From Trichocoleus desertorum NBK24 (GTDB lineage Bacteria > Cyanobacteriota > Cyanobacteriia > FACHB-46), in contig NZ_CP116619.1 in assembly GCF_030409055.1 (NCBI RefSeq), positions 4,069,628-4,133,627 of the forward strand: a stretch of 64,000 bases of DNA. The letters are read 5' to 3'. The position numbers and the translations under genes were made by a program. The notes under the pieces were generated by a model, which was given only the letters and a program-made list of their open reading frames with translations, was not told the DNA's origin and searched no databases. Positions 1 to 64,000 of this stretch are shown here, piece by piece (within the stretch, counting starts at the first letter, position 1; each line of letters starts with the position of its first letter).

Positions 1-287
1 AACCAATGGCGCTGCGGGTTTTTCAGCAAATTGCGGCAGAAATTCGCCAACAATGGCCCGACGTACAACGAGTCGTAATTCATCACCGCACCGGACGTTT
101 AGCGATCGGGGAGATTAGTGTACTAGTGGCAGTCGGTTGCCCCCACCGCTCAGAAGCTTTTGCTGCTTGCCAGTACGCGATCGACACCTTGAAACACAAC
201 GCCCCCATCTGGAAAAAGGAGCATTGGGCCGATGGTTCTAGCAGTTGGGTCAGTATTGGTGCTTGTGAACAGTCTGAAGGGAATTGA
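1..287 (+). CDS. moaE: Molybdopterin synthase catalytic subunit MoaE (3' part, start outside window)
   Basis: The frame is open from the left edge, so the gene begins before the window and only the last ~95 residues are visible (the family is ~150 residues). MoaE is the large subunit of molybdopterin synthase; with MoaD it puts two sulphurs into precursor Z. The visible part carries the MoaE C-terminal signature: the HHRTG-x-L-x-x-GE core, the helix with HR-EAF-AC-YAID, and K-x-APIWKKEHW, which contains the active-site lysine region. The tail after W-x-DGSSSW is short and polar. A diverged copy of the last 27 codons lies 4.4 kb downstream (4669-4752), on the far side of a foreign-looking island. 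Confidence 0.93.
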   Translation, partial: PMALRVFQQIAAEIRQQWPDVQRVVIHHRTGRLAIGEISVLVAVGCPHRSEAFAACQYAIDTLKHNAPIWKKEHWADGSSSWVSIGACEQSEGN

Positions 288-696
288 TAAGATCCCTGAA
301 ATTATTGCTTATGCAACCCTGCATCATGCGAACAGACAGAAAATTCTGCTTAGTCTTATCTGTTAGCTAAGAATAACTTTCAAGTGGGATAACTCTGAAT
401 TAAGGCTAGAATCTACTGGAGATTTCAGTCATCTTTGCTTGTATTTTGCCAAACATTATATTATGGATTTGATGCATTTGCACTGAGAAATCGTCTTATA
501 CAATTGACAGGTTGGAAGGCAAAAGATAAATGGAGATTTGCTGTCTATCTAGCTCCAAGCAGCCATTACGTATCCTAATCTAAGCACCATCTTCTGAGAT
601 GACAAAGCGAAATACTTCATGCATCCTCCACAAAAACATCAATGAATTGAATGTGGCAAATAATTTTTTGACAACAACTACCTCGAAGAAATTACT
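288..696. other. AT-rich intergenic stretch, no gene recognised
   Basis: About 410 bases between the moaE stop and the GTG start of the methylase-kinase gene. It is AT-rich, has no GCGATCGC octamer and no convincing reading frame. It presumably carries the promoter of the downstream two-gene unit, but I could not pick a clear -35/-10 pair. Confidence 0.5.
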
Positions 697-3504
697 GTGA
701 TATTACATGATGCTATATTGCAAGTTTTGCGTGAGACAGAAAGACCTTTGTCTACACGTGAAATAGCAGATTATCTCAACCGAACGGGTCTGTATACTAG
801 GGAAGATGGAACCCCTGTTGACAAAGAGCATATTCGACTTCACGTAATAAAACGCTCTGATATATTTGATAATCTTAACGGAAAAGTTGTTCTAACTTCT
901 GACACGGGTTGGAAAAGCCTGTTAACTGCCTATTGGCAACTTTTTGATGTTCTTCGAAACTATTTCAGCCAGTCTGACCTACAATTTACGCTCGCTTCTT
1001 TGCTATTTTTGAAGCGAGCTTACGACATGAATAGCTTTGAATCAACATATCCAATACACAATGTTCCGAATCTATTTTCTGATCAACACACTGCATATGC
1101 TGAGAGATTAGTTCAAGAATTAGAGGATCTTGATAGACCTAATAATTCTCCTAGTATTTTTTCTGATTGTGCTCAACTACTGAAACGGCTTAATCAAGAA
1201 GCAAGAAAAACAATTCTTAGTGTTCTTGAGAGATTCGATACATCTAAGTATAGCGAAGAAGATTTTGGACCCATATTTGATTATTTTTTACACCAAATAT
1301 CTATAGAATTTTCAAATTCAACGACACCTTACACACCTAAGTATTTACAAAACCTTATGGTGGCTATTTTAGCTCCTGAGGCGGGTAAAAGACTTTATGA
1401 TCCTACATGTGGTTCAGGCGGTCTATTGATTGAGGCGCTAAGAGCTGTTGAGGGTAAACTAGATGCAAAAGGAACTGAAATAAATCACAGAATGGTCCAG
1501 TTTGGCTATATGAATCTGGTCATGAACGGTTTTTTTAATGTAGATTTAAGGACCACAGACTTTTTGGAGGAACTACATAGTAAAAGAACATACGACTATA
1601 TCATAGGAGATTTACCTTTAAACAGTGCCTACAAGCCAGATAGATATTATGACTTGTTTTATAAATGGGGAATGCAATCCCCAAAATCCGGAAAAGGATA
1701 TAGTGCCCCTGTACTTTTTGTGCTATCTAAAATGGCAGAAGATGGCAGGGCTGTTATTACAGTTTCTGAAAATTTATTGTTCAAAGGAGGTAAGGAAAAA
1801 GAGACTAGAGAATTATTAGTCCAGCAAGACATACTGGAGTGTGTAATCAGTTTACCTCAGGGGGCATTAAAACCTTATACTGATGCTAAATGTTCAATAT
1901 TAGTACTTAACAATAGAAAGCCACTAGAGCTTAAAAATAAAATTAAATTCATAGAAAGTACACTAACTTACAGTAATTCTAAGTCAATAGATGTAGATGC
2001 CAGTGAAATTATAACTTTTTACCAAAGTAAGTCTCAAGAGGTAACTTCTACTTACAAACTTATTCAGAGAGACAAGCTTACTAAAGATTTAAACCTATCT
2101 GTAAGTACTTACAACGCTGAATCAGTCTTGACTGAGGAAATGCTTGCTTCTGGAAAAGCAATAAGGTTAGGAGAGTTGGTAGAGATTCACTCTGGAGCGA
2201 ATCCCAGGAAGGAAGACTTTGATCTAGATACTGGAATACTAGTTGTCAAAATTGAGAATCTTTCCAAAGATATTCTCGATGTTTATTTAAATTCAGAAGA
2301 GATCGGTCATAAAGTAGAAGGCTATACCCAGCATAAAAGGTCAGTAATATCACAGGAATGTATCTTAATTGCTAGGATTGGCGAACAATTAAAACCAACT
2401 TACTTTAAACCCAATAAAAAAACACCAAAGATTTTAATTCACAGTGGTTTATTTGCGCTGATACCTATTAAAAAAGGCAAAGAAATTGATCTAGAATACC
2501 TCTATTACCAGTTGCATGAGCAATTTTTCCTTGACCAAATTCAAAGGAGTAGAACAGGGGCTGTAATGCCTTCCATCAGTATTACTCGCCTCAAAGAAGT
2601 AATAATTCCATATGTGGAAATAGCTGCCCAAAAGGATTTTGTTGCATCGCAGAAAGCAAGCATTATTGCGATGGAGAGAGCAAAGACTGAAGAACGGATA
2701 AAGACATTAAATTACAAAGAGGAAATAGAGCAAAAAGAAAGCCATATAGTAAAAACTTTAGTTCATCAGTTACGTCCTACTTTACTAAGTATAGATCTGC
2801 AAGTGAGGACGTTTAAACGCATTGTATATAAATATAATTTAACTAAAAAGAGAGAATTTGATGAGAATTTTTCCCAAATAGACCCAGATTTGGAAGGACT
2901 AATTGAAAAACCTGAAAATAATACTCTTGAGGAACTGATTGAAAGATTTGAAGCAGATACACTGCATTTAAATAATGTACTGACTTCAGTCAATAAGGTG
3001 ATGAATTTCAATTTGAATTCTAGTGATAAAACGCCAACTAATATATTAAAGTTCATTCAAGACTTTGCTGTCCAGCATCAGCAAAAAGAAGCAAAAGTAT
3101 ATTCAATAGAAGTAAAGGGGGAACAAGTAACTTTGCTGATCCATCACCCTTCATTTAGAGAATTACTTGAGCAACTAATAATAAATGCTGAAAAACATGG
3201 GTTTTCACGTGCGAAAGAATCTCAAAAATTGAATAAAATCATTTTTGATATTAAGCAAGATAGAGATCGACCAGTTGCAATCATTGAGTGCCGAAATAAT
3301 GGTAATCCTTTTAAGCTTACTCAAAAGGATTATATAGAAGCATTTACAAAAAGCCAGAACAGTCAAGGATCAGGAATAGGAGGAAATTATGTAAATCGGA
3401 TAGTTAAAGCTCATGGAGGAGCTTTAAGAATCGATGAAAAATTTTCCTCTGGATTCCGGATGGTTATTGAAATTCCTTTGTATATATATAGTCAAGATGA
3501 ATAA
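697..3504 (+). CDS. Fusion: winged-helix, N6-adenine methylase-like, type I specificity-like and histidine-kinase-like protein
   Basis: 935 residues from a GTG start. Residues ~1-70 resemble a winged helix (HARE-HTH-like). Residues ~75-470 follow type I HsdM: SAM-binding motif DPTCGSGG at 235-242, later HsdM-like blocks (ending VISLPQGALKP), but the catalytic NPP[FY] position reads DLPL (305-308). Residues ~489-660 look like one target-recognition half of HsdS, ending with the G-x-x-MPSI and IIPY pattern. Then comes a helical stretch with an H-box-like VHQLRPTL (His690) and a HATPase domain with N-box N830, a G1-like NNGNPF at ~867 and GSGIGG at 891-896. No restriction subunit is nearby. The stop overlaps the next ORF by 8 bases, implying coupled translation. 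The domain parts are solid; overall function is unknown, with a modification-linked defence or signalling role inferred. The DNA is AT-rich and HIP1-free, suggesting transfer. Confidence 0.85.
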   Translation: MILHDAILQVLRETERPLSTREIADYLNRTGLYTREDGTPVDKEHIRLHVIKRSDIFDNLNGKVVLTSDTGWKSLLTAYWQLFDVLRNYFSQSDLQFTLASLLFLKRAYDMNSFESTYPIHNVPNLFSDQHTAYAERLVQELEDLDRPNNSPSIFSDCAQLLKRLNQEARKTILSVLERFDTSKYSEEDFGPIFDYFLHQISIEFSNSTTPYTPKYLQNLMVAILAPEAGKRLYDPTCGSGGLLIEALRAVEGKLDAKGTEINHRMVQFGYMNLVMNGFFNVDLRTTDFLEELHSKRTYDYIIGDLPLNSAYKPDRYYDLFYKWGMQSPKSGKGYSAPVLFVLSKMAEDGRAVITVSENLLFKGGKEKETRELLVQQDILECVISLPQGALKPYTDAKCSILVLNNRKPLELKNKIKFIESTLTYSNSKSIDVDASEIITFYQSKSQEVTSTYKLIQRDKLTKDLNLSVSTYNAESVLTEEMLASGKAIRLGELVEIHSGANPRKEDFDLDTGILVVKIENLSKDILDVYLNSEEIGHKVEGYTQHKRSVISQECILIARIGEQLKPTYFKPNKKTPKILIHSGLFALIPIKKGKEIDLEYLYYQLHEQFFLDQIQRSRTGAVMPSISITRLKEVIIPYVEIAAQKDFVASQKASIIAMERAKTEERIKTLNYKEEIEQKESHIVKTLVHQLRPTLLSIDLQVRTFKRIVYKYNLTKKREFDENFSQIDPDLEGLIEKPENNTLEELIERFEADTLHLNNVLTSVNKVMNFNLNSSDKTPTNILKFIQDFAVQHQQKEAKVYSIEVKGEQVTLLIHHPSFRELLEQLIINAEKHGFSRAKESQKLNKIIFDIKQDRDRPVAIIECRNNGNPFKLTQKDYIEAFTKSQNSQGSGIGGNYVNRIVKAHGGALRIDEKFSSGFRMVIEIPLYIYSQDE

Positions 3505-4372
3505 CATCATACTTATCGAAGATCAGGAAAAGTTTGCTAACCAGTTTGTTCGTGAAGCAAGGTCTAAAGATATCAATATTACCCATCGGAAAAGTCTCGA
3601 TGGTTTAAAAGAACTTTTACCTGTGTATGAGTATAAATATGCTGCTGTTATTCTTGATATAAAGTGTTTACTACATGATGAACAAGAGATTGAGAAGGCG
3701 GATTTTATCGGTGCCGCAATGACCTATCTTGATCAGACTGTACCAAGATTTCCGCGATTTATTCTTACTGGTGATGATACTGAATTTGAAGGTTTGAGTA
3801 AGTATTACTCCAGTGAGAAGTTATTCTTGAAAACTCCTCAGGATTTGGATAAGCTATTCGCCGATATTCAATTTTGTATTGAAAATTCGGAAGAATTAAG
3901 AATTAAGAGGGAGTATTTATCTATTTTCGAAATCTTTGAGAATGGATGGATGGATAATCAGAGCGAACAACAGATCCTGGAAATCATAAAGACAGGTTTG
4001 ACTAAGAGAAAGAGAACTCAATTCAAAGGAATTCTTGCTGATATACGTAGTATGCAAGAACGAATCTACAAAACTATTAATACTAAAAACAAGTTGGTTG
4101 TACCAGACGGAATGTTTAAGCCCAATGGAATGATTAAATTCAACAACTTAATGAAACATTTGTCTGGCAACCCTGATCAAAGTTATAAAACAACTTCTCA
4201 TGCTTACCAAAACCAAACTATCGCTCAAATCGCCAATACTATATATTGGTCATGTGGAGAATATATCCATGAAGATCCTAATAGGATATACTTCATTAGT
4301 GATAATACTATCAAGTCATTGACATATGGTCTTTTGGAATTAATGCTTTGGTCAAAGCATTACATAAAATAG
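3497..4372 (+). CDS. Receiver-domain protein with uncharacterised C-terminal domain, partner of the methylase-kinase fusion
   Basis: 291 residues from an ATG overlapping the upstream stop (ATGAATAA). An upstream in-frame ATG at 3434 would add 21 residues inside the previous gene and is less likely. The N-terminal ~125 residues form a response-regulator receiver with the key positions present: acidic pair E8/D9, phosphoacceptor D54 in VILDIK, T91 in FILTGDD and K112 in LFLKTP. The remaining ~165 residues match no output domain I know. They look mainly helical, with a C-terminal block containing YWSCGEYIHED followed by two helices, and no recognisable DNA-binding HTH. The overlap and domain types make it the likely phosphorylation partner of the upstream kinase-like domain. 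Function is inferred only. Confidence 0.82.
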   Translation: MNNIILIEDQEKFANQFVREARSKDINITHRKSLDGLKELLPVYEYKYAAVILDIKCLLHDEQEIEKADFIGAAMTYLDQTVPRFPRFILTGDDTEFEGLSKYYSSEKLFLKTPQDLDKLFADIQFCIENSEELRIKREYLSIFEIFENGWMDNQSEQQILEIIKTGLTKRKRTQFKGILADIRSMQERIYKTINTKNKLVVPDGMFKPNGMIKFNNLMKHLSGNPDQSYKTTSHAYQNQTIAQIANTIYWSCGEYIHEDPNRIYFISDNTIKSLTYGLLELMLWSKHYIK

Positions 4373-4668
4373 AAAACGAGGGTGTGTATAGGCCTAAATC
4401 CCCTTTTTTTAGATAGATAAAGTCAAGTGATTAAGAAGATCTTGAATTGTTCGTAAGGAGAGCCTGACAAGATTTGCTAAGGCTGATTTGCAAGTAATTG
4501 TCCAGTCAGATTTCTCAATCAGTTGTAGGTCACAGTTGGCTCTAAATTTGCCATAGCGTCATCGATCAAATCCATACTGTTAGGAGTCAATAACCGTATA
4601 TCTGACAGTTATCATACTTTTTAGCTAAGGTGCTCAAACCCTAGTGGTGGACACACGTTCTCTCACTG
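4373..4668. other. Island 3' flank, possible degraded coding remnant on the minus strand
   Basis: No intact gene. On the minus strand 4558 to 4409 reads ~50 codons without a stop, with protein-like composition (includes NCDLQLIEKSDWTITCKSAL), ending in TAA; an in-frame stop lies just upstream of it. It could be the C-terminal scrap of a mobile-element protein, but I cannot assign a family. Confidence 0.2.
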
Positions 4669-4752
4669 ATTTGGACAAAAGAGAATTGGGCCGATGGTTC
4701 CAGCAGCTTGGTGAGTATTGGTACTTCTGAACAAGCTGGAGCAAATTGCTGA
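4669..4752 (+). pseudogene. Duplicated 3' tail of moaE
   Basis: Twenty-seven in-frame codons plus a stop reproduce the end of the MoaE reading frame at 1-287. The peptide runs IWTKENWADGSSSLVSIGTS versus IWKKEHWADGSSSWVSIGAC, then EQAGANC and a stop. Similarity starts at the APIW position and ends at the stop codon; the bases beyond are unrelated. The copy has no start and cannot encode a working enzyme. Its place beyond the two-gene island suggests insertion at the 3' end of moaE by an element, or a recombination event, that brought its own replacement tail. Confidence 0.8.
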
Positions 4753-4977
4753 ATCTCAAGGAATGAGTCCTCTACGTAGCTGTGCTATTGCTGCTGGACA
4801 TTGCGTGCATGAAATCAACAACCCTTAATTCCTAAATTATTTGTAGCGCTCGATTACTACTCACCTGTGAATGATCGCTGTATAGCGATCGCCTCTCACT
4901 TAACTTACTGCCCTGCTGCAAACAGTTGAGCAACCGTTAGGTTCAATTCTCCAAACTATGGCGATCGCATCTGATCC

Positions 4978-5151
4978 TCACCTCGACGCTGCTAACTGCA
5001 ATAGTAGAAAGACTGCGATCGCTACATTTTCTCCTGATTCTGGTGGCACCTCGATTAGCTCTCCATTGAACAGTTCATACAGGTTCTCTGTACCGTCGTC
5101 ATAAGCTAGGTACTCTTCAAAGCTCTCAAATCTGGGTTTAGTTGAGATCAT
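4978..5151 (-). pseudogene. Truncated Uma2-family (PD-(D/E)XK nuclease-like) gene
   Basis: An ATG at 5151 opens 57 codons ending in TGA. The peptide has the N-terminal signature of Uma2-family proteins (PF05685), which are heavily expanded in cyanobacteria: FEEYLAYDDGTENLYELFNG, then ELIEVPPESGENVAIAVFLL. Family members are ~180-200 residues with catalytic acids further on, so this is only the first third. I see no continuation in the other frames downstream. It is probably a decayed or truncated copy in this rearranged flank. Confidence 0.7.
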
Positions 5152-5195
5152 GACGTTGAGGAATGGGGTGCGATCGCGTCTATTTTGCTTTCATT

Positions 5196-6335
5196 CTAAG
5201 AGCTAGAACTAGTCCCAGAATTGCATTGACGGGCCAGTACGATACAAGTGGCGATCGCAGCATTGGTTTTAATCGCTTGAGTATTGATGTGGGTGGGACT
5301 AGCTTGGTAACCCTCAGCTTGTAGGAGTTGGATCAGGCGATCGCGTGGGGGCGGGTCGATTTTGCCGCGCCGCCCGATTTCACCTAAGCCGAAAAAGTAG
5401 GGAGGTAAATTAGCCTCAACTTGCATGACTTGTAAGAGCTGCGCTCGTTCTGGCCAAGTCCACTGGTGAGCTAACTGCTCCATTCGTTGCAACATCGAGC
5501 GATCGTGCAATGACCCCAACCACATGGGGCCGCTAAGCGTCAGAGGCTCTAGTGGAGAGTGGTGATGGCAAACGGCACGGCTGAGTTGACGCCAAGATAC
5601 CGTTTCATAGTGACCGCAATGATGGCAGTAGCCCAAAAATCCATAGAGTTTTAGCTCAGAACCGGGATGAGCTAAAACTCTCACCATCACCCGATAAACC
5701 TGACCATTAAACAACGAAAAAATTGGTTGAATACTCAACCCTTTACTATTAGCTTGTTGCAGAGCACTACCAATTAACAGCCGCAATCCCTGTTCATGCA
5801 ACGCAGGATGCCAACGAGCATAAGCACCATACACTTGCAAACTTTTTTCGGGTTCATGTCCTGAACTGGTGCGCCCATCAGTGCTAGTTAAATAGAGCAA
5901 TCCACCAATTTTTGTGGCCCAGAGACTGGTGCTGAGGTAAGGGGCAGGACTACCAAAACTATCAACATCCACTAAGTCGTAATAATCTTGCCGTTGATAG
6001 CAATCAAAAAAGACCCGATTAGCATCTTGGTAAGTAATTTGATAACAGCTTGGTTCTAAGGAAGCTGATAAGTTGCGGCTTAAGGTCAAATTGATTTCAG
6101 GATTCGCATCATTAGCCCAAACCCAATCTGCTTGACTCTCCAGCACATAGCGTAGAGGCCGCACTCCGCCAGCGGTCATCGCATCAAGAACTCGCAGTCT
6201 TCCGGTGTCAGCTTTGTAAATTGCAGCGGCCAGTAGCCCTAAATCTCTGCCGACTTGGCTTTGAGACCGATAAAAAGTATTGCCGATTTGAAAGTGGACT
6301 TTACCCTCCTGCTGCCAATGGAAATCTCGATTCAT
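5196..6335 (-). CDS. trm1: tRNA (guanine26-N2)-dimethyltransferase Trm1
   Basis: 379 residues, ATG start. Trm1 transfers one or two methyl groups from SAM to G26 of tRNA; it is typical of archaea and eukaryotes and found in few bacteria, cyanobacteria among them. Seen: LDAMTAGGVRPLRY (SAM-binding motif I region), ANDANPE (motif II acidic residue) and the catalytic-region DVDSFGSPAPYL, where classical Trm1 has DPFGS. A cysteine/histidine-rich C-terminal segment (YCHHCGHYE, then AVCHHHS) matches the zinc-like region of the family. It is monocistronic in appearance, with its stop facing the Uma2 remnant. Confidence 0.88.
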   Translation of the reverse strand: MNRDFHWQQEGKVHFQIGNTFYRSQSQVGRDLGLLAAAIYKADTGRLRVLDAMTAGGVRPLRYVLESQADWVWANDANPEINLTLSRNLSASLEPSCYQITYQDANRVFFDCYQRQDYYDLVDVDSFGSPAPYLSTSLWATKIGGLLYLTSTDGRTSSGHEPEKSLQVYGAYARWHPALHEQGLRLLIGSALQQANSKGLSIQPIFSLFNGQVYRVMVRVLAHPGSELKLYGFLGYCHHCGHYETVSWRQLSRAVCHHHSPLEPLTLSGPMWLGSLHDRSMLQRMEQLAHQWTWPERAQLLQVMQVEANLPPYFFGLGEIGRRGKIDPPPRDRLIQLLQAEGYQASPTHINTQAIKTNAAIATCIVLARQCNSGTSSSS

Positions 6336-6554
6336 TTTTCTTGATTAACTTTAATTAACTAAAAAATTGATCCCAAACTAGAAAGTAGTGGTTAAACCTT
6401 TAATCCACTTTGGTTTTTGACATTTGGCGGGAATTCTAAAAATGCGAAATAGGCTTTTTCTTTCATAAATTCATTGCAGTTTGTAATATTTTTGTGAGTT
6501 GAAAGCTCAAATCTTTTAGACTAATTTTCGATTCAATGCGTAATCAAGGACACA

Positions 6555-6878
6555 ATGATGCCAACGCTTCTCTGGCATGACTGGTTGATTTTGCTGTCGT
6601 TTTTTGCTTGTCTGGCTGGTCTCGGCCTACTAGTTGGCATGCCTCAAGATCAAGACGAAGATTTTGAACAGGCTGAAAGCATGTTGATGCTGATGATCTT
6701 TACCTATTGGACTGTGCATTGCGTTGCTTTGGGCGTGCAGAAGTTTGCTTTGCCTGACTGGGACGTGTTGCTTCTGAGCCTGAAGTTCACAGCCATTCTT
6801 TCTTACCTACTCACTTTTGCTTGCACGATCAGTTTGCCGCTCAATCGTTTGGCGGTTGTGCTGCGTCAGGTTGAGTAG
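6555..6878 (+). CDS. Small integral membrane protein of unknown function
   Basis: 107 residues; ATG preceded by AAGGA at good spacing. Three hydrophobic stretches (about 10-28, 44-62 and 73-95) suggest a three-helix membrane protein, with a short acidic loop (QDQDEDFEQAE) after the first helix. I do not recognise a family; it looks like a cyanobacteria-conserved small membrane protein. It is transcribed away from trm1 and faces the DUF2103 gene. Confidence 0.6.
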   Translation: MMPTLLWHDWLILLSFFACLAGLGLLVGMPQDQDEDFEQAESMLMLMIFTYWTVHCVALGVQKFALPDWDVLLLSLKFTAILSYLLTFACTISLPLNRLAVVLRQVE

Positions 6879-6910
6879 TGCCAGCCCCGCAAAATAAGTC
6901 CTGTGCCAAT

Positions 6911-6961
6911 TACTTTGCTAAGACTATTACTTTGCTGAGGCTGCTACTTTGCTAGGACTGT
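6911..6961. repeat. Three imperfect 17-bp tandem repeats
   Basis: Units begin at 6911, 6928 and 6945, each of the form TACTTTGCT followed by (a/g)(a/g)G(a/g)CT and two variable bases. The third unit overlaps the last codons (TVLAK) of the DUF2103 gene on the minus strand; the other two lie just past its stop. Confidence 0.75.
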
Positions 6962-7237
6962 GGCGATCGCGCTTTCCAAGACTTCTTGACTCAAGCTCGT
7001 TAAAATAAACACTTCCTGTACTGTCTTGCCTTGTCGGGCGATCACCTTAAAACCGCCGCGAATGGGGACAGAAATCTTGAGCTTAAGTTTTGGGGAGTGC
7101 GCTCGTACAGCGCCAATCACACCAGGGGTAATCGTTTGAATCCCCTCTTGCTGAAGCAGTCGTTCCAACAATCGAATTAAGCCCGGAATATGGGTGGAGT
7201 GGTTGAGAACAAGCCTGCCGCGAGAGGGGTTAGCCAT
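6944..7237 (-). CDS. DUF2103 family protein
   Basis: 97 residues when started at the ATG at 7237. A longer frame to 7312 adds a non-conserved cysteine-rich stretch and is less likely. The core RGRLVLNHSTHIPGLIRLLE, TPGVIGAVR, LKLKISVPIRGGFKVIARQG and TVQEVFILTSLSQE is characteristic of the conserved cyanobacterial DUF2103 family (described as possibly metal-binding). It lies downstream of clpS on the same strand with a ~100-base gap, so they may share a transcript. Function unknown. Confidence 0.7.
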   Translation of the reverse strand: MANPSRGRLVLNHSTHIPGLIRLLERLLQQEGIQTITPGVIGAVRAHSPKLKLKISVPIRGGFKVIARQGKTVQEVFILTSLSQEVLESAIATVLAK

Positions 7238-7335
7238 TGTTTTGCCAGTTTGAAGTGTGCTGCGATCGCTGAGAGAGCATCCCTCAGCATAGAGGAAATC
7301 GCAGCATCCCAAAAGTTTTGCTCAAGCCGTTTAGG

Positions 7336-7662
7336 TTAACCTGCTTCCAAGGGAGCCATCGTTAAACCTGCGCGGCTAAGCTGGGTGTGGTAAAGTTCCG
7401 CCTGCTCTTGTGGCCCTACCCAAACGATTGCTTGACCTTCAAAGTGAATTTGATTGGTCAGTTCCCAAGCGCGATCGCTCGTCATAAACGGAATGTACTT
7501 TAGCAAACACTCAGTCACGTGCTGAAACGTGTTGAAGTCGTCATTCAGCACAATGATCTTGTAATTTGGGTAAGTTTGACGGGTAACTTGACCAGCCTTT
7601 TCAGGCGCTACCGTAGGCGCGGCGGCTGCAAAATGAGAAGCTGCCGCAAGTACCAGATTCAT
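7336..7662 (-). CDS. clpS: ATP-dependent Clp protease adaptor ClpS
   Basis: 108 residues. ClpS binds the N-domain of the Clp ATPase and delivers N-degron substrates to ClpCP. The conserved core is complete: YKIIVLNDDFNTFQHVTECL (NDD-x-NT loop of the binding pocket), then TSDRAWELTNQIHFEGQAIVW and a C-terminal LYHTQLSRAGLTMAPLE. The first ~25 residues are alanine-rich and variable, so the exact start is uncertain. It is followed by the DUF2103 gene. Confidence 0.92.
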   Translation of the reverse strand: MNLVLAAASHFAAAAPTVAPEKAGQVTRQTYPNYKIIVLNDDFNTFQHVTECLLKYIPFMTSDRAWELTNQIHFEGQAIVWVGPQEQAELYHTQLSRAGLTMAPLEAG

Positions 7663-7755
7663 AGGCCGTTACCGGAAACACTTTTAACAAAACTACGTAT
7701 TTAATCCTAGTGCAATTCTAGCGGCTTAAAAACGGTACGGCCTCCAAGCGTCTTT

Positions 7756-9858
7756 CTATTTCCACTCCTCCCACTTTTCATTGAAGATTGAAGTATCGGG
7801 GAACGCGATCGGGTTATTGTTCTGGATTAGCCGTTGTTGTAGGCGTTCTAGCTGCGGCTCTGGGCTTGGTAGCTGATCAACCAACTGGTAAGGCGCAATG
7901 CCTTGCTCTAAGGCAAAAGCTGCCGTGGTACCCGCAGCCGCTCCCGAAGACCACTCAAACGAATGCACTCGATAAGCAGCAGCAGCAATGTGACTGGTCG
8001 CAATACTCTTACCCGCCACTAGCATGTTGTCAATTTTCTGGGGAATCATGGCTCGCAGGGGGACTTGGAAGGGATAGGCACTACCAGCTCCACGTCGCTC
8101 TCCTTCCCGTTCGGTATTTCCGGGGCGCTCAGGAGAACTCTGGGTCATACAGGGGTGAAAGTCGATCGCATAGTGCCCAATCCCGACCGCATCTGGATAA
8201 ATAGTCGATCGCGTGCGGCGAGTGATTTTGTCCGCAGGCAATTTGCCCCCTACAAATGACGTAGCCTCTAAGCCTGCTAAGGTTGCTTGCAAACCACGGT
8301 ACATCTGAGAGGGTAGCGTTTGGCGGTAGTACTCATCTTTGAAGTAATCCAGTCGAGAGATATCTACCTCCCAAACTGTAAAGCCTTGCGACTGCCCCCA
8401 AGACGGACGACCAATAATGCGGCGGCCTTCGCGGATGTAGGGATACTTGGATAAACCATGCGCGGTTCCCATTGGCGAATCAAATCCCGCCAGGTAACGG
8501 TGATTGGGCTGCGGCTGTTTAACTCCTGCTCCGAGTTGAGAATCAGTTGTACCTGCGACGAGCCAATGAAAGTAACCCTGGGACAGTTCCTCAGCCTTTT
8601 GGAGGCTTTGCGCCCGAAGACCCCCCATCCACCCACCTGGCTGGAGTTGCCCAGTGCTCGCCAGTTGCTCACGGGTGTAAATAAAGTTATCCGTGGCAGT
8701 ACCAGGCCGATAATCATTTCCCCAAGTCCAGTTCTGCATGGAAATATCGCCAGGGGTAATGACTCCGGTGTTTAATTGGGTTTTTGCTTCTTGGGAAGCT
8801 GGATTCTGATTCCAAATCCGCCGATAGGTAAAGACCAGAGGGAAACTGGCGAGCCGAGTCAATTCATAACTATAGTACCCAGCGTAGTTGGGGTAGAACG
8901 GAGGCTGAGCATGCTGTTGGGGTTGCTCGGTTGCCTGCATGGCAAAAGTATAGGTAAAGCCTTGGGTGCAATAAGGGTCACCTGTGGCACTAGAGGAAGA
9001 CGGCTCCAGGTAAGAACGAGGATCGATGCCTAGGCGATAAGGCACATCAGCCAGCCCCACCAGTTCTCCGGTTTCAGTGGCATCAACTACATACCACTGA
9101 GGCGTGTTAGTTTGAGCCTGATTGGTTCGAGATTTAGATGGTTTCGGCTGAGCTGGCACAAACCGCACGATCGCTTTTTGAAATTGGGCTGAGTTTTCGT
9201 AGCGGTAGGCATCCTCAATGGTTTGGGAAAGTGGCAGCAAGTTGAGCGGGGTAGCTTTAGAGGTAGGACGGTGCTGGATCGCGATCGCCCCTTGAATCTG
9301 TTGCCCAGATCCCACACCAGATCCCACAGTGGTTGTGTCTAACTCTTTAATCACCGTGGCAGGGAACCACTTCAACGTCCCTCTTCCGCGCTTAGCTGCC
9401 TGTTGCAGCATGTCCAATAAGATTCGGTGCCCATCCTGGGGCAAGAAGCAAGATTCACTCACCCAGCAATCACCAGGGTTGAGATCTCCTTTGTAATGAC
9501 GCTGAATTCGCTGTCGTAGTTCTAGGTAGCCACGGGAGTAAAACAGCAGCGATCGCTGGGTCTGCCGCTCATCTAGTGCCGAGGTACCTTGAGCCGAAAT
9601 TTGTCCTCCGACCCAGTCTGTGATCTCAGTCATGCAGACAGTACGCCCTGCCAATAAAGCTTCGTAAGCTGTGCCCACACCTGCGAGGCCACCGCCTGCT
9701 ACTAACACTTCACAGGAAACTGTCTGGTCTGGCGTTCGGGGTGGTGCCGCGATCGCAGCCGGAGTTAAAAATTCTACGGCGAGGGTGGCACCCATCAAAA
9801 CTGTGCCTATAGCAGAAAGGCGGCGACGTTGCATCATGAGAAAACTGTAGGGGGGCAT
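7756..9858 (-). CDS. Exported FAD-dependent oxidoreductase
   Basis: 700 residues; starts at residues 8 or 9 are equally plausible because the Arg-rich MMQRRR begins there. It has an N-terminal signal-peptide-like segment (RRR, hydrophobic core, AIAAPP). The dinucleotide-binding motif VLVAGGGLAGVGTAYEAL follows at ~48-65, then WVGGQISAQGTSALDE, as in the FAD_oxidored family (PF12831). A late block with MLVAGKSIATSHIAAAAYR and SSGAAAGTTAAFAL is typical of the FAD-binding C-terminus. Substrate unknown; a periplasmic or thylakoid-lumen location is inferred from the leader. Confidence 0.82.
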   Translation of the reverse strand: MPPYSFLMMQRRRLSAIGTVLMGATLAVEFLTPAAIAAPPRTPDQTVSCEVLVAGGGLAGVGTAYEALLAGRTVCMTEITDWVGGQISAQGTSALDERQTQRSLLFYSRGYLELRQRIQRHYKGDLNPGDCWVSESCFLPQDGHRILLDMLQQAAKRGRGTLKWFPATVIKELDTTTVGSGVGSGQQIQGAIAIQHRPTSKATPLNLLPLSQTIEDAYRYENSAQFQKAIVRFVPAQPKPSKSRTNQAQTNTPQWYVVDATETGELVGLADVPYRLGIDPRSYLEPSSSSATGDPYCTQGFTYTFAMQATEQPQQHAQPPFYPNYAGYYSYELTRLASFPLVFTYRRIWNQNPASQEAKTQLNTGVITPGDISMQNWTWGNDYRPGTATDNFIYTREQLASTGQLQPGGWMGGLRAQSLQKAEELSQGYFHWLVAGTTDSQLGAGVKQPQPNHRYLAGFDSPMGTAHGLSKYPYIREGRRIIGRPSWGQSQGFTVWEVDISRLDYFKDEYYRQTLPSQMYRGLQATLAGLEATSFVGGKLPADKITRRTRSTIYPDAVGIGHYAIDFHPCMTQSSPERPGNTEREGERRGAGSAYPFQVPLRAMIPQKIDNMLVAGKSIATSHIAAAAYRVHSFEWSSGAAAGTTAAFALEQGIAPYQLVDQLPSPEPQLERLQQRLIQNNNPIAFPDTSIFNEKWEEWK

Positions 9859-10035
9859 GAGGGGGTTAATAATTCGAGCGAGTGATTTCGGCAGTGTTTA
9901 GCAGGTATCAAGCCATCCTGAGCAGCTTGGCAAATACCACGTAAATAACTGCTTCAAGCAACTGCTTAAACTTGACTACAGGGTAATGCCTTAAGTTTCG
10001 GAGTCTGAGTAAAAGGCTGAGGAGTTTTTGAAATT

Positions 10036-10593
10036 ATGCGATCGCCTCGTAAGTGGCAAACCTTGCGTTCTCGCCTGGTTTTGGATCATCAATGGTGCCG
10101 AGTGCGGCAAGACACGGTGCTGTTGCCGAGCCAGGAAGTGATTGATGACTATTTTGTCGTGGTTCGGCCTGATGTGGCCCTAGTCCTTGCCCTGACCCCT
10201 AACCGAGAAATTGTGTTTGTGCGGCAATATCGCCACGGTATCGGGGAAATCTTACTAGAACTCCCAGCGGGTACCTTTGATCCCAATACTGAAAGCCCAG
10301 AGGTTGCTGCCCAGAGGGAGCTACAAGAGGAAACAGGCTACAGTGCCCCTCATTTGCTGAAATTGGCAACACTGTATGACAACCCTGTAAAAGATACGAA
10401 TCGAATTCATTTATTTGTGGCTCAGAATGCTTTCATTTCTGGTGAGCAAGAACTTGATGTGACTGAAGCCATTGAAGTTGTTTTAATTCCGGCAGAAAAG
10501 GTGTTAGAAAAAATCTTGAAAGGAGAAATTTGTGTGTCTGGAACGATCGCAGCTCTGTATCTGGGACTGCAATTTCTCAATTTCTCCCCATGA
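10036..10593 (+). CDS. Nudix hydrolase, ADP-ribose pyrophosphatase type
   Basis: 185 residues, ATG start. The Nudix box is complete: G-TFDPNTESPEVAAQ-REL-QEE-TGY (G-x5-E-x7-REL-x-EE-x-G), preceded by VFVRQYRHG and LELPAG, which are characteristic of ADP-ribose/NDP-sugar pyrophosphatases. These cleave NDP-X to NMP and X-phosphate with Mg2+. It is divergent from the FAD oxidoreductase and looks monocistronic. Exact substrate not determinable. Confidence 0.88.
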   Translation: MRSPRKWQTLRSRLVLDHQWCRVRQDTVLLPSQEVIDDYFVVVRPDVALVLALTPNREIVFVRQYRHGIGEILLELPAGTFDPNTESPEVAAQRELQEETGYSAPHLLKLATLYDNPVKDTNRIHLFVAQNAFISGEQELDVTEAIEVVLIPAEKVLEKILKGEICVSGTIAALYLGLQFLNFSP

Positions 10594-10821
10594 AATTTTT
10601 TAGTTCTTATTTCTTTACATATTTGGTTGCTTTCCGTAGGAAGCAGTCTCAGCAATTGTGTCGAAGATGTTGTTGCGCTCTCTAAAAATTCTTCTTTTAT
10701 AAAATAAGAAGATGAGTTGAGAAATCTTAGAACTCGCCTCTACCTCAGGGGCTATTTCACCTCTGTCTTCAGGTATACTTGGCAAAATCACAATTCCTTA
10801 AGAATTGACTTAGTGCCAAAC

Positions 10822-11199
10822 ATGAGCGACTTAAAGTTAGAGCAAGAAATCGAAAGAATGGCTTTGGCTATGATGATCCGCAACACCCAGGTAGGCCGAG
10901 ATCTCATAGCCAATTTAAAAAGCCAACTGACTCTTATCGAAGTAGCAGGAGTATTGCTCGTTAGTTTTGAGCGTTTAATTGGTTTTGACACTGATGCCTT
11001 TTTTTGGGCGGTCGAGCATTTAGTTCCCGCCGACGTGATGGCAGAAATTCGCAGAATCACTTCTCCTGCCATCTACCAACGTCTCATTGGCAAAGGGTTC
11101 TTGCCCGGTAGAGATATTAGTGTCACAGAGAACGGTCAATTACTCCTGAACGAGCGAGCCAAGACTGTGTTAAGCCCTTGTTGTCTGGTGCTGATCTAA
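10822..11199 (+). CDS. Conserved hypothetical protein
   Basis: 125 residues from the ATG at 10822 (MSDLKLEQEIERMA). A longer frame would need a TTG at 10717 and gives an unconvincing N-terminus. Mainly helical by composition, with no signal peptide or membrane helix and no family that I recognise. Its stop overlaps by 4 bases the stop of the convergent antiporter gene on the other strand. Confidence 0.6.
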   Translation: MSDLKLEQEIERMALAMMIRNTQVGRDLIANLKSQLTLIEVAGVLLVSFERLIGFDTDAFFWAVEHLVPADVMAEIRRITSPAIYQRLIGKGFLPGRDISVTENGQLLLNERAKTVLSPCCLVLI

Positions 11200-13298
11200 G
11201 CCTTGGTAACTAATGGAGTCTGAGTTTGATTCACGACTACACCAGGTTGCGATCGCTGTGGTTCGCCTAACATCACGATTGAACAAGTGAGCTGTTGGAC
11301 AATCTGGGTAGTGACATCACTAATAGCGAGTCCAGCGGTAGTTCGACGACGGAGCGATCGCAGTATTACCAAATCGCAGCCTCTAGAAGCTTGCACAATG
11401 GCCGTTACGACATTATCACTGGCTACTAGTTGGATTTCAGGCTTAAGCTGCGGTGCCCATTTGGCTACTGACATCGCTAATTGTGATTCAGTCCAAGCTC
11501 TTTTGCCCGCCGATGTGTAGCGATTGCTCACGTGGAGCAGAGTCACAGTGGCTTGATTGGCAGAAGCTAACATTTGAGCAAACTGTACTGTTTTGGCTGA
11601 TGCGGCTCCCAAGTTATCGATAGGCACCAAAATGCGCTGCATGGTAGTGGGAGAGTTTAACAAGCGGGTAATCGCTACGGGACAGTGGGACGACCAAAGC
11701 ACGCTGTCGAGCACATTCCCAAATAGACGAGCCCGGAACCCAGTCCGCCGACCCCAACCCATGACAATTAAGCTGGCATCTTGCTCTCGGCTGGCTCGAC
11801 TAATCCCTTGAGCAATGCCATCGTCAATGCGGAGCAACGGTTCTGCCTCTACCCCCAGTTCTTGACTGACGGCTGTCGCATTCGCTAGCAAACTATCGCT
11901 ACGCTCCATTGCCGAACTGAGCGTCGGGGCATCCATATGGGCATGAGCTGTGGCGATCGCTAAGGGCACAATCCGCCCCGACTCATGCCGAGCTAGCAAC
12001 GCTGCCATTTCAATCAAGTACTGCTCTGTTTTAGGGTTATAAACAGGTACTACTACCGTAAAAGGATGATCTGTTGTGCCAGCCCCCCAATTCACGGGTG
12101 TAGCATCAGACTCCAAGGTAGGGTCTGATGTAATCAGCCTAGGAGCATATCGACTCGTAATTAATGGACCCAAAGTAGCGGTCACTAGCATCAACACAAT
12201 GACACTGTTGAGCACGCCTTCACTCAACATCTTAGCCTGGTATCCTACCAGTGCAGCCGCCAATGTTGCCCCCACTTGAGGCATTGACATCGACCACATC
12301 GTTAGCAGTTCGTCATTGTTGTAGCGGTACATCAATTTAGCCCCGTACGCTGCCAGGAACTTACTGATGATTAAGCCAGTGACGATCGCCAACGTGAGCC
12401 AAATCGAAGAGATGCTGGCGATAAAAGCAGGAATGTCAATGAGCAGACCCAAATTGACAAAGAAGATTGGAATAAATAAAACACTGCCGACAAATACTAC
12501 TTTCTCCTTGACTGGGCCTTGACCTACAGCGTCATTTACTGCCAAACCTGCGAGGAAGGCACCGACAATTTTTTCAACTCCAATTAGTTCTGCGCCTAAA
12601 GAAGCCAGAAAAATCGCTAATAAGACGAATAAAAACTGGTTGCCTTCGTCATCTCCGGTACGTTTGAAAAATTGGCGACCTGCCCAATCAAACCCAAAGA
12701 GCACCACCACTGAGTAAATTGCTAGGGAACCGAGCAAGATGGCTAGCTTGGTAGCAGTAAAGTTACCCGCATTAATCCCAATACAAATTGCCAGAACTAA
12801 CAGTGAGCCAACATCGGTAAAAATAGTCGCTCCAATAGTGACCGTGACTGCTTCATTGGACACGACACCTAAGCGGCTCACCATTGGGTAGGCCAGCAGA
12901 GTGTGGGAAGCAAACAGCGAACCAATTAAGACCGCAGCGTTCCAGTCAAATCCAAAGAAGCGGCCTACCATCGTGCCAACGATTAGGGGTATGGCAAAGG
13001 TGAGGCTACCAAAGCCAATCGAGCGGTATTTCTTGCGCCGGAACTCCTCAATATCAACTTCCAGACCGGACGCAAACATCAAATACAGCAGCCCAATCTC
13101 GGCTAACAGGCTTATAGTTTCTGAGTCTTTTTGCAGCAAGTGCAAGCCATTTGGCCCTAAAATCACTCCTGCTGCCAATAACCCCACCAATCCTGGTATG
13201 CGGAACCGCTCTACAAGGATGGGTACAGTCAAAATAACTGTTAAAAGAACCGCAAACGAAACAATGGGTTCCTCAAAAAATTTCAGAATCGATTCCAT
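11196..13298 (-). CDS. Kef/CPA2-type cation:proton antiporter with C-terminal universal stress domains
   Basis: 700 residues. Residues ~1-390 form ~12 membrane helices of the CPA2 exchanger fold: RIPGLVGLLAAGVILGPNGL, then GLLYLMFASGLEVDIEEF and ASLGAELIGVEKIVGAFLAG. Residues ~410-680 are two UspA-like modules, each with strand-helix units; one has LIVMGWGRRTGFRARLFGN, resembling the G-x2-G-x9-G nucleotide-binding pattern. It probably moves Na+ or K+ against H+, with the soluble part regulatory. It begins ~330 bases from the HAS-barrel gene and looks like its own unit. Confidence 0.85.
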   Translation of the reverse strand: MESILKFFEEPIVSFAVLLTVILTVPILVERFRIPGLVGLLAAGVILGPNGLHLLQKDSETISLLAEIGLLYLMFASGLEVDIEEFRRKKYRSIGFGSLTFAIPLIVGTMVGRFFGFDWNAAVLIGSLFASHTLLAYPMVSRLGVVSNEAVTVTIGATIFTDVGSLLVLAICIGINAGNFTATKLAILLGSLAIYSVVVLFGFDWAGRQFFKRTGDDEGNQFLFVLLAIFLASLGAELIGVEKIVGAFLAGLAVNDAVGQGPVKEKVVFVGSVLFIPIFFVNLGLLIDIPAFIASISSIWLTLAIVTGLIISKFLAAYGAKLMYRYNNDELLTMWSMSMPQVGATLAAALVGYQAKMLSEGVLNSVIVLMLVTATLGPLITSRYAPRLITSDPTLESDATPVNWGAGTTDHPFTVVVPVYNPKTEQYLIEMAALLARHESGRIVPLAIATAHAHMDAPTLSSAMERSDSLLANATAVSQELGVEAEPLLRIDDGIAQGISRASREQDASLIVMGWGRRTGFRARLFGNVLDSVLWSSHCPVAITRLLNSPTTMQRILVPIDNLGAASAKTVQFAQMLASANQATVTLLHVSNRYTSAGKRAWTESQLAMSVAKWAPQLKPEIQLVASDNVVTAIVQASRGCDLVILRSLRRRTTAGLAISDVTTQIVQQLTCSIVMLGEPQRSQPGVVVNQTQTPLVTKA

Positions 13299-13422
13299 AG
13301 AGCGTCCATTAGTGAATGAGTGTCAGCAACTCTCAGACAGGGTGGCAGAAAACCCTGCTCACATACTGACTTGTCTGCATCATTCAAAACCTTAAGGCTC
13401 TAAGGGAAGAAGAAGAAAATAC

Positions 13423-14091
13423 CTATAGATGGATCTGACTGAGAATTACTCGGAGGCGATCGTAATCATCCTTGAGTAACACGCTCAAAGTGCGTCCTGC
13501 GTTCACCAGCCAGGTGCGATCGGCTTGGCGCAGTTGATAAATCTCTCGAATCGCCGCTGCGGTTAAAGCGTCCACGGGCGCCCCATTCACTTGCAGCAAA
13601 ACCCTTAAAAAATCTAGCTTTTCGCTAAAATGCAGCACTTCCTGTGGTTCGCAGGTGTAAACTGCTTGGTGGATCTGAGGTGGACGAGGGGGTAGGTGCT
13701 GATAAATGGTTTCACTGAGTTGTTGCGCGCCACTCACTCCCGGTTGACAAGGTCGAAACCCAACGATCGCGGCCCGAAACTCTGTCTTCAGCATGGCAAA
13801 AATTTGGGGTTGCTGTTCGCGCAAATCTTGCAGCGATAACCCTAAAGCTCGCGCTCGATGCACTGAATCAATCGGGCTAGTCGTGGCGTGATACACCACC
13901 GCATAAACTTGATTTCCCGATTCCTCATCAATGGAGCGCACCCAACTTCCAAAAGCTGGCATAACCGGAAAACTTAAGTCTTCCGGTTCTAAGCACTGTG
14001 CCAAAAACTCCGTGGTCGCTGTCTCAATCACTTCGGCAATGTGATTGGGCGGACGATTTTGATGGGCGAATTGAGGGAGGGGCAACCGCAT
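13423..14091 (-). CDS. HAS-barrel domain-like conserved cyanobacterial protein
   Basis: 222 residues. The N-terminal ~100 residues (HIAEVIETATTEFLAQCLEP, then GSWVRS and YAVVYHATTSPID) resemble the HAS-barrel (HerA/ATP-synthase barrel) seen at the front of HerA-type ATPases, but no Walker motifs follow. The C-terminal half is helical, ending in LLKDDYDRLRVILSQI. It starts 5 bases after the ndhS stop, so the two are co-transcribed. Function unknown; domain assignment from memory of the family and moderate. Confidence 0.6.
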   Translation of the reverse strand: MRLPLPQFAHQNRPPNHIAEVIETATTEFLAQCLEPEDLSFPVMPAFGSWVRSIDEESGNQVYAVVYHATTSPIDSVHRARALGLSLQDLREQQPQIFAMLKTEFRAAIVGFRPCQPGVSGAQQLSETIYQHLPPRPPQIHQAVYTCEPQEVLHFSEKLDFLRVLLQVNGAPVDALTAAAIREIYQLRQADRTWLVNAGRTLSVLLKDDYDRLRVILSQIHL

Positions 14092-14096
14092 GGATG

Positions 14097-14294
14097 CTAC
14101 TTCGCTTTCTTACGACCCGCAGTGGCATCTACTAGCTCCAACTGCGATAAGCGGAACGTAACTAACTTGTCCCAGTTACCTCCTTCAAACAAGACAGCGA
14201 CCTTACCATCGGTCACGCGCTGCACCAGACCTTGGAAGCCGTAATAGGTATCATTGGGGCTGATCACCCGAACTGCTGAACCAGGAAAAATCAT
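14097..14294 (-). CDS. ndhS: NAD(P)H-quinone oxidoreductase subunit S (NdhS)
   Basis: 65 residues, an SH3-like small protein: [20 protein letters not shown], then [20 protein letters not shown] and [13 protein letters not shown]. This matches the NdhS family (PF11623), the thylakoid NDH-1 subunit that helps dock ferredoxin as electron donor for cyclic electron flow. Length is normal. It lies between rodA (55 bases upstream) and the HAS-barrel gene (5 bases downstream). Confidence 0.82.
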
Positions 14295-14349
14295 AGTATT
14301 CAGTAAGTAGAATGGAGTGAAGTTTACTGCTTTTCTAACTAGCTTAGCC

Positions 14350-15618
14350 CTAAAATTTTAACCGTTGGCGGTAATTTGCCACCGATTGCACTAAGCCGAT
14401 CGCCACGAAATTGGTTAGTAGCGCCGATCGCCCGTAACTCATCCAAGGCAGCGGAATTCCAGTTACAGGGGCCAAACCAATGGTCATACCTACATTCACC
14501 ACAACTTGAAAAACCAGCATGGAAAAGACACCAGCGGCCAATAACGAGCCGAAGTTATCTTTAGCGTTCTGGGCGATAATGACTAGCCGAAGACAGATCA
14601 ACCAAAAAGCCATCAAGACGAGAAAGCAACCAATAAAGCCTAGTTCTTCACCAATGGCAGAAAAAATAAAGTCAGTATGTTGCTCTGGAATAAAGTTGAG
14701 TTGGGTTTGAGTGCCTTTCATGAATCCTCGGCCCCACAACTCACCCGCGCCGATCGCAATTCGAGATTGAATCAAGTGATAGCCACCGCCTAGGGGGTCT
14801 TTGTCTGGGTCTAAGAACAAAATCAGTCGATCTTTTTGGTAATCCTTGAGCAATCCCCAGAGGAGGTGCCCTAGAGCGCCAGAGATCAAGTTAACTGCTA
14901 CTGCCACTAACGCGCCGAGCCTAGGCCAAGGTAAAGTCATCCAGGCGATCGCTGCCATGAGCAATACCCAAATAACTTCCAGGCCAATCAACCAACTGGA
15001 GAAGAAGACATTAAACAAAATGGCTGAAACAATGGGGGAAATCAGCAGCACGAGCCAACCGGGGTTGGCGTTACCCCAATAGAGCATCCCAATCGTAATG
15101 GCCCCAAACACCAACGACGTTCCCAGGTCTGGCTGCAAAAATACTAAACCCCAAGGCACTGCTGTCACGGCTAGGGTTTGAACCGCAGCGCTTAGGGTTG
15201 AGGCCGTGCGTCCTTGCAACATGGCTGCCAGAGTGATAATCATGCCGAGTTTGGCGAACTCAGAAGGCTGAATGTTAAAGCCCCCAATCGTAATCCACCG
15301 TTGGGCTCCGAGTGCAGTGGTGCCGATAAACATAACCGCCAATAGCGATGCATTGGTGATGCCGTAGATCACCCAACGCCACTGCAATAGGTTTTCATAG
15401 CGGCACCTTGAGATTGCCAAGGCCAGCACTAGCCCAATGCCGCCGATTAGCCAGTGTTGCCACCAGTCTGTCCATCCTTGATTTAACTCGGTACTGTAAA
15501 TCATTACCCCGCCCATGAAGGTCAGACCAATGGGGAGGAAAAACAACCAGCCATCGGTTTCTTGCCACGGTTGAATTAAAGATTTCCAGCGAATTCGGGC
15601 TAGCGATTTCTGCAACAT
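14350..15618 (-). CDS. rodA: Rod shape-determining protein RodA (peptidoglycan polymerase)
   Basis: 422 residues, ~10 membrane helices, SEDS family. RodA polymerises glycan strands from lipid II during lateral wall growth, with a class B PBP partner. Seen: [20 protein letters not shown] (SEDS signature), [14 protein letters not shown], the extracytoplasmic loop ending [19 protein letters not shown], and [19 protein letters not shown] near the C-terminus. It lies downstream of mrp with a ~75-base gap. Confidence 0.93.
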
Positions 15619-15695
15619 GTTCTAGCAAAAGGTCAAGTTTAAGTCGAAGGCTGTGAGTGCGATGTTGGGGATTGCCCAGTCACCATAAACATCTA

Positions 15696-16763
15696 TTACG
15701 CCGATGTCAGCGCGGCCACAGAAACTTTTGCCGCAATTTGTTGCGCAATTGCCTTTAAAGCTTTGGCCGAGGCTGAATCTGGATCAGAGACTGTAATGGG
15801 TACACCGCGATCGCCACCTTGACGTAACGGAATTTCTAAAGGGACACAGCCCAGCAAAGGTACACCCAACTCCTGAGCCGCTTTTGCTCCTCCCTCTGAA
15901 CCAAAAATGTCGTATTGGCGATCGGGCATGTCAGGGGGAATAAAGTAGCTCATGTTCTCTACAATGCCCAACACAGGTACACCCATTTGCTGGAACATTT
16001 TTAATCCCCGGCGCGAGTCTAACAGGGCAACCGTTTGGGGAGTGGTGACAATGACAGCGCCAGCCATCGGTACTGCTTGAGCCAAAGTCAACTGAGCATC
16101 TCCGGTACCAGGGGGCATATCCACAATCAGATAGTCTAGGTCGCCCCACTGGGTCTGATAGAGGAACTGCCGAATAATTCCATTCAGCATGGGGCCACGC
16201 CAGATTACGGGCTGGTCAGGATCAATCAGGAAGCCCATTGAAACGAGCTTGACGCCGTGGTTAAAGGCTGGCTCTAGAATGTCTCCTTGTGGGCCTTTGG
16301 ACACCATCACTTGGGCATCTGTCAGACCCAGCATCGTTGGAGCGTTGGGGCCATAAATATCTGCATCGATCAAGCCCACTTTGGCTCCCGCTTGGGCCAA
16401 GGCGACTGCCACGTTCACAGCGACTGTACTTTTGCCAACGCCACCCTTTCCACTAGAGATGGCAATAATATTTTTTACACCCTCAATGCCAGTGCGATCG
16501 GGTAGCGGCTTCTGGTGAGGCGTTTCGGCAGTGACCTCTACCTTGACTTCTTGGACTCCAGGCAGAGTTTTGACGGCTCTCTGACAATCTTCAACAATAA
16601 ATTCACGCAGTGGGCAGGCAGGAGTGGTTAGCACCAACGTAAAACTAACGGTTCCATCTGCGATCGCGACGTTACGGATCATATTCAATTCCACTAAACT
16701 CTTGCGAAGCTCAGGGTCTTGAACGGGGCGTAGAACTTCTAAAACTGAATCAGCATTAAGCAT
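15696..16763 (-). CDS. mrp: Mrp/ApbC-type iron-sulfur cluster carrier ATPase
   Basis: 355 residues. An N-terminal MIP18/DUF59 domain (~1-80: VLEVLRPVQDPELRKSLVEL, then TPACPLREF) is followed by a P-loop NTPase with the deviant Walker A SSGKGGVGKSTVAVNVAVAL at ~105, IDADIYGPNAPTMLG and DMPPGTGDAQL. Proteins of this family carry [4Fe-4S] clusters to apo-targets. The CxxC pair of many homologues is not seen in the C-terminal third (only single cysteines such as in LLGCVPL), as in other cyanobacterial Mrp proteins as far as I recall. Confidence 0.9.
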   Translation of the reverse strand: MLNADSVLEVLRPVQDPELRKSLVELNMIRNVAIADGTVSFTLVLTTPACPLREFIVEDCQRAVKTLPGVQEVKVEVTAETPHQKPLPDRTGIEGVKNIIAISSGKGGVGKSTVAVNVAVALAQAGAKVGLIDADIYGPNAPTMLGLTDAQVMVSKGPQGDILEPAFNHGVKLVSMGFLIDPDQPVIWRGPMLNGIIRQFLYQTQWGDLDYLIVDMPPGTGDAQLTLAQAVPMAGAVIVTTPQTVALLDSRRGLKMFQQMGVPVLGIVENMSYFIPPDMPDRQYDIFGSEGGAKAAQELGVPLLGCVPLEIPLRQGGDRGVPITVSDPDSASAKALKAIAQQIAAKVSVAALTSA

Positions 16764-16933
16764 ACGGGATGATCAATTCTCCACCCTAACTGCGACGGGA
16801 GGATACAAGCTGACTTAGCTTTTCCTCTAGTGCAATCTTACCGTTACCTAGGGTGGATGCGTGTGGGATGCGATCGCTCCAAGTCGTTAATCTTGCCTCA
16901 AAGCTGCATCAAATTAGGATTAAAAAATTAGAA

Positions 16934-17467
16934 CTAAAAATCAAAACAACTATTCCCTGGCGATCGCGTTCTTGCATTCATGGGTACGGTTGACATTGCC
17001 GCCTGCTCTGCCGCCTGCGCTAACTTGGTTGCCACTCTGGCAGCGTAGGGTTGAGTTAGAGACCAAACTAAAGGCGAGAGCCAGCCTCGCAAGGTGACCG
17101 AGTAAGAAACACGAGTGCCACAAACAGTGGATTCGACCTGGTACGTGACTCGTTCTTCTACCCCAGGAATAGCCAAAATTCGGACGCTGAGTAATTCGCC
17201 CGGATTGACGCGCTCTACAAAAATTCGAATTGGAATCGGACCCAAGCGGGTCATAGCTCGATAAATTAGTCCTGGTTTTACTACCAAGCCATGAGGAACA
17301 TCAGTGCTAGCCAGTAGAGGGTGCCAAGACACGTCGGTGAGGTCACCAATCTTGCACCATAAGTCTTCCACAGAAGCTGTACTGAGCGCTTGGTAAGTTC
17401 TCACCAAAGAATATTGAAACTTGATTCGATGCCGCTGAAGCCGCCGTTTCGTCCAGAATTTTGCCAT
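16934..17467 (-). CDS. SRPBCC (START/polyketide-cyclase fold) family protein
   Basis: 177 residues. The middle ~140 residues follow the SRPBCC pattern: an N-terminal strand and helix (TYQALSTASVEDLWCKIGDL), the W-HP turn, alternating strands (YRAMTRLGPIPIRIFVERVN, then VTYQVESTVCGTRVSYSVTL) and a long C-terminal helix. These proteins bind hydrophobic ligands in a cavity; no ligand can be named. The N-terminus is basic (KRRLQRHRIK) and the C-terminal ~20 residues look disordered. Confidence 0.65.
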   Translation of the reverse strand: MAKFWTKRRLQRHRIKFQYSLVRTYQALSTASVEDLWCKIGDLTDVSWHPLLASTDVPHGLVVKPGLIYRAMTRLGPIPIRIFVERVNPGELLSVRILAIPGVEERVTYQVESTVCGTRVSYSVTLRGWLSPLVWSLTQPYAARVATKLAQAAEQAAMSTVPMNARTRSPGNSCFDF

Positions 17468-17915
17468 TTTTATCCCCGCATCGAGTTAATTCAATAGGTT
17501 GGGATAGCGCCGATCACTGCTTCGCTCAATCCTAACAATCTCGATCGCCTACCTAGGATTAGACATCATAACTACTGGACTGAGGGAGTGCGATCAAGCT
17601 AAAGATAGATCAAGGATTTGCTGACAATCAGAACTCGTGCTTAGGGTGCAGCTTCTCAAGGAATGTTGTCAAAACGTATCAACTCTGCCAATTTTGTTCT
17701 GCTATCTGTTAAGCTTTTTGCGATTCTCTCGATAAAACTCTATAGAAGTTTACTCAGCGAAAAAACCTGAAGCCTGGTCTTGAGTCATTTCACTCAGCCT
17801 ACCTAAACTATCCAAGCTAATCCCCAGCTAATCTTTAGGCTTGTCAGCATTTTTAACTTCTGTTGAGATTTCAACGCGTCAGCCAAACTTTATTAACGGT
17901 ATTGTACTGAAGGTC
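17468..17915. other. Divergent intergenic region between the SRPBCC gene and hemF
   Basis: About 450 bases with no supportable gene. It must hold the promoters of both flanking genes. A frame continuous with hemF extends back to 17841, but the conserved protein starts later. Confidence 0.4.
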
Positions 17916-18962
17916 ATGACTACTTCCTCCACTCCTGAGGCAACTGCATCTAAACTGACTCTTCCTACTAACTCACGGCAACGAGTTAGCCAATTCTTAA
18001 AAGACCTGCAAGATCAAATTTGCCAGGGTTTGGAACAGCTAGACGGGCAAGCGACCTTTCAAGAAGATTCTTGGGATCGGCCTGAAGGGGGTGGTGGGCG
18101 ATCGCGAGTCATGCGGGAAGGCAGAGTCTTTGAGCAGGGCGGTGTGAACTTCTCTGAAGTCTGGGGTTCTCATCTACCCCCCTCCGTTCTGGTTCAACGC
18201 CCAGAAGCAGCAGGCCACCAGTTTTATGCCACGGGCACTTCAATGGTGCTGCACCCCCGGAACCCCTACATCCCAACGGTGCATTTAAACTACCGCTATT
18301 TTGAGGCTGGCCCCGTTTGGTGGTTTGGCGGTGGAATTGACCTCACCCCTTACTATCCTTTCGCCGAAGATGTGGTGCATTTTCACCAAACTCTGAAGCA
18401 AGCTTGCGATGCTCACGATCCTGAGTACTACCCCACCTTTAAGCTGTGGTGCGATGAATATTTCTACTTGAAGCATCGCCAAGAAACGCGAGGGGTAGGC
18501 GGCATCTTCTTTGACTACCAAGATGGACTCACTAATCACTTGTATCGCGGTCCGGACGCAGAAGGCCCAGCCGCACTCCATAGCAATCAAGTAGGCCAGA
18601 TCGGCAGCCGTAGCTGGGAGGAAATCTTTAGTTTTATTCAGTCTTGTGGTCAAGCTTTCTTACCTGCTTACGTACCCATTGCCGAACGCAGACAGAATAC
18701 AGAGTATGGCGATCGCGAACGTAATTTTCAACTCTATCGTCGGGGTCGTTACGTCGAATTCAACCTGGTTTATGACCGAGGCACTATTTTTGGTCTGCAA
18801 ACCAATGGTCGCACCGAATCGATTTTGATGTCTTTGCCGCCTCTGGTGCGTTGGGAGTACGGCTATCAGCCAGAACCCAATACTCCTGAAGCTGAACTGT
18901 ATCAAACCTTCCTCAAGCCGCAAGACTGGGTTAACTGGTTTTCTTCCGCCTCTCAGAGCTAA
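17916..18962 (+). CDS. hemF: Oxygen-dependent coproporphyrinogen III oxidase HemF
   Basis: 348 residues from the ATG at 17916; the upstream in-frame extension (to 17841) is not conserved-looking. HemF decarboxylates two propionates of coproporphyrinogen III to give protoporphyrinogen IX, using O2, on the heme/chlorophyll/bilin route. Seen: [77 protein letters not shown], and the late [20 protein letters not shown]. Length is normal and all family blocks are present. It stands alone on the plus strand, near cpcT and the phycocyanin genes that depend on tetrapyrrole supply. Confidence 0.96.
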
Positions 18963-19234
18963 GGTAAACTACGGGAGGTAGGTGCCGCGATCGCCAGAAA
19001 CTTTTCTGTCCGATGTGTTATAAACTTCTGCCACCTGCCAACTATAGATAAGGCGCAACTCGTGTCTTATTCGGGGAGTCTACAGACTTAACGATGGCTG
19101 GCTGCCAATCAACTGACCTATCAGTAGCTCAAGCTTTTGAGTTGCCGCTGCTACTGATTTTCTGACGGTTGGTTGTAAACATCAGCCCATTAACCCAACG
19201 ACCCATTATTGCTAGGGGAGGATCGGCGATCCCA

Positions 19235-19594
19235 ATGGAGCAGAGAACTTACACAACCCAAGACGGCACAACTGTCATTGTCTTAACCCCTACCGGACGC
19301 TTAGACATTACAACCGCTTGGCAATTCCGTCTCAAGTTACAGGAATGTATCTCTAAGTTGAGCCGCCATGTGGTAGTGAACTTGGGCCAGGTCAACTTTA
19401 TTGACAGTTCTGGCCTCACCTCTCTAGTGGCAGGGATGCGTGACGCAGAAAAGGTCAAAGGTAGCTTCCGCATTTGTAACGTGCATCCAGAAGCCAAACT
19501 TGTCTTCGAAGTCACCATGATGGACTCAGTATTTGAAATCTTCGAAACTGAGGATGAGGCTTTAGAAGGCGTACCGAGAGGAATTGCTAGCTAA
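19235..19594 (+). CDS. STAS-domain anti-sigma factor antagonist
   Basis: 119 residues from the ATG at 19235. A longer frame from 19169 lacks an ATG; a GGGGAGG lies ~12 bases upstream of the chosen ATG. It is a single STAS domain, with LTPTGRLDITTAWQFR, VVVNLGQVNFIDSSGLTSLV (Ser of DSSGL is the usual phosphorylation site) and FRICNVHPEAKLVFEVTMMD. SpoIIAA-like proteins sequester anti-sigma kinases when unphosphorylated. No cognate kinase or phosphatase is adjacent. Confidence 0.88.
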   Translation: MEQRTYTTQDGTTVIVLTPTGRLDITTAWQFRLKLQECISKLSRHVVVNLGQVNFIDSSGLTSLVAGMRDAEKVKGSFRICNVHPEAKLVFEVTMMDSVFEIFETEDEALEGVPRGIAS

Positions 19595-19629
19595 ATATCT
19601 TGATTTAGTCGGCTCACATTGCTCTTTAC

Positions 19630-20238
19630 TTAAAGCGCCAGTTCGCTGGCAAAGTCTTGGCGCTTCGTAAATTCATAAGGTCCCCAAACGGCCCCCCACA
19701 GTACTTGACCTGTGGTTGGGTCTATTCCTTTGTCATAGCTTAAAAACATTTCTGGGGTGGCTTCAAAACCGAGTGACACCTGCCGAGTTTCATTTTGGTA
19801 GGTAAAGCAACAACGGGCACTGGGTAAGAGCGACGCTGAAAAGTGATAGCCCTGAGGCTCCAACGTTTTGATCTTAATTTGCAGCGTACATCCGGGTAGA
19901 AGTTCAATTTGCTCAGAAGTCAGTGTTTGGAGCAAAGCTGGATTAGCCCCAAAGCCTCTTACAGCTCCAGGCGATCGCGGTATGTAGTATTGCACTTGCA
20001 AGTCTGTATGTTGAACTTGCTGCAAACGCATGACTCGCTGACGGTAAGGTTGGTCTAGATTAACGATGTTTGCTTGTTCTGCAAATAAGGTAATGCTGTC
20101 TTCGCTAAACAAAGAGATGGGGCGCTGCCACAGCCGCAAATGTACAAATCGAGCAGGCTCGGCGATCGCTTGTTTCTGATTATCAAATTCACCACAAAGG
20201 CAGTGGGCTAGAGCAACTAATTCAGGTGAAAATTGCAT
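19630..20238 (-). CDS. cpcT: Chromophore lyase CpcT/CpeT family
   Basis: 202 residues. CpcT-type lyases attach phycocyanobilin to Cys-153/155 of the phycocyanin beta subunit. Seen: LAHCLCGEFDNQKQAI at the N-terminus, QPYRQRVMRLQQ, GAVRGFGANP, LLPGCTL and the late SYDKGIDPTTGQVLWGAVWG-PYEF block, all typical of the CpeT/CpcT family (PF06206). The match to a phycocyanin function is inferred from the nearby cpcBA genes and the absence of phycoerythrin genes in the window. Confidence 0.87.
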   Translation of the reverse strand: MQFSPELVALAHCLCGEFDNQKQAIAEPARFVHLRLWQRPISLFSEDSITLFAEQANIVNLDQPYRQRVMRLQQVQHTDLQVQYYIPRSPGAVRGFGANPALLQTLTSEQIELLPGCTLQIKIKTLEPQGYHFSASLLPSARCCFTYQNETRQVSLGFEATPEMFLSYDKGIDPTTGQVLWGAVWGPYEFTKRQDFASELAL

Positions 20239-20336
20239 GGTGGCTGAGACTCCGTAATCTAAAATTGTAGAATACAGAGACAGTCATCCTTGATTGGCGT
20301 GCTGTTGCCTTGGCAAACTTCCCGTCAAGCGAGAGA

Positions 20337-21092
20337 ATGAAGTTACTGATCCCCTCAATGCTTCCTGTGAATAACGTTCGCACTGTTTCAGATACTAAGC
20401 GCAGCTTCTATACGGTTCACACCCGTCCCATCAACTCCATTTACCGACGGGTGGTGGAAGAGTTGATGGTAGAAATGCACTTGCTTTCGGTCAATGTTGA
20501 CTTTCATTACGACCCTATCTACGCGCTAGGAGTTGTGTCCTCTTTTGACCGTTTTATGCAAGGCTATCGCCCAGAGCAAGATAGAGCCTCAATTTTTAAT
20601 GCCATTTGTCAGGCTTTAGGATCTGATCCTCAAAAGTATCGTCAAGATGCTGAGCAGTTACAAGCATTGGCGACTCAAGTGTCTCCGCAACAACTAATTT
20701 CGCCCACTGGAGAACTCTCTAGTCTACCAGGCGGCCAGATGCTTCAGGAAACCCTACAAGCGATCGCCACCCAGCCCAACTTCAAATACAGCCGCTTATT
20801 TGCGATCGGTTTATTTACCTTCCTGGAAACCGCTGATCCAGAACTGGTTAAAGATGAAAAACAGCGAACTGAGTTCTTAAAGCAAGCGGGTACCCAGTTA
20901 CACCTACCAGAAGATAAAGTCCAAAAAGATTTGGAACTCTATCGCAGCAATCTAGAAAAAATGGCTCAAGCTCAAGCCGCGATGGAAGATATCCTCATCG
21001 CTGATCGCAAACAGCGGGAGCAACGGGCGCAGGCAAAGAGCGAAACCGCGATCCCTTCCGATGCGCCTAAAGACGAAGCTCCCTCCGCTTAG
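20337..21092 (+). CDS. thf1: Photosystem II biogenesis protein Psb29/Thf1
   Basis: 251 residues from the ATG at 20337. The conserved sequence begins at VNNVRTVSDTKRSFY, so a GTG at 20367 is an alternative start. Thf1 (Psp29) is a thylakoid-associated helical protein needed for PSII repair and FtsH protease complex stability. Seen: FYTVHTRPINSIYRRVVEEL, MVEMHLLSVNVDFHYDPIYA, GVVSSFDRFMQGY and FKYSRLFAIGLFTFLE, followed by a charged coiled-coil C-terminus (KVQKDLELYRSNLEKM). It is divergent from cpcT, ~100 bases apart. Confidence 0.93.
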   Translation: MKLLIPSMLPVNNVRTVSDTKRSFYTVHTRPINSIYRRVVEELMVEMHLLSVNVDFHYDPIYALGVVSSFDRFMQGYRPEQDRASIFNAICQALGSDPQKYRQDAEQLQALATQVSPQQLISPTGELSSLPGGQMLQETLQAIATQPNFKYSRLFAIGLFTFLETADPELVKDEKQRTEFLKQAGTQLHLPEDKVQKDLELYRSNLEKMAQAQAAMEDILIADRKQREQRAQAKSETAIPSDAPKDEAPSA

Positions 21093-21153
21093 ATAGAAGC
21101 AAGCTGAGGAAGAGATCTCACAAAAGCTGAGTTGGCCTGATTAACTGCACAGG

Positions 21154-22158
21154 CTAACTAGCAACTACTTCAGCCACGAGTTGCTGACAGAGTGATTTTA
21201 GCTCTCGCTCGTTGCTGTTAATGGTGTTTTGGGCGATTCGCTTGAGGAAAGTAATATTTTCTAAGCTGGCATCATCAATGTGATTGCCGCGATCGAGTCT
21301 ACCCAGAGCATGGAGTGAAGCTTGAAAGCGGTAGTAGCGCTTTGAGTTGACCTCGGTAGCCTCGGTAGATAGTAACTCTTGCAATTGATAGTCTACGGTG
21401 TCACTGACACCATCGGACACAATATTGAAAATAGGGCGAGCCCACTCCAGTAAGCCCCAATCCTTGATCTGAGCATAATTGAGGCTAGTGCTCAGTTCGC
21501 CTGTACCGAGGGAAACGACCAGAAAATCGTGAGCTTCGGGATGATTTCTTCTAGCTTCTACGTAAGCACACATGGCCGGATTGTTGGCAAACACGCCACC
21601 ATCAATGAAGGTAGAGGGGACTAAACCTTGCTTCGGTTTGGCTTGTAACGGTTCAAAGTAGGTTGGAGCAGCGGATGTGGCGCGAGCGACAGTCGCCATT
21701 GGAAAGTCGCGATCGCGATCTGCCTTGGCTTTTCGGCTTTTGAAGAAGTAAGGACAGCGTAACTCGGTATCGTAGCTAGGAATCAAGACCGTTTTTAACG
21801 ATTGGCTCAATAGGGTATCGCCAAAGTACTGCCTGAGCACGGTTTCGATGCCGATCGCTGGATACTTTTGGCTAACTAAGCTGCGTAGTTTACTCAACGA
21901 AGATTTAGGGAAAATCCGTTGTCCCTCAGCCTCGTATAAATGCACGAGATCAACTGCCGAATAGGCAGGTTTGCCGTTAGGGTTGGGCTTGTTTAAACCT
22001 AAAGCTAAAATTCCGCCTGTTGAGGTTCCAGCGATCACATCAAATAACTCGGCGATCGCTCGGCCTGTGCGTTTTTCAATTTCAGCCAATAGCATCGCTG
22101 GGATGACTCCTCGAATGCCACCACCATCAATTGCTAAAACCTTAATCAGGCGAGACAT
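21154..22158 (-). CDS. Patatin-like phospholipase
   Basis: 334 residues from the ATG at 22158, chosen because GGGAGGAG lies just upstream. Patatin-fold lipid acyl hydrolase with a Ser-Asp dyad. Seen: oxyanion loop LAIDGGGIRGVIPAMLL (~6-22), nucleophile elbow VIAGTSTGGILALGL, and the DGG motif with catalytic Asp in STFIDGGVFANNPAMCAY. All catalytic elements are intact and length is normal for the CapV/cPLA2-like bacterial patatins. No cyclic-nucleotide synthase is adjacent, so a CBASS role is not supported. Confidence 0.88.
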   Translation of the reverse strand: MSRLIKVLAIDGGGIRGVIPAMLLAEIEKRTGRAIAELFDVIAGTSTGGILALGLNKPNPNGKPAYSAVDLVHLYEAEGQRIFPKSSLSKLRSLVSQKYPAIGIETVLRQYFGDTLLSQSLKTVLIPSYDTELRCPYFFKSRKAKADRDRDFPMATVARATSAAPTYFEPLQAKPKQGLVPSTFIDGGVFANNPAMCAYVEARRNHPEAHDFLVVSLGTGELSTSLNYAQIKDWGLLEWARPIFNIVSDGVSDTVDYQLQELLSTEATEVNSKRYYRFQASLHALGRLDRGNHIDDASLENITFLKRIAQNTINSNERELKSLCQQLVAEVVAS

Positions 22159-22318
22159 AGGCTCCTCCCATATTGCTCCTTTAAAACTACTGGGTCTACC
22201 CACTGTTGTATCTAAGAACTCACAGAACCGCGATCGCGCTTCGCCAAGTTTTTAGTCAACAGTAACTAGACCCAGTTAAAATGACCCATTAGCCACCCTA
22301 ATTGGCTGGCTGTAAAGT

Positions 22319-23077
22319 TTAGCGTCTACCGCGCACAGGTACCTTGTTCAGGTAGTCGATGTCAAAAGCAGAAAGGCGCTGTGCATAATTCACTTTGGGT
22401 GCGATCGAAGCGGCCACTTCCCGGAAGCGACGAGGATCACCCTCAGGCAACTGCCGATCTTGGAACTTGCGGCTGTAGAATTTCTCCAAGGTGATGCGCC
22501 AGTCAGTGGTAGCGGTACCAGCCACTTCCTGATAATCTTCGCCGTAGCGAGGCAGGAAGGTAAAGGGCCGATTCTGCATCCGCTTACGTTGGTAAGGGAC
22601 GGTGCTATCGCCAAAGTTTTGAGTGTACTCTTCACTGTCTACCAGCGCATCCACAAAACCGTGGAAGCCTAGAGTGCCAATCTTAATCGACCAAGCGATT
22701 TTTTCATCTTGGTTGTAGGGTTCACGACCCAACAAACGCTTTAAGCAAACTTCTACCAAACGGTAGTTATCGTTTACGCCTACGACTAAGGTGTAAAAGC
22801 GCTCTGATTTCGCCAATTCACGGATGAAGTCACGCACCGTAATGGAGCCGTTAGCCAAGCGAGTTTCTAGAGTCACTTGACGGTTAAACTTCAGAACCAA
22901 CTGTTCATTGAACACTTGGCGATAAGCCGCCCAAATCAGTTGACGCAATTCTTCGGGAGAGCTTACGTTCTCCGTCCGATAGATGTAAGGGGTGTCTTCG
23001 TTTTGGTCGGAAATACCAAAGCTGCGAACCCGGTGATTTGGAGCAGTCGGTTTGTATTCAAGTAACGGCAATGCCAT
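22319..23077 (-). CDS. cpcG3: Phycobilisome rod-core linker CpcG (third copy)
   Basis: 252 residues from the ATG at 23077, preceded by AAGGGAGA. CpcG joins phycocyanin rods to the allophycocyanin core. The PBS linker domain (PF00427) fills ~25-160: [50 protein letters not shown] and [19 protein letters not shown]. The C-terminal ~70 residues differ from the other two copies and are soluble, not the hydrophobic tail of CpcL. Last gene of the cpc run. Confidence 0.9.
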
Positions 23078-23187
23078 GCCAGAATCTCCCTTAATAAAAA
23101 TAGTTAAAAACTTACAATGCCTAGAGCGGGTAAACAATGTTACCAAAGGAACTTCTCAATTCCACGCCTCCCTTGGATTGTACGCTT

Positions 23188-23931
23188 TTAGCGGATCGGA
23201 AAACCAGCAGATGTATTGATCGAAGCCAGGGTGCCTGCGGGTTGTACGTCGCGAGTGGTATCCGGGATTTGGATATTATCGGTTTTGACCGTCACAAACT
23301 TGGCTTGAGGCAACTTGAGCGATCGCGCCATCGCTAAGAAGTTGTTGACATCGCCCCACTTGTAGCGATCGCCTTCTTCTTTGTCGCGCCAATAGCTGTT
23401 GTAACGGGGTGTTACCAAATTGAACGGACGGTCTTTATAGCGACGCCGCTGATAGGGCACCGTGTTGTCGCCAAAGTTTTGGCTGTACTCTTCGCCATCT
23501 AGCAAAGCATCCACAAAGCCGCTAAAACCTTGGGTCGCGATTTTAATCGACCAAGCGATTTCTTCGTCTTTGCTATAAGGAGCACGCCCCAATAAGCGCT
23601 TGAGGGTTAACTCCACCACGCGATAGTTGGAATTGGTCTCTACGACCAACCGCCAATAAACATCAGACTTTGCCAAGCCCCGGATAAAATCCCGAACTGT
23701 AATCGCCCGATTTTTGAGTTGAGATTCTAAAGCCGTTTGGCGGTGGTTGCGTAGGGTTTCATGTTCGCTAAACACCTGGCGGTAAGCAGCCCAGATAATT
23801 TCTTGGATATCACCCGTAGAACTACCGCTTTCTAGCTTGTAGATATCGGAATTATCTTCATTTGGCACTTCATAACCAGCAACTCGCTGATTTTGTGAAG
23901 AGGGTTTGTACTCTAGTAGAGGAATTGACAT
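23188..23931 (-). CDS. cpcG2: Phycobilisome rod-core linker CpcG (second copy)
   Basis: 247 residues, starting [17 protein letters not shown]. The PBS linker domain is intact ([70 protein letters not shown]). The C-terminal ~65 residues are unlike those of the other copies ([20 protein letters not shown]). It is separated from cpcG1 by 64 bases containing a small hairpin. Confidence 0.9.
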
Positions 23932-23974
23932 CGGTAAACTCCTAAATAGTCCTGCAGTCGATCGCCCCGATTCG

Positions 23975-23994
23975 TCAGCCTGAAAGTGGGCTGA
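23975..23994 (-). terminator. Small intercistronic hairpin between cpcG1 and cpcG2
   Basis: Stem TCAGCC (23975-23980) pairs with GGCTGA (23989-23994), loop 8. No T-run follows on the minus strand, so it is more likely an mRNA processing or stabilising element than a terminator. Confidence 0.35.
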
Positions 23995-23995
23995 T

Positions 23996-24841
23996 TTAGA
24001 CCTTGGGTTGCGTCGGAATGTAACGATAGGGCAGTGCTACATTAGTCCGCTTCACGCTTGGGGGCGTTGGCGCGTCATGAGTAGAATCAGTCTGACCTGC
24101 TTTATAGCTGGCTGCGACTGCCCGTGCTTGGTCTGTGGTGCGTTGGTAGCTCACTTGAGGCACCAACATGCCTTGAACCATATTCAGGAAGTTTGCTGGA
24201 ATTCCTTTGCGAATGACTTGCAGATCGCGATCGCCCGCTTGGTACTGCCGACCCTGAGCAAACGCACTGCCGCTACCTGAAGTAGCCTTCTGAATCCGCC
24301 AGTAGTCACTGTAACGAGGGGTCACTAAGTTGAAGGGTCTGCCCTCCATCCGCCGCCGTTGGTAGGGCACGATGGAGTCTCCAAAGTTTTGGCGGTACTC
24401 GTCGCTATCTACGACAGCATCAATGAAGCCGTGCAAACCTCGTGTGGCAATGACAATTGACCAAGCGATTTGCTCATCTTTGCCATAACTGGCCCGCCCT
24501 AGGAAGCGCTTGAAGGTGATATCAACCAAGCGATAGTTAGAGTTAGTATCTGCAACTTCGCGGCGATAAACATCAGATTTACCCAAAGCTCGCACAAATT
24601 CCCGTACAGAAAGCTGACGGTTGCGTAGTTGCGACTCTAAGGGAAGTTGGCGGTACTCTTCTAGAATTAGGTGCTCACTAAAGATTTGGCGATAAGCTGC
24701 CCAAATCAACCCTTGAACATCCGAGTCAGAAGTAGTTTCTGTAAAACGATAGAGCTGAGGAGCATCTTCATTGGGTACCTCAAAACCAGGAACCCGTTGA
24801 TTCTGGGTTTTGGGTACAACTTCAAGGAGTGGAATAGACAT
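23996..24841 (-). CDS. cpcG1: Phycobilisome rod-core linker CpcG (first copy)
   Basis: 281 residues, the longest of the three tandem CpcG proteins. It starts [20 protein letters not shown]. The linker domain spans ~20-160 ([74 protein letters not shown]), then a ~110-residue tail rich in Q, T and basic residues with [19 protein letters not shown]. It follows cpcF by 47 bases. Confidence 0.92.
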
Positions 24842-24888
24842 AGGTAACGTTTACCACTTTATCGAGTAACAAAAATGACAGCCGATCG

Positions 24889-25560
24889 CTAATTGCCGAT
24901 CGCTGCCAACTGATTGCTCAATGCGTTTAGCTGCTGTTGAGCCATTTCAGCTCTGGCCCGCACAGCTAAGTCAGCATCGGTTTGAGCAATGTGATTGAAC
25001 TGGGCTAAGATTCGTGCAGCCAACTCCATCTCAGTTGCCTCTCCGGAGGAGGCTAAAGCTTGGAGGCCCACTACCGCTGCATAACGAATATCCCAATCTG
25101 GATGCTGGACTAGCCCCAGCAATGTCTGTAGCGCCCGATCTTGAGCTGCTTGGCGTTGCTCGGTTGGAAGTTGTGACCAACGCAACTGACCAATCCCCTT
25201 GATGGCAGCTCGACGCACACTGGGAGCAAAGTCGGTTTCTGCCGCGTTCAGGAGAACGTCTAAAGCTCGCGGATCAGCGATCGCAGCTAAGGCTCGAAAT
25301 GAGTAAGCCCTGGCTCCATAGTTGTAATCATCTAGTTGCTCAATCAGCGGTTGAACCGCCGCTTCTCCTAACTCAACCAACCCTTGCACCGCGATCACTG
25401 CCGCTTCTGGGTTGTTGTAGCCCAAGGCTGAGATTAGCGTCGGAATACCTGTCTCTAAGCGTGCTTCTGCTAAAGCTTGAACCGCAGCCACTAAACTAGC
25501 GGGAGCAGCCGCTTGTTCAACAGCACGAATCAGATCAGAAGCACAAGCAGAATGGGTCAT
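24889..25560 (-). CDS. cpcF: Phycocyanobilin lyase subunit CpcF
   Basis: 223 residues of HEAT-like repeats (LISALGYNNPEAAVIAVQGL, YNYGARAYSFRALAAIADPR, DFAPSVRRAAIKGIGQLRW, HPDWDIRYAAVVGLQAL). With CpcE it forms the heterodimer that attaches phycocyanobilin to Cys-84 of CpcA. It lies ~100 bases after cpcE, the usual order. Confidence 0.92.
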   Translation of the reverse strand: MTHSACASDLIRAVEQAAAPASLVAAVQALAEARLETGIPTLISALGYNNPEAAVIAVQGLVELGEAAVQPLIEQLDDYNYGARAYSFRALAAIADPRALDVLLNAAETDFAPSVRRAAIKGIGQLRWSQLPTEQRQAAQDRALQTLLGLVQHPDWDIRYAAVVGLQALASSGEATEMELAARILAQFNHIAQTDADLAVRARAEMAQQQLNALSNQLAAIGN

Positions 25561-25663
25561 GGCTGTATCAGGTTCAAGAAGATGGGCAATGGATTTTGAG
25601 GGAGATCAATAAATTAAGTGCTTGATGACTTGAGTGCTTGATGATCCCAGAATCCATGACCGT

Positions 25664-26518
25664 CTACAGCAATGAGTCCATTAGATTCATGACTCGCTCG
25701 GTAGACGGTGAAACCAAGACAACCTCTGGTTGCTGCTTAAGGTGGTTTTCTAGCAAGCTTTTGAGGGCCATTACTTTAAAGCTATTTTCCACAGAGGCTT
25801 GGGCGATCGCCTCGGCTCCTGATAAATAACCGCTAGCACCGATGTCTAGCAAAATCATGCGCCGCATTTTTAGGTCGCTGTTGGCTAACTCCTGAACTAA
25901 CCGTTCTCCATAAACCGGATCTTGAGTTAGCACATATAAAGCCCGTGCTGCTCCATGCCGTACCCGATCCAACGAATGAGCTAAGAAGGGTTCGATCAGG
26001 GGAACGGCCTCTGTCACCTTTAAGGCTTCTAAGGTTTCCATGGCCGCCTCAGCGGGTTGTGTCAGGTGAGGTCGCCCTGGAAATAGCTGCACCGCTGCCA
26101 CCCCGCCTTCGAGCCAAGACATGAGTACTGGAACGCAGGTGCGATCGCCCAACATACCCAAAGACTGAGCGGCAGCTTCGCGCACATAATAGTCAGAGCA
26201 ATCCAGACAACGCAGCAACCCTGGTACAGCCCGATCATCCGCCAATTTGCCTAAGGCCCGGACAGCATTTCGCCGTAGCGGATAGCCCCCTAGCTCAGTG
26301 CGATCGGCTTCATCATCCAGGGCTGCAATCAGGGCATTCACCACTCTAGGTTCACCCTTGGCAAACTTTCCTAGCCACCAAGCCGCATAATAACGGAGGC
26401 TTAAGTCTGCATGGGTTAAGTTAGCGATCGCTTGCTCAACGGTTAAAGCCTCGCCGCCAGAAGACTCAGTGGGTTGTAACTCAGATTCAGATGACTGCTG
26501 TAGACTGGTTTCCGACAT
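25664..26518 (-). CDS. cpcE: Phycocyanobilin lyase subunit CpcE
   Basis: 284 residues from the ATG at 26518; a TTG at 26557 would extend it by 13 residues. HEAT-like repeats throughout: SLRYYAAWWLGKFAKGEPRV, YPLRRNAVRALGKLADDRAV, CSDYYVREAAAQSLGMLGDR, LDRVRHGAARALYVLTQDPV. The N-terminal ~30 residues are Ser/Glu-rich and probably disordered. It is the partner of CpcF in the CpcA-specific lyase. It begins 50 bases after the second cpcD gene. Confidence 0.94.
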   Translation of the reverse strand: MSETSLQQSSESELQPTESSGGEALTVEQAIANLTHADLSLRYYAAWWLGKFAKGEPRVVNALIAALDDEADRTELGGYPLRRNAVRALGKLADDRAVPGLLRCLDCSDYYVREAAAQSLGMLGDRTCVPVLMSWLEGGVAAVQLFPGRPHLTQPAEAAMETLEALKVTEAVPLIEPFLAHSLDRVRHGAARALYVLTQDPVYGERLVQELANSDLKMRRMILLDIGASGYLSGAEAIAQASVENSFKVMALKSLLENHLKQQPEVVLVSPSTERVMNLMDSLL

Positions 26519-26568
26519 GAATCTAACAGGTCTAACACAGGAAGTTGGCAGAGGCAATCACGCCGGAA

Positions 26569-26928
26569 TTAGCTCTTCGAAGCTGGCGCAGCAGATGCCT
26601 TATCAGCTTTTACATCGGCTTCCACATTATCTTCTGCGGTCGTCCCAATGTTTTTGTGAGCTGCCGTCGCTTCTGATTTTGCTTGGGGCTGATCAGAAGT
26701 CAAGGGTTGAATGCTAACGATTTTGCCGCCCAAACGGTTAATTCGCTGCATTTCTTCGCTCATGCGATTGTAGGGCACAGTTACAAAAGTGCTACCGCTA
26801 AGGCGAATGGGATAGCTCAGCTTGTTGGAGCGGTAAGTCTGACGGAGACCTCTCACCTCAACACGGAACATCCGACTCGCTGAGTCATCCAACGTCGTAT
26901 TGCTTCCTAGGGACGCTTGACCAAACAT
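26569..26928 (-). CDS. Second CpcD-like rod-capping linker with C-terminal extension
   Basis: 119 residues. The first ~78 residues closely match the neighbouring CpcD (DSASRMFR-EV-GLRQ, GSTFVTVPYNRM-EEMQRI, RLGGKIV-I). A ~40-residue low-complexity tail rich in Ala, Lys, Asp and Ser follows, which ordinary CpcD (~70-80 residues) lacks. CpcD caps the distal end of a rod and limits its length. It looks like a tandem duplication of cpcD that gained a tail; whether both are used together or under different conditions is unknown. Confidence 0.88.
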   Translation of the reverse strand: MFGQASLGSNTTLDDSASRMFRVEVRGLRQTYRSNKLSYPIRLSGSTFVTVPYNRMSEEMQRINRLGGKIVSIQPLTSDQPQAKSEATAAHKNIGTTAEDNVEADVKADKASAAPASKS

Positions 26929-26995
26929 ATTGCAACAACCTCATCAAAATTTAGACATTTAACTCGGTGCTGGTTTCATCTCAAGATGAATAACC

Positions 26996-27018
26996 GGGAA
27001 TATAAAAGTTTTATTCCC
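26996..27018 (-). terminator. Intercistronic hairpin between cpcD and the second cpcD
   Basis: A perfect 7-bp stem, GGGAATA (26996-27002) with TATTCCC (27012-27018), loop 9. It lies 17 bases after the cpcD stop on the minus strand and has no long T-run. Probably a processing or attenuation element inside the operon. Confidence 0.45.
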
Positions 27019-27035
27019 TTGAGGCTAAAAGCTGG

Positions 27036-27269
27036 CTAAGCAGAGATAGAGGTAATGTTGACAATTTTGCCGCCCAAACGGCTAATCCGCTGCATCTCTT
27101 CGTTCATGCGGTTGTAGGGCACAGTCACAAAGGTGCTGCCGCTGCGACGAATGGAATAGTTTAGTTTGTCAGCTTCTTCGTTTTGGCGGAGACCTTGAAC
27201 TTCGAAGCGGAACATCCGGCTAGCCGAATCGCTCAATGAAGATTTTCCTAGAGCAGTTTGACCAAACAT
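27036..27269 (-). CDS. cpcD: Phycobilisome rod-capping linker CpcD
   Basis: 77 residues, normal length. It is a single CpcD domain (PF01383): SASRMFRFEVQGLRQ, SIRRSGSTFVTVPYNRMNEE and RISRLGGKIVNI. It binds the outer phycocyanin hexamer and terminates rod growth. It lies 131 bases after cpcC, with a hairpin in the gap. Confidence 0.95.
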   Translation of the reverse strand: MFGQTALGKSSLSDSASRMFRFEVQGLRQNEEADKLNYSIRRSGSTFVTVPYNRMNEEMQRISRLGGKIVNITSISA

Positions 27270-27313
27270 CGTTACAATAGCTCCTATGAAGTTGAACTAG
27301 ATGATTTCAGGCA

Positions 27314-27350
27314 GTAATGGCAAGCTCATTTGATTGATGCCTGCCATTAC
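27314..27350 (-). terminator. Intercistronic hairpin between cpcC and cpcD
   Basis: A perfect 9-bp stem, GTAATGGCA (27314-27322) with TGCCATTAC (27342-27350), loop 19, in the middle of the 131-base gap. On the minus strand no clear T-run follows, so read-through into cpcD with transcript trimming is more likely than full termination. Confidence 0.5.
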
Positions 27351-27400
27351 GGTCTTTTCTTGAAGACTCAATTCAGTAAGACGTTAGCAATCAGCCAGTC

Positions 27401-28273
27401 CTAAGCAGGGGTAACACTAACGATAGTGCCGCCCATACGATGAATCTGTTGCATCTTGGGTAGCATCTGCTCGTAGGGAATGAGATACGCAACACTGCTG
27501 CGGCGAACTTTGGGATATCCAGGGTTGCGAATTCCGCTTACTTCTAGACGATAGATCCGTCCGCTTTCACCCCAAGAGCCACCCAATGCCTTGTTAGGAG
27601 TGTCATCGCCAACGCTGCTATGGAAGCCACGGCTACCTTCACCCGTAGGCTTGACAATGGTAGAAGCGCGGTTTTGAGCCAATTCGCGGAATACGTGAGG
27701 AGCTTTACCTGCAACTTGAGCGCGATCGCTGTTGGCATAACCACGATAGAGCTTGAACATGCGAGTAAAGCCTGTGGTTCTTACCCCTGGATCGACTGAG
27801 AAGCCCCGGTAGTAAGGCACCACGTTGTTGCCAAAATTATCTTCGTATTCAGCGCTGTCGATGTAAGAGTCGATTTCAGCGTCGTAACCTTTTTCGTTGT
27901 AAAGGTTGAGGTGAAAATTAATTTCGTCTTCTGAATAGGGAGCACGACCGAGCAAGTGCTTGTAATTCAGTTCAATAAAGCGGGTATTGGAATTAGGAAA
28001 AAGAAATTTGTTTTTATAAAGATCGGACTTCGCGATCGCCCGGACAAACTCCCGCACTGTGATGTTGCCTTGGCGGAGTTGAGACTCGCTATTATTGAGG
28101 CGCTCAGACTTCATCACGTAGTCGTTGCCTAAAACTTGGCGATAAGCAACCCGGATTACGGAGCGAAGATCATCTTCTGACCAGTCTGGACGCAATTCTA
28201 CTCTAGTTGCATCAAACGCAGAAACGCCGAGCTTCCCTGCTGTCGCCAAATTAGACGCTGCTAAACCGCTCAT
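27401..28273 (-). CDS. cpcC: Phycocyanin-associated rod linker CpcC
   Basis: 290 residues. The N-terminal PBS linker domain (~20-150) has [51 protein letters not shown] and [13 protein letters not shown]. The C-terminal CpcD domain (~235-290) has [26 protein letters not shown] and RMGGTIVSV. This two-domain layout is that of the ~32 kDa rod linker that joins successive phycocyanin hexamers. Position after cpcBA is standard. Confidence 0.95.
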
Positions 28274-28335
28274 GCATGCCCTCCCAACACAAAAGATTTT
28301 TGAAGATTCTTAATATTCAAATTGAGAAAAACAAT

Positions 28336-28391
28336 GCCCGGGAAGATAAACAACTGCTAACCCTCGCCAGCACTTGCATATCTTTCCGGGC
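28336..28391 (-). terminator. Large hairpin between cpcA and cpcC (attenuator or processing element)
   Basis: Arms 28336-28348 and 28379-28391 form a 13-bp stem with a single mismatch (GCCCGG/CCGGGC at the base), loop ~30. It begins 12 bases after the cpcA stop. It lacks a T-run, fitting a partial attenuator or 3'-end stabiliser. Such structures in other cyanobacterial cpc operons keep linker mRNA below cpcBA mRNA. Confidence 0.6.
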
Positions 28392-28402
28392 CATGCGTTC
28401 AG

Positions 28403-28891
28403 TTAGCTTAGAGCGTTGATCGCGTAGTCGATGTAAGCGTTAGCTTCTACAGCAGCTTGTCCGGTGATACCGTGGTTAGCTTTGATGTGCTTCAGAGCTT
28501 CAACGTACCAGCTGTTGGAGAGGTCGAAGGTCCGGTGCATTTCATCTAGACCAGCGAGGAGGTACTCATCCAAAGGACCTGTGCCACCAGCTACCAAGCT
28601 GTAGGTGATGATGCGCAGGTAGTAGCCGATGTCACGAGCACACTTGGACTTACCACGAGCATCAGAGGCCATGTTGTTGCCTGCTTGCTGGGTGGTGTAT
28701 GGGAACTTTTGGTAAACAGCGTTAGCTGCGCCATCAACCAATCTTTGAGCATTGCTGGTGAGAGTGCGAGCTGCTTCCATTGCGGCTGCGGCGCGCTCAT
28801 AGCGACCATAAACTTGGTGCATTTCAGCGTTGCTGAGGAAACGGCCCTGAGTATCTGCTGCTGCGATCGCTTCGGTAATGGGGGTCTTCAT
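28403..28891 (-). CDS. cpcA: Phycocyanin alpha subunit
   Basis: 162 residues, the normal length. The globin-like phycobiliprotein carries one bilin on Cys-84, visible in [36 protein letters not shown] at the start and [10 protein letters not shown]-type ending are characteristic. It follows cpcB by 83 bases. Chromophore attached by CpcE/CpcF, encoded further along the same operon. Confidence 0.98.
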
Positions 28892-28974
28892 AGTTGTGGT
28901 ATCTCCCTAAATATCCTGTTCTGCAAAGTTTTTGTAGAAACGTGATCCGTTACTGAGTTAAAACGGGGGCTAGA

Positions 28975-29493
28975 TTAGCCAACTGCAGCAGCAGCACGGT
29001 CGAAGTAGCTAGCGAGTTCAGACATCAACGCATTGCAATCACCCTTGGTGATACCGTTGGGGTCGTTAGCAACTGCGATCGCAGCATCCTTCATTTTTTG
29101 AACGCCAGCAGCAACAGAACCACCGGGTACACCTAGAGCTTGGTAGGTCTCGCGAAGGCCGTTCAAGCAGCGATCGTCGAGAACACTGGAATCACCAGCG
29201 ATGGTTGCGTAGGTTACATAACGCAAGATGATTTCCATGTCGCGGAGGCAAGCAGCCATCCGACGGTTGGTGTATGCGTTACCGCCGGGTTGGATCAGTT
29301 GAGGCTGCTCTTCGAACAAAGCACGAGCTGCATTAGCAACGATGGTGGAAGCGTTGCCAGTGATGCGGTTAACAACATCAAGGCGCTTGTTGCCTTCCTT
29401 AACCATGTTGCTTAGGGCGTCGAGCTGAGAACCGCTCAGGAATTCGCCCTTAGCATCAGCCTGAGAAACAACCTTGGCGAATGCATCTAACAT
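28975..29493 (-). CDS. cpcB: Phycocyanin beta subunit
   Basis: 172 residues. Two bilin sites are visible: the Cys in [17 protein letters not shown] (Cys-82/84) and the Cys in [17 protein letters not shown] (Cys-153/155, the CpcT target). The asparagine of the [10 protein letters not shown] region, methylated in most homologues, is present. AGGAGA precedes the ATG at good spacing. First gene of the operon. Confidence 0.98.
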
Positions 29494-30048
29494 GGACTTT
29501 TTCTCCTAATTTTGACTTGAGTTTGAATCTGATTTCAGAGCTGGGATGTTAGTTCAGCCATTTCAAGCTGCTTAGGCAACCTGGAAAGGTGCGACGGACA
29601 TCAACCAAAACTTTTAAGGTCTCTCATCCTTATAACCCGTCACCAACGGTAAAGAGTAAAGGTAGGTTAAGAAATCTGAGAAAATTTCATTTTTGTATGA
29701 GAGAACTCAAAACTCAATAAATCGGCGCTTTGGTTAACTTTTGCCTGTCGTTTATACCCTTCAGGTTATTTTTATACACCGCGACAGAGGCTTTGTTTAT
29801 TACAAGTTATTAAAACCAACGAATCTATGCGAACGATTAATTCAAATGCTTATCAATCAAAGGCTTTAGCCGATAAATAGGTAGAAATATCACAACATTT
29901 CGTTACATTATTGTGGAGTATTTATACTCAGTTTCTGTCAGGAGATAAATTTATAGTTTCTTAATAGAGCGGCAAAAGTAGATATAGCAATGGGTTTGGA
30001 TTCTGAAGTTTTTAAAGCCAATTTAGCTGTTGTGTAGATATGTGTAAC
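29494..30048 (-). promoter_or_regulatory. cpc operon promoter and long leader region
   Basis: 555 bases without a gene upstream of cpcB, AT-rich, especially 29640-30040. It ends with AGGAGA before cpcB. cpc operons normally have strong promoters and long 5' leaders, and this region must hold them. I could not fix a -10/-35 pair: several TATAAA/TATAAT-like runs exist (for example around 29755 and 29930) and no choice is decisive. Confidence 0.55.
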
Positions 30049-31026
30049 TTAAAATTTCGACTGAATGTTTAAGTTTGGTAAAGTAATTCGCTTCTTAAGA
30101 ACCTCCAAAAGGGTTTTGAAAATGGGCGGAGGCGTTGCTGTGACTTCGATCCAAGTCTCTGAGACCGGGTGCTGTAGTCGAAGTTTCCAAGCATGCAACA
30201 TTTGCCCTGGCAGGTTGACCCCTAGGGAACGTTGAGAACTGTAAACTGGGTCTCCCACAATCGGATGACCCGTTTGAGTGCTGTGAACTCGAATCTGATG
30301 AGTGCGGCCAGTTTCTAGCTGAAAATGCATCAGCGTGTAGTTGCCCAACCGCTCTAGCACTCGCCAATGGGTCACGGCTCGACGGCCTCCCTTTTCTTCT
30401 GGGACGATCGCCATCTTTTTGCGATCTACAGGATGACGGCCGATCGGTAGGTCAATGGTGCCACTCTCAGCCGCAGGCGAACCGTAAACCACGGCCAGAT
30501 AGTCTCGACGAGCGGTTTTGGCTTTCAGTTGGGCTTGCAAGTGCTGATGGGCTTGGTCTGTTTTGGCGATCGCGATCGCCCCACTGGTGTCTTTATCCAG
30601 ACGATGGACAATCCCCGGTCGCTGCACCCCCCCAATGCCAGGGAGCGCATTTAGCCCCGACAGGGTTTGGCAGTGGGCCAACAGCGCGTGAACCAGTGTG
30701 CCTGATTCGTGCCCTGGGGCGGGATGCACAACCAACCCCGCAGGCTTGTTCAGAATCAGCAAATGCTCGTCTTCGTAGAGGATATCGAGGGGAATTTTTT
30801 CCGGTTGTAACTCTAGTGGCTGGGCATCAGGAATCTCGACCTGTATGCGATCGCCTGTTTGCACTGTGACTTTCTTGGAGGTGCAAACTTGACCATTTAC
30901 CTGCACCTGTCCTTGCTCAATCAGTTTTTGCAACCGAGAGCGAGATAAATCAGGTAATTGTTCTGATAGCCAGCGATCGAGCCGCTCCCCAGCCTGTTCA
31001 ACCTGTAAATTAACTTCTGAAGCCAA
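30049..31026 (-). CDS. rluD: RluA/RluD-family 23S rRNA pseudouridine synthase
   Basis: 325 residues from a TTG start (an in-frame stop lies four codons upstream, so no longer form exists). An N-terminal S4 RNA-binding domain (ERLDRWLSEQLPDLSRSRLQ) is followed by the synthase domain with the catalytic Asp in IVHRLDKDTSGAIAIAKT and the late LETGRTHQIRVH motif. Closest to RluD, which modifies the helix-69 loop, but RluA-type siblings cannot be separated by eye. Confidence 0.88.
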   Translation of the reverse strand: MASEVNLQVEQAGERLDRWLSEQLPDLSRSRLQKLIEQGQVQVNGQVCTSKKVTVQTGDRIQVEIPDAQPLELQPEKIPLDILYEDEHLLILNKPAGLVVHPAPGHESGTLVHALLAHCQTLSGLNALPGIGGVQRPGIVHRLDKDTSGAIAIAKTDQAHQHLQAQLKAKTARRDYLAVVYGSPAAESGTIDLPIGRHPVDRKKMAIVPEEKGGRRAVTHWRVLERLGNYTLMHFQLETGRTHQIRVHSTQTGHPIVGDPVYSSQRSLGVNLPGQMLHAWKLRLQHPVSETWIEVTATPPPIFKTLLEVLKKRITLPNLNIQSKF

Positions 31027-31149
31027 AGTAACTAGCCCTCAAAACCGAGTCATGGAATGCGCCTCTTCCATTGTCGGTTGTGCAGCGGCTCTAAAGCTAT
31101 TTGCAGCTGTTATTTGCTGAAACGAAAAATAAGTTTTGCCCCTGACTTC

Positions 31150-31965
31150 TCACCCCTCATTCCTCACCCCTAATTCTGAAGGCCGAGAACTAGAGAGCAC
31201 TGCATGTAAATTAACTACCGAGCCAATCACCGCGATCGCCGGGGCGCTAAATTCAGCGGCTTCCATCTGGGCCACGATAGTGTTGAAGGTGCCGATGAGT
31301 TCTTCTTGGTCGGGACGAGTGCCCCACCGAATTAAGGCAATGGGGGTTTCTGCTCCCAGCCCAGCCGCTTGTAGCTCGCTCAAGATGTGGGGCAAGTTGT
31401 GAATCCCCATATAAACCACAATCGTCTCCGAGCCGTAGGCGATCGCTGACCAATTGACCTCTGGACGGTATTTGCCTGCGGATTCATGACCTGTGACAAA
31501 GGTGACAGAAGAACTATGCAAGCGATGGGTGAGGGGAATTCCGGCATAGGCGGGAGCAGCAATTCCAGAAGTCACTCCCGGCACAACCTCCACAGACACC
31601 CCTGCTCGCATCAAATCTTCCATCTCCTCGCCACCGCGACCAAATACAAACGGGTCACCGCCTTTGAGACGCACGATCACTGCTTGAGTTTGAGCTTTTT
31701 CAATCAGGAGTTGAGTCGTTTCTTCTTGCACTAAAGAGTGACGACCCCGGCGCTTACCTGCATCGATTTTTTCAGCACGAGGATTAATTAAGGCCAAAAT
31801 TTGGGGGCTAACCAGCGCGTCGTAAATGACGATATCAGCGCACTCCAGTAGGGTTTTGCCTTTCACCGTCAGCAAACCTGGGTCTCCCGGCCCTGCGCCC
31901 ACTAGATACACCTTACCGAGGCAAGTTGGAGAACCAATGGTTGTGAGGTTAGCGTCAGCAGTCAT
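31150..31965 (-). CDS. cobA: Uroporphyrinogen-III C-methyltransferase (SUMT)
   Basis: 271 residues from the ATG at 31965. It methylates uroporphyrinogen III at C2 and C7 to give precorrin-2, the branch point to siroheme and cobalamin. Seen: [60 protein letters not shown] and LTHR. This is the stand-alone form, without the CysG dehydrogenase domain. It lies downstream of sirB on the same strand. Confidence 0.94.
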
Positions 31966-32129
31966 AGAAGTTGCAAGGCAATGAGGAGGAGTAGAAGTCG
32001 AAAATTTAACACCCGACAAGCTGGGGCAATGCTTCAGCCTAAGAGAGTTGGTTTAACAAAACTGAAATATTTGATACAAAAATTACCTAACTGCCCCTAA
32101 CTACTTACAAGCCAGCGGACAGGCGATCG

Positions 32130-33059
32130 CTACCTTTGGGCCGAGCTTTGCGCCGAGTAACTAGGAGCAAAATTCAGGGGAAGATCTAAAACCAGAGAAG
32201 CCAGAGCGGGGCTAGTTCCTAGAGGTTCAGCCAGGATGAGTTCTACGTCTGGAAATTGCCGAGACAGTTGCGTCACTAACTGGGCGATCGCATCTGTAAT
32301 GCCCCCTGCAAACAAGAAGTAGGGCAGGATACCCACTCGGCGATGACCCATTTGCACCAAGTCAGCCACCGTTGACTCCAAGCTGGGGGGCACCGACCAG
32401 TAAGCAGGCACCGCATTCAGTTCAGCCGCGATCGCCTCAATGGGGGCATTCGCCTCAGGTCGTCGGCTCCCATGCGACAGCAGAATCCAAGCATCTACGG
32501 CAGTGGTTGACATTGGAGTTGCCAGAAGCTGACTTAAGTTGGAGTGAGTGCCTAAGTAGGGAGAGACTTGCAAGTTGAGATTTGCCCCTAAAGCAGTTTG
32601 GGCTAGCTCCACCTCAGCAGGAATGTCTTCCATCACATGCACCCCTGGCAGCAAAAAGAGGGGCACTAGCTGCATCACTGGCGATTCAACTTGCAGCATT
32701 TGCTGATTTTTTAGATGGCTTAGGGCTAAAAGGCGATCGCCAAATTGTTGAATCTGCTGGTGTAGGGGTTGCGGCCCTAGTTCTAGGCAAGCAGTTCCGA
32801 CTAATGGCAAGTGCGGGTGGCAAATCGTGGCTGGTGCGGGCGCGGCAGTGGGTTTCAGCAAATGCCTCGGTGACTGAGGACTATCCGCATAACTCAAGTG
32901 AGGTGCCACATCCTGGCCTTTGTCCCCGCTTTTGTTTCCTAGGTGATAGCGCTGCTGGATTTCTTGGTTCACTAACTGGGCCAATTGTTCCACCGCGATC
33001 GCGGGTCGAGGATCACGGCTACCATGAAACACCAACAAGTAGGCAGAAGATAAGTTCAA
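32130..33059 (-). CDS. sirB: Sirohydrochlorin chelatase (SirB/CbiX, two-domain)
   Basis: 309 residues from a TTG (no in-frame ATG fits and no clear Shine-Dalgarno). Class II chelatase that inserts Fe2+ (or Co2+) into sirohydrochlorin. Two half-domains are visible, each opening with a strand and catalytic His: LLVFHGSRDPRP at ~8-19 and AWILLSHGSRRPEAN at ~190. LVPLFLLPGVHVMEDIP in the first half and ILPYFLFAGGITDAI in the second are matching metal-site strands. A His/Pro-rich insert sits between residues ~40 and 80. Together with cobA it gives siroheme for nitrite and sulfite reductases. Confidence 0.88.
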   Translation of the reverse strand: MNLSSAYLLVFHGSRDPRPAIAVEQLAQLVNQEIQQRYHLGNKSGDKGQDVAPHLSYADSPQSPRHLLKPTAAPAPATICHPHLPLVGTACLELGPQPLHQQIQQFGDRLLALSHLKNQQMLQVESPVMQLVPLFLLPGVHVMEDIPAEVELAQTALGANLNLQVSPYLGTHSNLSQLLATPMSTTAVDAWILLSHGSRRPEANAPIEAIAAELNAVPAYWSVPPSLESTVADLVQMGHRRVGILPYFLFAGGITDAIAQLVTQLSRQFPDVELILAEPLGTSPALASLVLDLPLNFAPSYSAQSSAQR

Positions 33060-33085
33060 GAGTGCGCCAAAAAATTCAGATCTTC

Positions 33086-33108
33086 ATTGTAAATTGTATT
33101 TTTACAAT
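33086..33108. promoter_or_regulatory. Perfect 8-bp inverted repeat upstream of sirB
   Basis: ATTGTAAA (33086-33093) and TTTACAAT (33101-33108) with a 7-base spacer, starting 26 bases before the sirB start codon. It could be an operator or a leader hairpin. It does not fit the NtcA spacing (GTA-N8-TAC). Confidence 0.35.
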
Positions 33109-33197
33109 CCCAGAGAATTAGTATAAATAGGTGCTATTTGACAGCAAATTCGTACTTGCAACTCCCAATTAACTCACGATCAATCTAAGTGTCACAC

Positions 33198-33225
33198 CCA
33201 AAAAGAAAGGTGCCTAGTGGCACCT
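33198..33225 (-). terminator. Rho-independent terminator of dps
   Basis: On the minus strand, stem AGGTGCC/GGCACCT (33219-33225 and 33208-33214), loop of 4, followed by TTCTTTTT. It lies ~85 bases beyond the dps stop. Confidence 0.85.
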
Positions 33226-33310
33226 CAAAAGAATTTGTGAAAAGTTCACTTGGGTCTGCGTTCTTTCAGCAAAACTCCTAAGTACTTAAACCTGGCTACT
33301 TGCTAGAAGG

Positions 33311-33871
33311 CTAGTTACTAGAACTTGCTGCTTGAACAAAGGCCAGCGTTAAACTGTCGTGAGTCAAGAAGTGAGCCAAGTGGAACGCTCGATCTTCTGT
33401 CTTCAGTAGAATTTGCTCATAGAGATAGCGAGTGGCGCGATCGCCCAGGCTTTCAGCTTGTCCTGCTTGGCGGCGTACCAACTTAATTAGAGCTTGCTCA
33501 GCTTGTAGGTCGTTTTCTACCATTTGGCGGCAAGAGAAAACACCATCAGGCTCTGGAGTAAAGCAGCAAAGTTCTGCGAGCTTCGTAAAGCTCGCTACTG
33601 GCACGCCACCTAAACCATCTAAGCGTTCGCCCACGTCGTGAGCATGGCCTTGCACAGCTTCGTAGCCTTCCGAAAAGAATTCGTGTAGAGAATAGAATTC
33701 TGCACCTTCAACCACAAAATGGTGCTTTTGATACTGCAAATAGAGCGCTTGGAAACTTGCAAGTGCAATGTTTAGCCCTTCACATACAGGAACAGTTACA
33801 CTGCGCTCCAACAAAATTGGATTATCGTAAACTTGGTCAACAGAACGTAATAAGTTTTGAGTTTCAGACAT
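33311..33871 (-). CDS. dps: Dps-family mini-ferritin with His-type ferroxidase centre
   Basis: 186 residues. Dps forms 12-mers that oxidise and store iron and protect DNA from peroxide. The ferroxidase pattern is visible in [10 protein letters not shown] and FYSLHEFF (two ligand His), and [15 protein letters not shown], where the usual first Asp of D-x3-E is His while the Glu remains. This substitution matches the His-type cyanobacterial Dps class (Nostoc NpDps4-like). A strong terminator follows. Confidence 0.88.
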
Positions 33872-34123
33872 CGTTTCCCCTCCCGTGTCACTGTCTTCAA
33901 GACTGTGAATAACCTCAATCTACCACGCTGATTTTTAGAGTCAACCAGGGGCTAAATTTCTATTAGGAATGATTGTCAATATATTTGCCAATTTGGCTTG
34001 CAAAAATTTAGTTCGTATTGCGATCGCCCTCACTCCTAAAAGGTTTGAGCTAAGATCAAGTGAGATTAATTCACAGAAATAATTTTTCTGATTGCTTGAT
34101 TTTTATCTCTTCAGGAGTAGAGA

Positions 34124-35665
34124 TTAGAATCGATTTATTCCACTTTTCTTAACAGGGTGGATGCTGCATTCAGCTATTTTGGTCGCGATCGCTTCGGCAT
34201 GACGCCACCAATAAGAGCCTCCTACCCAAACCCGCGATGGTAAATGGCCCACTGGCGCAGAACGATTAAATTTCAGGTTGCTATGGATAGGAGCAGAGTT
34301 GTGTAGAGGCCAACCGATGCGTTGGCAGAAGCTGCCATAATCTGATTCAACGCTCTGATAAATTTGGGTTTGCACCGTCCAACCAAAGCGCTTTTGGCTG
34401 TGTTTTGTCCACAGACCATCAATAATTTGGATATCTTCGCAGGGTAACTTGCTGATGTCACCCGGTAGCAAATACCGCCCCAGTGGTTTACCCAGCGCTT
34501 GGCAGAGTACGGCCCAAGTTTCTTGATCGGCTGCCTGCCAGTGAGCCGCTGCTAGCAAATCTCGCAATTTGGTGTAGTCCACCCCAGCCGTAAACAAACC
34601 TTGACGAAGTAACTGAACAGGAGCCACAGCGGGCGATCGCACTTGAGAGGAAATCAGTCGAGCCTGTTGGATTGGAGAGCGAGCAGAAGTGGCAATGAGT
34701 TGATTGGTATTGATCGCTTGTAAGACTTCATCAGCCGACTGATACCGCTGGTTGATCGCTTCTTGGAGCAGTTTGTCGAGAACTTGCCCCAAGCGATCGC
34801 TGACTCTTTTTCCTTTGGGCAAAAAATCCCGCCAAGCCCAACTGTTTTCTGCAATGTCAAACATGTTTAAGGCAGGCACTTGGGTCAGCAGATGAATGCA
34901 GGTGACACCTAAGCTGTAGAGATCGCTGGCAGGCATAACCTTGCCTTTGGTCTGCTCTGGGGGCATATACTCTGGACTGCCAATGATGGTGCCAGTACAG
35001 GTGAGGTTGTTCCCAGCTAAAGATTTCGCCACGCCGAAGTCAATCAACACTAACTTGCGATCGCTCAAGGACTCCACTAGCGATCGCGCTCCTGCCTCTG
35101 TTTCCGCCTCTGGTGGCTGCAATCCTACCGTCATCGGCAGGTTAGGGCGGTAGCGCATGATATTAGCGGGTTTAATGTCGCGATGAATGACTTGGTGCTG
35201 GTGAATAAACTTCAACACAGGCAGCAAATCTTGCAGCAATTCCCAAATCTTGCTCTCGCTAAACCTACCCTGTTCTTGCAACTCTTGAGCTAGGGTTTGG
35301 CCTTTAATCCAAGCTTGAACCAAGTACAGCCGCTGCTCTTGCTCGAAGTGAGCTAGGAGCCTAGGAATTTGTGGATAGGTTCCTAACTCTTGCAGGCGGA
35401 CAGCTTCCTGATGAAACAGCTCGACAGCTTTGGTGAAATGGCTACCCGTGTGTTTGGGCACATGCAGTTGCTTAACCACACAAAAAGGCTTGAAAGGTAA
35501 ATCTTCGTCTACTGCCAAGAAAGTTCTGCCGAACCCGCCACGTCCAAGTGGTTGCAGGGGACGATAGCGCTCTCTGAGTAGCAGACGACCACCACAATGC
35601 TGACAAAACTGAGCAACGGTGGGGTTATTGGGGCGTTGGCAATCCGGATTCAGACAGTAGCTCAT
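34124..35665 (-). CDS. Serine/threonine protein kinase with N-terminal zinc ribbon and C-terminal GUN4 domain
   Basis: 513 residues. Residues ~4-24 hold a four-cysteine ribbon (CLNPDC, FCQHCG). The kinase domain (~33-300) has the glycine loop LGRGGFGRTFLAVDE, VVKQL (ATP lysine), VIHRDIKPANIMRY, VLIDFGVAKSL and GSPEYMPPEQ: all catalytic residues are present. Residues ~350-490 match GUN4 (DYTKLRDLLAAAHWQAADQE, then IDGLWTKHSQKRFGWTVQTQ), a porphyrin-binding fold that in stand-alone form activates Mg-chelatase. The fusion suggests tetrapyrrole sensing coupled to phosphorylation; target unknown. Confidence 0.9.
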   Translation of the reverse strand: MSYCLNPDCQRPNNPTVAQFCQHCGGRLLLRERYRPLQPLGRGGFGRTFLAVDEDLPFKPFCVVKQLHVPKHTGSHFTKAVELFHQEAVRLQELGTYPQIPRLLAHFEQEQRLYLVQAWIKGQTLAQELQEQGRFSESKIWELLQDLLPVLKFIHQHQVIHRDIKPANIMRYRPNLPMTVGLQPPEAETEAGARSLVESLSDRKLVLIDFGVAKSLAGNNLTCTGTIIGSPEYMPPEQTKGKVMPASDLYSLGVTCIHLLTQVPALNMFDIAENSWAWRDFLPKGKRVSDRLGQVLDKLLQEAINQRYQSADEVLQAINTNQLIATSARSPIQQARLISSQVRSPAVAPVQLLRQGLFTAGVDYTKLRDLLAAAHWQAADQETWAVLCQALGKPLGRYLLPGDISKLPCEDIQIIDGLWTKHSQKRFGWTVQTQIYQSVESDYGSFCQRIGWPLHNSAPIHSNLKFNRSAPVGHLPSRVWVGGSYWWRHAEAIATKIAECSIHPVKKSGINRF

Positions 35666-35811
35666 GCGCGATCGCGGATTTAGGTGATGTTCTATACCTA
35701 AAGGATTTTGAAGCTACCCGAACAATTTCTCACAATTCTTGAATATTGGAGTTCTGACATGCAATGAATTTCGGCTGTTGTTAAATGCGATCGCGCTATC
35801 GTCTTTGAGCC

Positions 35812-36222
35812 TTATCGTCTTTGAGCTTTATAGATATAGAAAGTGTTGAAAGCTCCCACAGTCTCAAAGTGGTAAGCGGGCAAAAAAGAGCCACCTAGAG
35901 AGAGATAGGGCGGCAAAAGCGCATTCACGGATAGGTCAGTTTGATAAGTACTAAAGAAGATGTAGTCTTGGCGCTGAGTGTTTTCTGCCACCAGTTGCTC
36001 CATCTCGCCGCGATTATTTTCTGCGAGGGAGAGACAGCGTTTCTGTAAGCCGAAGGCGGTAGGGGCTTGGGAGCAGATACTGTCCTTTAAGTATGTCCCT
36101 AGCTGCTCAGCCGCGTATTTGTTGTAGGCCGCTTCATTGGGGTTGGTGAGGGCCGAAGCAATTCCCATACCGAGCAGAGCCGTTAACCCTGTTAACAATG
36201 CGGCTGTCTTGACACCTTTCAT
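35812..36222 (-). CDS. DUF4359-like exported small protein
   Basis: 136 residues. The N-terminus is a signal peptide or membrane anchor (MKGVKTAALLTGLTALLGMG then IASA). The mature part has TNPNEAAYNKYAAEQL and a conserved cysteine pair (DSICSQAP, QKRCLSL), then YIFFSTYQTDLS, resembling the cyanobacterial DUF4359 family. Function unknown. Confidence 0.7.
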   Translation of the reverse strand: MKGVKTAALLTGLTALLGMGIASALTNPNEAAYNKYAAEQLGTYLKDSICSQAPTAFGLQKRCLSLAENNRGEMEQLVAENTQRQDYIFFSTYQTDLSVNALLPPYLSLGGSFLPAYHFETVGAFNTFYIYKAQRR

Positions 36223-36369
36223 ATAAACCTTTGCAAGTTGCTCTGCCGTGATCTGTGCTGAGTTAATCGCTGAATTAACCCATTACAGATTATCTGATTG
36301 TAAATTTAGTTTTTTTGCTCCCGGATCTAGAGAATTTTCTCAAAGGAGTGCTATACTTAGAAACGCGAT

Positions 36370-36443
36370 GGCGAGCGTGGCCAAGAGGTTAAGGCAGTGG
36401 ATTGTGGTTCCACCATTCGCGGGTTCAATTCCCGTCGTTCGCC
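36370..36443 (+). tRNA. tRNA-His (anticodon GTG)
   Basis: A cloverleaf can be drawn. Acceptor stem GCGAGCG (36371-36377) pairs with CGTTCGC (36436-36442), preceded by G-1 (36370) opposite C73 (36443), the tRNA-His identity pair. Anticodon arm GTGGA-TTGTGGT-TCCAC has GTG at positions 34-36, and the T-loop is TTCAATT. CCA is not encoded. Confidence 0.96.
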
Positions 36444-36618
36444 CTTAATACAGATTAGATAAGTTGAAGCAACGCTGATTTGCCAGTGTTACTCGAATTA
36501 AGCTGCCGAACAAGCGCTGCACACAGTTCAGGCTGTAGGAACTAGCTGCAAGAATTAATAGCATTCTGCAAGCTTGAGTGTTAGGGTTAGATATCCCATT
36601 TCCTTGGAGCGGTGAAAG

Positions 36619-37545
36619 ATGGCAAAAAATTCTTCTCACCCCAAGGATGTGCACTCACCTCAAATCCAATCAGACCAAGCTCTACAAAGCGATCCTGCTT
36701 TTGAGAAATTATTAAACTATCTTAAGCAGAGTCATGGGTTTAGCTTCACAGAATATAAGCTCTCTACCTTGATGCGTCGAATCCAGCTGCGAATGGAGCA
36801 AGTTGGATTCGACGCTTATAGCGATTACACAACTTATCTGCAAGCAAATCCAGATGAGTTTGGGTTTTTGTTTAATGTGATTGAGATTAACGTCACTGAT
36901 TTCTTTAGAGACCCATCCGCTTGGAAGTATCTAGTGACTGAAATAATCCCTTGGATTCAGGCCCATAAAAGGGCTGATGAACCCATCAGGCTTTGGAGTG
37001 CTGGATGTGCCTCTGGAGAGGAAGCTTACTCTCTCGCTATAACCTTCGCTGAAGAATTAGGAATAGAGCAATATCAGGAGCGGGTGCGTATTTTTGCCTC
37101 TGATATAGATGCAGAAGCTCTAGAGCAAGCTCGCCAAGGTCGCTATGCTGCTAATCGGATTGCTCATGTACCTTTAGCTCTGCAAGAACGCTACTTCGAA
37201 CTAGACGGGAGCCACTACCGCGTTCGCTCAGAACTGCGAAAGCCGTTACTCTTCTTTCGCCATAACCTGCTGGAAGACCCTCCAATGTCTAAGATTGATT
37301 TGCTGGTGTGCCGAAACGCCTTAATTTATTTCAATTGTGTGGGCCAAAATAAAGCCCTGGTTCGCTTCTATTTCAGCCTTAGAAGTACAGGAATTCTATT
37401 CTTAGGGAATTCGGAGTCATTGCCGCAGCAACATAGATTGTTCAGAAGTCTGAATATGAAGCATCATATGTTTAGCAAAGCAGATAAATCTTCACTGACC
37501 CCAAGCCTTTTGGTACAAGCGTTGCGGCGATCGCTGCCCGTCTAG
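36619..37545 (+). CDS. cheR: CheR-type protein-glutamate O-methyltransferase
   Basis: 308 residues. An N-terminal helical CheR domain (FSFTEYKLSTLMRRIQLRME, EINVTDFFRDP) is followed by the SAM-binding domain with IRLWSAGCASGEEAYSLAI, FASDIDAEALEQARQGRY and LLVCRNALIYF. It methylates glutamates of chemoreceptors. No CheB or receptor gene is adjacent, so it is a stand-alone copy that may serve a distant chemotaxis cluster. It lies just after tRNA-His. Confidence 0.92.
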   Translation: MAKNSSHPKDVHSPQIQSDQALQSDPAFEKLLNYLKQSHGFSFTEYKLSTLMRRIQLRMEQVGFDAYSDYTTYLQANPDEFGFLFNVIEINVTDFFRDPSAWKYLVTEIIPWIQAHKRADEPIRLWSAGCASGEEAYSLAITFAEELGIEQYQERVRIFASDIDAEALEQARQGRYAANRIAHVPLALQERYFELDGSHYRVRSELRKPLLFFRHNLLEDPPMSKIDLLVCRNALIYFNCVGQNKALVRFYFSLRSTGILFLGNSESLPQQHRLFRSLNMKHHMFSKADKSSLTPSLLVQALRRSLPV

Positions 37546-37648
37546 CCAGTTTTTAACTGATGGCATTTACAGTTGAGTTTTGACGCCACCTCAAGTTGAG
37601 GTCGTGAGCGATCGCGTTGATGTAGCGGAACGCGATCGCCCTTTGAAC

Positions 37649-37972
37649 TTAAGCCAGGTATTTGTCGAGCGTGGAGCTAAATTCCTCATAGGGTTTAGCG
37701 CCTACCATCGTTTCTGCCAACTCACCTTGCTTAAAGATCATGATGGCAGGAATACTGCGGACGCTAAATCGTTTAGCCACCTCTTTGTTGGAATCGAGAT
37801 CTAATTTGAGAACCTTCGCGCGATCACTGTACTCTTCTGCTAGTCGGTCTATTAAGGGAGCAATCAGTTTACAAGGACCACACCAAGAAGCTGTACAGTC
37901 TACGACCAACAGCGGCTCACTTTCTAAGAGTGTATTGAACTCAGTTTCGTCTTGAATATACGCAGCAGTCAT
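37649..37972 (-). CDS. trxA: Thioredoxin
   Basis: 107 residues with the classical active site CTASWCGPCKLIAPLIDRLA and the cis-Pro loop RSIPAIMIFKQGE. Single-domain thiol-disulfide oxidoreductase. m-type or A-type by length; exact isoform not assigned. It is convergent with cheR. Confidence 0.95.
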   Translation of the reverse strand: MTAAYIQDETEFNTLLESEPLLVVDCTASWCGPCKLIAPLIDRLAEEYSDRAKVLKLDLDSNKEVAKRFSVRSIPAIMIFKQGELAETMVGAKPYEEFSSTLDKYLA

Positions 37973-38021
37973 AAAATCCCTGCAAAGAGACTATTGTCCC
38001 ACAGTCACGCTACAAAAAAAG

Positions 38022-38048
38022 CAAAAAGACAGACAACTGACTGTCTGC
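38022..38048 (-). terminator. Rho-independent terminator
   Basis: On the minus strand, stem GCAGACA (38042-38048) pairs with TGTCTGT (38029-38035), loop 6, followed by CTTTTTGC and another T-run. It lies 30 bases past the stop of the gene at 38078-38386 and before trxA. Confidence 0.75.
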
Positions 38049-38077
38049 CTTTAGTGGAAAGTTTTGGGGACTGAGCC

Positions 38078-38386
38078 TTAGTCTGGATTAGATTCGGGGT
38101 GTTTGCGAATTTGTTCTGCTTCGGGGCAGTCATCGGAAACTAGGGGTTCCACATCGCCTCTGGGAACTGTAGCTAGTTTCTGAGTTACTGCGCCAATGCT
38201 TTCGAGCCGCACCATCTCTTCCCAAGAACACATTTCATCTTCTTCTTCGGTTTCGTAACGCAGCGTCACTAAGTCTCCTTCAATGTCAAGGATGCGCGCG
38301 CGTTCAATCCAGCGTTGCTGGTCCCGCAAGAAAATCCAGACTTCACGACCATCTGAACAGAGTTGATAGATCTTGCGGTGTAGCAT
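38078..38386 (-). CDS. Conserved cyanobacterial protein (DUF6679-like)
   Basis: 102 residues. The first ~80 residues are compact and conserved-looking: MLHRKIYQLCSDGREVWIFL, RDQQRWIERARILDIEGDLV and CSWEEMVRLESIGAVTQKLA, with beta-rich character like a small barrel. The C-terminus is acidic and variable. I recall this as a cyanobacteria-wide family without function. A terminator follows. Confidence 0.65.
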   Translation of the reverse strand: MLHRKIYQLCSDGREVWIFLRDQQRWIERARILDIEGDLVTLRYETEEEDEMCSWEEMVRLESIGAVTQKLATVPRGDVEPLVSDDCPEAEQIRKHPESNPD

Positions 38387-39309
38387 GTTTGGTTTCTCCT
38401 GAGCACCTAACTCTTCTAATGCTTAATCAATTGCCGTAGCCTTACCCCTAGCAATGCTGTGGCTCTCAACTGTGAGAGCAGAAACCTCAACCGTTGTTGC
38501 AGGTGACTTTAGGGGTGTCTAATGAAGTGGTGAGGGTGAGCATTACTAAGTTATTGCCTGCCTGCTCGTAAGGTGCGGTTAATAGCAGGAAGCACTTGAT
38601 TAATGGAATGGAAAAATTTAGCAACTTGGGCCTGAATTAAACGGAGGAGAGTTGTATCAAAACGTTCTTGGAGATGGATGGTACCTGTTACAGTCATTAT
38701 CCAAGGTGGTGAAAGGAATAATTCAGCAGTGTGAATGAAGTCGTTTGCCAAAGTGTGGAGGAGTCGCTTAAAGACATCATGGACTAGGGTCATGAGTGTG
38801 AAGACGACAAACTAGCGGAAGTTTGAAGGAAGCCCCATCCTAACCGGAGAGTCTTACCTGTCAACGCTTCTAAGTGGCAAACGTAACTCCATATCAGTGT
38901 TCTGGATCACCGAGTTTCCATCATTCTAGCGACTGTTGGCCAGAGTTTGCGCGTTCCAGAAGGGATTTACCAAAAAATCGCACTTTAGATAAAAGCGGGT
39001 TGGCATCATAGTTCTATTTTCCCTTCAGGATGACGTGGGTTTGAGTGTCACACCAATGCTTGAAACTAGGTCTTGAATTGGCGCGATCGCGGTGATGGAC
39101 TCCTGATTCGCCTTGCGTCTATCAATGCACCTAGAGCATTTAGCAATGCATTTAGAAGAGGGCGCAGTCTAATCTGTCTCAATCCTCCCATACTATGAAC
39201 TTCATATGAACTTCAAGCGATCGCCGCTAAGATCCAGATTTTTAATCGGTGATGTGGCTGATCCCTAAATGACTGCCATTACTTGAACTTAAGTTCGCTG
39301 AGGTCAAGG
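38387..39309. other. Long intergenic region without a supportable gene
   Basis: About 920 bases. An 80-codon minus-strand frame exists (38551-38793) but lacks a ribosome-binding site and any family resemblance. The rest shows no frame or RNA gene I can recognise. Confidence 0.4.
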
Positions 39310-40182
39310 CTAAGTAGCGGTCGGTAAAGGCAGTTGATCTGGATGCGCCAGAAAATCGTGTTGACGCATAATTTCATAGAGATTGATATCCGCTTCTAAC
39401 AGGCAAGCATGACCACTATTTGGTAAAACAACGCTGGTGACGTTGGGGAAGATCCTAGCTAGCCGCTCGACTTCTGCTAAGGAAGGTAAAAGGCGATCGG
39501 CGGCACTACCCAAGAGCAAAACAGGTTGGGTAAGGCAACGCAGCCGCTTGTCCTCGATCTCAAACTCATTCAGGAGAGAAAGACGCCAGATAGAGGTTTT
39601 TTGTGGGACTGACTGAACAGCTTCGAGTAGAGCATGGCGATCTTCCGGCAAGATACGTCCAAAGGAAGCTAGAAATGGTAGCAACCCGACTGAGGATACT
39701 TGATACCAAGGTTCTGGGAACCAACGGGCCAGAGAGGAACCCCATTGAATCCAAGGTCGCCGCTTAAAGGATGAGGCTGGATTGACAAGAATCAGGCGAT
39801 CGAAAAGCTTGGGTGCTTGAGTGGCGACCTGAAGGGCTAAACAACCCCCAAAAGATTCACCGCAAAGATAAACGGGGCGTGACTGCTTCTGCTTGGCGAT
39901 TTCCTCTTGAATTAAATCAATCACCTTTGCGGCCAAACTTTCCCAGTTGGTTAAGTCAGTGGGGGGAATAGCTAAGCAGCGAATATCAAAGCTGGTTTCT
40001 AGACTTGAGGTCTGCGATCGCAAAAGTTGGCCTGTACCATCCATACCTGGGAGGAACACAAACAGGGAATGGTGAGGATTCAGGCGTTTGGGGGTCAGAA
40101 AACAGATCTGGCTCTTGACTTCCTGCATGTTCTCAAGGAGGTTGAAATCAATAATTCGATTGGGATTGGAAGTGTTAGCCAC
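39310..40182 (-). CDS. Alpha/beta hydrolase, phytyl ester synthase-like
   Basis: 290 residues from a GTG. Alpha/beta hydrolase fold with FLPGMDGTGQLL (oxyanion region), nucleophile elbow YLCGESFGGCLALQVA, acid in LLGSAADRLLPS and catalytic His in LPNSGHACLLE. The sequence resembles the hydrolase half of plant phytyl ester synthases (PES), which esterify phytol and diacylglycerol. It follows the acyltransferase gene by 14 bases, so the pair corresponds to the two halves of PES. The PES assignment is an inference. Confidence 0.8.
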   Translation of the reverse strand: MANTSNPNRIIDFNLLENMQEVKSQICFLTPKRLNPHHSLFVFLPGMDGTGQLLRSQTSSLETSFDIRCLAIPPTDLTNWESLAAKVIDLIQEEIAKQKQSRPVYLCGESFGGCLALQVATQAPKLFDRLILVNPASSFKRRPWIQWGSSLARWFPEPWYQVSSVGLLPFLASFGRILPEDRHALLEAVQSVPQKTSIWRLSLLNEFEIEDKRLRCLTQPVLLLGSAADRLLPSLAEVERLARIFPNVTSVVLPNSGHACLLEADINLYEIMRQHDFLAHPDQLPLPTAT

Positions 40183-40196
40183 TCAATTTAGCTGCT

Positions 40197-40919
40197 TTAA
40201 TAGCAACCTTGAGCGAGTAATTGGTCAATTTCGGTGTGGCAGTAGTTAGTCAGATCAGCCACAACCGTTTTGGCATCTTTGCCTCGGTAATGCTGTCGCT
40301 CTGAGGTCTTCACCCAGTGAGGCCGACCGATTAGGACATTGACGCGATGGTAAATCACCAAAGGATGCCAGCCATTTTGATCAAAAAGGGGTTCTGACGG
40401 GTCAATCAGGCTCAATAATTTCAAGGGAACGCCTGCCCTATTGCTCTCTTCACAAGAGGCGATCGCCACAGGCAAAACCGCCAGATTCTGAATCGGAGCC
40501 CGCAAGGCCAAGTGAGCAAAGCCGCGATGAAACTCCCGCATTTTTTGAGGATGAGTTGCTTCCACCATCGGCTCCCCCCCTTCGGGAAACACCCCAATCA
40601 CCTGAGGCGACTGTAGCAGTTCGCTAGCCTGCCGGAAGAAGCTTTGTTGGCGATGTTCCAATGAATCTAGAGGAAAGCAACCTAGCAGCTTTACAATGTC
40701 CCGCATCACTGGCACTTGATCCATATAGTGATGGCAAGCAAACCGGATCGGACGGTTAATTGCCGCCATTAGGACAGGAGCATCCATAAAACTACGATGA
40801 TTGCTGACTAACAAAACCGCACTGTCTTGAGGCACTAAATTCTCATTGTAGAGAAACATGCGAGTTCCCAAGGCAGCCAGGAGGCAGCGAGAAATTTGCA
40901 GAGGGCTATCGGAAGACAT
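40197..40919 (-). CDS. PlsC-type lysophospholipid acyltransferase
   Basis: 240 residues. LPLAT motifs: block I VSNHRSFMDAPVLMAA (NH-x4-D), block III VIGVFPEGGEPMV, and LAVLPVAIAS (block IV). No clear membrane helix. By position it partners the alpha/beta hydrolase downstream, 14 bases away; in plant PES proteins these two domains are one polypeptide. It could also act in phospholipid synthesis. Confidence 0.82.
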   Translation of the reverse strand: MSSDSPLQISRCLLAALGTRMFLYNENLVPQDSAVLLVSNHRSFMDAPVLMAAINRPIRFACHHYMDQVPVMRDIVKLLGCFPLDSLEHRQQSFFRQASELLQSPQVIGVFPEGGEPMVEATHPQKMREFHRGFAHLALRAPIQNLAVLPVAIASCEESNRAGVPLKLLSLIDPSEPLFDQNGWHPLVIYHRVNVLIGRPHWVKTSERQHYRGKDAKTVVADLTNYCHTEIDQLLAQGCY

Positions 40920-41366
40920 CAGCAGACAACAAAAGCCTCAACTCTTCTAATGACAGTGTTAACATTACTTTACTGGGTACAACACATGTCTTAAAGTAGA
41001 AACTGTAGGTCTAGCTAAGTAAAGAATTGTCGCTAGCCTCAGAAACGTTTCTACCCAGCGAAGCAAAGTCAAGCGCCTAAGTCTAGGCTCAAGTCCAATA
41101 GGAATAGCGACTGCACATTCTTGTGGCTGTAGGTTGCAAGAATAATATTTGTCTTGATTGATTTAAGGTTTTGCAAACTGTTTTAAGCAAAGTTTACGGT
41201 TAAGATAGTAGTTAGTTTCAGCTTTGTCACCTTAGCTATATTTTTGTTGGCTTCTAGACTTATTAATTGAGGTTAATTAGCCTAGATCAAAGAGCAAATA
41301 AAGAACTTATTTGCAGGCACTCATGTATGATTAAAAACGGCTTAGTGTATTGTATTTTTCTTTTCC
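40920..41366. other. Divergent intergenic region upstream of metG
   Basis: About 450 AT-rich bases between the acyltransferase and metG starts. It should contain both promoters. No gene or structured RNA is recognised. Confidence 0.4.
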
Positions 41367-42965
41367 ATGAACTCTGATACGAATAAAGAAAAATTTGCTC
41401 TTACAACACCTCTTTATTATGTAAATGATTTACCTCATATTGGGAGTGCTTACACCACGATCGCCGCAGATGTAATTGCGCGCTTTCAAAGACTGCGGGG
41501 TAAATCAGTTTTACTGATTACAGGGACTGATGAGCATGGACAAAAAATCCAGCGCACAGCCGAAGCTCTGGGGCGATCGCCTCAAGCCCATTGCGACGAA
41601 ATTTCCGCTGGATTTTCTCAGCTTTGGCAGCAGCTAAACGTCCAAAGCGATCGCTTTATTCGCACCACTGATCTCCGTCATGCAGCCATCGTTAAAGAGT
41701 TTTTTCAACGAGTTTGGGAGCGTGGCGATATTTACCTAGGCCAACAAAAAGGCTGGTATTGTGTGGCTTGCGAAGAATTCAAGGAAGAACGAGATTTACT
41801 GGAAGGCCATCGTTGTAATATTCACCAACGTGAAACGGAGTGGCGCGACGAGCAAAATTATTTCTTCCGGCTCTCCAACTATCAAACAAAATTAGAAGAA
41901 TTTTACCGACAACAAGCGGATTTTATTCAACCAGAAATCCGCCGCAATGAAGTGCTCAGCTTTGTTAGCCAGGGACTGAAGGATTTTTCTATTTCTCGTG
42001 TCAATTTGGACTGGGGATTTCCCGTTCCTGTTGATTCTGGACACACCCTCTATGTTTGGTTCGATGCGCTACTGGGCTACGTGACGGCGCTACTGGAACC
42101 CGAAAGTGAACCCACTTTAGAGAACGCATTGGCTCGTTGGTGGCCTATAAACTTGCACCTCATCGGCAAAGATATTCTGCGCTTTCATGCAGTTTATTGG
42201 CCTGCCATGCTGATGTCTGCTGAACTGCCTTTGCCAGGACGCTTATTCGGGCACGGTTTCTTGACCAAAGATGGTCAGAAGATGGGTAAGAGTTTAGGCA
42301 ACACTATTGATCCGGTAGCCTTGGTTGATCGGTATGGCTCCGATGCCGTGCGTTACTACTTCCTGAAGGAAATTGAATTTGGCCGAGATGGCGACTTCAA
42401 TGAAACGCGCTTTATCAACATCTTGAACGCCGACTTAGCCAATGATCTAGGGAACTTGCTCAACCGGACGCTGAAGATGGCCTACAAGTACTGCGATGGC
42501 CAAGTGCCTACGGTCGTGGGAGCAGACATCGCTGCGGATCATCCCTTAAAGGCGGTTGGCTCTACCTTGGGCGATCGCGTGGCTCAATCCTACGAAGCCC
42601 TAGCTTTTAGTGAAGCTTGTGAAGCCATTTTGGCCCTAGTCCGAATGGGTAACAAATTTATTGATGAGCAAGCACCTTGGACTCTGTACAAGCGAGGCGA
42701 ACAGCAAGCAGTCGAGCAAGTACTCTATGCGGTCTTGGAATCGGTTAGGCTCGCCGCCTATCTGTTATCCCCAATTATTCCAAATGTTAGCGGTGCGATC
42801 TATCAGCAGCTTGGATTTACTGTAGATTTCAATCACCAAAGTTTAATAGATGTTTCAGTTCCGTTTGTAACTCATGCTACATGGGGAATACTACCTGGTA
42901 GTCAATCGCTAGGCGATCCTAAACCTGTATTTCAACGTTTAGAGGCTCCGGAAGCAGTTACCTAG
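41367..42965 (+). CDS. metG: Methionyl-tRNA synthetase
   Basis: 532 residues. Class I synthetase that charges tRNA-Met. Seen: the HIGH-equivalent TPLYYVNDLPHIGSAYT at ~14-30, ITGTDEHGQKIQRTA, a single zinc knuckle with WYCVACEE and RCNIH, HGFLTKDGQKMGKSLGNTID (KMSKS equivalent KMGKS) and a helical anticodon domain. It lacks the C-terminal tRNA-binding (Trbp111-like) extension of longer forms, as usual in cyanobacteria. Confidence 0.96.
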   Translation: MNSDTNKEKFALTTPLYYVNDLPHIGSAYTTIAADVIARFQRLRGKSVLLITGTDEHGQKIQRTAEALGRSPQAHCDEISAGFSQLWQQLNVQSDRFIRTTDLRHAAIVKEFFQRVWERGDIYLGQQKGWYCVACEEFKEERDLLEGHRCNIHQRETEWRDEQNYFFRLSNYQTKLEEFYRQQADFIQPEIRRNEVLSFVSQGLKDFSISRVNLDWGFPVPVDSGHTLYVWFDALLGYVTALLEPESEPTLENALARWWPINLHLIGKDILRFHAVYWPAMLMSAELPLPGRLFGHGFLTKDGQKMGKSLGNTIDPVALVDRYGSDAVRYYFLKEIEFGRDGDFNETRFINILNADLANDLGNLLNRTLKMAYKYCDGQVPTVVGADIAADHPLKAVGSTLGDRVAQSYEALAFSEACEAILALVRMGNKFIDEQAPWTLYKRGEQQAVEQVLYAVLESVRLAAYLLSPIIPNVSGAIYQQLGFTVDFNHQSLIDVSVPFVTHATWGILPGSQSLGDPKPVFQRLEAPEAVT

Positions 42966-43051
42966 GCGGAGTTTAGTCTATCAGTGCTACGGTCATTAGT
43001 AGGTAGCTCAATGAAACATCAATTTTTTCATAAAAAAGAGGTATAACAACC

Positions 43052-43657
43052 ATGTTGAATAATTTAGAAACTAGTACTGTATTCACGCCAGAGCAGGTTT
43101 TAGAAAATCGGGGCCGTGTTGCTATTTTTATTGATGGCTCGAACTTGTTTTATGCCGCATTGCAGTTAGGGATTGAAATTGATTACACCAAGCTGCTTTG
43201 CCGTCTGACAGCGGGTTCGCGCTTACTTCGCTCCTTCTTCTATACAGGAGTCGATCGCACAAACGAAAAACAGCAAGGTTTTTTGCTTTGGATGCGGCGT
43301 AACGGCTATCGCGTGATCTCGAAAGACTTGGTGCAGCTACCCGATGGTTCTAAAAAAGCCAACTTGGATGTTGAAATCGCTGTAGACATGATGGCTTTAG
43401 TTTCTTCCTACGACACAGCGGTTTTGGTCAGTGGCGATGGCGACTTAGCGTACGCCGTTAATTCAGTCAGCTACCGAGGGGTACGGGTTGAGGTGGTGAG
43501 CCTGCGCTCCATGACCAGTGATAGCTTGATCAATGTGGCCGATCGCTATATTGATCTCGACAACATTAAGGAAGACATTCAAAAAACACCTCGACAAAGC
43601 TACACCTACCGCCCTCTCTCTGGCATTGGAGTCGTTGAGGAACCAGAAGAACGGTAA
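43052..43657 (+). CDS. NYN-domain protein, LabA/DUF88 family
   Basis: 201 residues; AGAGGT upstream of the ATG. NYN (PIN-like) nuclease fold with the conserved acidic residues in VAIFIDGSNLFYA, ANLDVEIAVDMMALV and AVLVSGDGDLAYAVN. LabA of Synechococcus elongatus, a circadian output regulator, belongs here, but several paralogues usually exist, so I give no symbol. It follows metG by 86 bases and ends in its own terminator. Confidence 0.85.
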   Translation: MLNNLETSTVFTPEQVLENRGRVAIFIDGSNLFYAALQLGIEIDYTKLLCRLTAGSRLLRSFFYTGVDRTNEKQQGFLLWMRRNGYRVISKDLVQLPDGSKKANLDVEIAVDMMALVSSYDTAVLVSGDGDLAYAVNSVSYRGVRVEVVSLRSMTSDSLINVADRYIDLDNIKEDIQKTPRQSYTYRPLSGIGVVEEPEER

Positions 43658-43832
43658 CCCTCTACCTACCAATTCAGCGCTAGAGTTAACTGCTGGCAGG
43701 CCCACCTATCAAGTGACTCACAAGTTACTCAATCGTCTTAAAGCTGCCAAAAAAGTTAAATAGCTCAGCGAAAAAACAGTGTTAGCGATTCATAGCAACT
43801 CAAACTTATAGAGCTGATATACAAAGTCGTAG

Positions 43833-43865
43833 ATAAGGGCGTATCTCCTGCGCCCTTATTGTTTT
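43833..43865 (+). terminator. Rho-independent terminator after the NYN gene
   Basis: A perfect 9-bp stem, ATAAGGGCG (43833-43841) with CGCCCTTAT (43851-43859), loop 9, followed by TGTTTT. Confidence 0.8.
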
Positions 43866-43950
43866 GAGAGCGGCTAGAAGCATGCACCAACGTCTAAAGT
43901 GGAACCAGAAGCTTGCTGTATAGTCAATTTTGGTATTGAACACTTTGAGA

Positions 43951-45126
43951 ATGCTGATGCCACCGCTGCTGCCCTTGAAACTGTCTACCTTGCGCAGACA
44001 CGCGATCGCTCCCTTGCAATTGGGACTGCTTCTCTTGCTATTGGGGCTGAGTGGCTGTGGAGGCCCCAAGAAAAGCCAAACGGCAGACAAATTGGCTCAA
44101 GATAGCTCTGCGGCGCAGAATTTTGATAACAACTTGACGTTTAATGATGTCACCTTAGAGCAGGTGGATGAAAAAGGTCAGTTGCTGTGGAAAGTTAAAG
44201 CCAAACAGGCACGCTACAGCAAAGACCAAAAAGTTGCTAATGTACAAAGCCCTTCTGGAGAGCTGTTTCAGGATGGCAAAGCGGTCTACAAGATCCAAGC
44301 TCAGACTGGTGAAGTTCAAAAAGATGGCCAAACGATTTTGCTCAAAGGGCAAATTGTCGCCACGGATATTCAAAGCGGGGCGATCGTCAAGGGGAATGAG
44401 TTGGAATGGCAACCCAAAGTCGATCTTTTATGGGTTCGCAATAACATTACTGGCACTCACCCTCAGTTCCAAGCCACAGCCAAAGAGGCCAAGGTATATA
44501 GTCGCGCCCGCCGCATGGAATTTTTCGGCCAGGTAGCGGCCACTTCTAAAGATCCCGCTTTGGGCTTTAAGAGCGAGCATTTGATCTGGGAAATTGCCAA
44601 GCAGTTAGTAGTGGTTGATAAGCCAGTCCAGATTGATCGCTATGTGGGGACTGTCGTCAGCGATCGCGCCGTGGCAGATCAAGCCGAAGTGCAGCTAAAA
44701 GCCAAAATCGCCACGCTGAAACAAAATGCTAAATTGTCTGTCGCTGATCCACCGCTAGAAATTGCCAGCAATTCCCTAGTTTGGAACCTCAACGACCAAA
44801 CGGTGGTTTCTGACCAGCGGGTTGATGTGTTGCACCGGGAACAGCAAGTCGCTCTATCCGCCAACCAAGGACGGGGTGAGCTGGAACCAAGAATTTTTTA
44901 CCTAACAGGAGGTGTGCAAGGTCAGGGCCAGCGCAATCAATCCCAGCTAGCAGCAGACCAACTCACCTGGTATATTCCCACTCAGCAAATTGAAGCGACT
45001 GGGAACGTAGTTTACACTCAAGCAGATCCACCTTTTAACCTCAAGGGGCCTAAAGCATCAGGAACTTTGCAAGACCAAAATATTGTGGTGAGCGGTGGGC
45101 GAGTAGTCACAGAAATCATTCCTTAA
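43951..45126 (+). CDS. lptC: LPS export periplasmic protein LptC
   Basis: 391 residues from the ATG at 43951. The N-terminus has a lipoprotein-like signal (LQLGLLLLLLGLSGCGG, lipobox LSGC). Beyond it, repeated LptA/LptC-type beta segments appear: FNDVTLEQVDEKGQLLWKVK, then VQSPSGELF, LLKGQIVATD and LKGPKASGTL. It is about twice as long as E. coli LptC, as cyanobacterial versions are, suggesting two jelly-roll-like modules. It bridges LPS transfer from LptB2FG to LptA. Convergent with dacB, 9 bases apart. Confidence 0.85.
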   Translation: MLMPPLLPLKLSTLRRHAIAPLQLGLLLLLLGLSGCGGPKKSQTADKLAQDSSAAQNFDNNLTFNDVTLEQVDEKGQLLWKVKAKQARYSKDQKVANVQSPSGELFQDGKAVYKIQAQTGEVQKDGQTILLKGQIVATDIQSGAIVKGNELEWQPKVDLLWVRNNITGTHPQFQATAKEAKVYSRARRMEFFGQVAATSKDPALGFKSEHLIWEIAKQLVVVDKPVQIDRYVGTVVSDRAVADQAEVQLKAKIATLKQNAKLSVADPPLEIASNSLVWNLNDQTVVSDQRVDVLHREQQVALSANQGRGELEPRIFYLTGGVQGQGQRNQSQLAADQLTWYIPTQQIEATGNVVYTQADPPFNLKGPKASGTLQDQNIVVSGGRVVTEIIP

Positions 45127-45135
45127 GCTAAAGTC

Positions 45136-46566
45136 TTAAACCTGAACTTTAAACAAAATTTGATTGCGTCTATCATCGCCTAGGTGAAACTTTTGGTCGC
45201 TGGTAGGTGCTGTTGGTGCTGGCTGGCTAGGAGAAGCGGTGGTAGCTCCCATGAACTGAGTAGGAGTGGTTTCACTACCGGATGTTTGAGCCGAGAAGTT
45301 GAGGGGTGCCTTAGGGCTTGGGGAGCTGCTGGGATCAATCTCAGTCGCTACCGATTGATCGGCTCCCCACTGCTCTAGTAAGTTTTGCAGCAGTTGGTCT
45401 TGTCGATCTCGCAGCCCGTCTAAGTCTTCACCTCGGTTCAGAATGGCAAACCAAATTAAGCCGCGATCGCGCGTTGGCAAGGCTCCCGCTAGAGTGCTCA
45501 CATTCCAGAGCGTTCCAGTTTTGACTACAGAAGCTACGGGAATACTGCGGTCTTCTAGGGTGCCACCGTCCCGACCCGATACCGGAAACAAGTCAGCTAC
45601 AGTCATTTTCTGAGGTTTTAAGTAATTTTCAATCGCCATAAACATGGCACAAACAGCACGGGGAGAAATTTGATTTTCTGGGCCAAGACCAGAACCGTTG
45701 ATCAGTTGAATTTCTGCCTGAGGGACTCCCGCAGCTCTAGCGGCTCGCGCGGCCACTACAGAGGCTCCTCCTACGGAATCGGCTAACATCTCAGCCATCG
45801 CATTGTTACTGTAGATGTTCATTTGCTTGAGGATTTGCGCCAATGGCAGGGATTGGTGCCTTAACAAAGCAATCTGCTTGGGAATTGGTAAAGTGGCTAC
45901 CTGAACATCCCCGGCGATCGCCACTTGCGGCTGAGGAGTGCCTTTGGGCAAGTTGAGGTATTGTGCCTTAGCTTCGTCCGACCAAAGCTGAGCATTGAGT
46001 CCTTGCTTTAGCAGCGCTCCTGCTACTTGCGGATCGGACTCATAGTTCATAGCGAAGTTGCCCATAATCACTAAGCTGCCTGTGACTTGGCGGATGCCCA
46101 TGCGATTGAGGGTATTGCCGAGGGCGATCGCTTCTTCCCAGACAAAGAAGGGGTCGTTATTGCCCTGAATCACCAAATCTCCCTGTAACACTCCGTTCTG
46201 AATCGGTCCAGTGGCTCCGATCAACGTGTCAAATTGGTGCTCAGGCCCCCAAGTCTCTAGTGCTGCCAAAGAAGTTGCAACCTTGGTCAAAGAAGCGGCA
46301 GGGAGGGGTTGCGTTCCCTGGTGGTTGCCCAAAAGATTGTAACCCACTTGTACCCAAACCCCTTGGTTGGTTTCAGTGAGCCCTGTGGCGCTTAGACCTT
46401 GCAAATACTGGCTAACCCTGGCTTCGCCCGCTGGGTCAGGCTGACTAGAAAAAACTAGACCGGGCGTATTCCAAGATGCAAACAAGCTGTCGGGATTGAT
46501 GGGTTGGGGCACCTGGGCTATTTTGAACCACAGTGACACTAACCCAGAGCTGACTAATTCCAGCAC
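45136..46566 (-). CDS. dacB: D-alanyl-D-alanine carboxypeptidase/endopeptidase (PBP4, DacB)
   Basis: 476 residues from a GTG. Serine peptidase family S13 with all three motifs: SLTK at 92-95, SNN in NIYSNNAMAEML, and KTG in VVKTGTLWNVSTL. It trims or hydrolyses peptidoglycan cross-links in the periplasm. The C-terminal ~70 residues are Ser/Pro/Thr-rich and probably disordered. No strong signal peptide is obvious at this start. Confidence 0.92.
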   Translation of the reverse strand: MLELVSSGLVSLWFKIAQVPQPINPDSLFASWNTPGLVFSSQPDPAGEARVSQYLQGLSATGLTETNQGVWVQVGYNLLGNHQGTQPLPAASLTKVATSLAALETWGPEHQFDTLIGATGPIQNGVLQGDLVIQGNNDPFFVWEEAIALGNTLNRMGIRQVTGSLVIMGNFAMNYESDPQVAGALLKQGLNAQLWSDEAKAQYLNLPKGTPQPQVAIAGDVQVATLPIPKQIALLRHQSLPLAQILKQMNIYSNNAMAEMLADSVGGASVVAARAARAAGVPQAEIQLINGSGLGPENQISPRAVCAMFMAIENYLKPQKMTVADLFPVSGRDGGTLEDRSIPVASVVKTGTLWNVSTLAGALPTRDRGLIWFAILNRGEDLDGLRDRQDQLLQNLLEQWGADQSVATEIDPSSSPSPKAPLNFSAQTSGSETTPTQFMGATTASPSQPAPTAPTSDQKFHLGDDRRNQILFKVQV

Positions 46567-46612
46567 GACTGATTTGCCTCCACACGGCTGAAGCTAAAAC
46601 CAAGACGGAAAC

Positions 46613-46645
46613 ATTCTATCTATTACGATGATGAATAGATAGAAT
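46613..46645. promoter_or_regulatory. Perfect 12-bp inverted repeat in the dacB-CCB divergent promoter region
   Basis: ATTCTATCTATT (46613-46624) and AATAGATAGAAT (46634-46645) with a 9-base spacer, centred between two divergent start codons 93 bases apart. The symmetry and position fit a dimeric regulator's operator. It could instead form a leader hairpin ending 13 bases before the plus-strand start. Confidence 0.6.
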
Positions 46646-46658
46646 CAGGCCCTCAGGC

Positions 46659-47315
46659 ATGGCAAAACCAGATCAAAATCAAGTTTTACGTCGTTTACCC
46701 ATTGTTGTGGGTGCGTTAGCAGGGACTTTGTTATTCATCAATCGTTTGCTAACGCCTAATTTAACCGATGCCCAAGCCCGTTCTGATGCCTTAGGCGTGA
46801 TTTTAAGTGCCCTACTGATTCTAACGGGGTTGCTGTGGCAACGGATTCAACCGCGATCGCCTGATGCCGTTAATTTAATGGGTGAAGAAGGACTAGAGTT
46901 AGCACCAGATTTGCCAGAGGCCGTGAGGCTAGAACTAGCTTGGGCTTCCCAGATTTTGCTCACTAACACTGTGACGCGATCGCTGGTGGTGTGGTATCAG
47001 GGGCGCGTCTTGCTGCGGCGAGGAATTTTGGCGACTAATGCAGAGGTGAAACCAGGGCCAATTTTGCAACGGGTGCTAGAGAAGCAAAAAACCATTTATT
47101 TAGTCGATGTAAAAGCTTATCCTGGACGCATCGAGTTTGACTATTTGCCCGAAAATACCCAGGGAATCATTTGCCAACCGATTGGTAATCAAGGCGCTGT
47201 AATTCTAGGGGCCAATGCTCCGCGCAGCTATACTAAGCAGGATGAAAACTGGGTGGAAGCGATCGCCGAAAAACTGGACAACACCCTCAGTCACCATTTA
47301 TCCGTCACGATTTAG
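46659..47315 (+). CDS. Cofactor assembly of complex C subunit B (CCB2/CCB4-like)
   Basis: 218 residues. Two N-terminal membrane helices (LPIVVGALAGTLLFINRLL and LGVILSALLILTGLLW) and a soluble domain with LTNTVTRSLVVWYQGRVLLR, then RRGIL. This matches the cyanobacterial/plastid CCB2/CCB4 family (PF11152), needed for covalent heme c(i) attachment to cytochrome b6. It is followed 35 bases later by a DUF456 gene, likely co-transcribed. Confidence 0.82.
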   Translation: MAKPDQNQVLRRLPIVVGALAGTLLFINRLLTPNLTDAQARSDALGVILSALLILTGLLWQRIQPRSPDAVNLMGEEGLELAPDLPEAVRLELAWASQILLTNTVTRSLVVWYQGRVLLRRGILATNAEVKPGPILQRVLEKQKTIYLVDVKAYPGRIEFDYLPENTQGIICQPIGNQGAVILGANAPRSYTKQDENWVEAIAEKLDNTLSHHLSVTI

Positions 47316-47350
47316 AAGTTTTAGAAGTTTCTCAACCTCACGCTTAAACT

Positions 47351-47866
47351 ATGACCGTACTCTATTGGCTGCTTGTGGCTGTAATGGTAGTCGGGGTGAT
47401 TGGTGCCGTGGTGCCAGCCATTCCCGGAACCAGCTTGATTGTGGTTGCTATTGTCATTTGGGGAGTTGCCCACGGGTTTGGCACAGTGACAGTACCTTTA
47501 GCGGTAGCGATCGGGGTGCTACTCGTGAGCATAGGCGTGGATTTTTTAGCGAGCTTCTGGGGAGCCAAACGCTTCGGAGCTAGTAAGTGGGGCCAAATTG
47601 GAGCCGTGGTGGGGTTGTTCCTCGGCTTCTTTGGCTTGTTGCCTGCACTGCCCTTTGGTGGGCCATTATTGGGGATTCTGATTGGCCCCTTACTCGGCGC
47701 GATCGTGGGTGAATTGATTTACCGCAAAGATTTTGCGATCGCCGTTAAAGCTGGCATTGGTATTGTCGTCGGTTCGTTGGTTGGCAACTTAATTCAAGGC
47801 TTGCTGGCGTTGGGAGCGGTGATTGTTTTCCTGGTGACCACTTGGCCCCTAGGGGCAGGTGCTTAA
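47351..47866 (+). CDS. DUF456 family membrane protein
   Basis: 171 residues, nearly all hydrophobic with glycine-rich helices: VIGAVVPAIPGTSLIVVAIV, GVLLVSIGVDFLASFWGAKR and FGGPLLGILIGPLLGAIVGE. Typical of DUF456, a small membrane family without known function. Likely co-transcribed with the CCB gene. Confidence 0.85.
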   Translation: MTVLYWLLVAVMVVGVIGAVVPAIPGTSLIVVAIVIWGVAHGFGTVTVPLAVAIGVLLVSIGVDFLASFWGAKRFGASKWGQIGAVVGLFLGFFGLLPALPFGGPLLGILIGPLLGAIVGELIYRKDFAIAVKAGIGIVVGSLVGNLIQGLLALGAVIVFLVTTWPLGAGA

Positions 47867-47975
47867 CTTCACTATCCGTGTCACTTGCATTGAAAGCGCC
47901 CACACGAGTTGCCCCAACGCCAGAACACCCTATGGCAGAACCAGGCATTGTGGTGCCTAATCACTCATCCAGCAG

Positions 47976-49088
47976 TTAGGCGTAAACTTTGCGATAGTAC
48001 GCTTGATATTCCTCAGAAAGGAGAGGTTTCCACCAACTGGGATGTTCTAGATACCACTGCACAGTTTTGCGTAAGCCTGCTGCGACCGTCTCTTGCGGAG
48101 CCCAACCTAGCTCCGTCTTAATTTTGTCGGCATTAATGGCGTAACGGCGGTCGTGTCCTGGACGGTCTTTGACATACGTAATCAGCTTTTTGCAAGAGCG
48201 CACGGGTAAGTCGGGAGCCAGTTCGTCCATCAAGTCGCAGAGCATGTGAACTAGGTCAATATTTTTGACTTCGTTGTTGCCGCCGATGTTGTAAGTTTCG
48301 CCAGCCTGACCCTGGTGGATCACGGTATCTAAGGCGCGACAATGGTCTTCTACATAAAGCCAGTCGCGGACGTTTTGACCATCTCCGTACACAGGCAGGG
48401 ACTTGCCCAGCAGAATGTTGATACACATCAAAGGAATCAACTTTTCTGGGAAGTGGTAAGGGCCGTAATTGTTGGAGCAGTTGGTAATCAGCGTCGGTAG
48501 GTTGTAGGTGTGGTAGTAGGCGCGGGCGAAGTGATCGCTCCCTGCTTTGGAGGCTGAGTAAGGGCTGTTCGGGGCGTAGGGCGTGGTTTCGCTAAAGGCT
48601 GGATCGTCAGAGCCTAAGCTGCCATACACTTCATCGGTGGAGACGTGCAAGAAGCGATAGTGTTCTGGTTGCTTATGGGCTTCCCAATGTTGACGAAACG
48701 CCTCTAAGAGCGTGAAGGTACCGACGACATTAGTGCGAACAAAGGCTCCGGGCGACAAAATCGAGCGATCGACGTGGGATTCAGCGGCAAGGTGAGCGAT
48801 CGTGTCTACTTTTTCTTGCTTCAGCAGGGCATCCAGTAGCAAGCGATCGCAGATGTCTCCTTGAATAAAGCGAAAATTGGGTTGCTCTTCTAGAGCTTCT
48901 AGGTTCTGCAGATTACCAGCGTAGGTCAGAGCATCCAGCACAATCACGCGATCTTCTGGATAGCGATCGCACCAGTAATGCACAAAATTAGAGCCAATAA
49001 ACCCTGCTCCCCCTGTGATAATAATGCGACGGGGATGACGGGACTGAGATTTTTGATCTGCCTCTGTGCCCTTGCCTGTCTCTGTCAT
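47976..49088 (-). CDS. rfbB: dTDP-glucose 4,6-dehydratase
   Basis: 370 residues from the ATG at 49088; a TTG at 49106 would add six residues. Extended SDR: NAD-binding [30 protein letters not shown], catalytic Thr-Asp-Glu in [23 protein letters not shown] (Tyr-x3-Lys) and [18 protein letters not shown]. It makes dTDP-4-keto-6-deoxyglucose, the precursor of dTDP-rhamnose for surface polysaccharide. It lies just downstream of the heptose kinase gene. Confidence 0.95.
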
Positions 49089-49111
49089 GTCGCTCGTTGT
49101 CTCCAAGTTAC

Positions 49112-50134
49112 TTAGTTCAGTAAATTTTGCAGGGCTACTTTAATCGCAGGGGCAGTAGTGGTAGCAGTCCCAAACTGCCGCACTACAATGCTTGCTGCTA
49201 AGTTACCCAAAACAGCAGCTTCCCACACGGATGCGCCGACACTTAGCCCTAACGTTAAGGCGGCCACGACGGTGTCACCCGCACCAGTCACATCAAATAC
49301 ATCAGTGCGGTTAAAGGCTGGGATATGAAATTCTTCACCTGTCTGCTCAAACAGGGTCATGCCTGCTTCTCCACGGGTGATCAGAATATTTTGGGCCTCA
49401 GTTAAGTCTAAAAGATCACGTCCCGCTCGACTCAAATCTTGGGGAGTGGCGATCGCATAACCAACGGCTTGCTCTGCCTCCGGCAAGTTAGGCGTAAACA
49501 ACAGGGCACCTTGATAGCGGCTCAGCTCCCTCTGAGTGTCCACAATTGTGCAAGGATGCTGCAAAGCTGCGGCAATCACAGGTTCGGTGAGAGTGCCATC
49601 TCCATAATCCGAGCAAACAACGGCATCTACGGTATCTTGATGTTGCTGAATATACTGAGCTAGTTGGAGCTGTAACTCTAGCTCTGGTGGCTCATCGGAT
49701 TTGCGATCGACCCGCACAATCTGCTGCGTCACCGACTGACGAGCGTGACCCGAAATGCGCGTTTTGGTCACAGTCGGACGCTGGGCCTCGACTAAGACTC
49801 CGGCAGTATCAATCCCAGCATTGGCAAAAATCTCGTGAATGACACGTCCTTGCCCATCCTTGCCAATCAGCCCCACCGCTTTGACTTGAGCGCCTAAGCA
49901 AGCAAAGTTGTAGACCGCATTCGCGCCGCCTCCCGGAACTTGTCTGGTTTCTTCGTGCCGAATAATTAGCACTGGAGCTTCGCGAGAAATCCGCTCTACT
50001 TGACCTGTGAGAAATTCGTCTAAGGTTAAATCCCCGACCACAAGAACTTTCGCTTGGCTAAAGCGATCTAAGTAATGAAACAGCTGGTCAGCCGCAGTGG
50101 TTAATTGCTCTGCAAACGTAGGGTCTAAAGCCAT
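49112..50134 (-). CDS. rfaE1: D-glycero-beta-D-manno-heptose-7-phosphate kinase domain protein (RfaE1/HldE N-terminal)
   Basis: 340 residues, PfkB/ribokinase fold: [49 protein letters not shown] and the ATP/catalytic-base motif [17 protein letters not shown]. It corresponds to the kinase half of HldE; the C-terminal cytidylyltransferase domain is absent, so it would need a separate partner. Adjacent to rfbB (23 bases), supporting an envelope-sugar role. Other PfkB sugar kinases remain possible. Confidence 0.85.
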
Positions 50135-50210
50135 ATCTGCTCAAGCAGGCCCAAGGTGATACCAACACAACTATAAAGTTTTTTATACAAATTCAAGCAA
50201 AAGCCAGAAC

Positions 50211-51413
50211 TTAGCTAGGAGGTGCTTCCTCAGCAGGAGCAGCATTACAAGTCTCACTGTCATAGGTAAAGGGCAGGGTAACTAAATAAGCTTGAGATTC
50301 TCCAGTTTGCTCAAACTCGTAAGCGTTCAGCACTTCCTCAGCTCTTTGGTTGAGGAAGCTGAAACCTGTCCCTTGGATTAAAACTGGGTCATCCGTAAGT
50401 TTGCCATCAGCGTCTACCACAACGCCAAGACTTGCTGAACCTTCTGGCTTTCTGGAGCAAACCTCTGGTGGGTAGCTTGGTGTTACTTCTAGCGGCTTCC
50501 AATCCTTACCCGTTTTTTCTAAGGCTTGCCTAGCCCAGACTTCTAGATTGCCTGTGATGCCTTCTCTAGTCGTACCTTCAGAATCACGAGCATAAAATTC
50601 TTGTTGGCGCTCTTGGGCTTCTCGGAGCCGTGCGATCGCCGCTGCTGGGATTTTGTCTGGTCGGGGGCCAGGGGCAGATGGTGGTGCAGTTGGTGCAGCA
50701 GCCTGCTCCGTTTCAGAAGGTGAAGGTTGAGTTGTGGCTGGGGGGCTGGTTGCCTCCGGTGAGTTGCTAGGAGGCTGGGACGGTGGAGTTTCTGACTCAG
50801 AGAGATTAGGGTCTGTGGGAGGGAAATTGATTGACTCAGGGGCACTGGCTTCTAGCTGTGGCAGTTGAGGTAAGGTTTGGGATTGCAAGGCTTGAGAATT
50901 TTGTTGGATTGCATCAAGACCGGGCCGCTCTTGAAATTCACCAGATAGCGGAGGACGCTGGGTTGACTGAGGAGGTCTAGGTGGCGGATCTGGAATCGGA
51001 ATTTGGGTCGTAGGCAATCCCAACGGCCCTGGCAGCGGCATTGGCGGTGAAAATGAGAAACCTGTGGGGGGTGGGGGAAATAGCGGCAAGCTATAGGGCG
51101 ACGAATTGGAAGAAGGTAGCGAGTTGGATGACTGTAAGGAAGGTAGAGAGGGGAACAGGTTAGTTGTCTGGGGCAGTGGCGGCAAAGATAACTGGGGTGT
51201 GGCGAAACTGGGCAAGCGGCTTTGTTCGGCTGGCGTCAGCTCAACTACTTGTACCGATCGCTGAGCCTCGGATTCTGTGGTTTTTGAAGCCAGAGGCAAA
51301 ATAGGTAAAACGATCCAAAGCAAGCCGTGAAGCCCTACGGAAGCAATACTGGCAATTCCAGTAGGCTGACGCAACGCTTGGGACAGCGACTTAATGAAAG
51401 ACCCGTAAGACAT
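50211..51413 (-). CDS. TonB-like proline-rich envelope protein
   Basis: 400 residues. One N-terminal membrane helix (SVGLHGLLWIVLPILPLAS), then ~220 residues of Pro/Ser/Gln-rich low complexity (for example PIPDPPPRPPQSTQRPPLSG), and a folded C-terminal ~90 residues with SLGVVVDADGKLTDDPVLIQ, then AEEVLNAYEF, resembling the TonB C-terminal domain. It would span the periplasm and energise or contact an outer-membrane transporter. No ExbB/ExbD genes are adjacent. Confidence 0.72.
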   Translation of the reverse strand: MSYGSFIKSLSQALRQPTGIASIASVGLHGLLWIVLPILPLASKTTESEAQRSVQVVELTPAEQSRLPSFATPQLSLPPLPQTTNLFPSLPSLQSSNSLPSSNSSPYSLPLFPPPPTGFSFSPPMPLPGPLGLPTTQIPIPDPPPRPPQSTQRPPLSGEFQERPGLDAIQQNSQALQSQTLPQLPQLEASAPESINFPPTDPNLSESETPPSQPPSNSPEATSPPATTQPSPSETEQAAAPTAPPSAPGPRPDKIPAAAIARLREAQERQQEFYARDSEGTTREGITGNLEVWARQALEKTGKDWKPLEVTPSYPPEVCSRKPEGSASLGVVVDADGKLTDDPVLIQGTGFSFLNQRAEEVLNAYEFEQTGESQAYLVTLPFTYDSETCNAAPAEEAPPS

Positions 51414-51622
51414 AACCGTTACAATCTGCTCCGCTCAGGCATCAACAACCGATCTCTCATTTCGCACTTTTATATCAACCACTCAACGACACAATCACTC
51501 AACTAATGTATTGCAAGTAATGTATCTGTAAGAATCTAGCTTCTCAAGACTGATTTAGCACGTCGATAAGCTGTATACCGAAGACAGTCTCCTGTGGCTA
51601 AAAGTTGCCGATATTGTCAAAG

Positions 51623-52429
51623 TTAACTTGCTACAATGTTAGGCTCTGTAACTTGCACGATCAGCAGCGAAAAATAGGACAGCTTTAGGTCAGGGCGATC
51701 GCTCAAATCTTCATAAACTACCTGTTCTGGTAGCGTGGCTCGTTCAACGACATAACTACGGCTTAAGAGTTGATGCTGCTGCAAAATGCTCCACACCTGC
51801 TTATAGACAGAACTAACTTTCATTAAAACAACAACATCTGCCCATTGTAGGGCCGTTTCTAATTCTGACACATGGTATAGCGCTGGTAGCACCACGAGCC
51901 GCTGAGCCTGCATGGTTAGGGGAATGCCTAAGGCAGCGGCGGCAGCGAGAGGGGAGCAAATCCCAGGAACGGCTTGAACTTGAGCCTGAGGATGTTGTTG
52001 CTGGAGCGCTTGGGCCAAGTAAGTAAAGGTGCTAAAAAAGCTGATATCTCCTTCTGAAACGAAGGCTACGTCTTGGCCTTGCTGTAAGTATGACCAAACT
52101 GAATCTGCTGCTTGTCGCCATGCTCGGTTCAGTACGTCTGCCTCTTGAACGTAGGGAAAATTAAGAGCTAAGCGAACTTGCTGGGGCTGTAACCACTCAG
52201 CCACAATTTGTTCAGCCATTCCAGATCTGTCTTGAATCCCTGCTGGAAAGGCAACGACAGGTGCTTGCTTGAGTAAACGGAGTCCTTTAAGGGTGAGAAG
52301 TTCGGGATCACCTGTGCCTACCCCGATCCCATACAACGTTCCGGTTTTGGCGATCGCGAGCTTAGTTGATTGTGTAGATGCAGCAGTCCCCAATCCATCC
52401 TGGGCAATATTCCTTTCTGAGTCTGACAT
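51623..52429 (-). CDS. cobI: Precorrin-2 C20-methyltransferase
   Basis: 268 residues. Tetrapyrrole methylase fold: LYGIGVGTGDPELLTLKGLR, VAFPAG, DVAFVSEGDISFFSTFTYLA and VQAVPGICSPLAAAAALGIP. It adds a methyl group at C20 of precorrin-2 in cobalamin synthesis, downstream of the SUMT reaction of cobA in this window. The first ~30 residues are polar and variable. It is divergent from the cytochrome b-like gene; no cobalamin riboswitch is visible. Confidence 0.92.
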   Translation of the reverse strand: MSDSERNIAQDGLGTAASTQSTKLAIAKTGTLYGIGVGTGDPELLTLKGLRLLKQAPVVAFPAGIQDRSGMAEQIVAEWLQPQQVRLALNFPYVQEADVLNRAWRQAADSVWSYLQQGQDVAFVSEGDISFFSTFTYLAQALQQQHPQAQVQAVPGICSPLAAAAALGIPLTMQAQRLVVLPALYHVSELETALQWADVVVLMKVSSVYKQVWSILQQHQLLSRSYVVERATLPEQVVYEDLSDRPDLKLSYFSLLIVQVTEPNIVAS

Positions 52430-52579
52430 ATTCGTTGCGAGTTACTTACGGGTAGCTTCTGGTTCCGGTGACTTATGGGTGGCAAGGAGCAGCGTGCAAA
52501 TTCTGCGCCTTTCGATAGAGTGGCCGTTGCTTAGTTCCTTTGTTAGTGTAAAGGTTACAAAACTATACATTAACGAGCC

Positions 52580-53230
52580 ATGAAAAACGTGCAGTACGCC
52601 CTGGTTTGGCAGCGACTCGCTACGGTTTTGGCTGTAGCTGTTTTGACTTTGAGTCTGATAGCAGCGGTAACAGGAATTTTGCTCGCGTTTTATTACGAAC
52701 CGACAGCAGGTGGGGCCTATGAGTCATTGCGAGTCATTACCACTCAAGTCTCTAACGGTTGGCTAATTCAAAATCTGCATAGCATCGCAGGCAACGGCAT
52801 CATTGCTCTGTCCCTGGTCCAAATCGTGGTGATGTTTCTGGGGGAGCGGCTGCGTCCTGCTTGGTTAACTGCTTGGATTAGTGGTATTTTGCTGACTCTG
52901 ACGGCGATCGCTTTAGGTTGGACCGCGATGATCTTGAGCTGGAGCCAACTCGGTTACTGGCGCTTCAAAATTGAACTAGAAACCATCCAAGCCATTCCGC
53001 TAATTGGCCCTTCCTTACGAGAGATTTTAACGGGTGGGGGAGGAGTGAACACAGTCACAGTAGAGCATCTCTATACACTCCATAGCTATTTACTGGCGAT
53101 CGGAGCGGTATTGCTCGCAGTGATTCATCTCGCCAGCCTGCTGTTGCAAGAAAAAGAAGTTCGCCAAGCAGAAATTCCCGCCGATACCAGTGCCGATAGT
53201 GCTGCCAATCTGGATGCGGAATTGTCCTGA
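52580..53230 (+). CDS. Divergent cytochrome b6-like membrane protein
   Basis: 216 residues with four predicted membrane helices (about 12-38, 65-88, 94-118, 163-190). The pattern follows the cytochrome b N-terminal domain: WSQLGYWRFKIELETIQAIP, then IGPSLREILTGGGG and HLYTLHSYLLA. Heme ligands in cytochrome b6 are two His pairs: here H67, H168 and H183 are present, but the helix-B partner 14 residues after H67 is Gln81. The Cys that binds heme c(i) in b6 is not seen. So it is probably a b6 paralogue with altered heme binding; role unknown. The C-terminal ~25 residues are acidic. Confidence 0.8.
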   Translation: MKNVQYALVWQRLATVLAVAVLTLSLIAAVTGILLAFYYEPTAGGAYESLRVITTQVSNGWLIQNLHSIAGNGIIALSLVQIVVMFLGERLRPAWLTAWISGILLTLTAIALGWTAMILSWSQLGYWRFKIELETIQAIPLIGPSLREILTGGGGVNTVTVEHLYTLHSYLLAIGAVLLAVIHLASLLLQEKEVRQAEIPADTSADSAANLDAELS

Positions 53231-53246
53231 CGTTCAAGGAGCTGGC

Positions 53247-55217
53247 TCAACTAGCCGTGGGTGGTTTTGCAACTTCTGCCTCTCTGGGCATCACCTGAGT
53301 TTCGAGCAGGGCAGGCTCTGTTTCTAAGACAGGAGTAGGAATTGGTACTTCTTCCACTTCGGCCAGCTTCTCAATAGTGAGGCGGGGTTGAATAGCCCCA
53401 GAGAGCAACTTCAGCAACTTAGGGCGAGGGTCATGAAGCAGATAAATGATGCGATCGCCCACTTCCCACTCTGCTTGGGCAGGCATAATCTGCAAATGTT
53501 GATCTCGTTCTAGCAGCAAGGGAATGAGTTCACCAGAGCGAATTAAAGCTTGCAAGTGAGCTTCTTGGAAAGCAAACCCCTCCTCTCGCAGTACCGTTTC
53601 TCCCAGCTTCACCGCACCGCTGCTCAAGTACTCGTTCCAAGTTTTAATTGGCAGTGCTGGCATAAAGGCTTGAGTCACTTTATGGCTGTTTGGGGCAGTA
53701 CTCGCTTGAGGATCGCGTGGAAAAACGGCCAAGACACGAGGTGGCTGAAATTCCTCGGCGGCTCGTTGCGCTAACACCACATTCACCTCGCCATTGTTGG
53801 TCATGGCTAAGAAAGTACCCACTGAGCCTAGACCTGCCTCTTCTAGCACTCTGGCATCCAGACCACTGCTGACAAACACCCGCAGACCTTCCTCCGCCGC
53901 CAAACGACAAGCCTCTGCGTCTGTGTCAATTAAAACCACCATTTCCCCCCGCTCCTCAAACAAACGTGCCAAGAGCCGACTAAGAGGGCTACAACCGATA
54001 ATGACTGCGCCTGTGGCTTGGGTGGAAGTAATGCCCAGCCAACGAGCCACCCAACCCGCAGACAGCCCTTGCACAAAGACGGTCATCAGGATGGTCAGGA
54101 AGACTAAAGCTTTGATAGCATCTCCTCCGTTGATCCCCCGCTCGGTAAGCAGGATGGAAAATAGAGAAGCCACTGAAGCCGAGACAATGCCTCTCGGACC
54201 CACCCAGCATAGAAACAGCTTTTGTCGCCAGTTCATCGTGCTGCTCCAAGAGGTGCAGAGCCAGATGTTGAGAGGACGGACGATAAACATTAAAACTAAT
54301 ACCGTCAGCACTCCGCCTGAACCCAACGCAAAAATACTAGCGATCGAAAGGTCAGCTGAGAGCAGAATAAACAGAACTGAGACGGCTAGTGTGGTTAATT
54401 GGCCTTTGAAACGTCGAATTAATCGCTCTTCTGGTAGTGAGGATGCCTGCAACATCATGCCAGCAACCACTGTGGTCAGCAGACCTGACTCACTGCGGAG
54501 CATTTGAGCCAATCCAAACAAGCCCCATAGACTCGCTAAAACGACTAAGTTTTTGAGATCATCCGATAGAAATCGGGCTCGTTTAATCACAAAGCCGAGT
54601 GAGAGACCCCCCACTAGACCAATCCCACCGCCGATGCCTAGTCGGAGCATTAAACCACTCAACACCACAAGTGGATCGGCATCACCGCTGAGAATAATGT
54701 TGAGCACGACAACGGCCAAAATGGCTCCGACTGGATCGATCAGTACTCCCTCACCTTCTAGCAGAGCTGCCACCTGACGATCGACTTGCACCTGCTTTAA
54801 GAGAGGACCCACGACAGTGGGGCCAGTCACAACTACGAGAGATGCATAAAGAAACGCGATCGGCCAAGGGAATTCACTGAGCCAGTAAGCCGCCACACCT
54901 CCGCCCACCAAGGTAATTAAAGTGCCAATCGTCACCAAGTTTCTGAGGCTGCCCGAAACTCGGCCCAGTTCTCCCAGTTCTAGGTTTAATCCTCCCTCAA
55001 ATAAAATTAGAGCCACGAACAGGGAGACAATTACCTCTAAACCAATGCCTAGCAAATGTGGGTGAAGAATGTTTAAGCCATCCGAGCCTAGCAAAATGCC
55101 AAAAAGCAATAAAAAAACAATGCTTGGCACTTTGCAGAACTCGGCAATGACTTGAGCACTAATGCCTGCGATGACTGTAATGATCATCAGCAGGGTAATT
55201 TCAAAGGATGCTTCCAT
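53247..55217 (-). CDS. CPA1-type cation:proton antiporter with C-terminal RCK (TrkA-N) domain
   Basis: 656 residues. Residues ~1-390 hold ~12 membrane helices with ALILFEGGLNLELGEL, VVVTGPTVVGPLLKQVQVDR and LEGEGVLIDPVGAILAVVVL (acidic transport-site region) and WVGPRGIVSASVASLFSI. Residues ~400-520 form an RCK/TrkA-N nucleotide-binding domain (AVIIGCSPLSRLLARLFEER, VLIDTDAEACRLAAEEG), followed by a TrkA-C-like segment. Na+/H+ or K+/H+ exchange regulated by nucleotides is inferred. Confidence 0.87.
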   Translation of the reverse strand: MEASFEITLLMIITVIAGISAQVIAEFCKVPSIVFLLLFGILLGSDGLNILHPHLLGIGLEVIVSLFVALILFEGGLNLELGELGRVSGSLRNLVTIGTLITLVGGGVAAYWLSEFPWPIAFLYASLVVVTGPTVVGPLLKQVQVDRQVAALLEGEGVLIDPVGAILAVVVLNIILSGDADPLVVLSGLMLRLGIGGGIGLVGGLSLGFVIKRARFLSDDLKNLVVLASLWGLFGLAQMLRSESGLLTTVVAGMMLQASSLPEERLIRRFKGQLTTLAVSVLFILLSADLSIASIFALGSGGVLTVLVLMFIVRPLNIWLCTSWSSTMNWRQKLFLCWVGPRGIVSASVASLFSILLTERGINGGDAIKALVFLTILMTVFVQGLSAGWVARWLGITSTQATGAVIIGCSPLSRLLARLFEERGEMVVLIDTDAEACRLAAEEGLRVFVSSGLDARVLEEAGLGSVGTFLAMTNNGEVNVVLAQRAAEEFQPPRVLAVFPRDPQASTAPNSHKVTQAFMPALPIKTWNEYLSSGAVKLGETVLREEGFAFQEAHLQALIRSGELIPLLLERDQHLQIMPAQAEWEVGDRIIYLLHDPRPKLLKLLSGAIQPRLTIEKLAEVEEVPIPTPVLETEPALLETQVMPREAEVAKPPTAS

Positions 55218-55401
55218 AGGCGCTACTTTGCAGGCTGGAGGTCTCTGTCTAGACGCCCTATTGGTTAAAAGGGATGGTCATTCAGCAATGGCAGTTCAGA
55301 ATTTAGGGGGTTGATTGGCCTTCCATTAAAATGACACGCTTCTATAGACAGGGTACAACCTCAACCGTAGTCAGCAGAAATTGGGTGAGCGCTTAAGTAG
55401 G

Positions 55402-56589
55402 TCAACGCTTGAGTAATAGGTAGTAAAGTTGACCTGTAGAATTGGTGAGGCCCGCGCGATCGCCTGCCTTGATCCCTGTACCCATAAAAACATCGACTCG
55501 TCCTGGGCCTTTAATAGCACTTCCGGTATCTTGATCCAAGACGAAACGGCTCACAGGACGTTGTTCTAACTTTCCAGCCGCGCTCTGCTTTGGAAGTTGG
55601 GTGTGAATCAAGGCCAAAGCGCCGGGGGGCATGAGAGATTTATCCGTTGCGATCGAGCGATCGGCGGTCACGGGTACGTTTAAACTGCCCGTTGCAGCAG
55701 CTCCATAGGTTTCTCGAAAGAACACAAAACTGCGATTGCGCGGTAAGTAAAGATTCAGATCTGCTGGATGTTGGCGAAAGTAGTCCAGCAAATTAGGCAA
55801 TGTGAGGTCTTCCAACCGCATCTTGCCATCTTTCACCAACTCGCGGCCAATTCCGGTGTAAGGATGCTCAGTCTTGCCAGCAAAACCAACACTCATGGTC
55901 TTGCCATCGGTCATTTGCAGACGAGCAGACCCTTGCACCTGAATCAGAAAAGCTTCTAGGCGATCGCGCAACCAAACCAGCTCCAGCCCCTTCAATGGCC
56001 CTTTGTCAAACTGCAAGCCATCATTGCCTTCTAAGCGATCGCGGGTGGGTTGAGGTTTGGGCCACTGAGCTAAACCAGGTGGCACCCGAAACAGGGGGTA
56101 GCGATATTCAGCCGTACGGACGCGGCTAGCCGCATAGGTCGGCTCAAAGTAACCCGTAAAGGCAACAGTGCCTTGGTTGTCTTTACCAACAGATTGATAA
56201 AACACAAATTCTTGTTGCACCGCTGCCTGTAGCTCTGCCGCAGATCGAGATTTTGTGACTAGCTGGCGAAATCGGATTAAACTGCGACGGACGCGATCGC
56301 GTGTAATTCCTGGTACAGCATACTTTTGATAATCTGTCGTTGCTTTGGCAGTTTGCAAGTACGCCAAGCTGTGATCAATCGCAGTCAATAAAGCTGCCCG
56401 ATCCCCCGGTTGGCCTAGCTGAGGCCAGAGTTTGTCATCAACTCCGAGGGAAGTCGGTAGCGAAACAGATGCACTAACAGATTGCAGCGGTGGAGCTGCA
56501 CTAACAGATGGGGGGGCTGCTATGAGCGTTACTCCGAAACCGAAGGCAACAGCAGCCAGCATTCCCTGAGCTTTAGCAAAGCCAAACAT
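55402..56589 (-). CDS. mltA: Membrane-bound lytic murein transglycosylase A
   Basis: 395 residues with a signal peptide (MLAAVAFGFGVTLIAAPPSV then SAAPP). MltA domain: FTGYFEPTYAASRV, EFVFYQSVG, FLIQVQGSARLQMTDGKTMS and VGFAGKTEHPYTGIG. A C-terminal 3D domain has VLDQDTGSAIKGPGRVDVFM and GTGIKAGDRAG, including the catalytic Asp in RVDVFMG. It cleaves glycan strands to anhydromuramyl products. There is no lipobox cysteine, so it is probably soluble or anchored by the leader. Confidence 0.93.
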   Translation of the reverse strand: MFGFAKAQGMLAAVAFGFGVTLIAAPPSVSAAPPLQSVSASVSLPTSLGVDDKLWPQLGQPGDRAALLTAIDHSLAYLQTAKATTDYQKYAVPGITRDRVRRSLIRFRQLVTKSRSAAELQAAVQQEFVFYQSVGKDNQGTVAFTGYFEPTYAASRVRTAEYRYPLFRVPPGLAQWPKPQPTRDRLEGNDGLQFDKGPLKGLELVWLRDRLEAFLIQVQGSARLQMTDGKTMSVGFAGKTEHPYTGIGRELVKDGKMRLEDLTLPNLLDYFRQHPADLNLYLPRNRSFVFFRETYGAAATGSLNVPVTADRSIATDKSLMPPGALALIHTQLPKQSAAGKLEQRPVSRFVLDQDTGSAIKGPGRVDVFMGTGIKAGDRAGLTNSTGQLYYLLLKR

Positions 56590-56623
56590 ACTCTAAATTG
56601 AGTGGGATAAAGAATCGAACGGG

Positions 56624-56875
56624 CTAGTATCGCTCGACGCTAGAACTGAAGACGGGTTCCACTCGAATTGCCATAATCCGGGACGGGCGGGCCACCATAT
56701 ACTCGCCTTGGATGTTCTTGATGGGGACGCTAATGAAGTCATCCGAGGAAGACTTGGGGACTAGCTCGCCACTGTACCACTTTTGGAATTCCTGGATGGT
56801 GGGGAAACGGACTTCTTCCCGATGACCTCCATCAAAGAGGAGGTGAACAATAAACTCATTCGGGGTTCTAGGCAT
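56624..56875 (-). CDS. Conserved small protein of unknown function
   Basis: 83 residues, soluble, mixed alpha/beta: EFIVHLLFDGGHREEVRFPT, IQEFQKWYSGEL and ISVPIKNIQGEYMVARPSRI. No family assigned; the tight composition, ATG start and position between mltA and the TIR-like gene support a real gene. Confidence 0.65.
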   Translation of the reverse strand: MPRTPNEFIVHLLFDGGHREEVRFPTIQEFQKWYSGELVPKSSSDDFISVPIKNIQGEYMVARPSRIMAIRVEPVFSSSVERY

Positions 56876-56979
56876 ACTGTCGCAACTATCCTGAATACAC
56901 CGACATTATTATGGGCTGTGAACTGACGAAAATCGACAATTTTTGCGAGAGAGTTCTAAAAAAGCTGAATTTGCTGAAT

Positions 56980-57747
56980 TTACGGCAGCAAGCTAAAACG
57001 CTGTAGTTGACTTTCTACCAGAGCAGGCAAGGCTTTACCCAGCTCTTTGGCATCCTTAAAGAGCAGGCGATTCTGGCTAGGTAGGTTAAAGGGAAATTGC
57101 CCCGGAAAATCCGATCGCTCCATTTGGGCCAAGAGAATCTGCTCCGTCCGCTTGCTTTGGAGGGCATAGCCAACTTCAACACAGACTTTGGGGCTAGGGA
57201 TTAACTGAGGAGGTTCAGCACTAATTTGGGTGATGGGAGTACTGTCAGCAATAAAGAGCAAACTCTGACGAATTTTCCGCATCAGAGTGCTGTTGAGCCG
57301 TACAGGGCCTTCAGTAAGGCGATGGGATTCTTCTAAGGTCAGAGGCAAGCGCGATCGCCGATTTAGCTTTTCAACCAAGTTTTGAAGTGCGTCTCGCAAA
57401 ACATCACTGGATTCGTTGTACTCAGTTTGGTAGCAGAGAAAGATGGTTGGCTCTAGATGAGCCATCACTTCTTGCTTAGTGAAATAAATTTCATGACTGA
57501 TTAGGTCAATATTCGAGATGGCGTAGCCCCCACTCCCCTCAATGTAAAACTCAATGCTTTCCCCTTCTAGGTAGCGTTGAAACCACTCAGAGCGCTTTAC
57601 ATCCTCGGAGTCTTCTAAAAAGTCAGCCCGCAACCCAGATTTCAGCAGACTGTTTTTACTGAGGCGCAAATCATGGGGACGTTTCTCCAGTTCTCTAATT
57701 GGCTCATACTGCTGGAGGTACCAGGCTTTCAGGGCAATAATGGCCAT
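56980..57747 (-). CDS. Conserved protein with TIR-like nucleotide-binding C-terminal domain
   Basis: 255 residues. The N-terminal ~95 residues (ALKAWYLQQYEPIRELEKRP, WFQRYLEGESIEFYIEGSGG) are not assigned. From ~98 the pattern resembles TIR/STIR-like folds: TIFLCYQTEYNESSDVLRDA, a central SLLFIADSTPI strand, SPKVCVEVGYAL at 185-196 (Glu191 in the position of the catalytic or structural Glu) and a late LLFKDAKEL strand. Family resemblance is by pattern only. The whole protein seems conserved among cyanobacteria, so it may be housekeeping and not defence. Confidence 0.65.
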   Translation of the reverse strand: MAIIALKAWYLQQYEPIRELEKRPHDLRLSKNSLLKSGLRADFLEDSEDVKRSEWFQRYLEGESIEFYIEGSGGYAISNIDLISHEIYFTKQEVMAHLEPTIFLCYQTEYNESSDVLRDALQNLVEKLNRRSRLPLTLEESHRLTEGPVRLNSTLMRKIRQSLLFIADSTPITQISAEPPQLIPSPKVCVEVGYALQSKRTEQILLAQMERSDFPGQFPFNLPSQNRLLFKDAKELGKALPALVESQLQRFSLLP

Positions 57748-57808
57748 GATACGCGATTACCTATTGGCTGAATTTCTATAAAGATAATGACAATAACAGA
57801 AAGTTTAA

Positions 57809-58069
57809 ATGACAACAACACCCAAGCCTTTGCTGAATCCTTCCTCTGGTTCATCGATCATGCGCAGAGTTGCTTTGATTGAATCAACAATCAACTACAG
57901 AGCTCCCAATGAGCTAATTGATGAGGAAGTATCAGTATCACGCTTGAGAGCTATTGCGATGATGCGAGACAGATTTAGTGAAAACAGCTCTTTTTACCTC
58001 TTGCTCACTTGCTCAATGGACACTTGGCTGTTAAATCTGCCAGGGAAGCTGAGTCGCTTCAACTATTAA
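57809..58069 (+). CDS. Possible small protein, uncertain
   Basis: 86 codons starting at an ATG without a clear Shine-Dalgarno, divergent from the TIR-like gene. The middle (MRRVALIESTINYRAPNELI, then SRLRAIAMMRDRF) is protein-like, the rest less so. No family recognised. It may be a chance frame. Confidence 0.3.
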   Translation: MTTTPKPLLNPSSGSSIMRRVALIESTINYRAPNELIDEEVSVSRLRAIAMMRDRFSENSSFYLLLTCSMDTWLLNLPGKLSRFNY

Positions 58070-58492
58070 TATAGCGCTCTCAATTATAGGATCAAGGTAG
58101 TGCAACCAAAGTTTACTGACCTAAAAGTATGTCATGATCTAAAATGTTAAAAAGCTTTAGTTGATTGCCCTGTGGAGTTTTGAGGCATTGCTCAACTAAT
58201 GGTTAAACTAAGTTTTAGAGTCGTTATTTAACAATCAAAATTGTTATTAAAACGAGTGGCTTGACTGCCAATATAGATAATAATATTAGTGCATCCATCT
58301 AAGGAATTAGTAAATGAACTACATAGGTTGGATGAGGCGTAAATGTTATCAATTTAGAATCGCTTTGAAACCGTTACTAAGCCATGATTCTAATCAACTA
58401 ATAAACCTATGCTGAAAATACTAATTCTAGGTAGCTGAGAAATTTTTAGCGGCTATCTAGCCCTAATACTCACTTGAAAGTCATTGAAAGTA
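58070..58492. other. AT-rich intergenic region
   Basis: About 420 AT-rich bases without HIP1 octamers or a convincing frame. Nothing recognised. Confidence 0.4.
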
Positions 58493-58867
58493 TTAGCAAT
58501 AGCGTGTGACATCCTCTCCACATTGGTCTGCTAGATAGCAAAGAGCCCGGAAGCGTAGACCCACGACTTCTTCGTACAAAGGATTTAGTTTGCACATGGG
58601 AGGAATGTGAAATAAAGTGCGACCAAATAGCTTAACGTCACGCTCAAAGGGGCACTGAGCGGGAATGAGTTGGCAAAGCCAATGAGCTAGATCTGGGTTA
58701 GCAATTTCAACTTGCTCTAGCCATTGCCGCATGGGTTGCCAAGGGTCAAATTTAGCTTTTGCAGGGGGGCGTAGAGAACTAACAGTTCCTTCGGACTCTT
58801 GATTTGGGGAGAGCCAAGTCCAGCTAACTAGGGCCAAATTTTCGGATGTGCATTCAGACGTATTCAT
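58493..58867 (-). CDS. Orphan Mo-dependent nitrogenase C-terminal domain protein
   Basis: 124 residues. The C-terminal ~85 residues match the Mo-nitro_C domain (PF06967): FDPWQPMRQWLEQVEI, DLAHWLCQLIPAQCPFERDV, KLFGRTLFHIPPMCKLNPLY, EEVVGLRFRALCYLADQCGE. The domain was named from a nitrogenase-linked extension, but stand-alone copies are frequent in cyanobacteria and their function is not known. No nif genes are in the window. The N-terminal ~40 residues are variable. Confidence 0.88.
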   Translation of the reverse strand: MNTSECTSENLALVSWTWLSPNQESEGTVSSLRPPAKAKFDPWQPMRQWLEQVEIANPDLAHWLCQLIPAQCPFERDVKLFGRTLFHIPPMCKLNPLYEEVVGLRFRALCYLADQCGEDVTRYC

Positions 58868-59239
58868 AATGCCTTTCCTGTGAATTAGTAGATGGTATGG
58901 AACCCTGCTTGCAGCTACAGCCCCTCAACGGGAAATATCGGATGGAGCGGAGGAATGGTTGAGTGGACTTTGAGAAAAGTTGGGAAGCGCTTAACTGAAG
59001 TTGGGTCTTCATCTATTTCAACACTGTCATTGTGTCTAAAATCCGGACGATCTTGAGTGAGCGATTTCACGGAAGTTTTGTGAATCCTCTCTCTGTAGTT
59101 CAGTGACATCCGTAGTGATGAGCTATGATGGTCGTCACTCCTCTGCCGCCGTATAGTGTTGCTCACCAGGGTTTGAAGCTTTTGCGCTCGTTCTTGCCCA
59201 TGAGTGTTGCTGTGTGAGTGCTATACGCGCAAAACCCAT

Positions 59240-59280
59240 AAAAAAAGAGATAAGGGCAGAAATACTCCGCACTTATCTCT
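59240..59280 (-). terminator. Rho-independent terminator of rnj
   Basis: On the minus strand a perfect 9-bp stem, AGAGATAAG (59272-59280) with CTTATCTCT (59246-59254), loop 17, then a run of T (complement of 59240-59246). It lies ~77 bases past the rnj stop. Confidence 0.85.
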
Positions 59281-59356
59281 AATTAGGTTTGCAATTCTAG
59301 TGTTACGTAGGCTTAGTCAAGCTGGCAATAAAGAACAACTGGACAATAGATGATGT

Positions 59357-61114
59357 CTAAGAAGCTACTTTGGCAGTAGAGCGCCGACGAGTGGTACTGA
59401 CTTTAGCGGGTGGCTTCTCAGGATTTTGCATCAAGAAGACCAAGAGGGGCTTGCTTTGCAGTTCACGTCGCAGCAGACGTTGTACTGCCGACTCAATCTG
59501 TGCCTGTAATCCAGTCCAATCAACTTCAATTTGATCGTCTTCGGGCGACTGCACAAACTCACGCCAGCGATCGCTCAAGACGCTCTCAACTGCCCGGTTG
59601 ATTAGCTTTTGCAGCAGCGATCGCTCTAGGGTGGTGACCACGCCACGCAGATGTACCTCTGGCTGAGTTAACAACTTGCCATCCCAACCGACAGTAGCAG
59701 CCACGGTGATTACACCATCTTCAGCGAGGTGCTGACGCTCTTGGAGGACGTTCGCGTTGACGACCCCAGCCCGATCCACTAGCTCAATGCCAGAGGGTAC
59801 CTTGCCTGCAACTTGAATGCTCTCCAGAGATACTTCAACTACGTCGCCGTTGTTGATGAGAACCATGTTTTCGGCAGGGATGCCCATGCTTTGAGCCGTT
59901 TGGGAGTGCTTGACTAGCATGCGGTGCTCACCGTGGACGGGCAAGAAAAACTTAGGCCGAGTCAGGGCAATCATTAATTTCTGGTCTTCTTGGCAACCGT
60001 GACCAGAGACGTGAATCCCTTGCTCACGGCCATAGATCACTTTGGCACCCTGGATCATCAACTTATCAATCGTGTTAACTACGGCGATCGTGTTACCAGG
60101 GATGGGGTTAGCAGAGAATACGATCGTGTCGCCAGGGCGTACCTTGATTTGGTTATGCTCGCCGTTAGCAATCCGGGTCATGGCAGACATGGGTTCGCCT
60201 TGGGATCCGGTTGTCAAGATCAGCACTTGCTCTGGAGGCAAATGTCGAATTTCTTGCAGTGGCTTAAACAAGCTGTCTTCGCATTTGATGTAGCCCAAAT
60301 TCCTTGCATGAGCAATCACGTTCAGCATGGAACGGCCAATTACAGAAACAAAGCGGTTGTGTTTCTTGGCTAGCTCCAAAATCATGTTGATGCGATGCAC
60401 AGACGAAGCAAAGGTGGTAACGAGTAATCGTCCTTCTGCTTGGCTGATGACGCGATCTAAATTTGGGAAGACAGAGCGCTCAGAGGGAGTGAATCCGGGC
60501 ACCTCGGAGTTGGTAGAGTCGCTGATCAGACAAAGAACACCTTTCTCGCCATGCTCAGCCAGCTTCTGGATATCAAAATGCTCACCGTCTACAGGCGTGT
60601 GGTCAAACTTAAAGTCACCTGTGTGAATCACTACGCCGACAGGTGTATGCAGGGCAATAGTGTAACTGTCTGCAATTGAGTGAGTATTGCGAATAAATTC
60701 TACGAAGAACGACGTACCGATCCGCACCATATCTCTAGGGCGAACGGTACGCAATTCAGTTCTATCGGCAACTCCTGCTTCCTCTAGCTTGCCTTCTAAG
60801 AGAGCCATAGCTAGGCGGGGGCCATAAATGACGGGAATGTCAAACTGCTTAAGGTGAAACGCAATACCGCCAATATGGTCTTCGTGACCGTGAGTCACGA
60901 TCATGCCTTTGATTTTGTGGCGATTTTCTCGCAGGTAAGTAGTGTCAGGCAGAACGATGTTGACACCGTGCATCCCATCGGTAGGGAATGCCAGTCCAGC
61001 ATCTAGCAGCAGAATCTCATCATTGATTTCAAAAACACAGGTGTTTTTACCAATTTCGTGGAGGCCACCTAAAGGAATAACTTTGAGAGCAGGAGTAGAT
61101 TGATTTTGAGTCAT
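59357..61114 (-). CDS. rnj: Ribonuclease J
   Basis: 585 residues. Metallo-beta-lactamase/beta-CASP RNase with VIPLGGLHEIGKNTCVFEIN, the zinc-site IVTHGHEDHIGG (HxHxDH), HTGDFKFDHTPV, LISDSTNSEVPG, ILTTGSQGEPMSAM and VHGEHRML. It has 5'-3' exo- and endonuclease activity in RNA decay and processing. The C-terminus (~545-585) is basic and cyanobacterium-specific. Downstream of dapA with a 319-base gap, so it probably has its own promoter. Confidence 0.95.
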   Translation of the reverse strand: MTQNQSTPALKVIPLGGLHEIGKNTCVFEINDEILLLDAGLAFPTDGMHGVNIVLPDTTYLRENRHKIKGMIVTHGHEDHIGGIAFHLKQFDIPVIYGPRLAMALLEGKLEEAGVADRTELRTVRPRDMVRIGTSFFVEFIRNTHSIADSYTIALHTPVGVVIHTGDFKFDHTPVDGEHFDIQKLAEHGEKGVLCLISDSTNSEVPGFTPSERSVFPNLDRVISQAEGRLLVTTFASSVHRINMILELAKKHNRFVSVIGRSMLNVIAHARNLGYIKCEDSLFKPLQEIRHLPPEQVLILTTGSQGEPMSAMTRIANGEHNQIKVRPGDTIVFSANPIPGNTIAVVNTIDKLMIQGAKVIYGREQGIHVSGHGCQEDQKLMIALTRPKFFLPVHGEHRMLVKHSQTAQSMGIPAENMVLINNGDVVEVSLESIQVAGKVPSGIELVDRAGVVNANVLQERQHLAEDGVITVAATVGWDGKLLTQPEVHLRGVVTTLERSLLQKLINRAVESVLSDRWREFVQSPEDDQIEVDWTGLQAQIESAVQRLLRRELQSKPLLVFLMQNPEKPPAKVSTTRRRSTAKVAS

Positions 61115-61433
61115 GTGTATCCTTAGTTACAATTTTTTACGAGTATGCAGGGAAGGCAAATAAAGTTAATGGATAAGCCAGGAAAGCGGTGCACAAGTAA
61201 GAGATGGCTCATGGCACGTCAGTCTTGCGGCGGGTCAAAAACCTTTCTAGAAGTTAGATGTTTATCAGACGGAGACTTGGCTCAAGGAGAATCAAGAAAT
61301 GTCAGGATATTAGGCGCTTGCTAGAACTACAACGGTCTATCCAAAAAGAAAATTGTCTAGAAAGGGACATAGCTGAAATATTTAGTTGTCTGGAAAGCTT
61401 GAGCGATCGCCTGAGCAACCTGGCATCGCGATG
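61115..61433. other. Leader region of rnj
   Basis: 319 bases between dapA and rnj on the same strand. It contains two near-identical 12-mers, TTGTCTAGAAAG and TTGTCTGGAAAG (around 61352 and 61387). No gene seen. Confidence 0.35.
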
Positions 61434-62318
61434 CTAGAACAAGGCTAACTCAGTGAAGACGGCTTCCAGAGCAGCAACAACATCGGCAGGTGGGTCACAG
61501 AGGGGAAGCCGAGAAGGGCCGACATCCCAACCTCGAAGTTTCATCGCCGCCTTGACCGGAATTGGGTTTGTCGTCAAAAACAAAGCCTTGAATAAAGGGA
61601 AGAGGCGCAGGTGAATTTGGGTAGCTGCTTGGACTTGTCCTTGTTCGAACGCTTGGATCATTTGTTGCAGCTCTGGGCCAACGATATGGCTGGCAACACT
61701 GACCACACCTTTGGCTCCTACTGCTAGCAAAGGTAATGTTAAGGAATCGTCCCCTGCATAGATTGTAAATTCGGGAGGGGTCGATCGTCGAATTTGACTG
61801 GCTTGATCTACGTTACCACTAGCTTCCTTAATCGCCACAATATTAGGAATTTCGGCTAACCGAGAGACGGTTTCGGGTTGTAGGTTTTGGCCCGTCCGAC
61901 CTGGCACGTTATAGAGCATCAAAGGTAGATCAGGACTCGCTTGTGCGATCGCCTTAAAATGCTGATATAGCCCTTCCTGGGGAGGCTTATTATAGTAAGG
62001 CACAACCTGTAAAGACCCATCTAAGCCTAGCTTCTCGGCCTTTTGAGTGGCAGCGATCGCTTCTTGGGAAGAATTGGACCCAGTGCCTGCCATTACCTTG
62101 GCTTTGCCTGCGACGGCTTTTTGCACCACCTGAAACAGCTCATACTCCTCATCCCAACTGAGCGTAGGAGATTCGCCTGTAGTGCCACAGACAACCAGCG
62201 TGTCTGTTCCATTATCAGCTAGATAAGCGGCTAGTTGCTCAGCGACAGAATAATTGACAGTGCCATCTGCTTTAAACGGCGTGAGCATCGCAGTGAGAAC
62301 GCGTCCAAAATCTACCAC
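61434..62318 (-). CDS. dapA: 4-hydroxy-tetrahydrodipicolinate synthase
   Basis: 294 residues from a GTG. Class I aldolase of lysine/diaminopimelate synthesis, condensing pyruvate and aspartate semialdehyde. Seen: [33 protein letters not shown] (catalytic Tyr), [13 protein letters not shown] (Schiff-base Lys) and [20 protein letters not shown]. Its substrate is made by asd, 68 bases upstream, so the two form an operon. Confidence 0.96.
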
Positions 62319-62386
62319 GCTCTTTCAACTTCTCCTCATGATGAATAGGCCACGGATTTTTAGCTGTGAGTTAGCAGTCACTTTCG

Positions 62387-63430
62387 TCAAGTTGTCAGCG
62401 CCACAGTTGCCGATTTCAGCAGGTTTTTCGCAACCAGTAATTCGGCAATCTGTACTGCGTTGAGAGCTGCGCCCTTGCGAATCTGGTCACCACTCAACCA
62501 AAGTTCTAAACCACAAGGATGAGATAAGTCTTGACGAATACGGCCTACTAAAACTTCGTCACGGCCACTCGCCTCAATCGGCATCGGGAAGTAGTTAGCT
62601 TGCCAATCTTCAACCAGCTCAACCCCAGGCGCTTGGCTCAACAATTCTCTGGCTTCGGCCACATCAAAAGGCGCATCAAACTCTAGGTTAATTGCTTCTG
62701 AATGAGCTCGGAGTACGGGAACCCGTACGCAAGTTGCCGTAATTCTAAGCTCGGGGGCTCCAAAGATTTTGCGAGTTTCATTCACCATCTTCAACTCTTC
62801 TTCGCAGTACCCTTGGTCGGTCAGCTTAGAGTTATGCGGGAACAAGTTAAAAGCGAGCGGATAGGGAAAAACCTCAGTAGTGGGAGTTTCACCGTTAAGG
62901 ATAGCTTGAGCTTGAGCCTTGACTTCCTCCATGGCTCTTGCACCCGCACCACTGGCAGATTGGTATGTAGCTGCCACAATCCGCTTGATGGGTTGAATTT
63001 GGTGTAAGGGCCAAACTGCAACCGACATCAAAATTGTAGTGCAATTGGGGTTAGCAATAATGCCTTGGTGTTTAGCGGCAGCGTCTGGGTTGACCTCTGG
63101 AACGACCAAAGGTACTTGAGGATCCATGCGAAAAGCACTGGAGTTATCAATGACTACTGCCCCTGCTGCCACTGCCTTGGGTGCCCAAGCTTTGGAAATC
63201 GAACCTCCAGCTGAGGCCAAAACTAAATCGACATTGGCAAATGAGTTTTCGCCGACGGCTTCAATAGGTAACTCTTCCCCTTGAAAGGTAAGAGTGCGCC
63301 CAGCGGAGCGTGGAGAAGCCAGTAGCTTCAGCTCAGAAACTGGAAACTGGCGACTTTGCAATAGCTCAATGAGTTCTGTGCCAACTGCGCCCGTTGCTCC
63401 CAAAATGGCAACTCGATAAGACTGACCCAA
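62387..63430 (-). CDS. asd: Aspartate-semialdehyde dehydrogenase
   Basis: 347 residues from a TTG that is supported by GGGAGG eight bases upstream. NADP-binding YRVAILGATGAVGTELIELL, catalytic Cys in GIIANPNCTTILM, SASGAGARAMEE and the late catalytic HSEAINLEF (His). It reduces aspartyl phosphate to aspartate semialdehyde for lysine, threonine, methionine and peptidoglycan DAP synthesis. First gene of the asd-dapA pair. Confidence 0.96.
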   Translation of the reverse strand: MGQSYRVAILGATGAVGTELIELLQSRQFPVSELKLLASPRSAGRTLTFQGEELPIEAVGENSFANVDLVLASAGGSISKAWAPKAVAAGAVVIDNSSAFRMDPQVPLVVPEVNPDAAAKHQGIIANPNCTTILMSVAVWPLHQIQPIKRIVAATYQSASGAGARAMEEVKAQAQAILNGETPTTEVFPYPLAFNLFPHNSKLTDQGYCEEELKMVNETRKIFGAPELRITATCVRVPVLRAHSEAINLEFDAPFDVAEARELLSQAPGVELVEDWQANYFPMPIEASGRDEVLVGRIRQDLSHPCGLELWLSGDQIRKGAALNAVQIAELLVAKNLLKSATVALTT

Positions 63431-63958
63431 ATTGATTGCCTCCCTGGTATCGATAATTTTGCGATCGAATTAAAATATCTGCAAGAAATATAAGGTTAGA
63501 GCTGGATAAGCATTATCTAGAACTGTGACTTTACAGGTGACTTTTTAGCTGTTTTCTCTAGATGACAAGGCATTTATAGGATTTTCTCTGGTTACTTTTG
63601 ATTCCTATAGAATTTCATCGAATTAAGATTGAACCCTAATCTGGGTGTTTTTTTGGCTTGCAAGTCTCAAAAACTGAGATTTCAACATCTTAACGGATTT
63701 TGTTCGTACTGAAAAACAGCTCGCATTGTCTCAGTAGTTGGGAGTCTTAGCGCTCCTTAATTAGGAATTAGGATCTTCGCACAAGACTGGGTTTCGTCCG
63801 CTTAGCTTTGTGGTTTGGGGTGCGTCGCGGCTGATTAAGCTAGCTGTAGCAGCCCTGAGACTAGCCTGGGACTAGACGAAGGGGCAAGAGCACTAAAGTC
63901 ATTGGGCACTAAAGTCATTGGGTACGTTTGAGTGCTACTCTGCCAAAGAACAGCCTAG
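63431..63958. other. Intergenic region upstream of asd
   Basis: About 530 bases without a supportable gene. It contains the asd promoter region and a short tandem repeat at 63890-63921. Confidence 0.4.
63890..63921. repeat. Perfect tandem duplication of a 16-mer
   Basis: GCACTAAAGTCATTGG occurs twice back to back (63890-63905 and 63906-63921). Confidence 0.9.
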
Positions 63959-64000
63959 ATGAACTTAGATCAAATTTTAATTCATCGCGTTCATGGCTGG
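63959..64000 (+). CDS. Possible gene start running off the window
   Basis: An ATG at 63959 opens 14 codons (MNLDQILIHRVHGW) to the window edge. Too short to assign; no clear Shine-Dalgarno. Confidence 0.25.
   Translation, partial: MNLDQILIHRVHGW

Follow-up and report, generated by a model that had tools for sequence, protein, structure and literature searches.

INTRODUCTION

The closest described relatives of the elements discussed here are the fdxN element and the other XisF interruption elements of heterocyst-forming cyanobacteria. The recombinase of moaE elements belongs to the same family, scoring above the recomb_XisF cut-off. In both groups the recombinase gene resides inside the element and direct repeats bracket it, and in the interruption elements these repeats are short (main text of PMC4874684). 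However, interruption elements split a gene and excise during development, whereas moaE elements preserve the gene by means of a replacement tail. A split target gene, which membership among the interruption elements would entail, is not seen with moaE elements. A survey of XisF elements lists 22 target orthologue groups, and moaE is absent from its main text (PMC4874684).

Large serine integrases such as TP901-1, Bxb1, and phiC31 share with the moaE elements the Resolvase, Recombinase, and zinc-ribbon domains and a palindromic attP with a central dinucleotide. The phage enzymes are only ∼25% identical to the predicted moaE recombinase. Integration at moaE also differs in that a gene 3′ end is targeted and its tail swapped, in cyanobacteria. 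Islands at dusA and at tRNA genes depend on a different recombinase class, tyrosine rather than serine. As at moaE, tyrosine-integrase islands at gene ends restore their target gene and bring varied cargo to one locus (dusA, PMC4482086; tRNA genes). The dusA-type islands differ from moaE elements in their target gene, and dusA is used at its 5′ end (PMC4482086).

Here we report that mobile DNA has repeatedly used the end of cyanobacterial moaE as a place to insert, providing the gene with a replacement ending. The moaE target and the gene-preserving tail swap appear to be new; the XisF recombinase family was already known. Among open-licence papers, none was found that treats moaE as a serine recombinase target, an attachment site, or an island site, and the main text of a large recombinase survey makes no mention of moaE (PMC10083194).

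RESULTS AND DISCUSSION

Two moaE tails flank an island in the window

The DNA analyzed is a stretch of 64,000 nucleotides from Trichocoleus desertorum NBK24 (the window; genome G000). Its left end carries the following features.

1 to 287, + strand: 3′ part of moaE (molybdopterin synthase large subunit, 164 aa; gene start upstream of the window); PF02391 E=4.9e-42 and translation
207 to 287, + strand: functional moaE tail, attL-like side, with the predicted crossover GG at 211-212 (Trp codon); 80-bp repeat, GG placed as in the attP palindrome of relatives
288 to 696, no strand: left part of the island, AT-rich and non-coding, without a recombinase remnant; sequence and composition
697 to 3504, + strand: cargo, fusion of N6 DNA methylase, type I specificity domain, and HATPase_c, 935 aa; Pfam
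3497 to 4372, + strand: cargo, 291-aa protein with a receiver-like N-terminus; sequence, and gene order as on a Myroides plasmid
4373 to 4668, no strand: non-coding right part of the island, its final ∼20 bases (∼4650-4668) weakly like the left arm of the relatives' attP; arm test
4669 to 4752, + strand: decayed second copy of the moaE tail, on the attR-like side, with its GG at 4673-4674; repeat alignment and orphan-tail alignment
4883 to 5198, no strand: old flank from before the insertion, with a decayed Uma2 gene (− strand) in it; in G001 this flank directly follows the one moaE tail

A first-pass annotation had claimed that the last 27 codons of moaE (207-287) recur in diverged form 4.4 kb downstream, and this is confirmed. 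Positions 207-286 and 4669-4748 align without gaps over 80 bp with 65/80 identities (81%), and the alignment score of 85 compares with 33 for the best of 300 shuffles. The two tails start 4462 bp apart and are the sole strong direct repeat within window positions 1-6500, so that direct repeats of a gene end flank the insert. Similarity was said to stop exactly at the stop codon; it does end at about that point, but the stop of the lower copy lies one codon past the position predicted by the alignment. The lower copy reads IWTKENWADGSSSLVSIGTSEQAGANC followed by a stop codon, with substitutions at residues that are otherwise conserved across MoaE proteins. A PF02391 search finds moaE as a single complete copy in the 5.46 Mb genome, and the lower copy is not the remnant of a second full gene. 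When substitutions were counted to ask which tail is native, the sites conflicted, and the copy is not clearly nearer to the tail of either congener.

The island has a GC content of 35% vs 49% in the surrounding region. Its two genes overlap by 8 bp. The receiver-like protein has IEDQ, ILDIK, LTGDD, and KTP motifs, read by eye, and matches no Pfam family above cut-off; a single-sequence structure prediction was unusable (mean pLDDT 39). No close relative of the methylase fusion was found in 386 cyanobacterial genomes, and no relatives of the cargo were found in genome_contigs. A Myroides odoratimimus plasmid (NZ_CP037428.1, L093 9830-13457) has two genes in this same order, the second again encoding a receiver-like protein. 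The pair at 697-4372 may form a two-component-like modification module.

Congeners carry the site without the island

In the congener G001, the moaE stop is followed by ∼36 bp and then by the flank that matches the window from position 4871, and this close relative therefore has a one-copy empty site with one tail and no island. The congener G002, which is 93% identical outside the island, has one moaE tail with a Uma2 gene directly behind it (L032 8706-9269). In the window, ∼118 bp of unmatched sequence separates the lower tail from the old flank shared with G001. Because the congeners have one tail and no island, the island is an insertion in the lineage of the window. A Uma2-like gene also lies behind the orphan tail of G017 (L094 9100-9648, assigned by eye).

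The same comparison is available for two other occupied sites. G405, of the same genus as G312, supplies the empty site for that genome, and G014, a sister of G455, does so for G455. The flank behind the orphan tail of G455 matches the moaE downstream flank of G014, which identifies the 64 kb between the G455 tails as the insert. The check proposed earlier, a single-tail site in related genomes, therefore succeeds in three cases (G001, G405, and G014), and its counterpart, both tails without an insert, is seen in no relative.

Orphan moaE tails recur with different cargo

The tail peptide was searched in 386 cyanobacterial genomes, and the search was then extended to the G017 family and the G033 order. 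The first pass through the 386 genomes gave short extra moaE tails in G000, G017, G033, and G312. In all, 19 orphan tails were found in 17 cyanobacterial genomes, including 12/62 genomes with a moaE-tail match in the order of G033. In eight genomes the orphan lies on moaE's own contig, downstream of an intact moaE, with 1-64 kb of unrelated cargo between, at the following spacings.

G000: 4.4 kb
G312: 1.1 kb
G429: 9.8 kb
G455: 64 kb
G459: 1.0 kb
G474: 5.1 kb
G489: 13.5 kb
G498: 4.0 kb

Several orphans sit on contigs other than that of moaE, and their link to the gene is one that we infer. The cargo varies and includes a Fic/Doc gene (G459), ParDE (G489), and a Roc-COR leucine-rich-repeat protein (G498). 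Different cargo between two moaE tails had been named as a sign of a hotspot, and the seven genomes other than that of the window provide it over the range of 1-64 kb. Together, the empty sites and this recurrence bear out the view that the two tails are the footprint of integration into a gene 3′ end, and the 19 orphans in 17 genomes uphold moaE as an island insertion site in cyanobacteria. The Roc-COR cargo is common to G474 (L125) and G498 (L127), where it is 91% identical. ParD-like antitoxin genes are found shortly 3′ of the moaE stop in these two genomes, and ParDE is found there in G489.

Nearly all orphans begin at the Pro-Ile-Trp-Lys-Lys codons, and their homology extends from PIWKKE to about the stop codon. 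The Asn-Ala codons just upstream are kept by 0/19 aligned orphans, whereas the second Lys of PIWKKE is kept by 18/19. That the left edge hardly varies speaks for recombination at one specific point. The control was the tail of a different conserved protein, which is a somewhat less sensitive query; across 58 genomes of the order of G033 it yielded a single doubtful fragment (vs 12/62 for moaE; Fisher p 0.002 with the doubtful fragment, 0.0003 without it). Second tail DNA matches in G004 and G055 proved to be antisense rpoB and were rejected as chance, as was one viral contig with the tail pattern. Phages and plasmids gave no moaE tails besides weak matches to full moaE genes.

A XisF-family recombinase lies behind moaE in relatives

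No integrase had been seen between the two window tails, and none is found in the window; the island therefore does not encode a recombinase of its own. The window genome also has no XisF match at E<=1e-20. A counterpart of the missing enzyme is present in relatives, in which a XisF-type serine recombinase is found directly behind moaE. This gene begins at the moaE stop in G455, G499, G512, and G033, and in G455 (Leptolyngbya sp. SIOISBB, a MAG) and G499 (Phormidium tenue FACHB-1052) its start is ∼10 bp or less from the stop or overlaps it. The recombinase is intact in these two genomes (455 aa and 463 aa, respectively), truncated in G512, and a fragment in G033. The intact proteins score 466 bits (G455) and 451 bits (G499) with NCBIfam recomb_XisF, for which the cut-off is 375. 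Resolvase, Recombinase, and zinc-ribbon domains are present, and the best PDB sequence match is TP901-1 integrase. VapE-like or DUF3987 proteins are encoded beside the recombinase.

In all four genomes the moaE tail is of another type (KEWYSE/KEWYCE...). The orphan tails of G455, G499, and G033 are of the ordinary type, and none was detected for G512. At every occupied site examined, moaE remains open to a stop codon. On L132 (G499:C4), an ordinary-type orphan tail is followed on the reverse strand by a XisF fragment (∼10631-10379). This arrangement looks as if a second element had integrated, or as if tails had recombined with each other.

Sequence identity changes at a GG dinucleotide

Comparison of moaE genes locates the exchange point. 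G455 and G512 are 76% identical to the left of the GG of the Trp codon, 99% to the right of it, and 95% past the stop; G033 and G499 share 76%, 92%, and 92% over these segments, respectively. The pattern is reversed for G455 and G459, two species of one genus, with 89% identity to the left, 74% to the right, and 52% beyond. These jumps at the GG indicate that the moaE tail to its right belongs to the element.

For the three cases with both a recombinase and a detected orphan, attP was reconstructed by fusing the left flank of the orphan core with the right flank of the moaE core. Each product is an imperfect palindrome with its axis in the middle of the GG (14, 16, and 16 of 25 matches; next-best axis 10-11). 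The relatives thus have a palindromic attP centered on the dinucleotide that is common to attL and attR. In G429, which has a foreign tail and no recombinase, the symmetry axis is less clear. When left attP arms were compared across species by a leave-one-out procedure, 11/13 arms beat all 8000 random positions; an attP-like arm is absent in G312. The foreign peptide tail of MoaE would then be the translation of one arm of the attP palindrome.

Proposed mechanism and alternatives

The recombinase behind moaE, the swapped tails, and the palindromic attP in relatives identify the moaE 3′ end as the likely attachment site of XisF elements. We consider it probable that one mechanism is shared, in which this gene end is the attB for integrative elements encoding a XisF-family large serine recombinase, the presumed catalyst, and in which the window island is an old insertion of this kind. 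The circular element would carry its own last ∼27 moaE codons directly ahead of the recombinase gene. A crossover at the GG within the conserved Trp codon of CCCATCTGGAAAAAAGA would join the 5′ part of moaE to the element-borne tail, such that the protein keeps a complete C-terminus. The original tail of the host would come to lie on the opposite side of the insert, where it could decay. For the 4.4 kb island in the window, the recombinase would have been lost or would have acted in trans, and the island is most likely a decayed or immobilized relic of a moaE-targeting element.

The window island has the repeat, the boundary, and the empty site in common with the other cases. Its left attP arm is a weak match, equaled by 2.6% of random window positions with a 2-nt gap allowed. 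The moaE gene next to it ends in an ordinary-type tail rather than in the element tail that accompanies the recombinase. This is also true for most other islands that lack a recombinase, and it counts against the element model. Our guess is that the element tail was later converted by the native copy, which would leave an ordinary tail and lock the island in place.

These same characteristics make room for a route without a site-specific recombinase, by homologous or homology-facilitated illegitimate recombination. Incoming DNA with a moaE tail could have recombined within moaE on one side and formed an illegitimate junction on the other, so that the old tail stayed in place. The island without a recombinase, the weak attP arm, and an ordinary moaE tail close to that of G002 would all fit. 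However, the left edge of the copy falls at the Ile-Trp-Lys codons, as in nearly all orphans from several families, which random junctions would not produce, and a recombinase and palindromic attP sites exist at the same position in moaE. We therefore regard this route as unlikely.

It is highly improbable that the lower copy arose by local duplication of the moaE tail, or that it is what remains of a second moaE, with unrelated genes between. Two synonymous states (GAG and GCC) are common to both window tails and occur in neither congener, as a duplication would predict, but the congeners have one tail and no second moaE, the copy starts within moaE at the core that other orphans show and is directly followed by the ancestral flank, and the island differs in GC content from its surroundings. 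There is equally little to recommend a tyrosine integrase as the enzyme that targets moaE in this lineage: gene 3′ ends are classical sites for such enzymes and the window genome has seven matches, but none of these adjoins moaE, and the nearest to any moaE tail in six genomes searched is 5.7 kb from the G017 orphan. This last gene (G017:C25, L094 2645-3247) lies upstream of the orphan tail, with metabolic genes between.

Implications for MoaE and for XisF elements

The chances seem evenly divided on whether the MoaE C-terminus has been repeatedly overwritten by the att arm of a mobile element, with KEWYSE... as the translated palindrome arm. If this is true, then the long MoaE tails of other cyanobacteria would be scars that earlier integrations have left, and the recombinase gene, with its start at the moaE stop, would depend on coupling to the host gene for its expression. 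A simpler proposal, in which each long MoaE tail signals an element still in place, was rejected, since neither a recombinase nor an orphan lies near most of these loci. Long KEWY-type tails occur in other families at L040 (G053), L020 (G019), L102, L104, and L105. The tail DNA of G053 is identical to the att arm of the relatives at 25/26 positions, and its surroundings yielded neither a recombinase nor a second tail.

Cyanobacteria thus appear to have a conserved attachment site within a protein-coding gene, together with a recombinase that matches it and a predicted attP and attB. This site attracts restriction systems, toxin-antitoxin genes, and other cargo. The moaE att pair could serve as a cyanobacterial integration tool, and the type of MoaE tail could mark past integration. 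XisF recombinases, which are known from gene-interrupting nitrogen-fixation elements, are suggested to work in a gene-preserving manner as well.
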